Origin: Fuerstiella sp.
GTDB lineage: Bacteria > Planctomycetota > Planctomycetia > Planctomycetales > Planctomycetaceae
NCBI GenBank assembly: GCA_029941865.1
Contig: JAPYTO010000013.1
Location: 1-58,555, forward strand
Direction: 5' to 3'
DNA: 58,555 bases
The first letter of the stretch is position 1, and the number at the start of each line of letters is the position of its first letter. Shown here in pieces: positions 1-58,555 of this stretch. The notes beneath the pieces were generated by a model. That model ran no database searches. It was not told the DNA's origin and was given only the letters and a program-made list of their open reading frames with translations. The translations under genes and the position numbers were made by a program.

Positions 1-54
1 CCGGACTTTGGACGACATACAGAAAAACCTCCAAACTCTGGCGAGTTCGGCTAC
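1..54. repeat. Truncated copy of the GTAGC palindromic repeat
   Basis: The first 54 bases match the reverse complement of the palindrome at 54971-55037 closely, including the central GGACGACATA block and the end GGCGAGTTCGGCTAC. The left arm is cut off by the window edge. The remaining bases up to the acyltransferase stop at 152 show no gene. Confidence 0.8.
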
Positions 55-151
55 GGAACAACCCCTGTTCTTAGACTTGACCACGCAGTCGTATGTTATC
101 TGCAAATCGTGGTCGCTGCTGTCGATGCTTGCCGGGACTCGATGAATTCGC

Positions 152-1111
152 TCAGGCGGCCTGCTGATCCTCTTTTGACCGCCGAACTCGCGGCGCCGAC
201 TTCCAGCGGCGATGCACCCAGAAGTACTGATCAGGAGCCCTTCGAATGAGTGATTCCAAAGCCGTCGTGAATTTCTGAGTGATCTGTACAACCGCACCGG
301 CGGTGGTGAAGTCACGGCTGTCAATGACGTCCTCGGTGGCCAGTTCAAACTGCGTCCAGCGACTGTTGTATTGTTCGTGATCCGGCAGTCTCCATGCCCC
401 GCCGACCACAATGATCGCGTCGTACTGCAGAGCCAGCAGCGCGATGGACTTGAATGTTGACGCTGGTTTTCCGAAGAAGTCAACAAAAACACCACGAGGA
501 CCCGCGTCCTGATCACATAACAGCGAAACACTGCATCCTGCTGTGAGTTCTTCCACAAGCTGCGTACTGGCACCGGATTTGGATATCGTCCAGTTGCCGG
601 TGGATTCGCGAAATCGCTTAAACCACGAATGCAGCCACGGATTGTCGAGGTCACGGGCAACGACACCCATCGGAAAATCGAAATGCCCGAACGTGTTCAC
701 GGAGATCTCCCAGTTGCCGAAGTGGCCTCCAAGAAACAGCACAGGGCGACCAGTCGCGACGGCCTGAATGCACTTGTTACGTTGATGGAATCGAAGAACG
801 TCGGTGCAGTTGTACAGTCGAAAACGACGTTCCAGCTGAATGATCTCACAGACCATGCGGAACAGGTGTCGCCACATGCCGTAAGTGATTCGGTCAACAT
901 CGGCGTCAGAAACATCGTTGCCGAAGGCGCGACGGATGTTGTCCGCAGCGATGCCGTATCGAGTCAGTCGCCGCGGCACGATGCGATGCAAAAACCAGGC
1001 ATGAGAATCAGCAATCCGTCGGACGGACCGCACCGGCAGGCACCGCAGCGAGAAAACGACGGTACAAAAGAAGACGTATTCACAGAAGTGTCTGGCTTTG
1101 CGGGCGTCCAT
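152..1111 (-). CDS. LpxL/HtrB-type lysophospholipid acyltransferase
   Basis: Probable inner-membrane acyltransferase that adds a fatty acyl chain to lipid A or a related lipid. The family's catalytic HX4E motif is present as HFGNWE (residues 130-135), followed by RDLDNPWL and the DQDAG...FFGKPAS block typical of LpxL. A hydrophobic N-terminal stretch (about residues 11-25) would anchor it. The start ATG at 1111 gives the usual length of about 319 residues; an in-frame start at 1186 would add 25 residues that do not look like the family. It lies downstream of UDP-glucose dehydrogenase on the same strand, which fits an envelope-glycan cluster. The acyl substrate cannot be told from sequence. 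Confidence 0.88.
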   Translation of the reverse strand: MDARKARHFCEYVFFCTVVFSLRCLPVRSVRRIADSHAWFLHRIVPRRLTRYGIAADNIRRAFGNDVSDADVDRITYGMWRHLFRMVCEIIQLERRFRLYNCTDVLRFHQRNKCIQAVATGRPVLFLGGHFGNWEISVNTFGHFDFPMGVVARDLDNPWLHSWFKRFRESTGNWTISKSGASTQLVEELTAGCSVSLLCDQDAGPRGVFVDFFGKPASTFKSIALLALQYDAIIVVGGAWRLPDHEQYNSRWTQFELATEDVIDSRDFTTAGAVVQITQKFTTALESLIRRAPDQYFWVHRRWKSAPRVRRSKEDQQAA

Positions 1112-1247
1112 GCCTGGTGGTTCCGAAATCGTTGCTGTCGCTGGTACCTGAAGTCTAGCGCACTTCGCATCCGTTCGCCAGACCATCCGCGGGCAGGCAT
1201 CTGAACGTGCCGCTCAATTGATGGCAGAGCGTTTGCGCCGTTCGCCG

Positions 1248-2582
1248 TTATGACGCAGTCACCTGTTGCTCCAGTGGCAACGCCGCCAGTCCGATTCCTG
1301 AATAGTAAAAGCCGTGGCGAGCCATCTGGTGGCGATCATACAGATTGCGACCGTCGAAAATCACAGGAGCCTTCATTTTCAACTTGATATAGTCGAAATC
1401 CGGGCTGCGAAACTCGTTCCATTCCGTCAGGATCGCCAATGCATCAGCTCCGTCGCACGCGTCATAGTGGTGCTGGCAGTAAGTGATGCTGTCGCCGAGT
1501 TCCTGCCTGACGTTTTCCACGGCGACCGGATCAGATGCCTGTACGCTGGCACCGGCATCCAACAGCGCACGAATCAAGATCAAAGACGGTGCCTCACGGA
1601 TGTCGTCGGTGCGAGGCTTAAATGAAAGCCCCCAGACGGCAATCGTTTTGCCCGCAAGGTCGCCGTTAAAGTAGTCCTTTAGCTTTCTGAACAGCACGTT
1701 TTTCTGCTGGTTGTTGGTTTCGTCCACGGTGCGAAGAATCCGGGGTTCAATGCCGTTGATCTCGGCGACGGCAGCAAGGGCACGCACGTCTTTGGGAAAA
1801 CATGACCCACCGTAGCCGACTCCGGGGAACATGAACGCAAAGCCGATGCGTGCGTCGTGGCCGATGCCTTTGCGAACCTCGTTGATATCAGCGTTCACCT
1901 TTTCGCAAATATTGGCGATTTCGTTGATGAAGCTGATCTTTGTCGCCAGCATGCAATTGGCTGCATACTTGACCATTTCCGCACTTTCAATCCCCATGGA
2001 AATGAATGGTTTTTCAGTCCGCAGGAATGTCTTGTACAGCTCGTTCAGAACGTCGGCCGCGGCCTGTTCGTCAACCCCCACGACAACTCGGTCCGGTTTG
2101 GTGAAGTCATCAATGGCAGCGCCTTCTTTCAGGAACTCCGGATTCGAGGCAGAAAAGAACTTCGTCTCCGTTTTCGATTCGATCCACTCGCGAACCCGCC
2201 GATTGGTGCCTACGGGAACAGTGCTTTTGCAGATCACAACAGCGCCCTCATCCAGGTGCGGAGCCATTTGTTCGGCCGCACTCTGTACGTACTTCAGGTC
2301 GGCCGCTCCGTCGTCGTCCTGCGGAGTACCAACGCAGATGAACACGCACTTTGCGCCCCTGATGGCTTCGGCGTAGTCCGTTGTGAACAGCAATCGACCA
2401 GCCGCCGCGTTGCGGGACACAAGCTCGTTCAATCCGGGTTCATAAATGGGAACGCCGCCACTGTTCAACAGGTCGACCTTCTTCTGGTCGACGTCAAGAC
2501 AAGTGACATCGTTGCCGCTTTCGGCGAAACATGTTCCCGTGACGAGTCCCACGTAACCCGTCCCAATCATCGTTACTTTCAT
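1248..2582 (-). CDS. ugd: UDP-glucose 6-dehydrogenase
   Basis: Cytoplasmic NAD-dependent enzyme that oxidises UDP-glucose to UDP-glucuronate, a precursor of acidic polysaccharides. The 444 residues are full family length. The N-terminal Rossmann motif is [12 protein letters not shown] (residues 5-16). The catalytic cysteine is C261 in the block [18 protein letters not shown]-terminal NAD/UDP-binding domain follows ([18 protein letters not shown]). The start ATG at 2582 is preceded by a good ribosome site (AGGAAAG). It sits between an acyltransferase and a glycosyltransferase/methyltransferase pair on the same strand, supporting a surface-glycan role. Confidence 0.95.
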
Positions 2583-2882
2583 CGATCTTTCCTAAACAAA
2601 TGCGACATTCAGTCGTTGTGTTACTTCGTGAATTGCTGATTTCCGGTTCGCAGTTATTGATCCAAACTGTAGTTCTGGTTTTTTCGACCGTAAACCATCA
2701 GCTCTGCTTGAGAGCACTCATGAGTACTCTGTCGTTCTTGATACAAGCATGTGGAGCAAGCAAGTGTTTTTACAAAACGCACGAGACCCACTCGCTGGCG
2801 CTTCGAGCTTGTATTGTGGCCCCCGTTCTCATACCACAGGCTCTGCCGGTGGTTCTGATTCGCTGCGGCCGATGCCGCGTTA
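2583..2882. repeat. Intergenic gap with a dispersed repeat fragment
   Basis: This 300 bp gap holds the block GAGACCCACTCGCTGGCGCT followed by TCGAGCTTGTATTGTGGC (about 2784-2820). I recognise it as a common planctomycete intergenic repeat. Read on the minus strand it yields the peptide TSSKRQRVG, often seen in spurious planctomycete small ORFs. A 120-codon minus reading frame crossing it is therefore not called as a gene. Confidence 0.55.
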
Positions 2883-3974
2883 TTAATTTCGAACTGCTGG
2901 CGAATGGTGATTGACATCAGACGACGTTTGGTGATTCCAGCGTGCATCGACATCTTCAAGGATCCGGTCAAGTCTGCGTGAGTCATCGCCGGAGTGTTGA
3001 GCAGTGGCGTCCACATAATTTCTCACCTGGTCGGTCACATAGATCGGTCGAGCCCGGACCTGGTCGTAAATTCGTATCACGTATTCACCAAGCACGCTGA
3101 TTCCAAATGCGTTCAATGCACCAAAGAACGATGCCGTGATGATGATGGATGCCCACCCGGGAATGGCAAATCCGGTCAACGCCTTGTGATACAAAACGAA
3201 ACCAACGGACGTAAGGCAAACTACTGAAGACACAGCGGCTATGCCGTAGAAAAGTGTCAACGGAAATGACGAAAATGAGAAGATGGCTGTCTTGGCGAGT
3301 TTAAACAAGCCCACGAGCGAAACCCGCGGGTGGTCATCGTGACGCGCCAGACGCTCCACCGGAATACCCGTTTGGCGAAACCCAGTCCAGCTGCGTAGAC
3401 CGGGCAGATACCGTTCCCGTTCGGGAAGACTCAGCATGGCATCGACGACACTGCGGTCCATCAGGCTGAAGTTGCCCGCATCCTCGGGGATTTTACTCTC
3501 GGCCACGGCGTTCATCACGCGATAAAAGCTGTGAAACAGAACCCTCTTCGGCAACGATTCTTTGCGGTTAAAGCGTTGAGCGTAAACAACGTCGAAACCG
3601 TCTTCCCACTTCTTAAGGAATTCGGTAATCGCATGTGGATCATCCTGCAAGTCGGAGTCCATCAGAATGGCGACAGCACCGCGGGTGTGCTGCAAACCGG
3701 CATGCACGGCCGGCTGGTGTCCAAAGTTGCGGGACAGGTGGACAACAACGACCCGTTTATCCTGCTCAGCAAGATCATCCAGCAACGCACGACTGCCGTC
3801 CGCCGAGCCGTCGTTTACGTAAACAATTTCCCATGTGCGGCAGCATCTCTCCAGCACGTTGCGCACAGCGTCCGTCAGCTGTCGCAGAATGGCGGCCTCA
3901 TTGAAAACGGGCATCACCACTGAAACGAAGCATGCACGACGATCTCGGATGGGGGCGTCGGTCACGGCCATCAT
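2883..3974 (-). CDS. Family 2 glycosyltransferase, GtrB/ArnC-like
   Basis: Membrane-anchored glycosyltransferase that probably moves a sugar onto polyprenyl phosphate. The N-terminal GT-A domain has VVMPVFNE (residues 19-26), VNDGSADGS (53-61) and the metal-binding DSD (106-108) in LMDSDLQDDP. Two transmembrane helices follow (about residues 235-310), ending in the GEYVIRIYDQVRARPIY block typical of DPM1/GtrB-like enzymes. The start ATG at 3974 overlaps the methyltransferase stop (ATGA), so the two are likely translationally coupled. A longer frame to 4184 exists but only overlaps the methyltransferase. Its acceptor sugar is unknown. Confidence 0.92.
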   Translation of the reverse strand: MMAVTDAPIRDRRACFVSVVMPVFNEAAILRQLTDAVRNVLERCCRTWEIVYVNDGSADGSRALLDDLAEQDKRVVVVHLSRNFGHQPAVHAGLQHTRGAVAILMDSDLQDDPHAITEFLKKWEDGFDVVYAQRFNRKESLPKRVLFHSFYRVMNAVAESKIPEDAGNFSLMDRSVVDAMLSLPERERYLPGLRSWTGFRQTGIPVERLARHDDHPRVSLVGLFKLAKTAIFSFSSFPLTLFYGIAAVSSVVCLTSVGFVLYHKALTGFAIPGWASIIITASFFGALNAFGISVLGEYVIRIYDQVRARPIYVTDQVRNYVDATAQHSGDDSRRLDRILEDVDARWNHQTSSDVNHHSPAVRN

Positions 3975-4696
3975 TTTCGCAGCACTCCTGCCAGTGACAA
4001 TCCGGCTGGAACCGGCAGTTTGTCCATGCACCATCGCTCGGCAGCGGCTGCCGACAACAGTGCCTGATTGGTAAAGCGAGAGACTTCCGGAAAATCGGGT
4101 TGTTCGCGTTTGGGGAAAACTTTTTCCCAACCACGAACCGCCATCGCCGCGGGCAGAGTAAAGCTGTTCCAGTGATTCAACCATTGCACTCGGAAGCCCG
4201 CCTCATTGGCATGGCGACGAAACTCTCTGGCCGTGTACCGGCGAAAATGCCCCAGCTGCACGTCCCATCGACTAAACAGCCACGGATAGGCCGGCACGGT
4301 CACAATGACAGCACCATCATCTGCCAAAGCGCGATGCACGTGCTGCAGAACCTGGACGGGGAATTCGACATGTTCAAGCACGTCCAGCAGAACAACGGCC
4401 CTCAGTCCACCGTCCTCAACCGGCCACTTGTCTCCCAGATCGTGCACGTGAACATTTTCCACGCCGCGACTGCGAACGTGTTCCACCGATTCGGGCATTA
4501 GATCGAAGCCCGTCACATCGTACCCGATTTCCTGAAATTCGATCAGATTGCGACCGGAGCCGATGCCGCCTTCGGCCAGACGACCGGGCGGTGGGCAGTA
4601 CTTCTGCAACAGCCGAGTTACCAGCTGACGCTTGGCGACGTGCCACCAATAGCTGTCCTCAAGGTCGACGAGTTGTTGCAGGTGGCTGGCTTGCAT
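3971..4696 (-). CDS. Class I SAM-dependent methyltransferase
   Basis: Cytoplasmic methyltransferase of 241 residues. The SAM-binding glycine motif is EGGIGSGRN (residues 42-50), followed by VTGFDLMPES (acidic end of strand 2) and VVLLDVLEHVEFP (post-I/motif II region), typical of Methyltransf_11/23 proteins. It is the first gene of a pair with the GT2 gene; their stop and start codons overlap. Genes like this often modify lipid-linked sugars or quinones, and the context favours glycan or lipid modification, but the substrate is not shown by the sequence. Confidence 0.87.
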   Translation of the reverse strand: MQASHLQQLVDLEDSYWWHVAKRQLVTRLLQKYCPPPGRLAEGGIGSGRNLIEFQEIGYDVTGFDLMPESVEHVRSRGVENVHVHDLGDKWPVEDGGLRAVVLLDVLEHVEFPVQVLQHVHRALADDGAVIVTVPAYPWLFSRWDVQLGHFRRYTAREFRRHANEAGFRVQWLNHWNSFTLPAAMAVRGWEKVFPKREQPDFPEVSRFTNQALLSAAAAERWCMDKLPVPAGLSLAGVLRK

Positions 4697-5271
4697 GTGT
4701 CAGTGTTTTCCGAAACAGAACAGATTTCGAACTGAACTTTGTCGCCTGAGCGAAGAGTTCATGCCTCGTGGACGAAGGTACCACCTGTGCGGATGTGGGT
4801 CGGACTGACGTCTGCAGCGGCGACGTATTGTGCGGATGTTCCGGAAAGTATGACGGTCGTACACATCATGTTGATTTTTGGCAACATCGGGCCAGGTGTG
4901 CGCGGTGCTGAAAGGCAGTTCAGATGGTAAATTCTGCACAATCGTCGTTGTCACAGAAGCCGCGCCCTTCAAATGCGGCGTCGACAAAACGCCACACACG
5001 GACGGTTTCCAATTGACGAACTCAATACAGTGACACAGGGTTTCCCTGTGGAAACCCGCATCACGCCCCGCGATCCGAACGTCGGAAGGAATGCTTGCAA
5101 AAAATTAGTGTCGTAGCGGAAGTCGCCCAGACTTTCGGCATTTCACGTACGGCACCGAAAGTCTGGGCGACTTCCGCTACGTAAAACCGCACAGTTGTTT
5201 TGGGGCCGGTCCTAAGTCTCTGAAGACCATTCGCGCGGTAAAAAGATTACCACTCCAGACTCGGACAGTCC
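4697..5271. other. Divergent intergenic region
   Basis: The 575 bp between divergent genes should hold promoters for the methyltransferase/GT2 unit and for the plus-strand glycosyltransferase. A short palindrome lies at 5035-5049 (ACAGGGTTTCCCTGT) and a 68 bp palindrome at 5113-5180. Small reading frames here show no family signal and codon use unlike the neighbours; none is called. Confidence 0.5.
5113..5180. repeat. GTAGC palindromic repeat, complete copy
   Basis: Inverted repeat with arms of about 26 bp. It begins GTAGCGGAAGTCGCCCAGAC and ends with the exact complement CTTCCGCTAC, with a 16 bp loop. The same element, with variation, occurs at 1-54, 26860-26921, 54971-55037 and 55101-55168. 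Confidence 0.9.
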
Positions 5272-6873
5272 GTGCCAACATTCACTTCGCCAGCCGTTGC
5301 CAACGATTCAGCGATCGCTTCCAGACGGACGATTGGTGGGGGCTGCGTGCTGTTGTTGTTGCTCCTGGGCCCGTTGTTCGTGTGCATGCCGTTGAACTCG
5401 GACACCGCTTTGTTTGATCTTCAGGCAGAACGCGTTCTGGAAGGCGGTGTCCTTTATCGCGACATCGTGGAACCGAACCTGCCGGGCGTTGTCTGGATTC
5501 ACCTGGCGATTCGCCCACTGGTCGGCTGGTCGTCCGAAGCGATCCGTGCGGTTGATCTGCTGATTCTCGCGGGAATCGTTTGTCTCGGCATGCGCACGCT
5601 GCCTGACGGGCGGACGAGATCTCTGTTTGCGTTCACCGCCGCCGTGTTTTATGTGTGTTGCAACGAATGGTGCCATTGCCAGCGCGACACATGGATGCTG
5701 CTGCCGGCAATGGCCGCAGTGCTTCTTAGACTGCGGTCAGGGACCGATCACCCGCGCCAGCTGAAGTTCGCAATTCTGGAGGGAACACTTTGGGGCTGCG
5801 CGTTCTGGATCAAGCCTCACGTAGCGGTGCCCGCGTTGTTTGTCATCGCTGTGGACGCACTACACCGACGAAATCGAAGCCGTGTCATCAAAGACTTTGC
5901 CGCCGTAGTTGCGGGTGGGATTCTTGCGGCCCTGCCCGGAATCTGGTGGTTGATCGATAACGGCGCGTGGCCGCATTTCTGGGAAATGATGCTGGAGTGG
6001 AACCCTGAATACCTGGAAGCCGGGCGTGAGCGGCAGAGCCCGGACCGCTGGCTGATGATGACCTACCGCTTTCACCCGTGGTGGATTGTTCATCTTGTGG
6101 CCGTACCGCTGGCGTGGCGAGCCATCCGAACTGCCATCACTCTACGAGACCGGAATGCGAGCGACCGCAGGGTGAGTCTGGTGGCCGCCGTATACGTCGG
6201 GTGGTTACTGCAGGCAATTGTCCTGCAGCACGCGATGGACTATATCCACGCACCGCCAATCGTTCTCGGTCTGCTGCTGATCAGCGTGTGGCCGTGGCGA
6301 TTGGACCTGGCACCTCGCAGAGTTGCCACCGCGTCCTTCCTGTGTCTGACCCTGCTGGCGGCTCCTATCCTGAATCTGCAGCGTCTTGCGATGTGGCCGC
6401 GTTGCTGGTCCGAAGGAAGTTCAACACAGGTTCGAGCCACATTGGCTCACGGCACGTTTCCGGCGTGGCAGGATCTGAGCCGGGTTGTCGACTTCCTGCG
6501 CGAACAGCGCGTCAGCGACGGCGAACTCACCTGCCTGAACGTTCACAGCGTTCACGTTTTTCGAGAACTCAGAGTGCAGCCGGCGACACGATACTGGTGC
6601 ACGTTGATTCTGCAGGACCTGTTTAAACGTCGCGCCGCCAGCATCGATGCTGCGGTACGACAACACACCTCGCGTTTCATCGTCACGGAATCGATCGAAT
6701 CTGAACTGACAAATGGAGGGTCCCCGGACGACTTCCCATGGAACCTTCCCGTCGTATTCGAAGCTGGGACATACAAAGTACACGCCACAAATGTTCTGCA
6801 GCCTGGTACAGAAGACGATCAGACGTTGTCCGTCAGATCGTCAGGATCGGGCGAACGTACGGAAATGCTGTAA
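5272..6873 (+). CDS. Multi-pass membrane protein, GT-C type glycosyltransferase-like
   Basis: A 533-residue membrane protein starting at GTG 5272. The first hydrophobic helix (residues 24-40) is followed by a loop with NSDTALFDLQAERVLEGG and then YRDIVEPNLPG. An acidic first loop of this kind is typical of GT-C enzymes such as PMT/ArnT (family 39), which take sugar from a polyprenyl-phosphate donor. Many further hydrophobic segments follow to about residue 400, then a soluble C-terminal tail. It is divergent from the methyltransferase/GT2 unit, consistent with a role in surface glycosylation. The exact reaction is inferred from fold features only. Confidence 0.65.
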   Translation: MPTFTSPAVANDSAIASRRTIGGGCVLLLLLLGPLFVCMPLNSDTALFDLQAERVLEGGVLYRDIVEPNLPGVVWIHLAIRPLVGWSSEAIRAVDLLILAGIVCLGMRTLPDGRTRSLFAFTAAVFYVCCNEWCHCQRDTWMLLPAMAAVLLRLRSGTDHPRQLKFAILEGTLWGCAFWIKPHVAVPALFVIAVDALHRRNRSRVIKDFAAVVAGGILAALPGIWWLIDNGAWPHFWEMMLEWNPEYLEAGRERQSPDRWLMMTYRFHPWWIVHLVAVPLAWRAIRTAITLRDRNASDRRVSLVAAVYVGWLLQAIVLQHAMDYIHAPPIVLGLLLISVWPWRLDLAPRRVATASFLCLTLLAAPILNLQRLAMWPRCWSEGSSTQVRATLAHGTFPAWQDLSRVVDFLREQRVSDGELTCLNVHSVHVFRELRVQPATRYWCTLILQDLFKRRAASIDAAVRQHTSRFIVTESIESELTNGGSPDDFPWNLPVVFEAGTYKVHATNVLQPGTEDDQTLSVRSSGSGERTEML

Positions 6874-6912
6874 GCAACGCCAACCAGGACAGCCGTCCGG
6901 AAAGATGTCTAT

Positions 6913-7896
6913 TCAGAAACATTCTGACGGCTCGGCGACCGCAGGGGGTGGCGGCGTACCGCGGTTGAGGACACATCGTTTCCCCAGATCGTACTTCGCA
7001 CCAACCCACAGCGTCATGTACCTGTCGCTGTCCGTGGATTCTGAAGTCCACGTTTTTGGATCGTAGAGCAACACAACTCCGGTTTCTTTTCCGACGACGT
7101 TAAACTGGTTGCCGACAACGACAATCCCCGTACCTTCGTCAATCCCGATGCCCAACAACGCCTTGCGGTCGATGGATGGATCCATTTTTCCATCAGGATC
7201 CGTGAGGACTTCGATCAACCCCTGCTGGCGATTGCGGGGGATGACGTGCTGATCAATGGCCGAATTCCTGATGTACCCCAACCCGCGCTGGTGGTCACCG
7301 ATCAGAATCCCGCTGCCGCTGGTATCGCCTCGGACCAGAAACGAACCCTGAATCGACGCACCTGCTGAACTGCCGCCGATGACGCCGCCACGTCGCAGCA
7401 CATTTCGGAATTCCGTCTCAGTCAGCGTCCCGAGGTACGCGTCCGCAATTCGCCATTGCCGACCTCCGGTGAACCAGACAGCGTCCGCGTCGCGAATCGG
7501 TTGCACGAACGCTTCAGTATCGGCTTCGGTTCGGTCATGGGTGTGGACAACGGTTACATTGGACATTTGGCAATCTTCACGGGCGTACTTAGCTGACCTG
7601 TGCCCGAAATAGTCGTACTCCTCCTTGCTGGAAGACGCCGTTGGCACGATCACGAGCTTCGCATTTCTGCCGCCGGCCAGTTTGACAAAGTGTTTGAAGA
7701 CGATGCCGTCCCGGTCCCCACCACCGACAATGACCAGCGTTCCTTTGGCCGGACCGATGCACTCATCTGCAAACGCTGGCAACGTCGGACTCACCAGCGT
7801 CACAACAAGACAGACAGCAAACGTCAGACAACCGAATTTCGCACGGCGAAAACCATCGCGCCGAATCGTTGTCAGACTCGGCACAGCGGGATTCAT
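6913..7896 (-). CDS. Secreted cyanophycinase-like peptidase, family S51
   Basis: Probable exported serine peptidase related to cyanophycinase. A signal peptide is visible (hydrophobic residues 22-40, cleavage near AFA-DE). The S51 core has TLVIVGGGDRDG (53-64), TGGRQWRIAD (143-152) and the nucleophile elbow GGSSAGAS with Ser177. The start ATG at 7896 gives 327 residues; an upstream frame to 8112 only runs back into the DUF1501 gene. It lies 37 bp downstream of that gene on the same strand, so the two may be co-transcribed. A secreted form would act on imported or environmental peptides rather than internal cyanophycin granules; that is inference. Confidence 0.87.
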   Translation of the reverse strand: MNPAVPSLTTIRRDGFRRAKFGCLTFAVCLVVTLVSPTLPAFADECIGPAKGTLVIVGGGDRDGIVFKHFVKLAGGRNAKLVIVPTASSSKEEYDYFGHRSAKYAREDCQMSNVTVVHTHDRTEADTEAFVQPIRDADAVWFTGGRQWRIADAYLGTLTETEFRNVLRRGGVIGGSSAGASIQGSFLVRGDTSGSGILIGDHQRGLGYIRNSAIDQHVIPRNRQQGLIEVLTDPDGKMDPSIDRKALLGIGIDEGTGIVVVGNQFNVVGKETGVVLLYDPKTWTSESTDSDRYMTLWVGAKYDLGKRCVLNRGTPPPPAVAEPSECF

Positions 7897-7933
7897 GGTC
7901 ACCAGATTCACGTCAGGTACCTTCGGAATGAGA

Positions 7934-9370
7934 TCAGAACAGTTCCGAGAGCGGCTGCCCGTTCTCATCCACGAAAAACCGCGGTCGCTGGCGTTCGTCA
8001 AGATACGTGCCGTCCAGTGGCACGTCCATGTGTCGGTAAATGGTTGCTGCCAGGTCTGCAGGAGTGACCGGACGTTCCTTGATCGTACCACCATCGTTGG
8101 TGCTGGATCCAATAACCTGGCCGTGACGCAGACCGCCGCCGGCCATGCACATCGACATCACAACCGGCCAATGATTCCGGCCATCGACGCTTTTCTGCGT
8201 GCCCATGTTTGGTGTGCGGCCGAACTCACCCATCGCAATCACCAGCACATCGTCCAGCAGACCACGTTCCTCCAGATCTGACACGAGCGTCGTCAACAGA
8301 TGGTCGAAGATGGGCAACAATGGTTTAAGCCCCTTTGAGATTCCTCCGTAAACGCCACCAGGAATGCCGTGGTTGTCCCAGGTGCCGGACGCGGTGTGAT
8401 GACTCAGGTCCAGCGTTACAAAGCTGACGCCCGCTTCGACAAGACGTCGGGCCAGAAGTGTCTGCTGACACCACAGATGATCTCCGTAGCGCTGGCGGTA
8501 CTTTTCCGGTTCGGACGAAATATCGAACGCCTTTTGTGCTCGCCGCCCCAGAACCATGTCGTAGGCCTGCTGTCCGTACTGGTCGACGGCATCCATCGAA
8601 CCGGACTGATCAAGACCGCTGCGAATTCGGTCGAGATCCTTCATCAGCAATCGCCGGTCAGCAAGTCGATCCACGTTCAGTTGCCCCGGCAGCCGGAACA
8701 GGTCAGCGCCGCTCGTTCTGTTGAGAGGCTTCCCCAACAAGTCGTATTGAGGCAGCACGGACGCCCTGTTGCCAATAAACGGATCGTATTGCTTGCCCAG
8801 CCACCCGCCCCACGCAATGTGAGTCGGATGCTTCATGAATGCGACGTACGGTGGCATCGACGGATGGTTGGGGCCGTGATGCTTCGCCACGATGGAAGCG
8901 ATCGCCGGGTGGCGGTCTCCTTTGGGATTCGTGCGTGGCGCCGCTTCGCGATTGCCGGTCTGCATGACCTGATTCGGCTGGTGACTGCTTTTGCGCGGGT
9001 CGACAGATCGAATGACGGTGAATTTGTCCAGCATCGCAGCCTGCTTCGGCAGATGCTCGCAGATAAACGTGCCCGGCAGCGCCGTGGGAATTGGCGCAAA
9101 CGGCCCGCGATTATTGAATGGTCGATCCGGTTTCGGATCCCATGTGTCGATGTGGCTGGGACCACCGGTCATCCACAGCAGGATGACACTCTTTTGACTC
9201 ATCGGCTTGCCGAGATCGACAGCGGCCGCGCGAGTCTGCAGCAGGTCCGGCACTGACAGCCCCGCGATCCCCGCGAGTCCGGCCTTCAACATATTTCGAC
9301 GACTACGGACCGTCAGCCCTTCGTTGACCAGAGGATAATAATTAGTGAATGCGTGTTGAGCGTGGCTCAT
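7934..9370 (-). CDS. DUF1501 family secreted protein
   Basis: A 478-residue member of DUF1501, a sulfatase-like alkaline-phosphatase-fold family abundant in planctomycetes. A twin-arginine-like export signal is present (RSRRNMLKAGLAGIAGLSV, residues 22-40). Family blocks are ILLWMTGGPSHIDTWDPKPD, the VITMGEFGRTPNMG equivalent (VIAMGEFGRTPNMG) and NHWPVVMSMCMAGGG. The preserved Asp/His residues fit a metal-dependent hydrolase fold, but activity in this family is unproven. It heads a likely two-gene unit with the cyanophycinase-like gene. Confidence 0.93.
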   Translation of the reverse strand: MSHAQHAFTNYYPLVNEGLTVRSRRNMLKAGLAGIAGLSVPDLLQTRAAAVDLGKPMSQKSVILLWMTGGPSHIDTWDPKPDRPFNNRGPFAPIPTALPGTFICEHLPKQAAMLDKFTVIRSVDPRKSSHQPNQVMQTGNREAAPRTNPKGDRHPAIASIVAKHHGPNHPSMPPYVAFMKHPTHIAWGGWLGKQYDPFIGNRASVLPQYDLLGKPLNRTSGADLFRLPGQLNVDRLADRRLLMKDLDRIRSGLDQSGSMDAVDQYGQQAYDMVLGRRAQKAFDISSEPEKYRQRYGDHLWCQQTLLARRLVEAGVSFVTLDLSHHTASGTWDNHGIPGGVYGGISKGLKPLLPIFDHLLTTLVSDLEERGLLDDVLVIAMGEFGRTPNMGTQKSVDGRNHWPVVMSMCMAGGGLRHGQVIGSSTNDGGTIKERPVTPADLAATIYRHMDVPLDGTYLDERQRPRFFVDENGQPLSELF

Positions 9371-9898
9371 GGGTGGGCACCTGAGGAGGGAGAACGCGAT
9401 TGTCTACGGAAACATGATGAATGTCCACTGCGAACTGGCCTCACCAGTACGGCAGCCACATTCAGGAGACGACGGCGCGCTGTTGCGCCCTTTCTGACTG
9501 ATTTTGTGGGAATGGCGTTAGCGATTTACTGTCCGGCACGCGCTGGACGAAGGTCTCCGGACCTCGTCCAACAACCGACCGCAGACATCTCCCTCTGCCA
9601 TTCCCAGCACACTCAGGTGAGACCTGCGGTCACGCCAGTGCGGGGTCGGGAGACCCGCGCACAGCACGGGAAAGCTGTACGATCTTCAAGAGAGCGACCA
9701 GCCTCGTTAAACTCGCGACGGATTGACGGGCGAGCGGGGGACGTGAGTCCCCTGATATATGGGCATCAGCCTCGTTAAACTGGTGACAGATTCACTGGAT
9801 AGCAGAATGGTGTGGCCTGGGCTTATCATCTGTCGTCCATCATTTTGGTTTCTGCCTGTTCTCCGATCGGTTCCTAATCTCAACTCAGACTGCCAGAT
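9371..9898. other. Divergent intergenic region upstream of the kinase
   Basis: Between the DUF1501 gene (minus) and the kinase (plus). No convincing gene. It holds an imperfect 29 bp direct repeat beginning CAGCCTCGTTAAACT at 9699-9727 and 9767-9795, 68 bp apart, the second copy ending about 100 bp before the kinase start. Confidence 0.5.
9699..9795. repeat. Pair of 29 bp direct repeats
   Basis: Copies at 9699-9727 and 9767-9795 share CAGCCTCGTTAAACT, then SGYGAC and RGATTSAC. Spacing start to start is 68 bp. They could be a duplicated regulator site or repeat debris. Confidence 0.6.
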
Positions 9899-11629
9899 AT
9901 GCACCCGGACAGGATCGGCTCATACCGAATCAGCCGTAAAATCGGCTCTGGTGGGATGGGCAACGTTTATCTGGGCGTTCATGAAGAAACCGGCGAGGAA
10001 GCGGCCATCAAAGTACTGCCGACTTCGATGGCTCGAGAGGACGGTTTCGTAATCCGGTTCTCTCGTGAAATTGAGGCGTTGAAGACGCTCAGCAGTCCGT
10101 ACATCGTCAAACTGTTTCAGAACGGAACCTCCGATGACGGCAGCTATTATTATTCGATGGAGTTCGTCGACGGCGAAACTCTGACCGCCATGATTTCGCG
10201 GCGAAAGAAGCTTCCGTGGCAGGAAGTGATTGAGATCTCTTTACAGATCGCCCTCGCACTCAAGGCCGCGCACAACGCCGGCATCGTGCATCGGGATTTG
10301 AAACCATCCAACCTGATGCTGACGAAAGATGGCAACATCAAGCTGACGGATTTTGGTGTCGCGCACATGTTTGCCACGACCCGACTGACTCGCACGGGCG
10401 GCGTTGTGGGAACGGCCGAATACATGTCTCCCGAACAGGCTCGCGGACAACGCGCTACGAAACACAGCGACCTGTATTCCCTTGGCGCCGTGATGTACGC
10501 CATGCTGACCGGCCGACCACCGTTCACCGGAAAAATGGCCAACGATATTCTGCACAAACATCAGTTCGCACAATTCGACAAACCGAGCCACTATGTCCCT
10601 GAACTCCCCCGACTGCTGGAAGACTTCGTCTGCACACTTCTGCAGAAGAAGCCGGGAGACCGATTTCCTGACGGATTGGTCGCCATCAAACAGCTGGAAA
10701 ACGTACGGGCACGGATCGAATTCGCCACTCGAGCCGACGCAGAAACCGCCATCGGTAATGATGAAGCAGCGTCGGACCATACCGCCGACCGCGCATCCGA
10801 CCATACTGTCGGTGCGACTGCAGACGATGGTAAGGCAGAGCATCGTCCAGGTTCGGCAACGATGGTCCGGAACTTTGTACGGGACGATATTGAAAGGCAA
10901 TTTCAACAGTCGCCGGTTGCGAAGTTCTTTGACAACACGGTCGTCCTGCTGACCTTGTTTGCAGTTGTAATCGCGGCGGGCATCTACCTGTCCAGAGACA
11001 CGGTCCCTGACCCCGCCGAAGAGCTTGCCGCGGCTGAAGAGACTCTGTTCGGGGATGCGACTCCGGCATGGTTGCGAGTCCGCGACGAAACTCTCATCCC
11101 GCTACTGGATGCGGATGTGCTCCCCGATCGTCGGGCGGATCTGGAAACATGGATTCGGCGGGTTGATCAGTACGAATTCTGTCGAGACATCAGGATCTCA
11201 ACCCCGAGTGACCCGTCCGTTGACTCAGAATTACAGCGTCTGATCCGCCACGCGTTTCAGACATACGCCGATGGCGACATCGCTGATGGACGCACGGAAC
11301 TGGAGACAGTTCACGAGATTATTCGTGACGACCCAAACTACACCTATCTTGCCGAATTCGCGACAGCGACGCTGCACGACTGGGGTGGTGAGCAGAATAT
11401 TGCCGGTCGCCGCAGTTTTGTCGCCACCATGCGAGTCCGCGCTGAAACGCTGGTCGCGGACAGCGAAATCGGTCGGGCTGCCGCGATTCTGCGTTCCACT
11501 ATCAAGCTGTACCAACAGGATGCAACCGTCGCACGCGAGTTGACCGATTGCCGCCGACTATTGCAACAGTTGGAGACCGCTGCGGAGAACAATCAGGGGG
11601 AAAACAGTTCTGCCGGCCTGGTGCCGTGA
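9899..11629 (+). CDS. Transmembrane Ser/Thr protein kinase, PknB type
   Basis: Complete Hanks-type kinase domain, residues 8-270: glycine loop [12 protein letters not shown] (15-26), ATP-anchoring lysine K38 in AIKVLP, catalytic loop HRDLKPSN (131-138), DFG (151-153) and APE-equivalent SPEQARG (177-183). A variable linker (270-345) leads to one transmembrane helix (about 346-364) and an external C-terminal region of about 210 residues, mostly helical, without PASTA repeats. All catalytic residues are intact. It is followed closely by the apt gene on the same strand. The outside domain is unrecognised, so the signal it senses is unknown. Confidence 0.95.
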
Positions 11630-11705
11630 CAGACGAAGTTCACCTCAGTACATTTCCATGCCGTGGGCCGTTGATCAGCAAACAAACCAGAAGACGAAAC
11701 TTGTT

Positions 11706-12239
11706 ATGGACCTCAAAGAATACATTCGATCAATACCGGACTTCCCCAAGCCCGACATCATGTTCCGTGACATTACACCGATGTTGAAGTCGGCTGCGGC
11801 CATGAAGGAAGTGATCCACCAACTGGCCGAACCATTTCGGGACGCCAACATTTCCTCTGTGCTGGCCGCAGAAGCCAGGGGCTTCGTCTTTGGTGCTCCG
11901 TTGGCCATGGAGTTGGGAGCGGCTTTCGTCCCGGTCCGAAAACCCGGTAAGCTGCCGTTTGAAACTGAGACACTGCACTACGACCTTGAGTACGGGTCCG
12001 ACGCTCTGGAAATTCACACCGATGCAGTCGAGTCAAGCGACCGTGTGCTGCTGGTCGACGACCTGCTGGCCACCGGCGGCACTATCGGAGCCTGCCTGGA
12101 ACTGGCGACAAAACAGGGAGCAGCCGTCGTCGGCGCGGCCTTCGTGATTGAGCTCGCATTTCTCAATGGCCGTGAACGGTTGGGAGACACAACGATTCAC
12201 AGCCTGATTCGATATCATTCGGAAGATGCTGACGAATAG
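11706..12239 (+). CDS. apt: Adenine phosphoribosyltransferase
   Basis: Cytoplasmic purine-salvage enzyme making AMP from adenine and PRPP. The sequence has [15 protein letters not shown] near the N-terminus, [12 protein letters not shown] and the PRPP-binding loop [13 protein letters not shown]. The start ATG at 11706 (MDLKEYIRS) gives 177 residues, the family norm; an in-frame start at 11658 would add 16 unrelated residues. The next gene starts within a few bases of its stop. Confidence 0.95.
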
Positions 12240-12246
12240 AGGCCCC

Positions 12247-12618
12247 ATGTCCGATCCTGCTCTTTCACAGCTTGTCGAACGTTTTCAAAAGACGATGGCT
12301 CACGCATGGATGGTGCGAACATTCATCAAGCACTGCGACGAAGTTGAGGACTATCCGGAACTGATGGGAATCGTGCGGTCGGTATTTGACATGAGCCGTG
12401 CGATTGAGTCAAAGACGGAAGACCCCCACGCTTACTTCAAATTTGCTCGCAAGAAGATCGGGAAGCTCCGCAAGGCTGCTGAACAGTTTCAGCAGGATGC
12501 ATGGAGTGCGTCAACGCACACCAACTTTCAGCAGGCCGTCTGCTCTGTCCAGTACGCCACGGAACAGATGGAAAACATTCTTGCAGAAGCCGAAGCTGCA
12601 ATCCGTAGCGATAGTTAG
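12247..12618 (+). CDS. Small conserved protein of unknown function
   Basis: A 123-residue, mostly helical, charged protein without signal peptide or membrane segment (SQLVERFQKTMAHAWMVRTF... and FKFARKKIGKLRKAAEQFQQ). The start ATG at 12247 has AGAGG four bases upstream; an earlier in-frame start at 12226 would overlap the apt stop. It begins 7 bp after apt, so they probably form a unit. I do not recognise a family. Confidence 0.7.
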   Translation: MSDPALSQLVERFQKTMAHAWMVRTFIKHCDEVEDYPELMGIVRSVFDMSRAIESKTEDPHAYFKFARKKIGKLRKAAEQFQQDAWSASTHTNFQQAVCSVQYATEQMENILAEAEAAIRSDS

Positions 12619-12669
12619 GGTCGGTTTTGACGAGACGACGTTGTTTCTGCGGCGACAGCAAACCAGTTA

Positions 12670-13374
12670 TCAGATGGCGTCGATCCATTGCCGGAATTCC
12701 TCCCAGACAAACTCGCCAGTAGAGTCCGGCAGCGTGACACCTGCCATGTCGACTGACACAGCGTCCTCGTCCACGTCAACATTCGCGAAGAGATTTCGGT
12801 CGGAGGAGTCGACGACAGGCGTCCAGTTGTTAGACCGACTCGTGAGAATGGCACCGGCATCGTCGTTCTTCGGCACACGGGCCAAAACGGACTGCAGCAC
12901 CTGAGAGCTTTGGGATGCTACGGAACTGGTGGTGGAATCCCCTCCGAGAGCATTAATGTTTGCTCGAATCGCAGCTGCCGTCAGTGGGCTGCCGCCCCTG
13001 GACTGATCGATCTGCGCATCCGTGCCGGCCAGCTTCACGAGGTGAATCAGGAACGAATCGTTGGCGTCGAAGTCTCCGTCACCGTCGACGTCTGCCATAA
13101 TATTCAGCTGCGTTATGACAATCCGGATCTGCGCTTCGGTAAGCAGGCTGCTGCTTTTGGACTGACCAATTTGAGCATCAGTCCCCGAAAGTTTCACCAG
13201 ATGAATGAGGAACGAATCGTTTGCATCGAAGTCCTCGTCACCGTCAACGTTGCCTGGGTTCGCAGGAGCGGTATCATCATTTGTCACGTCCAACGTGTCT
13301 GTGCCGTCGCTGTAACCGGCAGCTGACGCCGTCATCGCCACCGTCTGAGTGTCGTCCACGATACTGTCGTCCAC
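12670..13374 (-). CDS. Fragment: Calx-beta end and two dockerin-type repeats
   Basis: C-terminal piece of the broken surface-protein gene. The frame enters at the VDDSIVDDTQTVAMTASAAG segment of a Calx-beta domain, then has two calcium-binding dockerin-type repeats, NVDGDEDFDANDSFLIHLVK and DVDGDGDFDANDSFLIHLVK, and a tail of about 90 residues. No independent start is likely. Confidence 0.6.
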   Translation of the reverse strand: MDDSIVDDTQTVAMTASAAGYSDGTDTLDVTNDDTAPANPGNVDGDEDFDANDSFLIHLVKLSGTDAQIGQSKSSSLLTEAQIRIVITQLNIMADVDGDGDFDANDSFLIHLVKLAGTDAQIDQSRGGSPLTAAAIRANINALGGDSTTSSVASQSSQVLQSVLARVPKNDDAGAILTSRSNNWTPVVDSSDRNLFANVDVDEDAVSVDMAGVTLPDSTGEFVWEEFRQWIDAI

Positions 13375-13736
13375 CGCAGTGATGTCGTGCCACCGTTCTC
13401 GCTGAACTCTGCTGCCGCGATGCTGAGGTTTAAGGTCGCCACATCATCATCGATAATATCGACTTCATTGGTAGCCGGTGTAAAACCAGGAGCGGTGGCG
13501 GTAAACGATACAGTTGTGTACGGATCGCCGCGAAGCGAGTTATCCACGGCATCGAGGTAGAAGACCACCCGACCCTGCCCGGCGGGAATCGTCACGGAGG
13601 ACGGTGCAACTACTTTGCTGGTGTCGCTACTGGACAGATTGACAACCAATTGTGTCGCAGTGCTGCCGCCGCGTTGAATATTGGCGACGACTCGCCCTGT
13701 TTCGTCCATCTCGCGGCGACCAATACCGAACGTCAT
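13332..13736 (-). CDS. Fragment: Calx-beta-like domain
   Basis: Middle piece of the broken gene. It carries beta-sandwich repeat sequence (LVVNLSSSDTSKVVAPSSVT, then GFTPATNEVDIIDDD) and the start of a second repeat (LNLSIAAAEFSENGG) before running out of frame into a stop. The real reading frame continues upstream to the poly-G tract at 13876-13883 (minus-strand sense). Confidence 0.55.
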   Translation of the reverse strand: MTFGIGRREMDETGRVVANIQRGGSTATQLVVNLSSSDTSKVVAPSSVTIPAGQGRVVFYLDAVDNSLRGDPYTTVSFTATAPGFTPATNEVDIIDDDVATLNLSIAAAEFSENGGTTSLRWTTVSWTTLRRWR

Positions 13737-13756
13737 ATTCTGCCCGGCTACGGATG

Positions 13757-14938
13757 TTACACGCCCTTCGACGGAAAAATTATAGTCGCCTTCGTCAACG
13801 TCGTTATTGGCAACTCGGACTTGTCCAGCAAAGTAGCCTGCGACTGACGAATCGAGTGCGACGGTAAAAGTATCGCCCCCCCCGGTGCTAAAGTCGCGGA
13901 CAGGCCGTCGACGAGGAGAAATCCTCTCGGCAAGATGATGGCGGCGCCGAGATCCAGCGTACTGCTCCCGTGATTTGTCACCGTAAAAGTCTGACTCGGA
14001 TTCGATCCTCCTTGTGCCACAGTGCCAACGTCAATCGGTGTTGAACGACTGTCGCCAATGAGAACACCATCGGAGTCATTGATTCTAATCTCCGGTGTGC
14101 CGCTGGCCGTTACTTCAAACGATGCCCGAGTCAGTTCTTCACCTTCCACTTCGAAGGTGACGGTCCAAACACCAATGTCGGGGACACTTCCCAGACTGGC
14201 GTTCCAGTACCGCCAACTGTAACGGTCCACGGCTGTGGTCCAGTTGTAAGTACGAAACACAGTTCCATCGGGGCGGAACCATCGTATTTGAGCAGGTTTT
14301 CCGGCGGTCAGGCCGTGAACACCCCATATAGAGAATCGAAGTGATGGCCCCGAAGATTGATCGTAAACCTGTGGTACAGACGGTCCTTCTCGCATATCGC
14401 GCCGTGTCGGGGCATAGTCTTTGACCAGGGACGACAAAACGCCGGGCTGTGTTCCTGAGTAGGGCAACGGATCGAACCACCAAGCGTCCGGTGCATAGTA
14501 CGTCTCCAAATTCGCCCCAACATATCGAACACCGAAATGCAGGTGGGCATCTGATGAATTGCCCGAACTTCCGACCAGTCCCAGCAGTTGCCCCTCCGCT
14601 ACACTATCGCCAACGGAGACCGCAATTGTGTCCCGTCGAAAGTGGAAATAGTTGGTAATCAGGCCGCCTCCGTGATCAATGGAAACGAAGTTGGCATTCG
14701 AACTCGGATTGACCTGATCAGGGTTGTTTCGGTCGAACTCTCCGTCACGCACCTGGACGATAGTTCCCGCCGTCACCGCATACACCTCAACTCCAGCGTC
14801 CATTTGCTGAAAGTCTGCCAGCGTGATATCCAGCGCGTCATGGCGGTTGTACTGATAGTCACCGCCAAGGAAGTCGGCTCGACCATCGCTGAAATCGACG
14901 TCCGAATAGTTGACGATGGTCCAATCCTGATAAGCCAT
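13757..14938 (-). CDS. Fragment: M23 metallopeptidase and anchor-like domain
   Basis: Largest piece of the broken gene. Zinc ligands of an M23 peptidase are intact: H33 and D37 in NRHDALDI and H132/H134 in AHLHFGVRY. Then follows a beta-rich region with SRSTPIDVGTVAQGG...SQTFTVTNHGSSTLDLG, as in choice-of-anchor-D domains. The last 37 residues are out of frame after the poly-G tract. Confidence 0.7.
   Translation of the reverse strand: MAYQDWTIVNYSDVDFSDGRADFLGGDYQYNRHDALDITLADFQQMDAGVEVYAVTAGTIVQVRDGEFDRNNPDQVNPSSNANFVSIDHGGGLITNYFHFRRDTIAVSVGDSVAEGQLLGLVGSSGNSSDAHLHFGVRYVGANLETYYAPDAWWFDPLPYSGTQPGVLSSLVKDYAPTRRDMREGPSVPQVYDQSSGPSLRFSIWGVHGLTAGKPAQIRWFRPDGTVFRTYNWTTAVDRYSWRYWNASLGSVPDIGVWTVTFEVEGEELTRASFEVTASGTPEIRINDSDGVLIGDSRSTPIDVGTVAQGGSNPSQTFTVTNHGSSTLDLGAAIILPRGFLLVDGLSATLAPGGAILLPSHSIRQSQATLLDKSELPITTLTKATIIFPSKGV
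13876..13883. repeat. Homopolymer run of eight C (poly-G in the coding sense)
   Basis: Exactly at the point where the peptidase fragment leaves its frame. One more base in this run would give the in-frame reading APGGGDTFTVALDSSVAGYF, matching the downstream fragment. Confidence 0.9.
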
Positions 14939-14961
14939 GCCCGCAATTGGAGATGCGAACT

Positions 14962-15438
14962 CTATATAGGTGGTGCCTGAGGAATGAGGTTGGCAGTCAG
15001 GGAATTGTCGTTCAAATTGCTTTCAGAAACGGTACCAGAGGAATCCACAGTCACGGTTGCCGTCAGGCTATCCGGGAGAATCGGCCAGCCGCCCCAGCGA
15101 TGGGTGAACGAATGGTTACCTGACTGTCCGGCGCCCCAATTCACCGTGTTCGACAACGTTACGCCGTCAATCGTATGGTCAAATGTGTACGACGCACCGA
15201 TCGGCAGATCCGTCGTTGTGAATTCCGTCTGAACATGCACCAGCGTTCCGTACAGGGGTGAATCGATCCGGTCGCCGCTGCCATTTGTAAGATAGACGTC
15301 CGTCACGGCGATATTCGCCAGCAACGTACGATCCTCCAGAGCCTCGCACGTGTTGACTCGACGGCGACGACCTCCGCCATTCCTCCGCCTGAATCTCAGA
15401 TGACGAAACAAGTTGAGACTGCAAACGGTCCGCTTCAT
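14962..15438 (-). CDS. Fragment: N-terminal export region and CARDB-like domain
   Basis: N-terminal piece of the broken gene. A basic N-terminus leads to VNTCEALEDRTLLA, the planctomycete LEPRxLL-type signal seen on secreted proteins, then a CARDB-like beta domain ending VDSSGTVSESNLNDNSLTAN. The frame ends in an early stop at 14962 just where another frame continues into the peptidase. Confidence 0.65.
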   Translation of the reverse strand: MKRTVCSLNLFRHLRFRRRNGGGRRRRVNTCEALEDRTLLANIAVTDVYLTNGSGDRIDSPLYGTLVHVQTEFTTTDLPIGASYTFDHTIDGVTLSNTVNWGAGQSGNHSFTHRWGGWPILPDSLTATVTVDSSGTVSESNLNDNSLTANLIPQAPPI

Positions 15439-15832
15439 GGCAGCCCTTTCCTCGATAGATCTCGAATTCCTGTCAGTGAATGTCAGACGCTCGGCACTCG
15501 AGCAACATGTCTGGTCCGTACGTCAGAACTTTTCAGCAGGATCCACCGGTAGGACTTGAAGCCATACCAAAGCCGAACATCAGATGGCAGGTTTCCAATA
15601 GTATGCTCCCTATCCCTGGATGCGGTCTGCTGGACCGCCATCATGATGTTGGGCAGCGGATCATACAATGGTCCCCTTCGATTTCCACGGTGTGGAGTGT
15701 AGTCGTCACCATTGTGGTTCGATTTTTCCTGACCCTGGAAATTTGGGCCCAACCAGGGCCGAAAGGCTTTGTTCATGCAACGTCCGCTGAGGGTGAACGG
15801 GAACTTCGAAGTCAGCGGAAGGTAGTCGACCT
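15439..15832. other. Gap between the surface-protein gene and the DUF1559 remnant
   Basis: About 390 bp. A minus reading frame of 135 codons (15483-15890) crosses it; it has no signal peptide or family match and its 5' part overlaps the DUF1559 remnant in another frame, so it is not called. It may be further decayed coding sequence. Confidence 0.4.
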
Positions 15833-15994
15833 TTAGCTGCAAAAAACGTTTCTGAGCCGCCTTCCGCCTGGCGTCAACCGTTGCAGGCAAACTCCCTCGT
15901 CCGTGCTGTCATTCAGAGTCGTGACAGCGCCGTCACAGAAAGCGACAGCCACGACATTCGGATGACCGGATGTCAGATACGGGGTAAATCCTTC
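15833..15994 (-). pseudogene. Remnant of the C-terminus of a DUF1559 protein
   Basis: The minus frame reads GFTPYLTSGHPNVVAVAFCD, then GAVTTLNDSTDEGVCLQRLT and PGGRRLRN. This is the family's C-terminal signature (HPGGVN-like, FCDGSV-like, then D-x-GV-x-x-x-LLTPxGG). The rest of the about 300-residue family, including the pilin-like N-terminal helix, is missing because the upstream sequence is the ceramidase gene on the opposite strand. Confidence 0.7.
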
Positions 15995-16074
15995 AACAGT
16001 TTGACGGTGGGACGCGTGTGCCGTAAAACGGAGTTCTGCGTTCTCAGCCAGCTCACCAGATGAAGGGCCTTCCC

Positions 16075-18207
16075 ATGCGACTTTTGATATTCCCTGCCAT
16101 TGCAGCCGCATTCGTGGTTTCGGCAAATCACGTTAATGCCGAATTGAAAGCGGGAGCTGCCGTTGTCGATGTGACGCCATCAAAGTTTCCGGTACTGGTC
16201 AACGGAGGCATGACAAGTCGCAGTGCATCGGAAGTGGTCACCCGCATCAACGCTAGAGCCATTGTGCTGGACGACGGTCGCGAACAAATCGGAATTGTGG
16301 TCGTCGACAGCTGCATGATGCCACGACCGTTGCTGGACGAAGCCAAGCAACTGGCGTCGCAGCAAACTCAATTGAAACCCAATCGAATCCTGATCTCCGC
16401 GACGCACACACACACGGCCCCCTCGTCAATGGGGGCACTGGGAACGAATGCGGATACCGATTACCTGCCGGTGCTTCGAGCCGGCATCGCCGAAGCGCTG
16501 GTCAAAGCAGCGGCCAACCTGGAACCAGCGAAAGTCGGCTGGGCTGTCGAGAACGCAGCTGACTTCACAGCACTAAGGCGATGGATTCGTCGACCGGATC
16601 GACTGGCAGAAGATCCCTTCGGCAACATGACGGTTCGCGCCAGCATGCATGCCGGCAGCAACTGGGACGACGTCACCGGCGAATCCGGACCGGAAGACCC
16701 TGATCTTTCAATGATTTCGCTGCAGGCGCTGGATGGCCGGCCGATTGCTGTTTTGGCAAATTTCTCGATGCATTATTTCTCGGGACAGAAAGCGCTGGCC
16801 GCAGATTATTTTGGTCTGTTCAGTGAAGGACTGCAGGAAACAATTGGCAAGGCCGACGGAGATCATCCGCCCTTTGTTGGCATTATGTCCCATGGCTGCA
16901 GTGGCGATATCTGGCGACGGGACTACAAGAAGCCTGCCGAAGAACGGGACCCATTCAAGACAATCGAGGACTACACCGCAGGGCTGCTTGAAATCGCGGT
17001 CAAGGCGTACGCAACGATCGAGCACAAGGCGGACGCTGACCTTGCGATGTCGGAAGCAAGACCCACACTGAAGTATCGAGTGCCTGACCTGCAGCGTCTG
17101 GACTGGGCACAGAAGATCGTGAACGAACTGGGAGACCGTCCGCCGAAGACACGTGAAGAAGTGTACGCCCTGGAGCAAATCATCCTGCACGATCGGCAAT
17201 CGACCGAAGTCGTCGTTCAGGGCATTCGCATCGGCGACATCGGCATCGCCACCACACCAAACGAAACGTACGCGCTCACGGGACTGAAAGTGAAGCTGCA
17301 GAGTCCGCTGCCGAAGACGATGGTGATTGAGCTTGCCAATGGCGGCGATGGTTATATTCCACCGCCGGAACAGCACGTTCTGGGAGGCTACAACACGTGG
17401 GCCGCCCGTTCCGCGGGTCTGGAAGTGCAGGCGGAACCGAAAATCACGGAAACCGCTTTGCAGCTTCTGGAAGAATCTGCGGCGAAGCCGCGACGTCACT
17501 ATCAGCAGAGTCGCGGGACTGCCGCCGTCGCCATTGCCACGGCCAAACCGCTGGCATGGTGGCGAATGGACGAAATGGCCGGATCGTACGCTGTGGATTC
17601 CTCCGGTCACGGCCGGGACGGACACTACGAACCTGCCGTTGCCTATTTTCTGGAAGGTCCGGCTTCTGACAAACTGTGTGCCGACGGAGAAACCAATCGG
17701 GCGGCCCATTTTGCCGGCGATCGCATGCTGGCGCGGCTACCGGAGTTGAATGACGCGTATACGGTGACGATGTGGTTCTGGAATGGAATGCCAAACGATG
17801 CTCGCGAAGTCGCTGGCTGGATGTTCTCCCGCGGCCACGACAACGGACTGAGCGCTGACAGTGAACATCTGGGCCTCGGCGGAACCGCCACGCAGCCGGG
17901 GCGATTGGTGTTTGCACGCGGAGACGGTGCCAGTCCGCTGGTGGGCTCAACCGAAATTGCCCGCTGGACATGGAACCATGTCACTTTAGTCCGCAATGGG
18001 CCTAACGTCCGAGTGTATCTGAACGGGAATCCGAAAGCGGAACTCGAAGCCGTCGTATCCTCCGACGCACGGTTAACAAGCGACCGATGTTTCTTTGGCG
18101 GCCGGTGTGACAATGACTCGAACTGGGAAGGCCGCCTCGACGAAGTCGCGGTCTTCGACCGAATCCTGTCGCCCTCGGAAATCAGAAGCCTGAGCTCAAG
18201 AGACTAG
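16075..18207 (+). CDS. Secreted neutral/alkaline ceramidase-like enzyme with a LamG domain
   Basis: A 710-residue exported protein. The start ATG at 16075 follows GAAGGGCC; an ATG at 16060 is also in frame. A signal peptide is clear (residues 1-22, cleavage near VNA-E). The N-terminal half has KAGAAVVDVTPSKFPVLVNGG, RAIVLDDG, VVVDSCMM and SATHTHTAPS, matching the N-terminal domain of neutral/alkaline non-lysosomal ceramidases with its zinc-binding histidines. From about residue 485 a concanavalin/LamG-like domain begins (WWRMDEMAGSYAVDSSGHGR) and runs to the end. Ceramidases split the amide of ceramide; the true substrate here may differ. It stands alone. Confidence 0.87.
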   Translation: MRLLIFPAIAAAFVVSANHVNAELKAGAAVVDVTPSKFPVLVNGGMTSRSASEVVTRINARAIVLDDGREQIGIVVVDSCMMPRPLLDEAKQLASQQTQLKPNRILISATHTHTAPSSMGALGTNADTDYLPVLRAGIAEALVKAAANLEPAKVGWAVENAADFTALRRWIRRPDRLAEDPFGNMTVRASMHAGSNWDDVTGESGPEDPDLSMISLQALDGRPIAVLANFSMHYFSGQKALAADYFGLFSEGLQETIGKADGDHPPFVGIMSHGCSGDIWRRDYKKPAEERDPFKTIEDYTAGLLEIAVKAYATIEHKADADLAMSEARPTLKYRVPDLQRLDWAQKIVNELGDRPPKTREEVYALEQIILHDRQSTEVVVQGIRIGDIGIATTPNETYALTGLKVKLQSPLPKTMVIELANGGDGYIPPPEQHVLGGYNTWAARSAGLEVQAEPKITETALQLLEESAAKPRRHYQQSRGTAAVAIATAKPLAWWRMDEMAGSYAVDSSGHGRDGHYEPAVAYFLEGPASDKLCADGETNRAAHFAGDRMLARLPELNDAYTVTMWFWNGMPNDAREVAGWMFSRGHDNGLSADSEHLGLGGTATQPGRLVFARGDGASPLVGSTEIARWTWNHVTLVRNGPNVRVYLNGNPKAELEAVVSSDARLTSDRCFFGGRCDNDSNWEGRLDEVAVFDRILSPSEIRSLSSRD

Positions 18208-18250
18208 ACCTTAAACCCGCGTAGCTGGTTGCGACTGTTTGGCAATAGAC

Positions 18251-18316
18251 GTAGGGCCGGTTCCTACCGGCCGCGCGTTCTATGGGGGTCGATCGGCCGG
18301 TGGGAACCGGCCCTAC
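18251..18316. repeat. 66 bp palindrome between convergent genes
   Basis: Arms GTAGGGCCGGTTCCTACCGG and CCGGTGGGAACCGGCCCTAC flank a loop of about 25 bp. It is placed between the ends of two convergent genes, where it could stop transcription from both sides. A short related end block GGTAGGGCCG occurs near 19120. Confidence 0.85.
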
Positions 18317-18368
18317 GAACTGTCACCCCCGGAAATCAGCAGTTCAATCGCACGAAAGTAACACGCCG

Positions 18369-18917
18369 TCAGCAGTCAAGCAGTTCGAAAAGTGTCTGAG
18401 TCCGCAGGATCGCGGCGTTTTCCGGAAACGTGTGAAAGGCCTGAACCACGAGTCCCTCCTGCAGCACGTCACATTTCAGCAGACTGATGCAGTCCGGACT
18501 TTGCGGAGTTGCTCCTGGCACAATCAGGGATGTAGTCGCGTTCTGGGCATCGATTTCGAATTCCCGGTGCAGTTGCAGATAGACATCCAGCGGAACACTC
18601 TCAAGCTGATAGCTGCAATGATACCTCACGTGGGGCAGATCGATCATGTGCGTGCGGTATCCGATCAACCGTCGATCAATCAATTTCAGATGTTCCGGAA
18701 ACCCCTCGTGCTTCGTGGCGACCACTTCGGTGACGATGGATTGATCCGTCTGAAATTCCAATAGGTGCCCCGTTGGCCCGAGGCGCATTTGAGCCTTTTG
18801 CCCGCCAAAACGAATCGTGCACTGCTTTGCAGAATCGAAGAGTTCCGGATGTATAGGCCGCTCGAAAGTGCGCAGGACCATGTCGGCAGCATCGGGGCGT
18901 GTGAGTTGCAGCGGCAT
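18369..18917 (-). CDS. DUF2617-like protein of unknown function
   Basis: A 182-residue soluble protein from ATG 18917 (MPLQLTRPDAADMVLRTFER). The opening FERPIHPELF block and overall length resemble DUF2617; this is pattern recognition, not a search. No signal peptide or membrane helix. A longer frame to 18968 adds hydrophobic residues read from an A-rich tract and looks spurious. It is convergent with the ceramidase gene. Confidence 0.65.
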   Translation of the reverse strand: MPLQLTRPDAADMVLRTFERPIHPELFDSAKQCTIRFGGQKAQMRLGPTGHLLEFQTDQSIVTEVVATKHEGFPEHLKLIDRRLIGYRTHMIDLPHVRYHCSYQLESVPLDVYLQLHREFEIDAQNATTSLIVPGATPQSPDCISLLKCDVLQEGLVVQAFHTFPENAAILRTQTLFELLDC

Positions 18918-19578
18918 TGGACCGGTCCCGTGATTGGACTTGATCAGAAAAAAAACAGAATAAAACACTTTGCACAGTTTATTGCTGATAAATCATGCTT
19001 GGTATGGGTTGAGTATAGGTCGTCCGGCAGGTCATTCAGAGGGAGAAAAAAGTTCTCTTCAGGAAAATGAAAACTGCCCAAAAATCGCCTGGCAATTCTT
19101 TCGTTGAGGGCGATATCACGGTAGGGCCGTCCACAGCGGGCAGGGTCGTTCGACTGAACTGTTTCCGTTGGAGCAGTTTTCTTAAGGACTTGGTCATCGG
19201 GCTCGTGGCAAAACGACTCTCGCAAGGGGAAAGACGTTCGCCGCGGCCACAAGTCGGCGTAATACGCAGTAGACGACCGCCCGAAAATCACGTGGGCCAG
19301 AACACTGTTGTGCGTAGTGGAAATGTCGAACAAGGAATATTGAAGGCAGAAGTACGGAAAAAAAGTCCTGCTTCATCATTGGAAATTCCTTGTTCGATAT
19401 TCTGCGGGCCCGCAAAGATGCCCGGGGGCCACGACAGTACGCCGAGAACGGCAGAGCCTTTTCAATACTCTGCCAGCGGAGCTGGTGGTTTAGCGAAGAG
19501 GAATCAGAATCCAACTTGTCGCACTCGCTTTGCAGGCGGCGCAGAGTGGGGGCTGTCAGTTGCCGGAATTCTCGATCA
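18918..19578. other. Intergenic region rich in repeats
   Basis: About 660 bp with no convincing gene. It contains an inverted repeat at 19317-19405 and the block CCAGCGGAGCTGGTGGTTTA (about 19477-19496), a motif I know as widespread in planctomycete intergenic DNA. Minus frames crossing these repeats (18944-19333 and 19194-19646) are rejected as genes. Confidence 0.5.
19317..19405. repeat. Dispersed inverted repeat (TCGAACAAGGAAT type)
   Basis: Left arm GTCGAACAAGGAATATTGAA at 19325-19344; right arm is the near-complement GGAAATTCCTTGTTCGATAT at 19381-19400. The spacer holds AAAAAAAGTCCTGCTTCATC. The arm sequence is a common intergenic repeat in planctomycetes. Confidence 0.75.
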
Positions 19579-21060
19579 TCACTCAGGCACTTCCGTCTTC
19601 TGAAGTCTGAAGATGGCGCTTCGAGTTCTGATGAACAGCCCGCCATCAGCGATGGCCGGCGTTCCCAGGATTGAGTCGCCCATGTCGTTCACCGCAAGAA
19701 CATTCAGTTCCGGGCCGTCCTTCAGAACAACGACTCTGCCGTTTTCACTGGCTATGTAGATTTTCCCATCACCGTAAACAGGCGATGCAAAATAGTTCCC
19801 TTCGTTTCGAATGCGAGCCGGGCCGAACAGGGACTTGCCATCCTTTGTGTCGAAACAGGTGGCAATGCCGCCGCCCTTGACCAGCAGCATGCGGTTGCCG
19901 ACGACCAACGGCGACACAATATGATCGGTGTGCTTTGTACGGTGCTTCCATAGAACGTGAGTCTCTGTCACGTCGCCTCGTCCGCCGCCCTTGACTGCCA
20001 GGATGAATTCAGCCGCCGGGTCCTTTGCGTCGTACGCGGCGCCCGCAAAGTTTTCCGCGTGCAGAAAGGCAGCATCCAGTTCCTTGCCTTCCAGATCACC
20101 GTCCCCATCCAGATCACCGCGGCCGAATGTTTTGCGGTAAAAACTTTCCGGAACCGGCCGTTTGCCCACAAATGCCTGGATCTCATCCTTAGTAATCCGG
20201 TCGTCGCTGTTGCCGGTTTCGGCGCGATCAACAGATGCCAGCCACTGATTGGCGATGCCTCCACTTTGCAGTGAGATGTAGATAATTCCGTTGACGCATA
20301 CTGGAGTCGTCTTGATGTTTCGCAGCAACGTCCGAGCGTGCCACAGTCGTTGACCCGTTGCCGGATCATACCCGACCAGCAGCCCGGTACCGGCCACGAC
20401 AATCTCGTCGCCACTTTCTGTCTGGCAAATAACCGGGTGCGAATAGTTGACTGCCATGTCGCTGCGATCATCCGTCCACCGAAGTTCACCCGTTCGTTTG
20501 TCGAACGCATAGAAGGCCGGATTCAGGTCATCGTCCTGACAAAACAGCAGCAGATCCTTGTGTAGCACAGGCGACATTCCGGCCCCCCACTTAAACACGA
20601 AGTACGGGACGGGCAGTTCCTTTTTCCAGACGTCCTGTCCGGTCGCCGCATCAACTGTCAGCATTCCCAGCGTGCTGAAATAGAAATACACTCGTTCAGC
20701 GTCAGCGGCAGGCGTTGTCGCGGCGTGGCTGTTGGTTTCATGGATGTCGTCAACGTCGCCCGCTGGCCAGGTGCGTTTCCAAAGTTCTTCGCCCGACTCT
20801 GCATCAAACGCAAAAAGTCCGACAGTCTTATCGTCAATCATCGCCGATGTGAACAGTCGCCCCGCCGCCACGACCGGGCAGCCAATGCCGTCACCCAGAT
20901 TCACCTTCCATCGGACGGACTCTGTGGATGAGAATTTTTCCGGCAACGGACCGGACACCTCGGCAATGCCGGTGCAGTTGGGCCCTCGAAACTGTGCCCA
21001 GTCCGCTGCCTGCACAACCGTAGTGCTGACGGAGATGAGAATTAAAGCGATCGACCGCAC
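19579..21060 (-). CDS. Secreted PQQ-type beta-propeller protein with an EF-hand
   Basis: A 493-residue exported protein. The GTG start at 21060 places a compact signal peptide at the N-terminus (MRSIALILISVSTTVVQAA) with GGAA upstream; the frame stays open to 21243, so 21177 is an alternative. It opens with DWAQFRGPNCTG, then PQQ-like repeats of the form AFDAESGEELWK, TVDAATGQDVWK, AFDKRTGELRW and GYDPATGQRLW. Between blades lies an EF-hand loop, DLDGDGDLEGKE, with canonical Asp positions. Such proteins act as scaffolds or dehydrogenase-like binders outside the cytoplasm; the tryptophan-docking blades do not prove PQQ binding. No enzymatic partner is adjacent. Confidence 0.88.
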   Translation of the reverse strand: MRSIALILISVSTTVVQAADWAQFRGPNCTGIAEVSGPLPEKFSSTESVRWKVNLGDGIGCPVVAAGRLFTSAMIDDKTVGLFAFDAESGEELWKRTWPAGDVDDIHETNSHAATTPAADAERVYFYFSTLGMLTVDAATGQDVWKKELPVPYFVFKWGAGMSPVLHKDLLLFCQDDDLNPAFYAFDKRTGELRWTDDRSDMAVNYSHPVICQTESGDEIVVAGTGLLVGYDPATGQRLWHARTLLRNIKTTPVCVNGIIYISLQSGGIANQWLASVDRAETGNSDDRITKDEIQAFVGKRPVPESFYRKTFGRGDLDGDGDLEGKELDAAFLHAENFAGAAYDAKDPAAEFILAVKGGGRGDVTETHVLWKHRTKHTDHIVSPLVVGNRMLLVKGGGIATCFDTKDGKSLFGPARIRNEGNYFASPVYGDGKIYIASENGRVVVLKDGPELNVLAVNDMGDSILGTPAIADGGLFIRTRSAIFRLQKTEVPE

Positions 21061-21501
21061 CTTGTGTTTCCAGGAACCATGTAATGTGAGTCCCCTGGGT
21101 TTCACAAGGCAAGAATTCGTTTTCTGAATCTGACAGGTTGGGTTGCGACGTTCGGCATAGCAACGTATTTGGATCATGACATGGTTCCTGTTATGAAGTT
21201 TGATGCATAATGATTGCACGAAGCCGCGCCGTTGTGAATCCACTTAGGCAAATCCATGGGGTGCGCTCAGGGATTGCGGTTCCGGACTATTGGGTGGCCG
21301 TGGCTGGACTGAGCCTGCGAAGGAAGCCCCGGGGTTTCCTTCGTGCCTCACTCCAACCCCCACCCTCACGGACTCCACAATCATCCACGAGCGCACCCAG
21401 ATCCAGGCTCTGTCAGCGTTTGCCATAGGCTCAGATTTTGTTTGCTTCTACCATGCCTGGTCGACTCCACGTGTCCGACACTAGTCTTTTCGATTCAATC
21501 A
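21061..21501. other. Divergent intergenic region with a GC-rich hairpin
   Basis: Upstream of both the PQQ-propeller gene and the AcpH-like gene. A strong hairpin, CGAAGGAAGCCCC paired with GGGGTTTCCTTCG, spans 21318-21343 with no T-run, so it is more likely a repeat element than a terminator. No gene is supported. Confidence 0.5.
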
Positions 21502-22182
21502 ATGAACTACCTTGCTCACGGATATCGATTTCTCGATTCGCCCCTGTTTCTGGTGGGGACAGCGGTCCCGGACTGGCTGAGTGTTGTGAATCGCCGCGTC
21601 CGCGCGCGCAGTCGGTTGGTGCAGCCGGTAGTCGACGCAACGGACTGCAACGATGTCCGCGACATTGGTCGTGGGATTCTCCAGCATCATCACGACGACG
21701 ACGCCTTTCATCGTTGCGCGCCGTTCCAACAGATGGAGGCCGATCTGAGCGCACAATTTCGCCGTCACATGCCCGACAAATACGATCATCGGCCGGGGTT
21801 CCTGGGACACATCGTCGTGGAACTCATGCTTGACGCCGCGTTGGCGGCGAGGGACGAAACACTGCTCAGTCGCTATTATGCGGCCATGAGCTCAGTTGAT
21901 TCCAGCATGATCGAACGTGCCGTTAATCAAATGGCGACCAGACAAACCGATCGGTTGGCATGGTTCATCGATCGGTTCCTGGAAGAGCGATTCCTTGAGG
22001 ACTACGCTGATGACGAACGCATCTTCTTTCGGATCAACCAGGTGTTGCAACGCGTAAAACTTCCCGCGATGGAAAAGTCCGCGATCGAAGTGCTGGCGTC
22101 GGCGCGCGAACTGTTACTGCAACGTGGTCATGAACTTCTGGATGTGGTTCCTGTGGCGGATACCGACCGCGATTGTGCATGA
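21502..22182 (+). CDS. Conserved protein resembling acyl carrier protein phosphodiesterase
   Basis: A 226-residue soluble protein starting at ATG 21502. The opening MNYLAHGYRFLDSPLFLVGT resembles the MNFLAHxxLA start of AcpH (ACP phosphodiesterase), and the histidine/aspartate cluster LQHHHDDDAFH plus RPGFLGHIVVELMLD fit the same HD-like helical fold. It is only moderately like that family, so removal of the phosphopantetheine arm from ACP is a hypothesis. An in-frame extension to 21343 covers low-quality intergenic sequence and is rejected. Confidence 0.6.
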   Translation: MNYLAHGYRFLDSPLFLVGTAVPDWLSVVNRRVRARSRLVQPVVDATDCNDVRDIGRGILQHHHDDDAFHRCAPFQQMEADLSAQFRRHMPDKYDHRPGFLGHIVVELMLDAALAARDETLLSRYYAAMSSVDSSMIERAVNQMATRQTDRLAWFIDRFLEERFLEDYADDERIFFRINQVLQRVKLPAMEKSAIEVLASARELLLQRGHELLDVVPVADTDRDCA

Positions 22183-22471
22183 GTAACGAGAGGGACGGGT
22201 GGCCCTGTTGCGTGCAACAAGAGTTGCGCAGCAACAGGAGGCCCATGTCTGGGGCATTGATTGCAGTCACGTCGTTCTGTCGCCGCCTCTTGTGCCTGCG
22301 GCACGCCGTTTGTGAGCAAACGGTGCTACCTGGGTTGGACAAGGGATAACGAAGTAACGAACGGCTAAGACGCTTCCAAATGGACTCGTTCCGGCATAAA
22401 GTCTCCCCCTGCCGAAGGCATTTGACGGCACGGGTAGCGACAAAACAGTGAGCAACGAGAGAGCGAACGAT
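22183..22471. repeat. Gap with a dispersed repeat
   Basis: Holds the block GACGGGTGGCCCTGTTGCGT at 22194 and its partial complement GCAGCAACAGGAGGCCCATG near 22230, then GCCTCTTGTGCCTGCGGCAC around 22285. These are recurring planctomycete intergenic motifs. No gene seen. Confidence 0.45.
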
Positions 22472-22843
22472 ATGGCCAAGGGCAAAGGTGGCAGGAAGAA
22501 AAAATCGGACGCCGAACCATCGATCGAAGCGTCCATGGACGAACTGCAGGAAATTGTGCAGGTTCTGGAATCCGGTCAGGAACCGCTCGAAGTGGCACTG
22601 CAGAAATTCGAACGGGGCATGGGGCTGCTGGGTCAATGTCATCGTCAGTTGGATGACGCTGCCCAGCGAATCGAGATCCTTACTCGCATTGGCGCGGACG
22701 GAGCGATCGAAACTGCACCATTCGATGCAACCACAACGCTAAGCAGAAAACAGAACGTCGCTTCTGACGCGGACGATGAGGACGATGAGGACGCCAATGG
22801 AGAAGATGATGATGATGACGCGGAACCATCAACGTTGTTCTGA
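22472..22843 (+). CDS. xseB: Exodeoxyribonuclease VII small subunit
   Basis: Small subunit of the ssDNA nuclease that acts in mismatch repair and DNA clean-up with XseA. The core, residues 15-80, has SMDELQEIVQVLESGQEPLE and LQKFERGMGLLGQC, the standard XseB signature. It is longer than usual (123 against about 70-80) because of a C-terminal tail very rich in Asp/Glu (residues 100-120). Start ATG at 22472 (MAKGKGGRKKK). XseA is not adjacent. Confidence 0.9.
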   Translation: MAKGKGGRKKKSDAEPSIEASMDELQEIVQVLESGQEPLEVALQKFERGMGLLGQCHRQLDDAAQRIEILTRIGADGAIETAPFDATTTLSRKQNVASDADDEDDEDANGEDDDDDAEPSTLF

Positions 22844-22998
22844 AAGCGTTACGTCCCGGGCCTGTGAATCGGAAGTGAATATTTAGTTCTCTGTCTTTCA
22901 GTCGCGACCAGAGCAGAGAAACCGCGGTGGCGAACACAACATTTCATCAACAGTCCAGCGCCAACGGCATTCACCCAACGTATTGAATCGATCCTTCC

Positions 22999-24675
22999 AT
23001 GGCCGAACCGACACCTGCTGACTCCACCATTGCCGATCGTCGCAAAGCAGAACACATCGTCGAGCCACCGACAACGCTGCGGAATATTCTGCGACAGGTG
23101 GGCCCAGGACTGATCATCGCGGCCAATATCGTTGGTTCCGGCGAACTGATCATGACAACGAAGACCGGTGCGGAGGCGGGTATTGTGTTGCTGTGGCTGA
23201 TCCTGCTGGGCTGTGTGGTCAAAATTTTCGTCCAGCTTGAACTCGGGCGGTTCACCATCAGTCACGGCGAAACAACGTTGTCTTCACTCAATCGGGTTCC
23301 CGGTCCGCGGGGCAGTCGTGTGAACTGGGTCGTGATGTTGTGGGGATTCATGATGTTGACGACCGTCGGACAACTTGGTGGAATCGTCGGCGGTGTGGGC
23401 CAGGCACTTTCACTGACGATTCCCATCACCGGCGATTTCTATGTCGCAGTACGCACGCCGGCGGAGAATGACATTCGAGCCTTTGCCGACTGGGAGTTGT
23501 TTCAGGCTGGAGAAGCACCCGTCAATACACCGGACATCGCCGCGGAACTTGCCACACTTTCGCCTGAAGCGCTAAAGATCCAGGAGTCCCGGATGGGCTG
23601 GATAGGCCGTGACCTTGAGCAACTGGGTGACCGCGGCGTCGAATTGATTCAGCTGGCAAAGGCTGGTCTGCCGCTGGAAGATTCATCAGGAAACAGCCTG
23701 ACCTCGTTCAGCACGATTGATGACAAGATCTGGGTGATCATTGTTGGATTGGTGACGGCCGCGGTTCTTTTTGTCGGTCGCTACAAACTGATCGAACGGT
23801 TTTCTGTGACGTTGGTGGTTTCGTTTTCAATCATCACCATGGGCAATGTGATCGCTTTACAAATGACAGACCGTTACGCAATTTCGGCCGACATGTTGCT
23901 GCAGGGGTTGAGCTTTGGATTTCCGGACGGGCCAAATGCTTTACTGACCGCCTTCGCAACGTTTGGGATTATCGGCGTGGGGGCGACGGAACTGATCAGT
24001 TACCCGTATTGGTGCCTCGAAAAAGGCTACGCTCGTTCGGTGGGCCCCCGCGAAAACACGGACGCCTGGCTTAGGCGGGCCAAAGGCTGGTTTCGAGTGA
24101 TGAAGTACGACGCGTTCGCGTCAATGGTGATTTATACCATCGCGACCGCAGCCTTCTACCTGATGGGCGTGGCCGTTCTGCATTCCGAAGGCCGCAACCC
24201 CGAAGGCGGTCGCATGGTCAGCACGCTGGCTCAAAGCTACGTGCCGATTTTCGGCAGCTACGCTCGCTGGCTGTTCCTCGGCGGAGCCATCGCCGTGTTG
24301 TATTCCACGTATCTCGTGGCCAACGCCAGTAACGCTCGCATGGTGTCCGACTTTCTGAGTGTCATTGGCTTGCGTAAAACCGAAGCCGACTCTGATGCCC
24401 GCAGGAAGATGGTCACGATCTTTTCGGTCCTGCTGCCGCTGGCCTGTGTTGTGGCGTATCTCCTGTTCCCGAAGCCTGTGATGCTGGTGGCGATCGCTGG
24501 TGTCACCCAGGCGACCATGCTGCCGATCATCGGCTTCAGTTCCATGTACTTCCGCTATCGTGAAACGGACAAACGACTGCGCCCCGGCAAGCTGTGGGAC
24601 ACATTCCTGATTGCGTCCTGCCTCAGCCTGCTAATCGTCGGCAGTTGGGGCATCGGCAAATTGTTTTTGCAGTAG
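22999..24675 (+). CDS. Nramp-related transporter with altered metal-binding motifs
   Basis: A 558-residue multi-pass inner-membrane protein of the Nramp/APC fold: GPGLIIAANIVGSGEL (35-50) is the first core helix, and GVGATELISYPYWCLEKGY corresponds to helix 6. In true Nramp metal importers helix 1 carries DPGN and helix 6 MPH. Here these positions read GSGE and LIS, so the metal-coordinating Asp, Asn and Met are absent. A long soluble insert (about residues 150-245) interrupts the membrane domain after helix 3. It belongs to the Nramp-related group of uncertain substrate. Single gene, convergent with the macro-domain gene. Confidence 0.85.
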   Translation: MAEPTPADSTIADRRKAEHIVEPPTTLRNILRQVGPGLIIAANIVGSGELIMTTKTGAEAGIVLLWLILLGCVVKIFVQLELGRFTISHGETTLSSLNRVPGPRGSRVNWVVMLWGFMMLTTVGQLGGIVGGVGQALSLTIPITGDFYVAVRTPAENDIRAFADWELFQAGEAPVNTPDIAAELATLSPEALKIQESRMGWIGRDLEQLGDRGVELIQLAKAGLPLEDSSGNSLTSFSTIDDKIWVIIVGLVTAAVLFVGRYKLIERFSVTLVVSFSIITMGNVIALQMTDRYAISADMLLQGLSFGFPDGPNALLTAFATFGIIGVGATELISYPYWCLEKGYARSVGPRENTDAWLRRAKGWFRVMKYDAFASMVIYTIATAAFYLMGVAVLHSEGRNPEGGRMVSTLAQSYVPIFGSYARWLFLGGAIAVLYSTYLVANASNARMVSDFLSVIGLRKTEADSDARRKMVTIFSVLLPLACVVAYLLFPKPVMLVAIAGVTQATMLPIIGFSSMYFRYRETDKRLRPGKLWDTFLIASCLSLLIVGSWGIGKLFLQ

Positions 24676-24703
24676 AGAACCGGCGTGCCCTCGGCGACAG
24701 AAT

Positions 24704-25249
24704 TCACTTGATCTCAACCAGCGTTTCCAGTGAACGAGCGAAGGCTCCGAACACACCTTCGCTGAACAAAACGAACCGAACGTCGCGCGGCTGTTTGTGC
24801 CATTTCTGAAAATCGATGCACGTTTTCAAGGCAACGTTGGCCGCCAGGTCGAGCGGATAACCATAGACGCCGGCACTAATGGCAGGGAATGCGATGCTTC
24901 TGCAATCGTGGTCGACAGCCAGTTGCAGACACTTTCGGTAGGCTGACGACAGCAATTCCGGTTCGCCTTCTCTGCCACCGCGCCAAACCGGCCCCACGGC
25001 GTGAAAGACGTGTTTCGCCGACAGCAGCCCGGCGACAGATTCCACGGCGCTGCCGGTAGGACAACCTTCGGCATACTTCGTTTTCGTGTCGTTCATGATC
25101 GTCGGTCCACCAGCGGCATGGATCGCTCCATCGACGCCCGCACCACCCGCCAGCTCCGAATTTGCAGCATTCACAATGGCGTCGACAGTTTGCTCGACAA
25201 TATCGCCCTGCAGCAGCTCCAGAGTGCAGCCGGACACGTTGACCCTCAT
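24704..25249 (-). CDS. Macro-domain protein, O-acetyl-ADP-ribose deacetylase-like
   Basis: A 181-residue soluble macro domain. The family signatures are LLQGDIVEQTVDAIVNAANS, then GAGVDGAIHAAGG, HAVGPVWRGG and FPAISAGVYGYPLD, matching the YmdB/MacroD type that hydrolyses O-acetyl-ADP-ribose or removes ADP-ribose from proteins. The start ATG at 25249 has AGGAAA upstream; an ATG at 25255 is also possible. A frame to 25354 adds residues without family similarity. It is alone, downstream of the FlgF/FlgG-like gene. Confidence 0.93.
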   Translation of the reverse strand: MRVNVSGCTLELLQGDIVEQTVDAIVNAANSELAGGAGVDGAIHAAGGPTIMNDTKTKYAEGCPTGSAVESVAGLLSAKHVFHAVGPVWRGGREGEPELLSSAYRKCLQLAVDHDCRSIAFPAISAGVYGYPLDLAANVALKTCIDFQKWHKQPRDVRFVLFSEGVFGAFARSLETLVEIK

Positions 25250-25374
25250 TCCCATTTCCTTTTTCGATATGTGTGTATTCGCTGGCGTGCGTCTGCAGCA
25301 GATGATTGCAGAGTGATGGGTGTTGCACCACTGCGGCGCTGGGATCGGCTCCACCTTTTTTACTCAGCGACGCT

Positions 25375-26502
25375 TTATTGACGATTCAGCCGCGCATAAT
25401 GATCTACCAGCTTCCACTCGTGCTGAATGTCAACGTTCGAAGATTCCAGTGCGTGCGTCACAACGGGAGTCAAATCGGCGGTGGAAATCACTGACGGTTC
25501 CGTCGACGTCGTGAAGAACACGCCATTCGCACTCTGAAAGTCAGCTAGTCCGGTAACAATGGCCAGCTTCAGTTCACCGGCCAGCTGAAGCTCTCCATCA
25601 GCGCCGCTAAAATGCACCGCACCGGAAGTCGAGACGAGAATGCCAGCAGCATTTTCAGGAATGCTGATCTGAGCTGACAGCGCTACAGCCCCGTCTTTGT
25701 TTCTTATTCCAAGCCGTCCGTCCGGCAGACGAACGAAAGTGCCGCTGCGCGTCAGCAGATTGCCTGGTTCCAGCTGAAACATCAATTCCGGGTGATCGGC
25801 AATAGCCATGTGAAACGGCTGCTGAGAAGGATGTACCGTACCGGGTTGCAAATCGAAGAAGTCACTCTGTTGCAGCCCATTTGCCAAGTCAGCCGCACTT
25901 GAGAAAGAATCAAGTTGCGTAAGGATTCTTCGTCTGCGAAAGCCCGGCGTAGCCGCGTGCACGAGATTTTGACGAATGATTGCCGCAGCGGACGCAAAAC
26001 GCCCCCCGGTGCCAACCGGCGTCGGCCGCAGATCGTCGATTTCAGACGGGACGTTTGAAAGAAATGATTTTCGGGGAAGAATGGATGGCAGCCCCTTCCG
26101 TTGTTCCAGCAGCAGATGCAATTCGCTCAGAGGGACGTCTTCGTAAACGTCTGTCCAGCCGGCCACAGCTTCATGGGACAAACCCGGAAAACGTTCTTCA
26201 ATCAACGTCCGCACCTGGTCCCGCGATACCTTTCGGGACGGACGCACATGGGCGGCATTTTCGGATGCCGCAGGCTGCCGGGTCTCGGCGAACTCTTCAA
26301 ATGAGGCCAGCGAAACACCGTCGTCGACGTCATCACGCAGCACAGCAACACTCGGAGTGGCAGCGTCCACGAAATCGGCGTCCGTGAAGGAACGCGAATC
26401 GACGGGCGTGGAAGAGCCCTGGGGCGACAACACCCAACGATCAGCGAGTGCTCCCAGTCCAATGGCGCCGGCAAACATCAGAATCCCAAAAACCTTTTTC
26501 AT
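25375..26502 (-). CDS. Membrane-anchored FlgF/FlgG-like protein
   Basis: A 375-residue protein with an N-terminal hydrophobic segment (residues 4-20), a charged linker to about 165, and a C-terminal region resembling flagellar basal-body rod proteins: SAAAIIRQNLVHAATPGFRR (171-190; compare NLANxxTxGFKR), PFHMAIADHPELMFQL (229-244), LLTRSGTFVRLPDGRLGIR (249-267), ISIPENAAGILVSTSGAVHF (279-298) and the FlgG-like close ALESSNVDIQHEWKLVDHY (351-369). Rod proteins normally lack an N-terminal signal and pass through the flagellar secretion gate. The anchor and the about 160-residue front domain are therefore odd. No other flagellar gene is adjacent. Confidence 0.7.
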   Translation of the reverse strand: MKKVFGILMFAGAIGLGALADRWVLSPQGSSTPVDSRSFTDADFVDAATPSVAVLRDDVDDGVSLASFEEFAETRQPAASENAAHVRPSRKVSRDQVRTLIEERFPGLSHEAVAGWTDVYEDVPLSELHLLLEQRKGLPSILPRKSFLSNVPSEIDDLRPTPVGTGGRFASAAAIIRQNLVHAATPGFRRRRILTQLDSFSSAADLANGLQQSDFFDLQPGTVHPSQQPFHMAIADHPELMFQLEPGNLLTRSGTFVRLPDGRLGIRNKDGAVALSAQISIPENAAGILVSTSGAVHFSGADGELQLAGELKLAIVTGLADFQSANGVFFTTSTEPSVISTADLTPVVTHALESSNVDIQHEWKLVDHYARLNRQ

Positions 26503-26780
26503 CTGTTGGCCTCCTGCCTGTCATCACACCGTCTTCGACGGTCTGTACGAGCTACCGCTCGGAAACTGTCGATCCGCACTCGCCGTTCATGACACAGATG
26601 CCAGCAAAGCCGTGCGATGTCTTCAGATGAGCCCCGAGTGTAGAGCTCCCCAGACAGTCGCGGCAGTGTACTGATAGCGACATGGTTCCAGCAACCGGAA
26701 ACACAGAGCGCTGAGACACCGCCAGGCACCACGGCCGCTGTGAATCGACACGCTTCCACAGACGCGCTGGTCCGAGCTGA

Positions 26781-26808
26781 GTAGGGTGCGTGCTTGCACG
26801 CACCCTAC
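26781..26808. repeat. Perfect 28 bp palindrome
   Basis: GTAGGGTGCGTGC, then TT, then the exact complement GCACGCACCCTAC. It shares the GTAGGG/CCCTAC ends with the palindrome at 18251-18316. Confidence 0.9.
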
Positions 26809-26859
26809 TGTTCTAAACAACGATTCATTACAGCGGTTGCAAAATCACGCGGTCGTTCT

Positions 26860-26921
26860 GTAGCGGAATTCGTCAGGAATTTCGGCAGTGACAGGTCGAA
26901 AGCCTTGGCGGCTTCCGCTAC
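26860..26921. repeat. GTAGC palindromic repeat, diverged copy
   Basis: Starts GTAGCGGAATTCGTCAGGAA and ends CTTGGCGGCTTCCGCTAC. Arms are less perfect than the copies at 5113 and 55101, but length and end sequences agree. Confidence 0.75.
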
Positions 26922-26960
26922 GACAAAAAGTAAAATGCTCTAATGCAACCCAACCAGGCA

Positions 26961-28625
26961 CTACTGCGGGGCTTTGAATTCTAATAATGAGAACACGAAA
27001 TGCACCATCAGTGTAAACAGCGTCGACCACAGAATCGTCTGTGTGACGCCTCGACTGATGTCGTGGGCAGATTGTTTCGGAGCAGCCCCGCACTTCCAGG
27101 AGATCATGGCAATACCCACGGCACAGGTCAGAAGTTTCGCCACCAGCCAGCCGGTGCCCTTGTGAAAAACAGCTGCAGGTAGTCGCAGTTCGCGATGAAA
27201 ATGAGCGTCCCAGAAGGCGATGCCTTCGGTAGCATGAGTCGAAAGAAAGGCGACCGAACTGGTGATGCTGGCAACCCCGTAGCTTAAAAACGTCAGCAAC
27301 GGCGTGCCGACCAGAAATGCGTACAGGATCGGCGTCCGCACGGATCGCAACGGATCCATGCCGATGGTCTTCATCGCGTCCAGCTGATTACCATAAACCT
27401 TGCTGCCAACGTCGGCCGCAACAGCCGCGCCGGACCGGGCCGCAATCAGAATCGTGCACAGAATCGGCACCAGAAAGCGGTACAAAGAAAACCCAGTCGC
27501 GTGCAGCAGATTTTCAATCAGCAATGGTTCTGTGTATTGCCGGAACGGCAGATAGCGAAAGATAAAGTCCTGTGCCACAAAGCCGATGATCATGCCGGCA
27601 ATCGAGATATAAACGCAGGCCGACAGGCCGGCCACAAGATTCAGATAGTGCCAGGTCAGGCGGGCGCCCCAGCGAAGACTTCGCCAGCGCGGCAGCAGAG
27701 CGATCGGTAGCAGAAGAAACTGCTCCAAAAACTCACCTGATGCGGCGAAGGCATTCCGAATGGGAACGATCATTCGCTGCAGCAACGGCAAATCCGCGTG
27801 CGCTGCGTCATCTGCCTCCGGAGGAACCCCCAGAATCTCCGACAGCCGCCCCCAGTCTTTGCGCGGCAACGTCTGCAGGCTGCGGTTGTGGTGATTCAAC
27901 ACAACCACGTGATCCGCGACGTCCACCAACGTGGCATAGTCGTGAGTCACGATGATCGACGTTCGCCCAAAACGAGTCTGCGTTTTACGAATAAGTTCTG
28001 CCACCTGAGTGGCAGTGTTGGTATCAAGTCCGGACGTCGGCTCGTCATACAGAACAACGTCCGTGTCCATCCCCAGCGCTCGGGCGATAGCCAGACGCTG
28101 CTGTTGTCCGCCGCTGAGTACGGAAGTCGGACGATCACCAGGAACCGCCAGTTCCTTCAACAGTTCCCGGGCCGTTTGATTCGACGAAGCGACTGCCGCC
28201 GCCTGCGAAGAATGTTCGATGGCGATTTCGATGTTCTCCGCGGGGGAAAGTTCGTCAAACAGGGCGAAGCTCTGAAAGACGACGGCTACCGGGTGATTCC
28301 GATGATCCCGAAATTCACCGGATTCACCATTCGTCTGAAAACGTATTTCGCCCGAATACCTGATCGCTGCGTGTTCGCGATCAATCAATCCGGCAAGGAT
28401 ACGAAGCAGCAACGATTTGCCGACGCCACTACAGCCAAGGATCAGCGTGAGTTCGCCGGCCGGAAATTGCACAGACGTATTGTCGAGCAGCGGCTTTCCA
28501 CCGGCAGACAGCGAGAAGTCACTCAGAATAATCTCCGTTCCTGCAGACGGCGATTGCTGCGAATTCTCATCGGACGCCCGTTTCGACGTAGCGGGCGGTG
28601 GTGTGTTCGGCTGCGGTTGCTCCAT
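26961..28625 (-). CDS. Fused MlaF-MlaE lipid ABC transporter
   Basis: One 554-residue chain combines the ATPase and permease of an Mla/Ttg2-type phospholipid transporter. ATPase: Walker A GCSGVGKS (64-71), signature LSGGQQQR (170-177), Walker B VVLYDEPTSGLD (190-201). From about residue 300 the MlaE permease begins, with the family block RSGAAVAADVGSKVYGNQLD and IGMDPLRSVRTPILYAFLVG. All ATPase motifs are intact. In most bacteria the two subunits are separate. The gene just upstream on the same strand encodes an MCE-like anchored protein, a likely partner. Role inferred: lipid movement between inner and outer membranes. Confidence 0.9.
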   Translation of the reverse strand: MEQPQPNTPPPATSKRASDENSQQSPSAGTEIILSDFSLSAGGKPLLDNTSVQFPAGELTLILGCSGVGKSLLLRILAGLIDREHAAIRYSGEIRFQTNGESGEFRDHRNHPVAVVFQSFALFDELSPAENIEIAIEHSSQAAAVASSNQTARELLKELAVPGDRPTSVLSGGQQQRLAIARALGMDTDVVLYDEPTSGLDTNTATQVAELIRKTQTRFGRTSIIVTHDYATLVDVADHVVVLNHHNRSLQTLPRKDWGRLSEILGVPPEADDAAHADLPLLQRMIVPIRNAFAASGEFLEQFLLLPIALLPRWRSLRWGARLTWHYLNLVAGLSACVYISIAGMIIGFVAQDFIFRYLPFRQYTEPLLIENLLHATGFSLYRFLVPILCTILIAARSGAAVAADVGSKVYGNQLDAMKTIGMDPLRSVRTPILYAFLVGTPLLTFLSYGVASITSSVAFLSTHATEGIAFWDAHFHRELRLPAAVFHKGTGWLVAKLLTCAVGIAMISWKCGAAPKQSAHDISRGVTQTILWSTLFTLMVHFVFSLLEFKAPQ

Positions 28626-28636
28626 CGTTTAATCCT

Positions 28637-29965
28637 TCAACGAGGCGGCGTTAAAGGACTCTGGTCGTGGCCACCGAAACCCATCGGATAGATCATCGGC
28701 GTCTCTGCATAGACCATCTCAATCGGTTCGCCGGGAACAACGTCATGTTCTATCGGCACCATCACGAACCAGCGACGATCCTTCTTCAGAATCTGAGATC
28801 GCAGAATGCGGGAAAACTCAGGAGTGATTCCCGATTCCGGAGTGCCGAAGATCAGATCACCGATCTCCCGAACGACCGGTTCAAGTCGCTCTCCGGCAAG
28901 ACCCAGCGCTGCTCGCGTTTCCTGATCTTTCCGATACGCTTCGATTTCCAGCCGCAGTGTCTGGTTGTCAACAATAGCCTCCCGGAGGATGGCCTTGATC
29001 AATTCGTGAAACTCCGGATCCTCCGCCACCCGCCGCAGGTTGCGTTTCAGAGCGTCTTTGACCCTCGGGTTTTCCATGGACCGTTTGACAATGTCTTCGG
29101 TGACCTGAAGAAACTGATCGCTGCGTGATCGGAGTTCGGGCAACGCCACTTCGTCAATGAAGCGTTGGAACTCCGCTCGCAACGCATCACGTTTCGGCAG
29201 CGGAGATTTGTCGTACAGAAAGCTGTACGTAAACGACAGCAGTGACACTCGCTTCCAAAGTGCTCGGCCAACTTCTTCGGCCACCGGCAGTGCCTCGTCC
29301 TCAATGATCGGCAGAATCTCATCGCGAACCAGAGGCAGGACTTCGGCCTTCAGAATCTCCGTTTCGTAACGATCACCCAATTTCCGAAATTGCTCGCGGT
29401 GGTCTCTGAGAATCTGCGGCAGCTCGGCCTCGACGGCTTTCATGCCCCTGCGCAGCCCTTCCTTCATCACGGGCCGCAACCGGCCCATGATTTCCTCCTG
29501 GTGAGCCTGCCATTCGTTGGCAATCAACCGCGTGATCTCCTTCTGCCGTTCGACAGGAATCATCGTCATGACAACCCGGTCCAGTGACATTGGCGTCGTG
29601 TGATACTGCAACTGAAAACGATCGCCGCAGGCCGCGACCGCATCTTCGTAGATCAGCACTTCGGTCGTTTTGCTTGCGACAGGGTCGCGGTTGAATTGTC
29701 CGTTAATATTCGTCGCGAGACCAACCTGCCGCCATGTCCCGTTCTCTGACTGCAGAAACACCGGGTCACCGACAGCGATCATCAGACTGTAATCGCAGGC
29801 GGCCTGCGAATGACGGTACTGCCCACTCAGCCACCGGGTCACCCCCGACGAAAGCTGTGACACATCACTGGACTGAGCGGTCAATTCCGTTCGCAGAACG
29901 TACCAACTGCAGCAAGCCGCAGCGGCCCAGAACAAAACTCCAATGATGACATGACGATGTTTCAT
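28637..29965 (-). CDS. Membrane-anchored MCE/MlaD-like partner protein
   Basis: A 442-residue protein with one N-terminal transmembrane helix (residues 6-23). Residues about 60-85 (SLMIAVGDPVFLQ, then WRQVGLATNI) resemble a reduced MCE/MlaD domain (GxxVGDPV...VGxV). The following 300 residues are long, charged helices (EWQAHQEEIMGRLRPVMKEG; DRYETEILKAEVLPLVRDEI), suitable for a periplasmic helical tube or bridge as in longer MCE proteins. It ends 12 bp before the fused Mla transporter on the same strand, so it is probably its substrate-binding or bridging component. Start ATG 29965; the TTG at 29974 is less likely. Confidence 0.65.
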   Translation of the reverse strand: MKHRHVIIGVLFWAAAACCSWYVLRTELTAQSSDVSQLSSGVTRWLSGQYRHSQAACDYSLMIAVGDPVFLQSENGTWRQVGLATNINGQFNRDPVASKTTEVLIYEDAVAACGDRFQLQYHTTPMSLDRVVMTMIPVERQKEITRLIANEWQAHQEEIMGRLRPVMKEGLRRGMKAVEAELPQILRDHREQFRKLGDRYETEILKAEVLPLVRDEILPIIEDEALPVAEEVGRALWKRVSLLSFTYSFLYDKSPLPKRDALRAEFQRFIDEVALPELRSRSDQFLQVTEDIVKRSMENPRVKDALKRNLRRVAEDPEFHELIKAILREAIVDNQTLRLEIEAYRKDQETRAALGLAGERLEPVVREIGDLIFGTPESGITPEFSRILRSQILKKDRRWFVMVPIEHDVVPGEPIEMVYAETPMIYPMGFGGHDQSPLTPPR

Positions 29966-30602
29966 CAGGAACAACTACCATGGACAAACTAACAAACCGC
30001 TGCGACGAAGGATGACCGAAACTCTCTGTTCCGGAAGAGTGTCTTGTACTTTAGACGGCAGGCTGGCGAAACATCTTCTGGCGGGACGCACTCGACGTGA
30101 CGGTTGTTCGCCGGAGAACGCCGTTTATTGGCAGAAACGTGCCCCAGTGTAGCGACTGTAAAACAAGCAGGACACCTGGTCGGAAGGCGGTTCAACCCGG
30201 ATGAAGCGCGAAAAACATGCACACGGCTTCGTACGGCGCGGGCAGTGCCGCTCCTCCATTTATCCCAAATCAACGGCACGTCGACCAGCGCAACGCTGGA
30301 TCGGGACATCGGCATCTACACATCTTTACCCTCCCGTCTTTACGGGAGGGTCGCGAGGAACGAGCGGGGAGGGGCATTGAACGTCGAGGTGCGAATGTAT
30401 GGTTGCCGTTAGAGCAGCCCCTCTCCGGACCTGATAGCCCGACTCTCCCGCAACCGGGAGTAAACACATGAACCGCACTGCTTGCAGATGCTTCGATCGC
30501 AATCTTCGGATTTGTGTAGATATCCATGGCTCAGGGCAAGCCAGCAGGCGCTCAAATAGGAAAATTACATTGCTCCTCGAGCAGCGTGGAACGATATCGC
30601 GA
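29966..30602. other. Intergenic region with a hairpin-bearing repeat
   Basis: About 640 bp without a supported gene. A hairpin at 30329-30350 (CCCTCCCGT, CTTT, ACGGGAGGG) is followed by GTCGCGAGGAACGAGCGGGG and, at 30419-30465, CCCCTCTCCGGACC and CCCGCAACCGGGAG, a composite I recognise as typical planctomycete intergenic repeat DNA. Confidence 0.5.
30329..30350. repeat. GC-rich hairpin
   Basis: Nine-base perfect arms CCCTCCCGT and ACGGGAGGG with a 4-base loop; no adjoining T-run. It lies about 250 bp after the stop of the WD40/cytochrome gene (minus sense). Confidence 0.7.
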
Positions 30603-33509
30603 TCAATTCGCCACTGGCGCAAAGCTGGCAATTTCTTTGGCGTCCTTGCCGTTCCAGACTCGCAGCACGCCATCTTCACAGCCTGCGGCCACGATGGCGC
30701 CGTCGGCCGTTGTGGCCGAACAGTAAACGTAGTCCGGGCAGCCTTTGAATTCACGAACGGTGCCGCCGTTACTGGCTCTGTGACGGAAGACTCGCTTGTC
30801 GCCGCTGCAACTGATGAATTCGTCTTCCATGCCGATAAATGACAAAGACGTGACCTGCTTCTTGTAAGTCGTAATGGTCCGAGACTGTTCACCGGTTTCC
30901 GCATTCCAGACTTTGATGGCATTGTCGGCACCGGCACTGATCAAAGCCGTCCGGTCGCCTTTCCAACTGACGTCCATGACGTGGTGAGTGTGGCCTTCAT
31001 AGGATCGAACGTGTTTACCGGTGGAAAGATCGAAGACCTTGACAAATTTATCGGCTGCGGCCGACGCCAGAAGTTTTCCATCTGCAGAAAAGTCCACGCC
31101 GTAAACCGTATCGCTGTGTGCGTCTTCAAACGTTCGCACGAGCTTGCCGTCCGCAACGTTCCATAGAGTAAGCTCGCCACTGCGGGACGCTTCGCCGCCG
31201 CCGACAGCCAGAGTGGTCCCGTCTGGTGAGAAAGCCAGTGCCAAAACTCGATCGACGAAAGCTGACGGCTGGCCTTCAGCCTGTGGTCCGAGAATCTGTT
31301 TCAGCTTCCACTGTGGAAAGGCATTCACGCGTGCGAGCTGTCCGTCGGCCTGTTGCAACAGCAGACCTTTGACTCCGCCTGCCACGTAGACGGGCTTCGC
31401 CGCTTCGGACAGAGCCCCAGGAAATACGTCGACTGCAGCTCCATCGCTGGTCTTCCACAGACGGGCGGTACCGGCGTTGTCGACAGTTGCGACGAAGGAC
31501 GTTCCGGCAAAGCCGGCAAACTGGCTGGTGATCGTTTGCTTCGCCGCAGCATCAGATGCAACCTGAGATTCGGTCGACGTCTTTGCTTCCTGCTCAACGG
31601 CAGCAAGCAACTGTTTGCGTTCCGCCACCCGGGCCTCGGCTCGCTTGATGGCCTGTTCAGACAATTGTTTGCCCTTGTTGGCGGACTTCAAAGCATTGTC
31701 GGCGGTCGTGACGCCGTCTTTGGCCGTTTGCTCAGCCTTCTGAGCCGCTTCCAGTGCTTTCTTCAGAGCTGCGTCTTCGGGTTTTTCTTCGCTGGCCTTC
31801 TTTGCAGCTGCTGTTTTGGGGACGGTCTCGTCGAACTTCTTCTTTGCTTCAGCGACGGCGGTCGTTGCTTTCTTGAGTTCTTCTTCCGCTTTCGTCAGAG
31901 AGGCTTTCTGTTCGGTAACTCGTTTTTCGTCTTCAGTGATCTGAGCTTTGACGACGGTCACTCGTGCATCACGAACAGTCTTGTCTGCAGTACGATGTAC
32001 CAATGTTCGTGCGGTCAGCAGATCAGTATTCAGGGTTGCCAGAAGTTTGCCGTCCGCGGCATTCCAGAGTTCCGGCTTGCCGTCGATCGTGACCGTCACG
32101 ACTCGCGTACCATCCGTGGAAATGGCAGCATGACTCAGGGCTGTGCCGCTTGAAATGTTGATCGCAGGTTTCAGCGAATCGGTTTTCCGCAATTCCACGG
32201 CCTGACCTTCGATGCGGCACAACAGTGTTGCACTGGCCAGAGATATCTGACGAATTGCACCTTTATCGGATTTGACAGGTTCCGCTGCAACGAGCGTTTT
32301 TGCGGCAGCGTCAAATGTCAGTGGGCGAAGTGATCCGTCCTCCTGTAACACAACCAGTTTGCTGCCAGCTGCAATGAACACCGCTTCAAGGGCTTTCGCA
32401 CCCAGAGCTTCGCTTGCGGCAGCGACCGCTCCGTCTGCACGATTGACAAGTTTGACAATGCCGTCGGCGCTGCCAATAGAAATCCATTGATTTTCCGGAC
32501 CGTTAACGCCCAGCAGAGTGGTGGCTGCCGGATCGTTGCCGGGGATTTCGTTGACAACAGCGTTTGTGCTGAGATCAACCACACGCACAACACCGTCGGC
32601 CTGATGAACCGCCGCCAGAGTCGTGTCCGCACTGGTCACTGTTTTGACGGTCGTATTCGGCAGAGCAATCGGCGCGATGGTGCTGTCGATGTCGCGGTTC
32701 CACAACTTCACGACCTGAAACCCGGAAGTTGCCAGGATCTGACCTTCGGGATGGAAGGCGATGGCGTGAACATAATCCCGGTGTGCCGTCTGCGAAGGAG
32801 ACTTATCATTGACCAACGCTGGATCAATCAGTGAGGCAACATCGTCCTGGGCCAGCAGGTCATAGATACTGACCGTGCCAGCTCGACCAGCCGCCACAAA
32901 ACGACCGAACGGATCGGCGTCGACCGAATAGATGGCTGTCAACTGCGAGTTAATTGCCTGCCACTGCATATTGGCGGCGGACGCTGCAGCACCGGCTTTG
33001 GCCCCTTCAAGAATCCACTGTTTCAGCAGGCCAACCTGCTTCGGCGTCAGTTTCTTTGCCTGAACTTCATTGGGCCATGGTGGCATTTGTGGCTCTTCTA
33101 TTCGAGCGGCCACCTGATACAGATAACTTTCTTCCGGTTTTCCGGGAACGATCGACGGGCCGGCGGAGCCACCTTTCATGATGGCCGCGGCATTCTCCAG
33201 GCTTAGTTCACTTTCGGTCTTGACCTTGTTGTGACAGGCGATGCAACTGGCCTGCAGAATAGGATAGATGTCGCGTTCGAACTCTACCGGGCGACCGAGC
33301 TGGACGTCTTCTGGTGTAATCGACTTCTCTTCTTCGTCAGCGTGGACAGACGTCGCCGCCGCCAGCGTGGCCACAATGGCACACAACGCCAGACGCCGTT
33401 TTTGTTGACACGACAACAGCTTTAACGAACGAAGCACAGCCTCAGGGACATTCGGTCGCAGCCCAAACGTGGAAATGGTGACGACAGCGGATCTGATATG
33501 TTGTTTCAT
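30603..33509 (-). CDS. Secreted WD40 protein with planctomycete cytochrome c domain and coiled coil
   Basis: A 968-residue protein. An N-terminal export segment (residues 38-57) precedes a PSC-type cytochrome c domain with the heme motif CIACH (89-93) and methionine-rich MPPWPNE (about 142). WD40 repeats follow (HPEGQILATSGFQVVKLWNR; ALAFSPDGTTLAVGGGEASR; VDFSADGKLLASAAADKFVK; VLRVWNGKD near the end). Between the propeller halves lies a long Ala/Lys/Glu-rich coiled coil (about residues 510-650). The start ATG overlaps the stop of the PPC gene (TAATG), so translation is probably coupled. Third gene of a three-gene module. Likely role: extracytoplasmic electron transfer or scaffold; substrate unknown. 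Confidence 0.9.
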   Translation of the reverse strand: MKQHIRSAVVTISTFGLRPNVPEAVLRSLKLLSCQQKRRLALCAIVATLAAATSVHADEEEKSITPEDVQLGRPVEFERDIYPILQASCIACHNKVKTESELSLENAAAIMKGGSAGPSIVPGKPEESYLYQVAARIEEPQMPPWPNEVQAKKLTPKQVGLLKQWILEGAKAGAAASAANMQWQAINSQLTAIYSVDADPFGRFVAAGRAGTVSIYDLLAQDDVASLIDPALVNDKSPSQTAHRDYVHAIAFHPEGQILATSGFQVVKLWNRDIDSTIAPIALPNTTVKTVTSADTTLAAVHQADGVVRVVDLSTNAVVNEIPGNDPAATTLLGVNGPENQWISIGSADGIVKLVNRADGAVAAASEALGAKALEAVFIAAGSKLVVLQEDGSLRPLTFDAAAKTLVAAEPVKSDKGAIRQISLASATLLCRIEGQAVELRKTDSLKPAINISSGTALSHAAISTDGTRVVTVTIDGKPELWNAADGKLLATLNTDLLTARTLVHRTADKTVRDARVTVVKAQITEDEKRVTEQKASLTKAEEELKKATTAVAEAKKKFDETVPKTAAAKKASEEKPEDAALKKALEAAQKAEQTAKDGVTTADNALKSANKGKQLSEQAIKRAEARVAERKQLLAAVEQEAKTSTESQVASDAAAKQTITSQFAGFAGTSFVATVDNAGTARLWKTSDGAAVDVFPGALSEAAKPVYVAGGVKGLLLQQADGQLARVNAFPQWKLKQILGPQAEGQPSAFVDRVLALAFSPDGTTLAVGGGEASRSGELTLWNVADGKLVRTFEDAHSDTVYGVDFSADGKLLASAAADKFVKVFDLSTGKHVRSYEGHTHHVMDVSWKGDRTALISAGADNAIKVWNAETGEQSRTITTYKKQVTSLSFIGMEDEFISCSGDKRVFRHRASNGGTVREFKGCPDYVYCSATTADGAIVAAGCEDGVLRVWNGKDAKEIASFAPVAN

Positions 33510-36500
33510 TATTCGGTCACCTTCAAGGCGATGGGGGCGTCAAAGTGGGCGATGCGGCCATTGAAATCGGCAGCGGTCGCTCGAATAACCGCGTTGGCGA
33601 TGTCTGCCGGAGCAGCATCCGCAGCGGCGGAAAGAGAAAGCGTGGCTTCCGTTTTGTCGGCGGGAATGTCGACGGTATTGGAAGTCACACCTGTTGTGCC
33701 TTCCGGCAACACCAAAGCCACTTTCACGGGCCCGGAAAATTTATTTTTCCGCGTCAAAGTCACTTTCACTTCGACGGAGGAGCCTTTCTTGATCGCTCCC
33801 TTGTCGGGAACGGCAGCGGCAATCTTGCCGGGAGTTGCGTGCACGGTCAGACGCACAGGTATCGCGATGGTGCGGACGTTAATGTTTTTTGGCTTGGCGG
33901 CAGCCGCTGCCTTTTTTTCCGCTTCGTCAGCCGCCTTCTTCTCCGCTTCGCGAGCCTTCAGATTCTTCTCGGCGGAAGTCACGGCAGCTTTGGCCTTCTC
34001 GACAACCTGTTGCTGGGCGGTCATTTGGGACTGTGCGTCTGCAATCTGTTTGTTCTTTGCAGCAACGAGCTTTTGTTTCTGAGCAATTTGTCCGTTGACG
34101 GCGTTGATCTTCGCGACCAGTGCCACCACCGGCTTTGCAGCCTTATTGACGGCCGCCGCTGCGTCCTGCACGGCTTTGATGGCGACGTCCAATTCCTTGC
34201 CTGCCGACGGCTTACTCGCCGCAGCGGCGCTAAGTGTTTCCTGCAGCGCGAGAAGTTGCTTTGTGGCTTCGGTCTTCCCGGCCACGGCGGCCTTAAGATC
34301 CGCCTGTGCCTTTGTCTGCGCAGCTTGCTCGACCTTCAACTGTTCGCCGTACGTCTTCAGGGCGGCTGCCAGTTCGGTGATCTTTTTGGCCCCGGCGTCA
34401 GCGGCGGCCTTCGAATCGGTCAGCACTTTTTGCTCGGCCGCCAGCTTCTCAGTGGCCTGGGTTACTTTCACCTTCGCTCGTTCCACCTGCCACGGATTGC
34501 GGCTGTAAGGCACAGCCGCGGTCGTATACATCAGCAGCGTAGCCTGACCGACAGCAGCGTTTTCCTTAAAGAAAAAGCGAGCCACAGCAGAGTCCTTGCC
34601 TTTTTCAATCGCGACCTTCGGCACGTCAACATTCTTAGGCTGACCAGCAAAAGCGATGTCAACCTTGGCGTCAAAGCCGGCTCGACGAGTCAGTTTCAAA
34701 GGAATGAGCAATTGCTGATCCTGCGTCATATCCGCCGTCACCAGCCCCGGCTGAATGTGGAATGGTGCTTCGTCCTTCATCACGCTGACCAGCAGCGACC
34801 TGGAAACCCGGCCCGTCCGCGGCAGCCCGTTGACTCCGGCGTGAACGAGAGTGGCAATTTTTGCCGCGTGTTCCGTCTTCTGATCACCACTGGCCGACGT
34901 ACCGATGATGCGGACCGGCGCAACGATTTCGCCAACGTCTGCAGTTGTGGCGAAGACCAGCAGAGTTGAAGTGGCCCCGGCCCGAATGGTTGTTTCTGCG
35001 GCAGAGATACCCTTCGGCAGTCCTTCGACTCGCAGTTGAATCTCGGCACTGTGTCCACCAGTCCGATAAACATAGACGGGCACCTGATATGTGCCGCCCT
35101 TGCGAATGCTGATCGCTCCGGTGCTGGGCGGCGCTTTGCCATCTGCGGAGGCGAAGGAGTCAAAAACGACCACATGGAAATCGGGTATCGGTTTGCGAAT
35201 CGACAGTGTGTACGTGAGGTCCGGGCCGCCACGCGACGCGGCGAATCGATCCTTCAGTCGGATCTGATACTGCCCGTCCGCGGGTGCGGTCAGCAGGAAC
35301 GACGGATCGTTGGTCAACGTGGGCAGATTCGCTCCGCCGGGATTCTGTTTGCTTACGTCGACTCGAGCCAGCCGCTTCAATGTTTCTGCACCGTCGGCAG
35401 CTTTGACAACCTGCTCAACAATCAACAGCGGATCTGCGCCGCTGCCAAGTCGGTGAGCCAGGACGTCGATCTGCCATGGTTCACCCTTCTTTGCATCAAA
35501 GCGAAAGATGTCTTGGTCAAGTTCCGTGGCAAAACTGCCGGCAACATCGGCAGGCAGCGACAGCACCTGCGAGGCGTTGGCGTCTTCCGTTTCGACGACA
35601 GCGGCCACGGCTTCGTTGCGAACGGCAAACTGCAGCAGATTACCGTCAAAGCCTGCGTAGATAGCTGTGTCGATGGAGGCAGCGGATGAGTCCGTACCGA
35701 CAGTTTGTTCCTCCGGCGCGGTGAACTTCAGGGTCACGTCTTTCTTCAGCAGCGGAACGCCGTCAAGTTTCATGTCGGTCGGCTGGCCATCCACCAGGTG
35801 GCGACCAAAGATTGTTACCGTGGAGTCGACGTTGGCCTGCACGACCTGCGGTCGGGCAAAGTCGACGACCGATCGCGAATCGACGCTCAGACGATAACCG
35901 TAATCGTTGCTGCCAGCGTAGACGGTATCGTGGATCTTCAGCAGCAGAGTCTGCTCGATGGGACTGGTGTAAATGATGACGGCTTCCTGCTTCTTGCGTC
36001 GTCGCGACTGGGCAACTCGGCGACCTGCGGCATCGAACAGTTCCAGCACCGGCTGCATCAGCGAATCCAGTACTGCGGCTTCGGAACGAAAAACGATCGT
36101 TTGATTGGCCTTTGCAGCGACCTTGAACGTGTCGACGTCCGCAGCGCTGTTGGATCGAGCATTCACGATGGTGTTCAGGCTCACTTCCTGCGCCTGTTCG
36201 TTTGTGTTGTTGGGTTCCGCTTCCTGAATTTCGGGGATTGTGTCCACGCGAAAAATACGTGGATTGCTGACGCCGAACAGGCCTCGCAGCCGAATGTCGT
36301 ACAGTCCGGCCGCCAGAGCAGGATCGACGGACAGGGTAAACTGATTGGCGACCGGCTTGCCATTGCCATCGAGCTTGGGCGCAGCCTTGATGCCTGGGTG
36401 ACTGGTGACCAGTTCACTGGCTTCGTCCAGATCAGTGCCAGCGGTGACGGTGACGTCCAGACTCGTGCCTTGCTGAGCTCCCGGCGGAAACACACCGGTG

Positions 36501-36577
36501 ATCCGGATCTGCGGCAGCTGAGCGTGGGCGGTTGCGGCGAGGACCAGGGAAAGGCCGAAGAGCAGAAATTGTTTCAT
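33509..36577 (-). CDS. Secreted PPC-domain protein with long coiled coil
   Basis: A 1022-residue exported protein (signal MKQFLLFGLSLVLAATAHA). Beta-rich domains dominate, including a bacterial pre-peptidase C-terminal (PPC) domain: EAEPNNTNEQAQEVSLNT near residue 140, DVDTFKVAAKANQTIVFRSE, and a second PPC-like stretch ELDQDIFRFDAKKGEPWQID. From about residue 690 to 900 runs an Ala/Lys/Gln-rich coiled coil (KLAAEQKVLTDSKAAADAG...), and a last beta domain closes the chain. The middle gene of the module; its stop overlaps the WD40 start. A G-rich tract lies just upstream on the opposite strand. No catalytic motif was found; probably structural or binding. Confidence 0.85.
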   Translation of the reverse strand: MKQFLLFGLSLVLAATAHAQLPQIRITGVFPPGAQQGTSLDVTVTAGTDLDEASELVTSHPGIKAAPKLDGNGKPVANQFTLSVDPALAAGLYDIRLRGLFGVSNPRIFRVDTIPEIQEAEPNNTNEQAQEVSLNTIVNARSNSAADVDTFKVAAKANQTIVFRSEAAVLDSLMQPVLELFDAAGRRVAQSRRRKKQEAVIIYTSPIEQTLLLKIHDTVYAGSNDYGYRLSVDSRSVVDFARPQVVQANVDSTVTIFGRHLVDGQPTDMKLDGVPLLKKDVTLKFTAPEEQTVGTDSSAASIDTAIYAGFDGNLLQFAVRNEAVAAVVETEDANASQVLSLPADVAGSFATELDQDIFRFDAKKGEPWQIDVLAHRLGSGADPLLIVEQVVKAADGAETLKRLARVDVSKQNPGGANLPTLTNDPSFLLTAPADGQYQIRLKDRFAASRGGPDLTYTLSIRKPIPDFHVVVFDSFASADGKAPPSTGAISIRKGGTYQVPVYVYRTGGHSAEIQLRVEGLPKGISAAETTIRAGATSTLLVFATTADVGEIVAPVRIIGTSASGDQKTEHAAKIATLVHAGVNGLPRTGRVSRSLLVSVMKDEAPFHIQPGLVTADMTQDQQLLIPLKLTRRAGFDAKVDIAFAGQPKNVDVPKVAIEKGKDSAVARFFFKENAAVGQATLLMYTTAAVPYSRNPWQVERAKVKVTQATEKLAAEQKVLTDSKAAADAGAKKITELAAALKTYGEQLKVEQAAQTKAQADLKAAVAGKTEATKQLLALQETLSAAAASKPSAGKELDVAIKAVQDAAAAVNKAAKPVVALVAKINAVNGQIAQKQKLVAAKNKQIADAQSQMTAQQQVVEKAKAAVTSAEKNLKAREAEKKAADEAEKKAAAAAKPKNINVRTIAIPVRLTVHATPGKIAAAVPDKGAIKKGSSVEVKVTLTRKNKFSGPVKVALVLPEGTTGVTSNTVDIPADKTEATLSLSAAADAAPADIANAVIRATAADFNGRIAHFDAPIALKVTE

Positions 36578-36585
36578 GGCGTTTC

Positions 36586-36608
36586 GGGGGGAGGGAGGAG
36601 GGAAGGGG
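36586..36608 (+). promoter_or_regulatory. Possible G-quadruplex just upstream of the PPC gene
   Basis: Four G-runs, GGGGGGAGGG then AGGAGGGAAGGGG, fit the G3+N1-7 pattern on the plus strand, the template strand for the PPC gene. It lies 9 bp before the PPC start codon. The mRNA there is a pyrimidine tract with no purine-rich ribosome site. Confidence 0.45.
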
Positions 36609-36855
36609 TAGAAAGTTGTGTCGTGGAAGCTGACTGCTGATCGTTTTCTATTTTGTTTAACCGCGTGGGCAACGCCCCGCGTTCCGGGATGCCGGGCGGC
36701 TCGTTGGGCACTCGGCCAAACAATACCGTGCGATGCGCGGGGCTGCTGACCTCGCTCTCAGACTGACTGCCGGTTACGTCTGAACCCGACGCAAACGCAG
36801 ACCGCCCCGAAATCAATTCAGGACGAAACCGTGCAACCCGCCCCCAGGCCCGCGA

Positions 36856-39306
36856 TTAATGATTAAACAGAAATTCTTTCGTGTTAATCAGAGCCCAGAG
36901 AATATCTTCGTACGCGATCCGAGGATTTTCTTTGTGGCGACCAATGTAATTGATGGCGACTTCCATTTCGTCCGGTCGTGGATTGCGAGCGAAGACCACC
37001 TGGTAAAGTTCCGTCATGCGGTCTTCATTACTGCGTTCCGTATCCGCCGCCAGCTTCGCGGCTCGAGCTTCGTTCTTTGAAATTTTGTCCTGAATCTCTT
37101 TGCTGTTCAGCAGGTGCAGACTTTGGGCAAGGTTGGCGTCCTGGCTGCGTTCGCATTCACAGGCGGTGTCGCCCTGAGGCATGCCGAATACCTTCAGGAA
37201 GTAAGGCCCGTTGGACGAATCCACCAGTTGCAGAGCATGGGTTCCGGCCGGCATTCCACCGAATTTTTCCGACGTCATCGTCACCTTGTGGAATCCGTCG
37301 TACAGAGCCTCGGCACTCAGCCGGCGAGGATAGTAACGGCTGAAATTCTGCTTGTCGCTGGCATTGTATTCGTTCGGCAACGAACTCAGCTGGTACGTTT
37401 TCGAACGACAGATTGTGCGCACAAGTTCCTTCAGGTCGAATCCCGATTCGATGAAGTGTTTGGCGAGACCATTCAGCAGCTCCGGATTCGACGGCGGATT
37501 CGTTTCCCGCATGTCATCTTCCGGTTCGACGATGCCGCGATTAAAGAAGTGTTTCCAGTAGCGGTTCACCAATGACTTCGCGAAGAATGGGTTCTTCGGA
37601 TCGCTCATCCAGTCCGCCAGCTGTACTCGTGGATCCTGTTCCGCGGAAATCTCCAGCGGCGCGCTTCCAAGGCCAGCCGGCTTTAAGGCCGCACCGGAAC
37701 GTGGATTGCTGGCGGTGGCTACACCTTCGTTGTGGAAGATCTGGCGATCGCGGAAGCCTCCGGCAACGCCAGGAATCGCCTTCTTGCCGACACGTTTATA
37801 GAACGCCGCCAAGCTGTAATAGTCGTTCTGGCTCCACTTTTCGAAGGGGTGGTGATGACAGCGAGCACACTGGATGCGAATCCCCAGGAACAGCTGGGCT
37901 GTGTCCTCGACCTGTTCTTCCACCTGATCGACTTCGCGGTACCAGGTCACGGCCGGATTCATCAGTGGTTCGCCCGATGCCGTGATGATTTCCCGAACGA
38001 ATCGGTCGTACGGTTTGTTTTCGTAGATGTTGTCCCAGATCCATTGGTGAAACAGGTGCGTGCCGGCGGCGTCCTCGCCTTTCGACTTTTTGTTACGCAG
38101 GATGAAGTTCCACTTGTTGGCAAAGTTGTCGGCGTATTCCGTGCTGTTCAGCAATTCGTCGATCAGCTTGTCGCGTTTTCCCGGATCATCGCTGGCCAGG
38201 AATGCTCGCACCTTGGCATCGGATGGAAGAGCTCCCGCGATGTCCAGCGACACGCGGCGCAGAAACGTTGCATCGTCACTTTGTTCGGCCGGCGGAATAC
38301 CCAGCAGACGCAGTTTGTTGAACACCGCCGTGTCCACAAGATTGGTGGCTTCCGGCATGCCGGATGTATCCGCACCCAGCGGAATGGTCGCGCGAAAAGT
38401 ACTGACCTGTCCCTGATAGCGAGCCATGATTGCGACTTCGCCGGACAGATCGAGAGTCGTGACCAGCCCCGATTCACTGCATTCGGCCATTTCGGCGTCG
38501 TTGGGTTCGTACAGAGCCATCCGAGTCACGTCTTCGGTCGTGCTGTCGCTGTATGTGGCAATAACGCTGATCTGCTGATCACTGCTCTGCGGCATCACCC
38601 GCGCTTCGGGATAGCACTGGATTGCTGTAACATAGGGATCTTCAGTTTTTCCGTACGGCATCCCCTGTTCGATCCAGCCGACCAGCACACGGTATTCGTA
38701 GCTGTCCAGCCCCATTCGTTTGCCGCCTCCGTGTGGTGAACGCCCGGTGGCTTTTGTCAGCAACAGACTTTCCGACGGAGCCCCAGGAAAGATGCGTCGA
38801 CCACGAGATTCTTTGCGAAGGAACTCGAAATCGTCTTCGGGATAGAACCCCAACAGCGAAAGTTTGAAGCCATTCTGGCCGCCGGATTTTCCATGACAGC
38901 CGCCGCTGTTGCAGCCCAGCTTGGTAAACACCGGGACCACCTGGTTACGGAAGTTGATCGGCAACGGGTTTTCAAATCCGCTCACAACAACCTTCAGCTC
39001 GACAGCGTGATCGCCCTGTTGGGCTTTGATGACGGCGGTTCCATCAGCCAGCGGAGTCACCAGTCCGGTACCATCAACCTGCAGAATACCGTCCGGTTGA
39101 ACGGAAAACGTTGCCGTGCGAGTCACATCGACTTCACTGGTATCGGCGGAGTGCGTGACGAACAACTGCTGTCGAGTATCACGACTGCGAATCTGAACAA
39201 TGCCGCTATCGTCGACAGGCCCGATCCGCAACGGTGTATCGGCGTCAGCTCCCGACGCACTAAGTGCGCAGGCCACAACGGAAAAGACGAAGCAGATCTT
39301 CATCAT
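36856..39306 (-). CDS. Secreted DUF1549/DUF1553 protein with Ig-like and cytochrome-type domains
   Basis: An 816-residue protein, first gene of the three-gene module. Start ATG 39306 with GGAG upstream; a short signal peptide follows (MMKICFVFSVVACALSASGA). A BIG_2-like Ig domain occupies about residues 25-110 (TGLVTPLADGTAVIKAQ). A heme-like motif CNSGGCH in LGCNSGGCHGKSGG marks the PSCyt part. DUF1549 begins near NKLRLLGIPPAEQSDDATFL and includes CARCHHHPF (CxxCH); DUF1553 covers the C-terminal third (DWMSDPKNPFFAKSLVNRYW). These planctomycete proteins are thought to serve in oxidative breakdown of complex polymers, but no reaction is proven. Confidence 0.93.
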   Translation of the reverse strand: MMKICFVFSVVACALSASGADADTPLRIGPVDDSGIVQIRSRDTRQQLFVTHSADTSEVDVTRTATFSVQPDGILQVDGTGLVTPLADGTAVIKAQQGDHAVELKVVVSGFENPLPINFRNQVVPVFTKLGCNSGGCHGKSGGQNGFKLSLLGFYPEDDFEFLRKESRGRRIFPGAPSESLLLTKATGRSPHGGGKRMGLDSYEYRVLVGWIEQGMPYGKTEDPYVTAIQCYPEARVMPQSSDQQISVIATYSDSTTEDVTRMALYEPNDAEMAECSESGLVTTLDLSGEVAIMARYQGQVSTFRATIPLGADTSGMPEATNLVDTAVFNKLRLLGIPPAEQSDDATFLRRVSLDIAGALPSDAKVRAFLASDDPGKRDKLIDELLNSTEYADNFANKWNFILRNKKSKGEDAAGTHLFHQWIWDNIYENKPYDRFVREIITASGEPLMNPAVTWYREVDQVEEQVEDTAQLFLGIRIQCARCHHHPFEKWSQNDYYSLAAFYKRVGKKAIPGVAGGFRDRQIFHNEGVATASNPRSGAALKPAGLGSAPLEISAEQDPRVQLADWMSDPKNPFFAKSLVNRYWKHFFNRGIVEPEDDMRETNPPSNPELLNGLAKHFIESGFDLKELVRTICRSKTYQLSSLPNEYNASDKQNFSRYYPRRLSAEALYDGFHKVTMTSEKFGGMPAGTHALQLVDSSNGPYFLKVFGMPQGDTACECERSQDANLAQSLHLLNSKEIQDKISKNEARAAKLAADTERSNEDRMTELYQVVFARNPRPDEMEVAINYIGRHKENPRIAYEDILWALINTKEFLFNH

Positions 39307-39740
39307 GAATTGATCTCCAGATGGTGAGCACGGCATCATGCCGCATGGAGGGGAGGGTCAGGGAGAACCTGGTGGGACAGAACAATGAGTTCTGCAACCT
39401 GATTAGGGTATTTGCTGAGCGATGAGAGTCAAGACACAGCATGGCCGATCTATTGATGGCTGCGAAACTAAGGAACTGACGCGTTAATTGCCGTTGACTT
39501 TCCGGGCGAATCTGCACGCTTTTTCTCTCACAGGCAGTGCCGTGTTGTCGATTGACCGGTCACCCGTAGAATGAATCTCCTGAGGTCCGGTCACTGGTCG
39601 GGCCAATTTTCAGGTTTGTTGCCGAGTTTCAGATCTCCTCACGGCTGGAGCCTCCGGCCCCGGTATTGGGTCTGAAAGCTCCAACCACCGGTGGTTTTAC
39701 ACTGCCAATTTCCATTACTCATGTCAGAAATGGTGTTCCC
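39307..39740. other. Divergent intergenic region before ribBA
   Basis: Upstream of the DUF1549 module and of ribBA. A small palindrome CGGCATCATGCCG (39331-39343) and G-runs (39350-39363) lie close to the DUF1549 start. I looked for the conserved FMN riboswitch (RFN) blocks before ribBA and did not find them. Confidence 0.5.
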
Positions 39741-40970
39741 GTGCCGTTTGAAGCCATCGAAAATGCTCTGTCCACGCTCAAACAGGGTAAAATGATCATC
39801 GTGGTGGACGATGAAGACCGCGAGAATGAAGGAGACTTCATCTGCGCCGCGGAATCCATCACTGCAGAACAGGTCGACTTCATGCTGCGGGTCGGTCGCG
39901 GCACGATGTGCGTGCCCATGTCCGCAGACGAAGCGGACCGCCTGCGACTCAAGCCGGTCATCGGCGATTCCTACAATACGGCTCCGCATAAAACGGCATT
40001 CCTGACAACCATCGACCACCTGAAAGCCGGCACAGGCGTCAGTGCCGAAAACCGAGCCCGGACGATCAAGGAACTTGCCAATCCGAAGGCCGGACCGGAT
40101 GATTTTGTGCGTCCCGGTCACCTGTCTCCACTGATGGCGATGGACGGCGGTGTGCTGCGTCGAGCCGGTCACACGGAAGCGACTGTGGACCTGATGCGGC
40201 TGGCTGGGCTTCGTTCGGTTGGGGCGATTATCGAAATCTGCAGTCAGGGCGGCCACGGCATGGCTGACCTCGCCGAACTGGATGCGATATCGGCGCAACA
40301 CGACATTCCCATCATCACAATTGAGGAGTTGATCAAATACCGTCGCATACGGGAACAACTGATCACTCGGGTGGTCGAAGTGAGTATTCCGATGCGCGAT
40401 TGTGGTACGCCGCAAGTGATCGCTTATAAGGTGACGCACGAAGACCAGGAACCGATGGCGATCGTCTGGGGGGACCTGACAAAAGTGGATGCACCGCTGG
40501 TGCGAATGCATTCGTCCTGCTTCACGGGCGACGTCCTGAATTCGCTGCGCTGCGACTGCGGTGACCAGCTGCATATGGCCATGCAGATGATCTACAAAGA
40601 AGGCGCCGGTGCGGTCGTCTATCTGCCGCAGGAAGGCCGGGGAATCGGCCTGCTGGCGAAACTGAAAGCCTACAAACTGCAGGACACAGGCCTGGACACG
40701 GTCGAGGCCAATCACAAACTCGGCTATAAGGCCGACATGCGTGACTACATGGTCGGTCTGCAGATCCTGAAGGATCTGGGGCTGCACCGAGTCCGCCTGC
40801 TGACGAACAATCCCAAAAAGACCGAAGACTTCGTCTACAACGCAGTCGATCTGGAACTGGTCGAACAGGTGCCGATTGTTGCTCCGCCACACGAATGCCG
40901 AAGCAGCTACATGGCCACCAAAAAAGAAAAGATGGGCCACATTCTGCCGGACGATGTCATCGGGAAGTAA
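39741..40970 (+). CDS. ribBA: Bifunctional DHBP synthase/GTP cyclohydrolase II
   Basis: Riboflavin biosynthesis enzyme. The N-terminal RibB half makes 3,4-dihydroxy-2-butanone 4-phosphate from ribulose 5-phosphate and has VVDDEDRENEGDFICAAE and GHTEATVDL. The C-terminal RibA half opens the GTP ring and carries the zinc cysteines in CFTGDVLNSLRCDCGDQ and the catalytic YLPQEGRGIGL block. No in-frame ATG exists before the conserved region; the GTG at 39741 (MPFEAIENALSTLKQGK) matches the usual RibB start, and the frame is open back to a TTG at 39666. Length about 409 residues. Single gene here, convergent with the symporter gene. Confidence 0.95.
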   Translation: MPFEAIENALSTLKQGKMIIVVDDEDRENEGDFICAAESITAEQVDFMLRVGRGTMCVPMSADEADRLRLKPVIGDSYNTAPHKTAFLTTIDHLKAGTGVSAENRARTIKELANPKAGPDDFVRPGHLSPLMAMDGGVLRRAGHTEATVDLMRLAGLRSVGAIIEICSQGGHGMADLAELDAISAQHDIPIITIEELIKYRRIREQLITRVVEVSIPMRDCGTPQVIAYKVTHEDQEPMAIVWGDLTKVDAPLVRMHSSCFTGDVLNSLRCDCGDQLHMAMQMIYKEGAGAVVYLPQEGRGIGLLAKLKAYKLQDTGLDTVEANHKLGYKADMRDYMVGLQILKDLGLHRVRLLTNNPKKTEDFVYNAVDLELVEQVPIVAPPHECRSSYMATKKEKMGHILPDDVIGK

Positions 40971-40981
40971 TTCCACGCGGA

Positions 40982-41019
40982 CCAGGAGACGCGGTCTTTT
41001 CAAAAGACCGGGTCTCTGG
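40982..41019. terminator. Bidirectional hairpin terminator
   Basis: Between the convergent ribBA and symporter genes. Arms CCAGGAGACGCGGTCTTTT and AAAAGACCGGGTCTCTGG around a single C pair with few mismatches. The arms end in T4/A4, so both strands give a stem ending in U residues. Confidence 0.75.
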
Positions 41020-41020
41020 C

Positions 41021-42973
41021 TTACTGCTCGCCATCAGGCGTTTTCTTCCGCCTTGTGTAAAAATACTTTTCGACCAATTCCTTTGGCGGTGGCGGCGTCA
41101 GCAGTGAGACAACGAAGCCCAGCGAGAACGACATCACGATCCCAATCACGACCGGATCGAGAGAAAACGGTCGCATGGGTTTGGTAAAGCCGTCTCCGCG
41201 AAGCCAGCCCACGATGTACAGCGAGAGGTGGCACAGAAAGCCGCCCAACATGCTGGCAAAGGCGCCTGACGTTGTCATGCGCTTCCAGTACAGTGCCAGG
41301 GACATGGGCGCCAGAAAACAGGCGGCCAGACCGCTGCCAACGTACACGATGAGGTATTGCAGGAACTCCGGCGGGTTTAATGCCGCGATGACAACACCAA
41401 TGCCCACGACGATTGTGCAGGTGTAGCTCATGCGCTGCAGCGTTCTCTGAGAAGCGTCGGGGTTCACATTCCGTTGGTAGTAGTCCCGCACCACTGCCGA
41501 AGAGATCATCAGAAGAAAGCTGTCGACGGTGGACATCACAGCCGCAAAGGGTGCCGCCACCAGCAGACCGGCCAGCCACCCGGCGCCGATGTTGGAAGTC
41601 AGAGTCACGGCCATCTGCGGCATAATGCGATCGGATTCGACCTCCATGCCCGGCAGCAGCAGCCGCGAACAGCAAAAAATCACAACCAGTGGAAAGTAAA
41701 TGAAGGAAAAATACATCGCCACGCTGGCAATGGAAATTCTTAGCGTGCGAGTGTTTTTGAAGGCCATCAGGCGGACCATGCTGCTGGGTTGGCCAGTGCC
41801 GGAAATCGCCCAGTAGAAGAACATGGAAAACGCCAGGCTCATCGGCAGCATACCGTCCATCTTGGTAGCATCCGGACCGGGAGCAGTCACGTAAACTCCC
41901 GGACGTGCGTCGCCAGGATACGCGGCAGGTGTTGACTTCCTGACATCAACGATGGCGACCGATTCCTCAAAACTGACGTCAACCGTGCCGGACCGAATCC
42001 GTTGCTGGTCGCCCGGATCGACGATTTCAATCCCTTTGACCGTTGCTCTACCGGACTCATCAAAGGCGGCCGCCTCACCGATGCGAAAGATTCGCGAGGG
42101 TGAATCATCCGTCTGCAGCCACGTTCCCTTCGGGACGTCCAGGTCTTCGACATCAGTTTGAATCACAATTTCGGCCCGATGAGGGGGCACCATCTGTGCC
42201 AGCGTCTCCGTAGCGTGTTGCAGTCCGCCGACCTGGTAGATGGCCAGTGGCAGCATGATGATCACGCCCAGAACCATCACGATGCCCTGCATCACATCGG
42301 TCCACACAACCGCGTGGAATCCTCCCCAGGTCGTGTAAATAATTACTGCCACGCCAAACGTGAGCAGGCACAGAAAGTAGCCCGGGTCCAGCCCGGCCAG
42401 CAACTGTGAAGACTGCAGGAAGTTTCCGACAATGCCACGGAGGGCCTGATACGTCGCATTTTCTCCCAACAGAGTCTGCAGGATCATGCTGCCGGCCTTA
42501 AACTGTCCGACAAGATTGACGCAGGTGAAAAACACCAGCAGGGCCGTGGCCAGAAGTGCAAACGACGCGCTCTGGAATCGATCTCTCAGAATGTCAGGGA
42601 CGGTGATAGCGCCCGTCTTTCTGGCGACCTGATTGATACGTTTCCCAAGGAGCCCCATCGTGCAGATCGGGAAGATCATGTAGCTGGCGATCCACAGTGC
42701 CAACACCCAGCCGTGCGTGTAAATCAGAGACGGGAATCCCGTAAATGAACCTCCCGATGCACTGGTTGCGGCGAACGTGAGTGCCAACGCCCAGACACCA
42801 AGACTGCGACTACCAAGAAAGTACTCGTTCAGAAAGTTGCGATTCTTCAGCAGGCGACTCGACAGCGCCGCCAAGCCAAAAACGGCCAGCGTGTACAGAC
42901 AGAAGGTCACGAGGGCGGACGATCCGGCTGCGGCAAAGGTCGTCGGTGCGTACAGCATTGAGGCTTCAAACAT
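41021..42973 (-). CDS. Sodium:solute symporter family transporter with external insert
   Basis: A 650-residue multi-pass membrane protein of the SSS family. Features: FCLYTLAVFGLAALSSRLLK, FLGSRSLGVWALALTFAATS and ASGGSFTGFPSLIYTHGW (helix 1-2 core), and a late GLLVAAPFAAVMSTVDSFLL with the Na-site serines. An insert of roughly 110 residues (from VPPHRAEIVIQTD to APGPDATKMDG) loops out between helices and is not usual in the family. Start ATG at 42973 follows GGAGG at five bases and overlaps the stop of the DUF997 gene. Substrate unknown; the oxidoreductase next to it hints at a sugar, inositol or similar. Confidence 0.9.
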   Translation of the reverse strand: MFEASMLYAPTTFAAAGSSALVTFCLYTLAVFGLAALSSRLLKNRNFLNEYFLGSRSLGVWALALTFAATSASGGSFTGFPSLIYTHGWVLALWIASYMIFPICTMGLLGKRINQVARKTGAITVPDILRDRFQSASFALLATALLVFFTCVNLVGQFKAGSMILQTLLGENATYQALRGIVGNFLQSSQLLAGLDPGYFLCLLTFGVAVIIYTTWGGFHAVVWTDVMQGIVMVLGVIIMLPLAIYQVGGLQHATETLAQMVPPHRAEIVIQTDVEDLDVPKGTWLQTDDSPSRIFRIGEAAAFDESGRATVKGIEIVDPGDQQRIRSGTVDVSFEESVAIVDVRKSTPAAYPGDARPGVYVTAPGPDATKMDGMLPMSLAFSMFFYWAISGTGQPSSMVRLMAFKNTRTLRISIASVAMYFSFIYFPLVVIFCCSRLLLPGMEVESDRIMPQMAVTLTSNIGAGWLAGLLVAAPFAAVMSTVDSFLLMISSAVVRDYYQRNVNPDASQRTLQRMSYTCTIVVGIGVVIAALNPPEFLQYLIVYVGSGLAACFLAPMSLALYWKRMTTSGAFASMLGGFLCHLSLYIVGWLRGDGFTKPMRPFSLDPVVIGIVMSFSLGFVVSLLTPPPPKELVEKYFYTRRKKTPDGEQ

Positions 42974-43334
42974 TGCTGCCTCCCTCTGCCGGAGCATTTG
43001 CTGAGGCATCGGAAATCGCAGCTTCGCCGGAATCTTCTCCGAGATCCGCGTCTTCCATCACGAAAAGACAAAACCAAATCGTGACGACGTTGGCGATCAG
43101 CCACGGAAATGCGATGCCCCACGCAACCCAGGCGGGAATTCCGAGCACCATGGGGAAGTTCAATGGATCGACTGTTTCGGGATACCCGAAATTCAGGCAG
43201 ACGGTCAACGTCCACGCGAAACACGAAAGCCACATCAGCAGGATCCAGCGGGCTTCGCGGAAGGCGGCAAGGAATAGGGGATCCGGTTCCAGGTCCGGGT
43301 CGGCGTCCAGCGCGGCGGCGGCGGGGATATTCAC
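42966..43334 (-). CDS. DUF997 (YhdT-like) small membrane protein
   Basis: A 122-residue protein with two membrane helices: WILLMWLSCFAWTLTVCLNF and WVAWGIAFPWLIANVVTIWF, linked by GYPETVDPLNFPMVLGIP, the DUF997 signature. In Escherichia coli the homologue YhdT precedes the pantothenate symporter PanF; the same order is found here with an SSS transporter, so it is probably a symporter accessory. The start is likely GTG 43334; the longer frame to 43910 runs into the upstream oxidoreductase gene. Its stop overlaps the symporter start. Confidence 0.8.
   Translation of the reverse strand: MNIPAAAALDADPDLEPDPLFLAAFREARWILLMWLSCFAWTLTVCLNFGYPETVDPLNFPMVLGIPAWVAWGIAFPWLIANVVTIWFCLFVMEDADLGEDSGEAAISDASANAPAEGGSNV
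42979..42983 (-). promoter_or_regulatory. Ribosome-binding site of the symporter gene
   Basis: GGAGG on the minus strand, five bases before ATG 42973, inside the 3' end of the DUF997 gene; it fixes the symporter start. Confidence 0.75.
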
Positions 43335-43440
43335 GGCGGGTCTCAACTTGCGGGAGGTTGCAGCAGAAGGCTGCAGATTGCACACACTTCTGCCGCGTGC
43401 GTCAACCGGGTGGGCCAGAACGAAACCTGAAGCCGCCCTC

Positions 43441-44550
43441 CTACGCCTCGGAAATCTCGGCCGGCGATACAGCTCGGTGTTCCCGTGCGGACAGGTACGC
43501 CGCATCGACCAACGCGACCGTGGCCAGGTTTTCCCGGCCACTACAGGACGGTTCGGTTCCGGTTTCCACGGCTCGAAGCAGGTCCGCCATCGGCCCGATA
43601 AACGCATCCGGAAACCAGACGGAATCCCAGCGAGGCTGATGCCATTCCTCAGATTCTGTTGTGGTGTAGTCCAGAGTGCTGGGCCTGCGTTCGGGGTAAT
43701 CAGGCCAGCCAATTGTTCCACGAGCCATCCCCGTCGTCCCCTCAACGCGCCAGCGTATGCCAATGTCGCTGGCGGCCCCCTCCCGCGCCGGCCCCGCCCA
43801 CACGTCGTCCCACGAGGACGCTCTGACTCCGGAATCGTACTCCAGAATGTACAGCGCAATGCCGTCTGTATGTTCGAACTGCAGCGACGTTCGGGGATCC
43901 GGACGTACACTCGCGTAGATCCGATCCGGGTCGCCCAGCCAGTATCGAAACGTATCGAGATGATGGATGCTCATGATCCGCAACGTCACCCATCCCTGTC
44001 GCTGTTGCCACGGCATCCAGTGCGGAATCGCCCGCATGTCAATTGTTGCCAGCACGGGGTCACCCAGCTGCCCGGTGTGCAGCAAATGATGGCAGGCTCT
44101 GACGGACTGGTCGTAACGCATGTTTTGATTCACCGCCAGCGTGACGTCCGCCTGTTCGCACAGCTGAACAATCTGCAGAGCTTCTGCGAAGTTTCGGCCC
44201 AGGGGCTTCTGAGCAAGAATGCCGCGCAGGCTGTGGTTGCCGGCCAGGGCTTTGCGGATGGTGTCGGCCTGAATATCCGGCGGCACGGCCACGTCCAGAA
44301 TCTGTACATCGGCGCGATCGCACAGTTGTTCCACGGAATCGCAGACCATTGGAATTGAGTGCCTCGCGGCCACAGCTTCGGCATTGCGTCTGGTACGGGA
44401 CGTAATGGCAACCGGATTGAGTCCATGCTTTCGATAGGCGACAAGGTGGCAGTCGGCCATTATGAAACCGGAACCCACGCAGCCGATTCCGACCGTCTTA
44501 TCGGCCGGCAGTTCCACGTCTATGGACTGTAGCAGTGTCTCATCGATCAT
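43441..44550 (-). CDS. Gfo/Idh/MocA family oxidoreductase
   Basis: A 369-residue NAD(P)-dependent dehydrogenase of the glucose-fructose oxidoreductase/inositol dehydrogenase family. The Rossmann motif is [16 protein letters not shown] near residue 20, the catalytic Lys-Pro position appears in [15 protein letters not shown] (EKP-like), and the C-terminal beta-sheet domain follows ([15 protein letters not shown]-type stretch; [18 protein letters not shown]). Start ATG 44550 with GGAG upstream; 44577 is an alternative. First gene of an apparent unit with DUF997 and the symporter, suggesting import plus oxidation of a polyol or sugar. Confidence 0.9.
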
Positions 44551-44566
44551 GGCCTGAACTCCGGAC

Positions 44567-44586
44567 CCACTGGGCAAACCCAGTGG
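44567..44586. repeat. Small hairpin at the start of the oxidoreductase gene
   Basis: CCACTGGG, CAAA, CCCAGTGG: perfect 8-base arms, 17 bases before the chosen start codon. No U-run follows on the minus strand, so it is not a clear terminator; it could influence expression. Confidence 0.6.
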
Positions 44587-44670
44587 GGCGATGGGGCGAT
44601 AAGGCAGCGGCTGGCGCCCGGTGCAGTCTCTCTGTTGTCCGTTTTCGCAGGACGCATCAACAGAGAATGA

Positions 44671-44943
44671 TCATGACGGCAGATCTTCCAGGGACGCTTC
44701 TTCCAGGGCCGCCAGCTCAGCCTTGCGAGTCATTCGGTAAAAGCTGATACCGAAGCCGGTGAAGATTGTTGCCGGCATGCCGATCATGAACAGAATGCTG
44801 TACATGTAGGCTTTGGGGCGGTTGCTTTCCGTCTCGTTGGCAAACTTGCAGTTTGGGCAGGCCGTGGCAGCGGACATACCAACGGCAGCAAAACTGACCA
44901 GAATGGCAGTCAAAATCAAGCACTTCCGCAGGATATGTCGCAT
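44671..44943 (-). CDS. Small membrane protein with CxxC motif
   Basis: A 90-residue protein with a signal/anchor at the N-terminus (LILTAILVSFAAVGMSAATA), a CPNCKFANETESNRPKAY segment with a CxxC pair just outside, and one further helix (SILFMIGMPATIFTGFGISF). Similar small proteins lie near respiratory genes in planctomycetes, but no such gene is present here. Function unknown. Confidence 0.65.
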   Translation of the reverse strand: MRHILRKCLILTAILVSFAAVGMSAATACPNCKFANETESNRPKAYMYSILFMIGMPATIFTGFGISFYRMTRKAELAALEEASLEDLPS

Positions 44944-45593
44944 CAAACAAGCTCACATGTGAAAACAACAGGCCGAATATCTGACCGAATATAAGCACAA
45001 TTTCGTCATATTGACAGCGTCAACTCGTGTGCCAAAGGATGATTCTCAGTTGCGAAACCTGTGTTTCCGAAGTCTTAACGGACTTATTTGACGTCCGCTG
45101 TACCGTTCGGCCTGATGCCGGAGTTCAAGTATGACGGAGCGGTGGTACTGAGGTGGGTGAAACACGCCGCCAAACACTGTGCTGCGGATTTCTTCACCTG
45201 GCTCAGAACGACAGAAAACACGGAACTCGCCTACAAATCTGTTGGAACGTGACAGAATATCGGCACGTTTTGCGTGTATTGAGCGCAGTGAGTCGGCACC
45301 CAGGAAAGCGGACTTCGGCCGACGATTCGTAATGCAGATTTCTGCTGCCGTCAGCGTGCCGTCTGATCGTGCGTTTAAAAAACAATGGCGAAGCTCCACA
45401 ATTGAGTGGGGTCGCAGCGGTTGACGTCCGAAATCAATGTCAGGGGGGATTCTCCGTCGACATGCGATGTCGGGAGAATGTTATTACGGGCGGTGTGTCG
45501 AGGGGGCCTCGGACACGGCTGAACACAGTACGCGTCATCGTGTGCTGTGCGATTGACAATCGTGGCCAGCCGGATCCGGGAGCTATCGACGCA
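44944..45593. other. Divergent intergenic region
   Basis: About 650 bp. A minus frame at 45046-45399 and the in-frame extension of the next gene back to 45369 show no family signal or signal peptide and are not called. No repeat stands out. Confidence 0.4.
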
Positions 45594-47078
45594 ATGGGAC
45601 TTGTCTCGGTGTACTTTCACAAACTCAATTTGTGTGCGACCGCGCTCACCCTTGTGGCGTGTTTCGGCCCCACACAGAAGGCAGACGCGGCACCGCGACT
45701 GGAAGACCTGGCCCGAAAGGTCGGTGTCCGGATTCTTGCCGATGCCACCTCCGCAAAAGACGTGCTGGAATCCACAAAGAAGTGGATCCCAAACGAAAAA
45801 ATGTCCAGCAACGCTCAGGCCCGCGCGGCATATATTCTGGACAACATGTCGCAATATCGCCGGATGCCGAGTCTTCAATATCCCATCAACCCCAACATCT
45901 ACCAATACTTGATCAATCATCCGGACATTGCCATCAGCACGTGGCGCGTCATGGGGATTTCAACATTGCAGATGTGGCAGACAGATGATTTTGGATACGA
46001 AGCAAAGGCCACGGACGGATCTACCGGGACGGCCGACATACTCTGGCGGGACGGCAATCAGTGCCTGTTTATTGTCGAAGGACGGTATCAAAGTCCACTG
46101 CTGCCTGGATCCATAGAAGCATCAGCGCTGGTCTGGCTGCAATACCGGTTTGTCAGAGCTAAAGACGGTTCGCTGATGGTCAATCAGCAGATCGAAACAT
46201 TTCTGCACTTTCCGTCCAGTGCAATCGAAGCAATCGCGAAGTTGACCTCACGGTTGACCAACTCCATTCTCGATCGCAACGTATTTGAAGTATCGCTGTA
46301 TGCTCGCATGATGACGAAAGCCGCCGAAAAGGAGCCGGAATGGATCGAGCAGCTTGCCCAACGGATGGATGGCGTACCTCCCAGGCGACGCATGGAACTG
46401 GCGTTGGTTGCTCACAACAAAAATCCCACGACAGCAGTGATGCATCCGGTCTCAAACAGCAGGGAACCTTCCGTCCCGGAGCTGCCTGCGTCGGGAGAAT
46501 TCCACGTCTTCGAAATGTCGCTGCAGCAGGTCATCACTCATGTCCCTCTGGTTCCACCTGCGGAAAGGCGTGAATTCCCCAGCGGCCAGCAGATCGGTTC
46601 AGACCACCGGAACACAGCCCGCCCGTATCAATTCATCACGCCGAACGGCGGAAAAACGATCGCTGAACAGCAGGCGCATACGCGACTGGCCGTGCAATAC
46701 GGCAGCCGGCACTCGGGGTCCAACATCAACGGAGCGCCAAACTCAAGGAATTCGGCGTCACCGAACGATCCCGACGACGGTTCCCGCGAAACCAACGTTG
46801 CTGCTCCAGTCACGCCGACACGCGCCGTGGCGACACAGTCAACGCCAATTCGCACAACAACCACGCTTCTGCGAAGTGAAAGTACGCCTGCGAAGCCAGC
46901 GGTCGAATTCCCTTCTCACGCCGTTGAGGATTCACAGACTCTGAAACCTCAGCCGCGCATGTCGTCCCCCGAGGCCGCTGTGTTGACTGATGCAGCGACA
47001 CCGACAGGAACTCCGCCGCCAGCGAATGCGGGAGAATCATCCGACGAAGGCGTGCCGCCGCCGCCGGCCGACGACTGA
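45594..47078 (+). CDS. Secreted protein of unknown function
   Basis: A 494-residue protein starting at ATG 45594 with a signal peptide (hydrophobic residues 9-24, then PTQKADAAPRL). Residues 30-290 look folded, with ADATSAKDVLESTKKWIPNE, YQYLINHPDIAISTWRVMGI and TGTADILWRDGNQCLFIVEG. The last 200 residues are Pro/Ser/Thr-rich and probably disordered. I do not recognise the family. Convergent with the ATPase gene. Confidence 0.7.
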   Translation: MGLVSVYFHKLNLCATALTLVACFGPTQKADAAPRLEDLARKVGVRILADATSAKDVLESTKKWIPNEKMSSNAQARAAYILDNMSQYRRMPSLQYPINPNIYQYLINHPDIAISTWRVMGISTLQMWQTDDFGYEAKATDGSTGTADILWRDGNQCLFIVEGRYQSPLLPGSIEASALVWLQYRFVRAKDGSLMVNQQIETFLHFPSSAIEAIAKLTSRLTNSILDRNVFEVSLYARMMTKAAEKEPEWIEQLAQRMDGVPPRRRMELALVAHNKNPTTAVMHPVSNSREPSVPELPASGEFHVFEMSLQQVITHVPLVPPAERREFPSGQQIGSDHRNTARPYQFITPNGGKTIAEQQAHTRLAVQYGSRHSGSNINGAPNSRNSASPNDPDDGSRETNVAAPVTPTRAVATQSTPIRTTTTLLRSESTPAKPAVEFPSHAVEDSQTLKPQPRMSSPEAAVLTDAATPTGTPPPANAGESSDEGVPPPPADD

Positions 47079-47161
47079 ATCGTGTCTGCATTCAGCGCCG
47101 CGCGAAATTGCCCAACCCGCGGGCTGTTCGCTGATCACTGATTTCAGGGAGACGTTCCGAA

Positions 47162-50100
47162 CTACGCAGCTGACTTCAGCGTGCGGGATTGCTGTGCCCA
47201 ACTGATCCAGTCGGTCACCTCTTCGAGACTGGGTCTCTTACCGCCCCGAATAATACGCTCTCCCTCACTGGTCTCGGAGAACGGTCCGACAAGTGCGAAC
47301 AGGTCAACCGGCCGTTTTTGCGCAAGCTGCTCAACCTCGCTGATACCACACGCAACAAGGATCTGCGAATCGATATCGCGAAGTCCGGGCACCAGGCACA
47401 CCAGGCGAGCCTGAGATTGCCACTGCATGATTGTGTCGCCCGACACACGACGATTGGCAAGACGTTCTGCCACCGAATCGGCTGTCGCAGTCAGCAGGTC
47501 GTCGACGGTATAGACTCCGACAGTCGCCAGACGTTGAGCGGTTTTGGGGCCGATGGAAGGCGCTGCGTCCACATCCGCTGATCGGTTCAGATGGAATTTC
47601 AGTTCCGGCACTCCACACTCATCGTCCTGACTTTCACCCGGAACTGTTCGATAGGACGAAGAGTGTCGGGTCATCCTTTGTCGACGCCGTTTCTGTCTCT
47701 CGTCACGCAGACGAAGAGCAGCGCTGGAAAGTCCCGGTCTCCTTTGCCGTCGAGTAATCGTTTGGTCGCCGGACAGGCTCTGCCGTCGTCGTCGAACTGC
47801 TGACGTCCCGTCAGAACTCGTTCCTGACAGCTGTCCGGCACCGGAGTCAGAAGGGGCGACGAAGAACCGGGAACGCGTACGACGTGCGTCACTGAGTGAC
47901 CGTGAGTGCTGAGACCAGCGGCACCAACTGATGGATTGCTGGCGGTCGAGCGTTCGACCGGACCTGCGATATCGTGCTCCCATCTGAGTGTTCTGAAAGG
48001 CTGCGACCGTATCGTACACGGTCTCGGGACGCATGCGGCTGAGTTCCACTGTGCTTTGAATGCCGGACGCATACAACAACTCGGCGTCGCTGCGGCGCAG
48101 CATCGGGATCTCTGTGGCGAGTTCCGCCTGCCCTCTCCACGCGCGAATCCTGTCAGAGCTGATCGAATAGCCTCGATCACGAAACTGTATCTCAATTTCT
48201 GCAACGGACAGAGTCAGCAGTTCGTCGATGTTGCTGATGCCAGACGCACGAATCGCCTCAATTTCGGCCACGGTGAGTCCGGACAGATCTTCGACTGAAC
48301 TGTCGACTTCCAGATAGAACAGCCAGTTTGTCTGTTCGCTGGGTGCCGGCGTTTCTGCGGCCGGTGGGGGCACGAATGCCGTGACTGGCACGGGCGACTC
48401 AACAGCCACGGGCGCGGACGTGGACGTGGTTTCATTCTGCTTCAGCTGCCGAATGTTTGCGTTCTTCCGTGCGAACAGATCACGAACCTCCTGCTGGCAA
48501 GTGAAAAAGATGATTTGCTGGCCATCCGCAGCCACCTCCATCAACAGGTCCGCGGTAATGGATGCTCGGTCGTCATCCGTCATGATAAAGACGTCGTCCA
48601 GCATCAGAGGCGCCCGCTCGCTGTCTTCCGCTCGATACTGAAGAAGTGCCAGTCGCAGCGCGAGAGCTACCAGATCACGGGTGCCACGACTGAGTTGGTG
48701 CAACGCCTGAAGGTCGCTCGCTTGCCGTGTGGCAGCCAGAATTGTTGTCCCGGTCGCATCTGCCGCCAGTTGATAACAGTCTCCTTCGGTCAGTCTTTCA
48801 ATATACCCGGACGCGATTTCCAGCACACCGAATTCCTGAAATTGTCCGAGTTGTTCAATGACAAGCTGCAGACTGCTTTCCGTTTGTTCCAGCACCCGCC
48901 AGCGATCATTCAGCAATTGAAGTTGGGCGTCCGTCTCAGCGATTTGCCCCTTGATTATGTCCAGATCTTCCAGGCAGCCGGATGATCGCAGCAGCGTCTG
49001 AAGCTCAATCAGACGGCTTTCGTGTTGACCGATTTCATCCGCTATTCGGCTCTCCTGACGTTCCAAATCGCCCAGCAACCGCTGCTCTCGTGCCAGTTCC
49101 GCTTCGACCTCGATGATCGAGTCGCAGGCCGGACCATGCTGTTCACTGACAGGAACAACATCCGCGCTGTGATTGAATTCTTCAGTCAAGGTATCAATCT
49201 GCCCCTGCACCACCGCACAAACGTGCTCGATGTCCTGCAGCGATCTCTGGCCAAGCAGCGATTCCAGCAAGGTCTGATGTGATGCCGCGGCGGATGCGTG
49301 CCTGGCCACGTAGTCGCAAAGCGAGAAGACTTCGCTGCGAATTTCGTCCGTGATGACCTGGCGGTCGACACTGGCCGGATTCGTATCGGCATCCGAGGAG
49401 TCCACTATGGCAGTCCCCATTCTCTGTTCCAGTCGGGTAATGATGGCACGGATCGAATCCAGCGAATCCGGACGCCGACGCGGTGCAGCAGCAACAGTCG
49501 TCAACTGCGAAACTTCACTCTGTATACAGCTGCGAATGCCTGCCCAACGCTGTTGTCGTTCGACCAGTTCGGAAATCTGATCTTCGATCGGTTGGCGATT
49601 CAGAGTGACCGTATTCTGCCGCTGTAACGCCTCAAGCAGCATTTCGAGTCGTCGGACTTCAATGCTCACATCGTGAATTCTGCGATTCAGGTCTGCCGCG
49701 GAGACTCTCAGTTGCCGCAGTTCAGCTTCTGCGTCGAAATTCTGCTGCGAGATCTCTGGCGAAACGCGTCGCATTTCCGCCAAATCGCTCGTCAACTCCT
49801 CCCGCCGACTCTGTAAAGCTGCTTTCCTGTGACGCAGTCCGCCTTCCAACCCATTGCCCTCACGTTCCCGAACCGCCTGCTTAACAGCCATTTCAGCGCG
49901 AAGGATCTCAGATGCTGTGGCAACGCCGATGTCGTCCAGACAATGTCGCGTCAACAGATCAAAACGAACAGCCTCCCGCTCACCGACGCTGAAGACCTCG
50001 CGATAGGTCGTCTCATTGGCCCATTCCGGAAGATCACTGCAGTGTACAGTGACCGGCATTCCCGTCGCGAGATCCACGGTGGAAAGTTCCGTAGAAAGCC

Positions 50101-50359
50101 CATGGCTCCGCTCGCGGGTCAGGCGTATTGATCGCCCTCGTGATTCCAGAGAAATCGCCCCGCCGAACCTTCCGTCGGCTGTGTGAAAGGCCTGATGCTC
50201 TGCCGTATAGCCAAACAACAATCCACGCAGAAAGTGAACCAATGTGGTTTTTCCGATGCCGTTGTCCCCATAGATAACGGTCAGTCCCTGGGACAGATCC
50301 CGCAGCTCTACGTTATTCAGGACTCCAAATTGCTCAACATAGATATCAAGAAAACGCAT
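47162..50359 (-). CDS. SMC/YhaN-like ATPase with two DUF4332-like modules
   Basis: A 1065-residue AAA/ABC-type ATPase of the RecF/SbcC/YhaN group. N-terminal head: Walker A GDNGIGKT (31-38). Residues 150-500 form two helical coiled-coil arms. C-terminal head: signature LSRGTRDLVALALRLALLQY (556-575), Walker B PLMLDDVF (584-591), then QQIIFFTCQQEV, where the usual H-loop His is Gln. After a Pro/Thr linker come two similar helix-hairpin-helix modules (about 695-825 and 930-1062), each ending in W-x-x-WxQxSR (SWCRWSQHSRSL; DWISWAQQSRTL), separated by an Arg-rich stretch (855-895). They resemble DUF4332 and suggest DNA binding. Its SbcD-like partner is the upstream gene. Likely role in DNA end processing or structural maintenance. 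Confidence 0.85.
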   Translation of the reverse strand: MRFLDIYVEQFGVLNNVELRDLSQGLTVIYGDNGIGKTTLVHFLRGLLFGYTAEHQAFHTADGRFGGAISLESRGRSIRLTRERSHGLSTELSTVDLATGMPVTVHCSDLPEWANETTYREVFSVGEREAVRFDLLTRHCLDDIGVATASEILRAEMAVKQAVREREGNGLEGGLRHRKAALQSRREELTSDLAEMRRVSPEISQQNFDAEAELRQLRVSAADLNRRIHDVSIEVRRLEMLLEALQRQNTVTLNRQPIEDQISELVERQQRWAGIRSCIQSEVSQLTTVAAAPRRRPDSLDSIRAIITRLEQRMGTAIVDSSDADTNPASVDRQVITDEIRSEVFSLCDYVARHASAAASHQTLLESLLGQRSLQDIEHVCAVVQGQIDTLTEEFNHSADVVPVSEQHGPACDSIIEVEAELAREQRLLGDLERQESRIADEIGQHESRLIELQTLLRSSGCLEDLDIIKGQIAETDAQLQLLNDRWRVLEQTESSLQLVIEQLGQFQEFGVLEIASGYIERLTEGDCYQLAADATGTTILAATRQASDLQALHQLSRGTRDLVALALRLALLQYRAEDSERAPLMLDDVFIMTDDDRASITADLLMEVAADGQQIIFFTCQQEVRDLFARKNANIRQLKQNETTSTSAPVAVESPVPVTAFVPPPAAETPAPSEQTNWLFYLEVDSSVEDLSGLTVAEIEAIRASGISNIDELLTLSVAEIEIQFRDRGYSISSDRIRAWRGQAELATEIPMLRRSDAELLYASGIQSTVELSRMRPETVYDTVAAFQNTQMGARYRRSGRTLDRQQSISWCRWSQHSRSLSDARRTRSRFFVAPSDSGAGQLSGTSSDGTSAVRRRRQSLSGDQTITRRQRRPGLSSAALRLRDERQKRRRQRMTRHSSSYRTVPGESQDDECGVPELKFHLNRSADVDAAPSIGPKTAQRLATVGVYTVDDLLTATADSVAERLANRRVSGDTIMQWQSQARLVCLVPGLRDIDSQILVACGISEVEQLAQKRPVDLFALVGPFSETSEGERIIRGGKRPSLEEVTDWISWAQQSRTLKSAA

Positions 50360-50475
50360 GGTACATCCCGTCTACCCGAGTGACTAAAACTTAAACTCCA
50401 GATTCAACACCATGAATCCGACGCACGGATTCCCGCCGTCGACAATACAATCAACTTAGTGCTATCCCACGACAA

Positions 50476-51585
50476 CTAGGCGGCAGACCGAAGCAGACTT
50501 AGCCCAGTCACCAAATTCCGCGAAAGACTGCACCCCTCTTTCGGGGGAATGTCCTGACCCGCGCCGCCGCTCACATCAGGATTGCTGCGACAGCCGTTTG
50601 TGACGTTGAGGTACTGCTCGACAGCAGCACCTTGTGGTGCCGTCACCTGCACGACTGAATCCTCGCTGAAGCAAATGCTTCGCGGCCAGAAGCCACGGTG
50701 CCCTCCCTGGAGGAATTGGCGCAAACGCGTTAACAGATTCAGTTCGCTCAGGTCTGCAATGCCTTTCAGATCCGTCGTCACCTTAGTGTGCAGCACCCAG
50801 TCGACAATTACGGTCTGCGTGCTGCGTCGATCCAGCGAACGGGACGTACGACTGATTTCGGCGATCAGCCCGTCAACCGTCGAAACTTCCGGAAGCGAAA
50901 GTTCTTCGGTTGCGAAACGAATAACATCTGTGGCCAGGAATGTGGACTGAATTTCACGCGTGGAAAGATCCACTTCAACAAGTATGCATCCGCAGTCGGC
51001 AGCTTCTTCCGGCCTGACCGACTGGACCGGCCCGGCGGAAAGTTTCAGACACCCGTCAGTCGCGCGACGATCTGCGTTCGCCGTTATTGATGTCCCGGGG
51101 ACCGCATGGTAAACGATACGGTTCGGGAGACTGCATTCTCGATCGTTGCCGATGGCAACAGTGAAGGACGTATCCGGGGCGGTCGTGGCAGCAACCGATT
51201 GCAGCCGGATGCCACCCCCATCCTCGTGCTGAACGCCAATGACGTCTCCCGGACGGACGATCACATCACAGACGGTGCGCAGAGCCTCGGCTGATGCGTG
51301 AGAATTCGCAGCAACGACAACCTTAATTCCGCGGCGTTGCAATGGTTCGAACTGATCGGCAAGCCAACGTGAGATGGCTTCGATATCTTCGTCAGACTGG
51401 GCCACACCGCCAGCAATCAGCAGAAAATCCGCTCGCTGAGAAATCGTCGTCTGAATGAGGTTCCTGACGGCCTGTCGCACGCTCCCGGTCGCCAACCGCC
51501 GCAGCCAGTCGGGCGAATCTGCGAGTCCGCCGACTGCCGTATCCAATCGTAGAAAGTCGGAATGAACAAACCTGACTGTGGCCAT
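50476..51585 (-). CDS. Degenerate SbcD/YhaO-like metallophosphoesterase
   Basis: A 369-residue protein from ATG 51585, preceded by GGGAGG at five bases. Length and motif order follow SbcD/YhaO exonuclease subunits, but catalytic residues are replaced. The expected H-A-A-DLHLD reads HSDFLRLD (8-15): the Asp and His metal ligands become Phe and Arg. The expected AGDLYD reads AGGVAQ (58-63), and GNHD reads NSHA (94-97). No GHxH motif is visible. The later PEEAADCGCILVEVD segment still matches the family. Being paired with the ATPase, it is probably a non-catalytic partner. A frame to 52464 adds N-terminal sequence without similarity and overlaps the sigma-factor gene. Confidence 0.8.
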   Translation of the reverse strand: MATVRFVHSDFLRLDTAVGGLADSPDWLRRLATGSVRQAVRNLIQTTISQRADFLLIAGGVAQSDEDIEAISRWLADQFEPLQRRGIKVVVAANSHASAEALRTVCDVIVRPGDVIGVQHEDGGGIRLQSVAATTAPDTSFTVAIGNDRECSLPNRIVYHAVPGTSITANADRRATDGCLKLSAGPVQSVRPEEAADCGCILVEVDLSTREIQSTFLATDVIRFATEELSLPEVSTVDGLIAEISRTSRSLDRRSTQTVIVDWVLHTKVTTDLKGIADLSELNLLTRLRQFLQGGHRGFWPRSICFSEDSVVQVTAPQGAAVEQYLNVTNGCRSNPDVSGGAGQDIPPKEGCSLSRNLVTGLSLLRSAA

Positions 51586-52091
51586 CGATGCCTCCCTGCA
51601 TTTACTGACTTGCAAGCACCCGTAGTGGTGCGCCACCCCTTCCATCCATGAGGGGGGCCTGTGCTGAACACCGCAATTTAACTGATCAGCGTAGAGTCGC
51701 CTAGGCCATCTCGGCAGTTTCCGCCGGACGTGGTTTTCGGTTTTGGAACAATTCAGTGGCAAACATGGCGTCAGCGACGAGCCAATGCGTTGCGTTCCGT
51801 CGGGGCTGCAGCCACGGGTTGCTCTTTGTTGGCCAACATTGGGGGAAATCCCCACCGGGTAAAAACCGGCTGTTTGGCGACATCCTCCGTCCTCGCCCCC
51901 CCCCTTGGCGCATGATTGGGCAAGGAGGCGGGAATGAAACAGAACGGTGGATTCGGCAAACTCGGAAAAATAAAACAGTTCCGTCGGAGACGGAACCGTT
52001 GCGAAGGTCCTGGACGCAGTGAACAGCTGCTTCTTCAGCTCTTCGCCAAGCCGTCGCGCTGATCCGCTTTCTGATGATGGATGACTGAAAA
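51586..52091. other. Divergent intergenic region between the ATPase pair and the sigma factor
   Basis: About 500 bp expected to hold both promoters. A run of nine C lies at 51896-51904, and short stems GGGGGAAATCCCC and CCGGGTAAAAACCGG near 51840-51870. No gene is supported. Confidence 0.5.
51591..51596 (-). promoter_or_regulatory. Ribosome-binding site deciding the SbcD-like start
   Basis: GGGAGG on the minus strand, five bases before ATG 51585. It argues against starting further upstream. Confidence 0.8.
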
Positions 52092-52919
52092 ATGCCGCCA
52101 ACAGCAGACTCACCCCTCGATCCTCATGGTCATGGCACGACCGAGCAGGTTTTCGACAATGGCCAAGTGACTGACATGACAACAACGACGAGACGACGCA
52201 CCGCGTACAACACAAAGCCGTCCACTGTAAGGCCGTCCGCTGCAGAGCCGTGCCGCGACGATGCCAGAGACCAACTGATACTGGACAACCTTGGCTATGT
52301 GAAGCATATCCTTGGTAAACTGCTGCATCAGCTGCCGCGTGGAGTTGATGCCGAGAATCTCGAGTCGGCCGGCGTTCTGGGTTTGATCGAAGCGGCCTCA
52401 CAGTATGACCCGAGTCGCAATGTCGAGTTCCGGACTTTTTCCTACCGGCGAATACGCGGGGCAATTCTGGATGAGTTGCGCAGGAACTGTCCGTTGTCGC
52501 AGCAGATGTTGCAGAAGATCACAATTCTCAGACAGCTGCGAAGCCAGTTTCAGGGAGCAGTCAGCGTTGAGCAATTGGCTGATGCCTCAGGAATGTCAAT
52601 CCGTGAAGTAAACGACTGCATTCAGGGCTTCCGCCTGACGCGACCGGACAGCTGGAGCGATGCTGTTCGCGTCAGCGGCCACGTCGGTGACAACGACAAT
52701 TCTGGCGAACTGGAAACTGCCGAGATGCAGCAGGTTCTTGCGGACGGCATTGAATCGCTTCCGGACAAGATGCGAATCGCCATCGCGCTGCACTACAACG
52801 AAGGGCTGAAGCTGAAGGAAGTCGGTGACGTCCTGAATCTGTCGGAATCACGCGTATCGCGAATGCTTGATGCAGCCAGAACGCGACTGCAGGAATATGC
52901 TCAACGACGAGGTTATTGA
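52092..52919 (+). CDS. fliA: RNA polymerase sigma factor, FliA/WhiG family
   Basis: A sigma-28-type factor of up to 275 residues. Region 2: NLGYVKHILGKLLHQLPRGV, ENLESAGVLGLIEAASQYDP and FRTFSYRRIRGAILDELRRN. Region 3: VSVEQLADASGMSIREVNDC. Region 4: ESLPDKMRIAIALHYNEGLK and LNLSESRVSRMLDAARTRLQ. The N-terminus is uncertain: ATG 52092 or ATG 52176 (MTTTTRRRT) could start it, neither with a strong ribosome site. FliA factors usually direct flagellar or motility genes, but planctomycete members may have other targets. Divergent from the SbcD-like/ATPase pair. Confidence 0.88.
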   Translation: MPPTADSPLDPHGHGTTEQVFDNGQVTDMTTTTRRRTAYNTKPSTVRPSAAEPCRDDARDQLILDNLGYVKHILGKLLHQLPRGVDAENLESAGVLGLIEAASQYDPSRNVEFRTFSYRRIRGAILDELRRNCPLSQQMLQKITILRQLRSQFQGAVSVEQLADASGMSIREVNDCIQGFRLTRPDSWSDAVRVSGHVGDNDNSGELETAEMQQVLADGIESLPDKMRIAIALHYNEGLKLKEVGDVLNLSESRVSRMLDAARTRLQEYAQRRGY

Positions 52920-53042
52920 TCGCCATCCTGGTGCCGGCGAGCGTGGAATACGTTCGGGTGTGCACACGGCGACCGAGTCCCGCTGACAAGAGCATTGCCC
53001 TCCCCCGCAACCGGGTGTGTGCAGTTCAATTCAGGGTGTTCT

Positions 53043-54860
53043 CTAAGCATCCGATTCCACCAGGACCAGCGGTAGAATCTCACCGGTATTCTTAATTCGA
53101 CTGTAGACCGTTTCGTTGTCCGTGTGGTATCCCAGAACTGCCCGCAACATTTCGCCCCGACGCAGACTGCGGTACAGCAGCAGCTGCAGCAGTCCGATTC
53201 GCACTCGGTAACCTGCGGCCTGCTGAGACGTCGCTACGTGCCTGTCTTCGGTCACGGTCAACCGGTTCCAGTCCGCGTCAGCGGCACGTCGATCTGGATG
53301 CCAGTCGATCACCAATGGCATTGCGACTCCGCCTGTGCTGTGAGCCTTCAACACAAGTTCAGAGCCATCCTGTTCGAAACTGCCCGCAGCGTTTTGAATG
53401 CGGTCGTCGTCCAGCCAGGTCGGCACGGCACGTAGCGAAACGCATTCGCCCTGCAGAATCAATTCCCGCGTAATTGAGTTCGTCTCCACATCAATTCCAT
53501 CAGCCAGTGAGAGACGAGTTTCAAGTTCGATCTGTGCGTCGGCGTGCGGGGTCGTAACCGTATCCGTAAGGACCGCGAAGTGTTCTTTCAACGCCAGCAT
53601 GACATGCCGAACGTGACGCACTCCGTCCGCAGATCCGGCTTCCAGTTCCGCGAATGCAACCTCCTTGTCGCTGAACCAGCACGTGCAGACCCAGTCACCG
53701 GCCGATTCACAGACCTTGCCGTCCGCGGTGATACGGTGCTTCCACCCGCCGCCAATGACCTGACTGCCCAGAGCAGAAAGCTGCATGCCGGGGATGGACT
53801 GGTCCCAGTCAATGGCCATAACGTCGGCATCAATCTGCATCGTATTTCTAAGGACGGCAGTCGTCGCCCAGTCCGATTGCCCGCTGAGATTCGCGTGCCA
53901 CTGTTTCTTGTCAGCCTTCTTTGGTTTTCGCTTAGCTCCCTTTGCCAGGGCTGCGACGAATGATCCGAGTCCTGTGTCCGCAGCCGTTTTTGTCAGCTTC
54001 ACAGCAGTTGCCAGAAGTGTGAGATCGGATGGGACGTCGGTGCGATCAGGACGACCATTTGCTGCGTCGGAGCGGAAAATGCCATCGGGGGTTGCCAGCA
54101 CGGCCAGACGATCAAGTGTTTTCAGCCAGCGCGCTGTCGTCTTTTCATTTGCCCATGACTGTTTGAACGATTTCGCCCAGCCGAGAATCCGGACGAACGG
54201 TGCCAACCACTGTCCTGCTTCCCGAGCAAGAGCAGCATCAAGCGTGCCGTCCGTATCCGTAGAGGCCCCCAGACAGTCGGCCACGGCCTTTGTCGAAACG
54301 ATCTGCCACTGCCGTGCCGATTGCTGTGACGCCAACACCAGACTCAACAGAAACGGCACTTCGGCCTGAGTGACGATGTTGGCAACCGTGGGAACCACTT
54401 CGGTTCCGTCCGCTGCGTCCGTTTCAGAGGATGGATAAAACTCAGTCGTGGATATTTGCGCCAGTCGGACAAAGACTGTGGCCAGTTGTTCGCTCGAGAA
54501 TCCATCAGGGCATCGCAGCAGCGTTTCGCCGGCAACCAGGACAAATGACGCTGACAGCGGTGACGGCTCGGCAGCGATGGTGACAAGTTGGTCGATCAGT
54601 TCGGTGCTCTGACCAAACGTTCTCATCCCGTGGCACAGTTCACGATCGACGTCTGCGGAAAATGTTCCCGCCGACCAAACGGCGACAAACGGAGCATTTC
54701 CGAATACCTTTTCGAAGCGTTTTCGGATCTTCGCATGACCTTTCAGGAAGGCCGAGTGAAACGCGTTAACATCGCCGGCTGACGCAGCCTTTTTCAAGGC
54801 GGCATCACTATTCCTGCGAAACCTTAGTTTCGTAAGAGATTGAGACACAGCATCAGACAT
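53043..54860 (-). CDS. Large conserved protein of unknown function
   Basis: A 605-residue protein from ATG 54860 (MSDAVSQSLTKLRFRRNSD). No signal peptide or membrane helix. The first 300 residues are mainly helical; after a Lys-rich linker (KGAKRKPKKADKKQ) the C-terminal 300 are beta-rich (GWKHRITADGKVCESAGDW; VRHVMLALKEHFAVLTDTV; AAGYRVRIGLLQLLLYRSLR). The beta part loosely recalls the C-terminal sheet domain of heparinase II/III-type proteins, but I would not assign that function. Convergent with the sigma-factor gene. Confidence 0.7.
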   Translation of the reverse strand: MSDAVSQSLTKLRFRRNSDAALKKAASAGDVNAFHSAFLKGHAKIRKRFEKVFGNAPFVAVWSAGTFSADVDRELCHGMRTFGQSTELIDQLVTIAAEPSPLSASFVLVAGETLLRCPDGFSSEQLATVFVRLAQISTTEFYPSSETDAADGTEVVPTVANIVTQAEVPFLLSLVLASQQSARQWQIVSTKAVADCLGASTDTDGTLDAALAREAGQWLAPFVRILGWAKSFKQSWANEKTTARWLKTLDRLAVLATPDGIFRSDAANGRPDRTDVPSDLTLLATAVKLTKTAADTGLGSFVAALAKGAKRKPKKADKKQWHANLSGQSDWATTAVLRNTMQIDADVMAIDWDQSIPGMQLSALGSQVIGGGWKHRITADGKVCESAGDWVCTCWFSDKEVAFAELEAGSADGVRHVRHVMLALKEHFAVLTDTVTTPHADAQIELETRLSLADGIDVETNSITRELILQGECVSLRAVPTWLDDDRIQNAAGSFEQDGSELVLKAHSTGGVAMPLVIDWHPDRRAADADWNRLTVTEDRHVATSQQAAGYRVRIGLLQLLLYRSLRRGEMLRAVLGYHTDNETVYSRIKNTGEILPLVLVESDA

Positions 54861-54970
54861 GTTCAGTGTTATCTCTGAATTGTTTTTCGAAATGGTCTTT
54901 ACACTCCGCGTCACGGGCGCCCGTGTTTTCGGACGAGTGTGTAGTCAAGCCCAGGAACAGGGGTTGGCCC

Positions 54971-55037
54971 GTAGCCGAACTCGCCAGAGTTTGGAGGTTT
55001 TTTGTTATGTCGTCCAAAGTCTGGCGACTTCGGCTAC
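54971..55037. repeat. GTAGC palindromic repeat, complete copy
   Basis: Starts GTAGCCGAACTCGCCAGAGT and ends GTCTGGCGACTTCGGCTAC; its reverse complement matches 1-54. Arms of about 25 bp. Confidence 0.9.
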
Positions 55038-55100
55038 CCCAAAATCAGGACTTAACCGAGCACTGGAATTGCATCCACATTAAGTTTACTAATGCTGACG

Positions 55101-55168
55101 GTAGCGGAAGTCGCCAGAACTTTCGGCGTTTCCCCTCGTTTGCCGAAACTCCTGGCGAGTTCCGCTAC
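55101..55168. repeat. GTAGC palindromic repeat, complete copy
   Basis: Starts GTAGCGGAAGTCGCCAGAAC and ends CTCCTGGCGAGTTCCGCTAC. Closest to the copy at 5113-5180. Confidence 0.9.
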
Positions 55169-55227
55169 TAAACATGGACAGACCACTGGAACTGCTTCGC
55201 CCCGAACACGTCCCTGCGGATTGTGTT

Positions 55228-57051
55228 CTATCCAAGACTCACTCGCTCTTCCGGGTAGTTAAAACGCCCCGTTTCGTCTGGAACCGCCATGGCCAGCAGC
55301 AATGTGATCGGACCGACTCGGCCCAGAAACATCACCACGCAAATCAGCAATCTCGACGGCATCGACAGATTCGGCGTGATTCCGGCGGAAACTCCGACCG
55401 TGCCAAACGCGCTGGTGGCTTCGTACAGGTGATCCAGAAAACGATCCGGCTGACGCTCAAACACCACCAGCAACCCGGTGGTTGCCAGCACAATGAAGAT
55501 TCCCACGGCGATCATCGACAATGATCGCGAAACCTGCGTCGTCGGAATGCATCGTCCGAAGATTTCGACACGACTGCGGCCGCGCAACACGGCCAGAATG
55601 TTCAACATCGTCACAGCAAAAACGACAGTCTTCACACCACCCCCGGTCGAACCAGGAGCGGCTCCCACAAACATCAGAAAAATCGCCAGCAGCTTGGTCG
55701 CCGGATTTATCGCCTGGTGGTCAACCGTGTTAAAGCCCGCCGTGCGAAATGTCACCGATTGAAACCATGCATCCGCAAAACGCCCAACCACGGAATCCCC
55801 CGCGGGTGCTTCCAGTGACTCCAGAACAAACCAGCCCATCGTTCCCAGCATCAGCAGCGCAACCGCAGAATACAGCACAAGCCTGGTGTGTACGCTTAGG
55901 CGCGGACGCTGACCTTCTGCGTGAAACATGGAAGCGGCAACACGGCGGCGCAGACGCGCAGTGGCAAATCGCCAGAGATCATGAACGACGGCAAAGCCGA
56001 GACCGCCCAGGAAAATTAACGCGGTCAGTGGTCCCCACACCTGCCACAGCGTGCCCATCCCCTGAAATCCTTCGTCACGCAATGAAAACCCAGCGTTGCA
56101 GAATGCGCTGACGGAATGAAACGTCGCCTGCCAGACACGCTCTCGAAACGGAAGGTCGGGCCACAGTCCCTGCAACAATACGGCCCCCAGCGCTTCGACG
56201 CCGACCGTAAACAGCAGAATCGTCAGTAACAGCCGTCGAGAACTCTGAACTGTTTCCGCGTCCAGCATGTCTCGCAGGGTCCGAGCTTCACGAAACTGCA
56301 TCCCCTGACGACCGCTCAATACCGCCACGAATGCCCCAAACGTCAGAATGCCCAGACCACCGATCTGAAACAGTCCAAAAATGACTGCGTGCCCGGTCGG
56401 GCTCCAGTAACTTCCCGTCGGTTCCACGATCAGCCCGGTGACACAACTGGCACTCGTCGCCGTGAACAATGCCACGTTCCAATCGGCCGACTTGTTGATG
56501 CCCCCGACCGACGGCGCCCGGCAGACAGGCAACTTCAGCAGCAGCGTGCCCAGTGTAATGACGACCAGAAACGAACCGACCAGCAACACGGCAGAATTCT
56601 GTGTCTTCGCCGCCAGACTTCGGCAGCCGGAAAGCACGCTGAAGACAACGACGACCGCGAGTACGATCTCGGTCCAGATAGCGACGCTGAAGGAGCTGCC
56701 GGCAGAATCATCAGCAGCGTACCAAAGCCAAAGCAGCCCGACGGCCCACAAGATCGGAAGGACAAGGCTGACCGAACGGATGGCCGTTGCAAAGTTCGTC
56801 TGCCTGGTTTCCAGCAGCAGGCGCAGACCGCGACACAGCGAAAGGCAGGACATCGCGGCCAGCACCAGCCACGTCATCTCGTTCACCCGAGCTGCAGAAA
56901 CACCAGTGAACCCGGCATGCACGACCAACACAACGGCCCCAACCAATATGGCGGTCAGTTCGGAGCGACGCAGGCGACCGATTGCATCTGCCCATTTCGG
57001 CCAGGCAAAACGGTCATGCAGTTCGCCGTTTTCAGAATCGTGTTCCAGCAT
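55228..57051 (-). CDS. TrkH/KtrB-family potassium transporter
   Basis: A 607-residue membrane protein for potassium uptake. The four selectivity-filter loops are recognisable: TSASCVTGL (199-207), SAFCNAGFSL, TFRTAGFNTVDH and SAFGTVGVSAGI, each with the conserved Gly. The first 150 residues add several extra membrane helices compared with KtrB (about 450 residues). Start ATG 57051. The regulatory TrkA/KtrA subunit is not in the window. It lies just downstream (10 bp) of the SMP-30-like gene on the same strand. Confidence 0.92.
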   Translation of the reverse strand: MLEHDSENGELHDRFAWPKWADAIGRLRRSELTAILVGAVVLVVHAGFTGVSAARVNEMTWLVLAAMSCLSLCRGLRLLLETRQTNFATAIRSVSLVLPILWAVGLLWLWYAADDSAGSSFSVAIWTEIVLAVVVVFSVLSGCRSLAAKTQNSAVLLVGSFLVVITLGTLLLKLPVCRAPSVGGINKSADWNVALFTATSASCVTGLIVEPTGSYWSPTGHAVIFGLFQIGGLGILTFGAFVAVLSGRQGMQFREARTLRDMLDAETVQSSRRLLLTILLFTVGVEALGAVLLQGLWPDLPFRERVWQATFHSVSAFCNAGFSLRDEGFQGMGTLWQVWGPLTALIFLGGLGFAVVHDLWRFATARLRRRVAASMFHAEGQRPRLSVHTRLVLYSAVALLMLGTMGWFVLESLEAPAGDSVVGRFADAWFQSVTFRTAGFNTVDHQAINPATKLLAIFLMFVGAAPGSTGGGVKTVVFAVTMLNILAVLRGRSRVEIFGRCIPTTQVSRSLSMIAVGIFIVLATTGLLVVFERQPDRFLDHLYEATSAFGTVGVSAGITPNLSMPSRLLICVVMFLGRVGPITLLLAMAVPDETGRFNYPEERVSLG

Positions 57052-57060
57052 TGACTGAAA

Positions 57061-58014
57061 TCAGACTGTCAGGACAGGTTGATCATTCACTGCATCAAAC
57101 GTGGTAGAACCAATAAACAGACATCCGGCGTTCGGGTGACGCTGCTGCTGTTCCGGTTCCATGTGCTCGACGGCGGTCGTCAGGAACAGCTGAACCCGGC
57201 CATCAACCGTGACCAGCTGAGGGCAGGTGACCCGAGGGGATCCGGGGCACGTCCACACCGCTTCCACGGCACCGGAGTCCAGACCATACTGTCGAGCAAC
57301 GCCGAAATCGGGGTCGCCTGGATCATAAAACGCCACAATCAGGCTGCGGCCGTCCGGAGTAATAATCATGCCGTCCGGAAAAATCTGCTCCGACGTCACG
57401 TCCACTACAGTGCTCGGATCTCCAATCGTGCCGGATTCAAGATCCAGGGAAGATCGAGTAATTGTCTTTGACGGAGAATCAATGTCGACCAGAATCAAGC
57501 GGCCGTTTTCCTGCGGCACGACAGCTTTGCCGTTGGAGCAAATCTGGTCATCACGCAGTTGAATCAGTGAACGGTCGTGCTGTCTCCAGAGATACAACCC
57601 CGCCTTTTTTGTTTCGAAATTCAGATCCTTGCACCCGAAGATCAGATTGTCCCCGTAAATGACTCCGTCGTTGATGATCGTGTTCTCAACGGCACTATCC
57701 ACACCGCCGCACAGTTCGGTCCAGTCATTCGTATTCGTGTCGAACAGCCCCAGCGACCGTTCTACTCCGGCAACGAACACGCCTGGCTGACTGGTTGGAA
57801 ATGCAAATCCCGGACGACCAGGCAGGTCGAAGCACTCGTTACGTCCGGCAGCGGGATCCAGAATATTGATCGATCCCGCGACCGCGTCGCCGCCGTGCTG
57901 AATAGCGACCCAGCTGATACGGCCATCGTTCAGCGAATACGGACCTTCGGGCAGGAACCGCAGGCCGTCCGAATCCGGACGAAACAGAACGTGGCATTCC
58001 GTCGAAATTGTCAT
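57061..58014 (-). CDS. SMP-30/gluconolactonase-like beta-propeller protein
   Basis: A 317-residue protein matching the SMP-30/gluconolaconase-LRE pattern: FLPEGPYSLNDGRISWVAIQ near the N-terminus, where the family has the metal-binding Glu, then IINDGVIYGDNLIFGCKD, SNGKAV and FPDGMIITPDGRSLIVAFYD with the metal-binding Asn/Asp positions largely kept. Such enzymes hydrolyse sugar lactones with a divalent cation; the substrate is not known. Start ATG 58014; no signal peptide, so probably cytoplasmic. It may be co-transcribed with the potassium transporter gene. Confidence 0.82.
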   Translation of the reverse strand: MTISTECHVLFRPDSDGLRFLPEGPYSLNDGRISWVAIQHGGDAVAGSINILDPAAGRNECFDLPGRPGFAFPTSQPGVFVAGVERSLGLFDTNTNDWTELCGGVDSAVENTIINDGVIYGDNLIFGCKDLNFETKKAGLYLWRQHDRSLIQLRDDQICSNGKAVVPQENGRLILVDIDSPSKTITRSSLDLESGTIGDPSTVVDVTSEQIFPDGMIITPDGRSLIVAFYDPGDPDFGVARQYGLDSGAVEAVWTCPGSPRVTCPQLVTVDGRVQLFLTTAVEHMEPEQQQRHPNAGCLFIGSTTFDAVNDQPVLTV

Positions 58015-58555
58015 TAAGCAGTCTTCTGTTGCGTGGTAATGCCTGGGTGGAAGGGGCGCACGTCTTCATCCCTGCATGACATCAGGGAAAACGTGCGTGT
58101 CATGAACCGTGGGCAGCCGAGTTACAATGTGTCTGGCACGGAAGGATAGTCGGACAGAAAGAAAAGGCCAGCAGGGCTGGCTTAGCGCAAGGCTGGATGT
58201 TGAGTTTTCAGGATCAGAGAAGGCGATGTGAGCTCATTGGCAGTTCCGACGAGCTTCCCGACTCCGCACTCGCCGCCGTGCCCAGCGGGCCGCGTTCCGC
58301 TGGTAAACACCGTAAACCCTGCTGCCGTGACGCACACCGGGGCGCGGGGCGATGCGCAACGCCGTTAAGGATAAATCAGAGTGTTTGCTGTATTTCACGG
58401 CATGCTTCTTTTTGCTTGTCGGTTGCCTTAAGCAGGACCGGTTGCGCGACTGACGGCTTGTGTTTTTTGTTTGGCTTGTAACGGGCTGTTTTGCTGCTCA
58501 CGCGAACATGCGGTCGTTGACTGCCCATGTCAAAGCCTTCCTGAGTAAGTCGCCA
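58015..58555. other. Terminal intergenic region
   Basis: About 540 bp up to the window end. Short frames on both strands lack family or start-site support. No repeat of the families above was recognised except that the last bases (GAGTAAGTCGCCA) may be the start of unseen sequence. Confidence 0.4.

Follow-up and report, generated by a model that had tools for sequence, protein, structure and literature searches.

The window, by which is meant the whole stretch of 58,555 nucleotides of Fuerstiella sp. DNA analyzed here (contig JAPYTO010000013.1), encodes a nuclease-dead subunit of the YhaO/SbcD/Mre11 fold (P0001, 369 residues, positions 50476–51585, reverse strand), followed by an SMC/YhaN/Rad50-like ATPase with a DUF4332 tail (P0002, 1065 residues, positions 47162–50359, reverse strand). 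That P0001 is dead as a nuclease is nearly certain. The favored reading, with a probability of about 60%, is that P0001 serves as the scaffold of an ATP-gated DNA clamp in which DNA contact has moved to the DUF4332 tail of the partner; in evolutionary terms, a machine that cut DNA seems to have become one that binds it without cutting. Mre11-Rad50 is usually viewed as an ATPase-gated nuclease. The Mre11-Rad50/YhaON kind of machine is known, and a nuclease-free clade that extends across a bacterial class and includes a DUF4332-tailed branch is new; no earlier report of such a clade was found in the open-access literature.

P0001 was characterized from its open reading frame, alignments, profiles, an AF2 model and a fold search. 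The frame starts with an ATG at position 51585, which is preceded by GGGAGG. A sequence-only reading had assigned the protein the length of its family; it is in fact shorter than intact planctomycete YhaO (369 versus ~420 residues). P0001 has no Pfam match even at E<10, Metallophos included, and scores 13 bits with the NCBIfam sbcd model, below the cut-off of 77.65. A phmmer search of the PDB with the single sequence returned one unrelated match and nothing else, and a Pfam scan of 18 window-type members gave only scattered, unrelated weak matches (best E 0.023). Comparison of a profile of 18 window-type proteins (A3) with a profile of nine intact planctomycete YhaO proteins (A4) using hhalign gave a probability of 99.4% (E 5e-22, 302 columns), and A4 searched against whole genomes recovers P0001 with an E-value of 4.4e-11. 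All nine PDB matches of the window-type profile are SbcD/Mre11 proteins, with weak E-values (0.028–0.8). The AF2 model of P0001 (pLDDT 81, pTM 0.79) was used in a fold search of the PDB, in which all 33 matches at E<=0.001 are Mre11/SbcD; their TM-scores of 0.33–0.49 indicate that the fold has diverged from the Mre11/SbcD structures in the PDB. Profile comparison and predicted model together identify P0001 as a YhaO/Mre11-fold protein that has retained the fold. Thus, homology and fold bear out the earlier description of the protein as SbcD/YhaO-like, with the refinement that its precise relative is YhaO and not SbcD.

The metal site was evaluated at eight positions, corresponding to the seven metal ligands and the catalytic histidine of Mre11/PolD-DP1, as listed in the relevant passages of PMC4996933 and PMC3175470. 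The residues of intact proteins (D, H, D, N, H, H, H, H) are replaced by F, R, G, S, H, D, G and A in P0001, such that one of eight matches. In the former motif I (residues 8–15, HSDFLRLD; positions 51541–51564, reverse strand), a gapless alignment of HAADLHLD of intact YhaO with HSDFLRLD places Phe11 and Arg13 at the sites of the metal aspartate and the metal histidine, respectively, exactly as the sequence-only reading had proposed. All 18 window-type proteins of A3 share Arg13, and an arginine is found at the same position in 44 of 82 degenerate homologs (see below). The GD of motif II has become GG (residues 59–60) within FLLIAGGVAQS (residues 54–64; 51394–51426, reverse strand), and the GNHD of motif III reads NSHA (residues 94–97) within AANSHA (residues 92–97; 51295–51312, reverse strand). 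The sole matching residue, His96 at the catalytic-histidine position, is a histidine in only two of 19 window-type sequences. Motifs I–III lie in confidently modelled, ungapped regions; motifs IV and V fall in a low-confidence stretch (residues ~131–180) where the alignment is uncertain and the residues vary between alignments. Neither GHxH nor the motif-IV histidine aligns in P0001 when compared with intact YhaO. The claim that all visible nuclease motifs are altered therefore holds, with motifs I–III changed as read and GHxH not aligning. As judged from alignment and model, the two-metal site of P0001 is gone.

The loss extends well beyond the window. Orthologs of P0001 (E<=1.5e-41) were found in all eight same-genus genomes and in one further genus among 58 genomes searched. 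The altered motifs are common to the nine aligned orthologs (from the window, seven other same-genus genomes and G012), all of which have open frames. A scan of genome contigs with the ATPase alignment identified 21 loci, all with planctomycete titles, including two labelled Candidatus Kuenenia. The degenerate subunit is located directly upstream of the ATPase, at a distance of 32–499 bp, in each of the 18 loci that reach that far; seven of these 18 (L069–L075) represent the same genes as in the nine aligned orthologs. The subunit of L089 is weakly recognized by the intact profile (E 7e-4).

When homologs from relatives and 39 loci picked among class-wide low scorers were added, 109 YhaO-type homologs were obtained, of which 27 keep all eight positions, 82 keep between zero and five, and none keeps six or seven. 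Left out of this count are five SbcD-like sequences, a fragment (L126) and two same-gene duplicates (L166 and L168). The class-wide matches listed (148 genomes) score either >=348 bits or <=165 bits with the intact profile. Among the 39 class-wide low-scoring loci, 34 are degenerate and the other five are the SbcD-like members of another subfamily with seven or eight of eight positions. Degenerate members are spread over ten or more families of the class (f1, f5, f7, f9, f10, f11, f12, f13, f14 and f16). The degenerate set forms one split with an SH-like support of 1.0 in four FastTree trees, three of which were calculated without the motif columns; degenerate sequences account for 51 of 78 tips in two of these trees and 75 of 102 in the other two, with nine near-identical sequences left out. 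The first extended tree had also included the five members of the other, SbcD-like subfamily (L137, L147 and L163 with 8/8 positions, L145 and L162 with 7/8), four of which were placed on long branches inside the degenerate part, the enclosing node having a support of 0.09 (the value printed for the rerooted tree). The four trees were calculated with these five and the fragment L126 removed.

A phylum-wide draw of 119 genomes yielded 55 listed matches, eight of them in the window's own family. Among the other 47, 46 keep at least six of eight positions, many of them belonging to other SbcD-like subfamilies, and one of these 46 (L215) is a cut sequence with all six readable positions kept. Within these 119 genomes, degenerate proteins are therefore almost absent outside the class. 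The remaining match, L190 (G191:C174), is a YhaO-type protein from outside the class that keeps four of eight positions and shows the same loss pattern, which may reflect a separate loss or a transfer. These comparisons answer the question of whether the loss is shared beyond a single genome, since 82 of 109 homologs in at least ten families are degenerate; on the alignments and trees, the loss is ancient and common to a large clade of planctomycetes. As a separate observation, two intact YhaO proteins from different genera (L028 and L097) are nearly identical in the tree, a possible case of transfer or bin contamination.

The eight positions have not been lost evenly. The asparagine of motif III and the first histidine of motif V are each kept in one of the 82 degenerate proteins, and the catalytic histidine is kept in six. 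The aspartate and histidine of motif I are kept in 30 and 22, the aspartate of motif II in 23, and the last histidine and the motif-IV histidine in 14 each. In Mre11, the two motif-I residues, the motif-II aspartate and the last histidine are ligands of one of the two metals, and the motif-IV histidine is a ligand of the other. The four residues of the first metal are kept jointly in 11 of the 82 proteins, compared with 0.39 expected under independent loss, a comparison that is indicative only because the sequences are related. These eleven proteins (L035, L130, L131, L133, L134, L142, L143, L146, L153, L155 and L156) lack the asparagine, the catalytic histidine and the first motif-V histidine. 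Three of them (L130, L143 and L146) also keep the motif-IV histidine, and no member keeps the whole other-metal half. The eleven are possible one-metal forms and candidate one-metal phosphoesterases. The branching order differs between trees, with f5 splitting first in the small trees and the window type first in the larger trees, where the one-metal members are nested within the rest of the degenerate clade. A scheme in which the one-metal members branch first finds no support in these trees, since either f5, which includes one such member (L035), or the window type splits first. Catalytic residues of this kind are rarely regained, and the ancestor of the clade would therefore already have lacked the asparagine, the catalytic histidine and the first motif-V histidine. 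The simplest inference is that the remaining ligands were lost later and more than once.

The eleven proteins bear on another explanation of P0001, namely that it is a hydrolase in disguise, with residual or relocated metal chemistry and a different activity. Single-metal chemistry is conceivable in those eleven clade members, but the window branch has lost the same residues too. Its single conserved acidic or histidine residues (those present in at least 17 of 18 window-type members) are His8, Asp67, Glu194, Asp206, Glu227, Glu281 and His296, and position 220 is D/N and position 262 D/E in 17 members. Such fixed columns are few and scattered along the sequence. A metal site relocated to other aspartate or histidine residues thus appears unlikely, and the hydrolase explanation as a whole is very improbable.

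Although the alteration of all metal motifs at once could suggest a decaying pseudogene or an assembly error, an explanation to which virtually no weight is given here, it is refuted by the open frames of the nine aligned orthologs, by the identical arrangement in all 18 loci reaching upstream and by the substitution rates. The NG86 dN/dS ratios of the nuclease-like genes, from six window-type pairs, are 0.14–0.18 for the three closest and 0.09–0.11 for three further pairs, and those of six ATPase pairs are 0.10–0.20, all of which are approximate values since dS exceeds 1 in several pairs. The ratio of 0.14–0.18 indicates a maintained protein rather than a decaying one. The proposal of a pseudo-nuclease is strongly supported by the combination of a kept fold, a lost metal site, an old and shared loss and purifying selection; the size of the degenerate clade, the remodelling of the ATPase and the ATPase-dead members (see below) go beyond what the sequence-only reading had noted.

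The gene of P0002 starts 116 bp downstream of P0001 and contains an intact Walker A motif (GDNGIGKTT, residues 31–39; 50243–50269), ABC signature (LSRGT, residues 556–560; 48680–48694) and Walker B motif (LMLDDVF, residues 585–591; 48587–48607), all on the reverse strand, which confirms the description of a full-length ATPase with intact Walker motifs directly next to the nuclease-like gene. In the alignment of ATPases, the H-loop position is occupied by Gln622 (48494–48496, reverse strand); the H-loop histidine is present in all 31 long-arm relatives versus one of 26 DUF4332-type ATPases. The tail comprises a first DUF4332 domain of the helix-hairpin-helix type (residues 678–822; 47894–48328), a variable basic linker (residues 836–919; 47603–47854) with 21% R+K versus 12% D+E, and a second DUF4332 domain (residues 921–1060; 47180–47599), likewise on the reverse strand. 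Pfam matches above cut-off are AAA_23, SMC_N and DUF4332 (4.6e-37), with HHH_5 (9.9e-7) and Cdd1 within the tail. The AF2 model (pLDDT 76, pTM 0.36) is informative on the two tail domains, which it supports as helical and well folded, but not on the overall arrangement of the protein. Rad50, Lamassu LmuACB chains and SMC heads rank highest among its fold matches. The DUF4332 tail has no significant match in the PDB. The two DUF4332 hits in the window's genome are both in P0002 (47180–48328), and many relatives contain further open frames, roughly 390–720 residues in length, that match the DUF4332 tail.

The pair resembles YhaO/YhaN, of the SbcD/SbcC and Mre11/Rad50 superfamily, in its Mre11 fold, its nuclease-then-ATPase gene order, its YhaN-type head with an LSxGT signature and an LDD Walker B, and the absence of CxxC between Walker A and signature. 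It differs from YhaO/YhaN in having no metal site, a shorter subunit, a span about half as long, a glutamine in the H-loop and two added DUF4332 domains. The span from Walker A to signature is 525 residues in P0002. In ten measured partners of intact YhaO it is 1031–1091 residues, with no DUF4332 and no CxxC in the span, and in 21 long-arm partners of dead subunits it is 894–1013 residues, also with no DUF4332. The window-type ATPases and those of L089, L105, L118, L119 and L121 combine a span of 525–624 residues with two DUF4332 domains, except in L073 and L087, where the contig ends first; L092 has a span of 593 residues and DUF4332 matches in the following frame. In the ATPase tree (n=57), the 47 sequences of the degenerate-partner branch form one split and the 26 DUF4332-type sequences another, both with a support of 1.0.

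Not all members of this branch have kept an intact nucleotide site. All six scored Walker A, signature and Walker B positions are kept in 19 of 26 DUF4332-type ATPases, or in 20 if the Asp-to-Glu change at the second Walker B acid of L118 is allowed. Walker A, signature and Walker B are all lost in L083 (5207–8533) and L085 (3–3278), which nevertheless have frames open for more than 1,000 codons and are 90% identical with a dN/dS of 0.115. A dead subunit lies upstream in the L083 locus as well, making it a doubly dead pair of the Mre11-Rad50 type. Four other members (L079, L080, L082 and L087) carry changes in one or more of the nucleotide-binding and H-loop motifs. No nuclease-like frame was detected beside the DUF4332-type ATPase in L119 (G022:C19) and L121 (G035:C23), where the gene upstream of the ATPase encodes Hsp70 (Pfam 1.1e-89) and PPK2, polyphosphate kinase 2 (1.1e-68), respectively.

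These exceptions are what would be expected of a post-enzymatic architecture factor, in which the DUF4332 tails do the work, the Mre11- and Rad50-like parts serve only as a frame for oligomerization and bridging, and both ATP and the nuclease fold are on their way out. The tails are also the most conserved part of the ATPase: mean pairwise identity is 0.61 in each DUF4332 domain, compared with 0.41 and 0.49 in the head halves and 0.35 in the arms; in L083, the tails remain 0.55–0.60 identical to the rest while the heads fall to 0.28–0.32. On the other hand, the 19 ATPases with complete nucleotide-binding positions indicate that ATP still matters in most members, and the dead nuclease fold has kept a conserved core of its own in the window-type proteins. 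Such a factor is accordingly regarded as unlikely, although less so than the other alternatives.

In the favored scaffold-and-clamp reading, the dead subunit would have been retained because it holds the heads of the ATPase dimer together, and it would present a DNA-facing surface with the invariant arginine at the former metal-histidine site. ATP binding would close the ATPase heads on DNA. Loss of the H-loop results in slow hydrolysis in ABC transporters, and the replacement of the H-loop histidine may similarly slow hydrolysis here. Judged by their domain type, the helix-hairpin-helix-type tails could be the principal site of DNA contact. Such a machine would bind or bridge DNA, or DNA ends or branched DNA, with no cutting, and may act as a non-cutting clamp or sensor and as a chromosome-architecture or repair-scaffold factor. 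ATP gating is not general to the branch, given the loss of the Walker motifs in L083 and L085 and the alterations in four more members, and the dead subunit is dispensable in some cases, as seen from L119 and L121. Tentatively, these forms could be arranged as a stepwise exit from enzymology, in which half of the metal site was lost, then the rest, the arms were swapped for a DNA-binding tail, and finally the ATPase itself or the nuclease gene was lost, leading to a DNA-binding complex with a purely architectural role on planctomycete chromosomes; of these stages, the one-metal, no-metal and no-ATPase forms would all survive in species living today.

A different function is suggested by the defense system Lamassu. 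In PMC10586767, LmuB is described as a short-armed, SMC-like ATPase related to Rad50, in which hydrolysis residues of Walker B are altered. P0002 could accordingly be an SMC-like sensor of this kind, with the original nuclease displaced and another effector doing the killing. P0002 shares with LmuB the short arms and a change among the hydrolysis residues, located in Walker B there and in the H-loop here; the LmuACB chains are among the nearest folds of its model, and it matches the PADLOC LmuB profile (8.5e-13). The match to the mad3 profile is stronger, however (1.5e-14), and both matches are explained by a general resemblance to SMC-like proteins. Unlike Lamassu, which has a separate effector (LmuA) beside LmuB and LmuC, the window pair has an Mre11-fold pseudo-nuclease as the partner; P0001 has no PADLOC match, and no LmuA effector was recognized in P0001 or in the five neighbors (45369–58014). 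The pair is not patchy in distribution, being present in eight of eight same-genus genomes with neighbors common to the closest relatives. A Lamassu-like sensor is therefore considered improbable.

Among the five neighbors scanned with PADLOC, a sigma factor matches MzaA weakly (1.8e-4, 69 residues) and the other four have no match. The case for a defense island is weak given this result and the conserved neighbors. The gene of this sigma-70-type factor (52092–52919, forward strand; Sigma70_r2 1.9e-13) diverges from the pair, and homologs are located close to the pair in four other same-genus genomes (L069–L072). Two long frames (45369–47078, forward strand, and 53043–54914, reverse strand) have no Pfam match at E<=0.001 and are kept beside the pair in L069 and L070.

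Two other known cases resemble the scaffold-and-clamp reading in part. As stated in the relevant section of PMC4996933, the B-subunits of eukaryotic replicative polymerases have an Mre11-like phosphoesterase fold that has lost all catalytic residues and was "converted to a scaffold". Their partner is a polymerase and not an SMC/Rad50 ATPase, and the event is independent. The Mimivirus protein R555, in the account given in the corresponding part of PMC3175470, is a viral Mre11-Rad50 fusion with altered motif residues; it differs from the window pair in being a fused gene, in being viral and in having two described substitutions. Next to the polymerase B-subunits, the planctomycete clade would thus be a second example of a scaffold derived from an Mre11-like fold, and one in which possible intermediates survive. 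A pair that is maintained across a bacterial class despite a dead nuclease is a natural experiment separating cutting from clamping, and the role of the clamp without cutting becomes directly testable in this clade.

In the rest of the window's genome (~90% complete), the A4 search found no intact YhaO and the sbcd model has no match at E<=0.001; there are 18 metallophosphoesterase matches, whatever their role. Intact YhaO (E<1e-100) is present in two of eight same-genus genomes and was not found in the other six; it occurs in 15 of 36 genomes of the family and in 29 of 58 overall. The only other YhaO-type hit in the window's genome is a degenerate protein on another contig (L110; G000:C70:16500–24500). 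This 543-residue frame keeps none of the eight positions and adjoins a long-arm YhaN-type ATPase with no DUF4332, which falls in the same branch as the 21 long-arm partners of dead subunits described above. Similar loci are found in five other same-genus genomes (L099, L104, L108, L109 and L115), and G005 and G006 have search matches.
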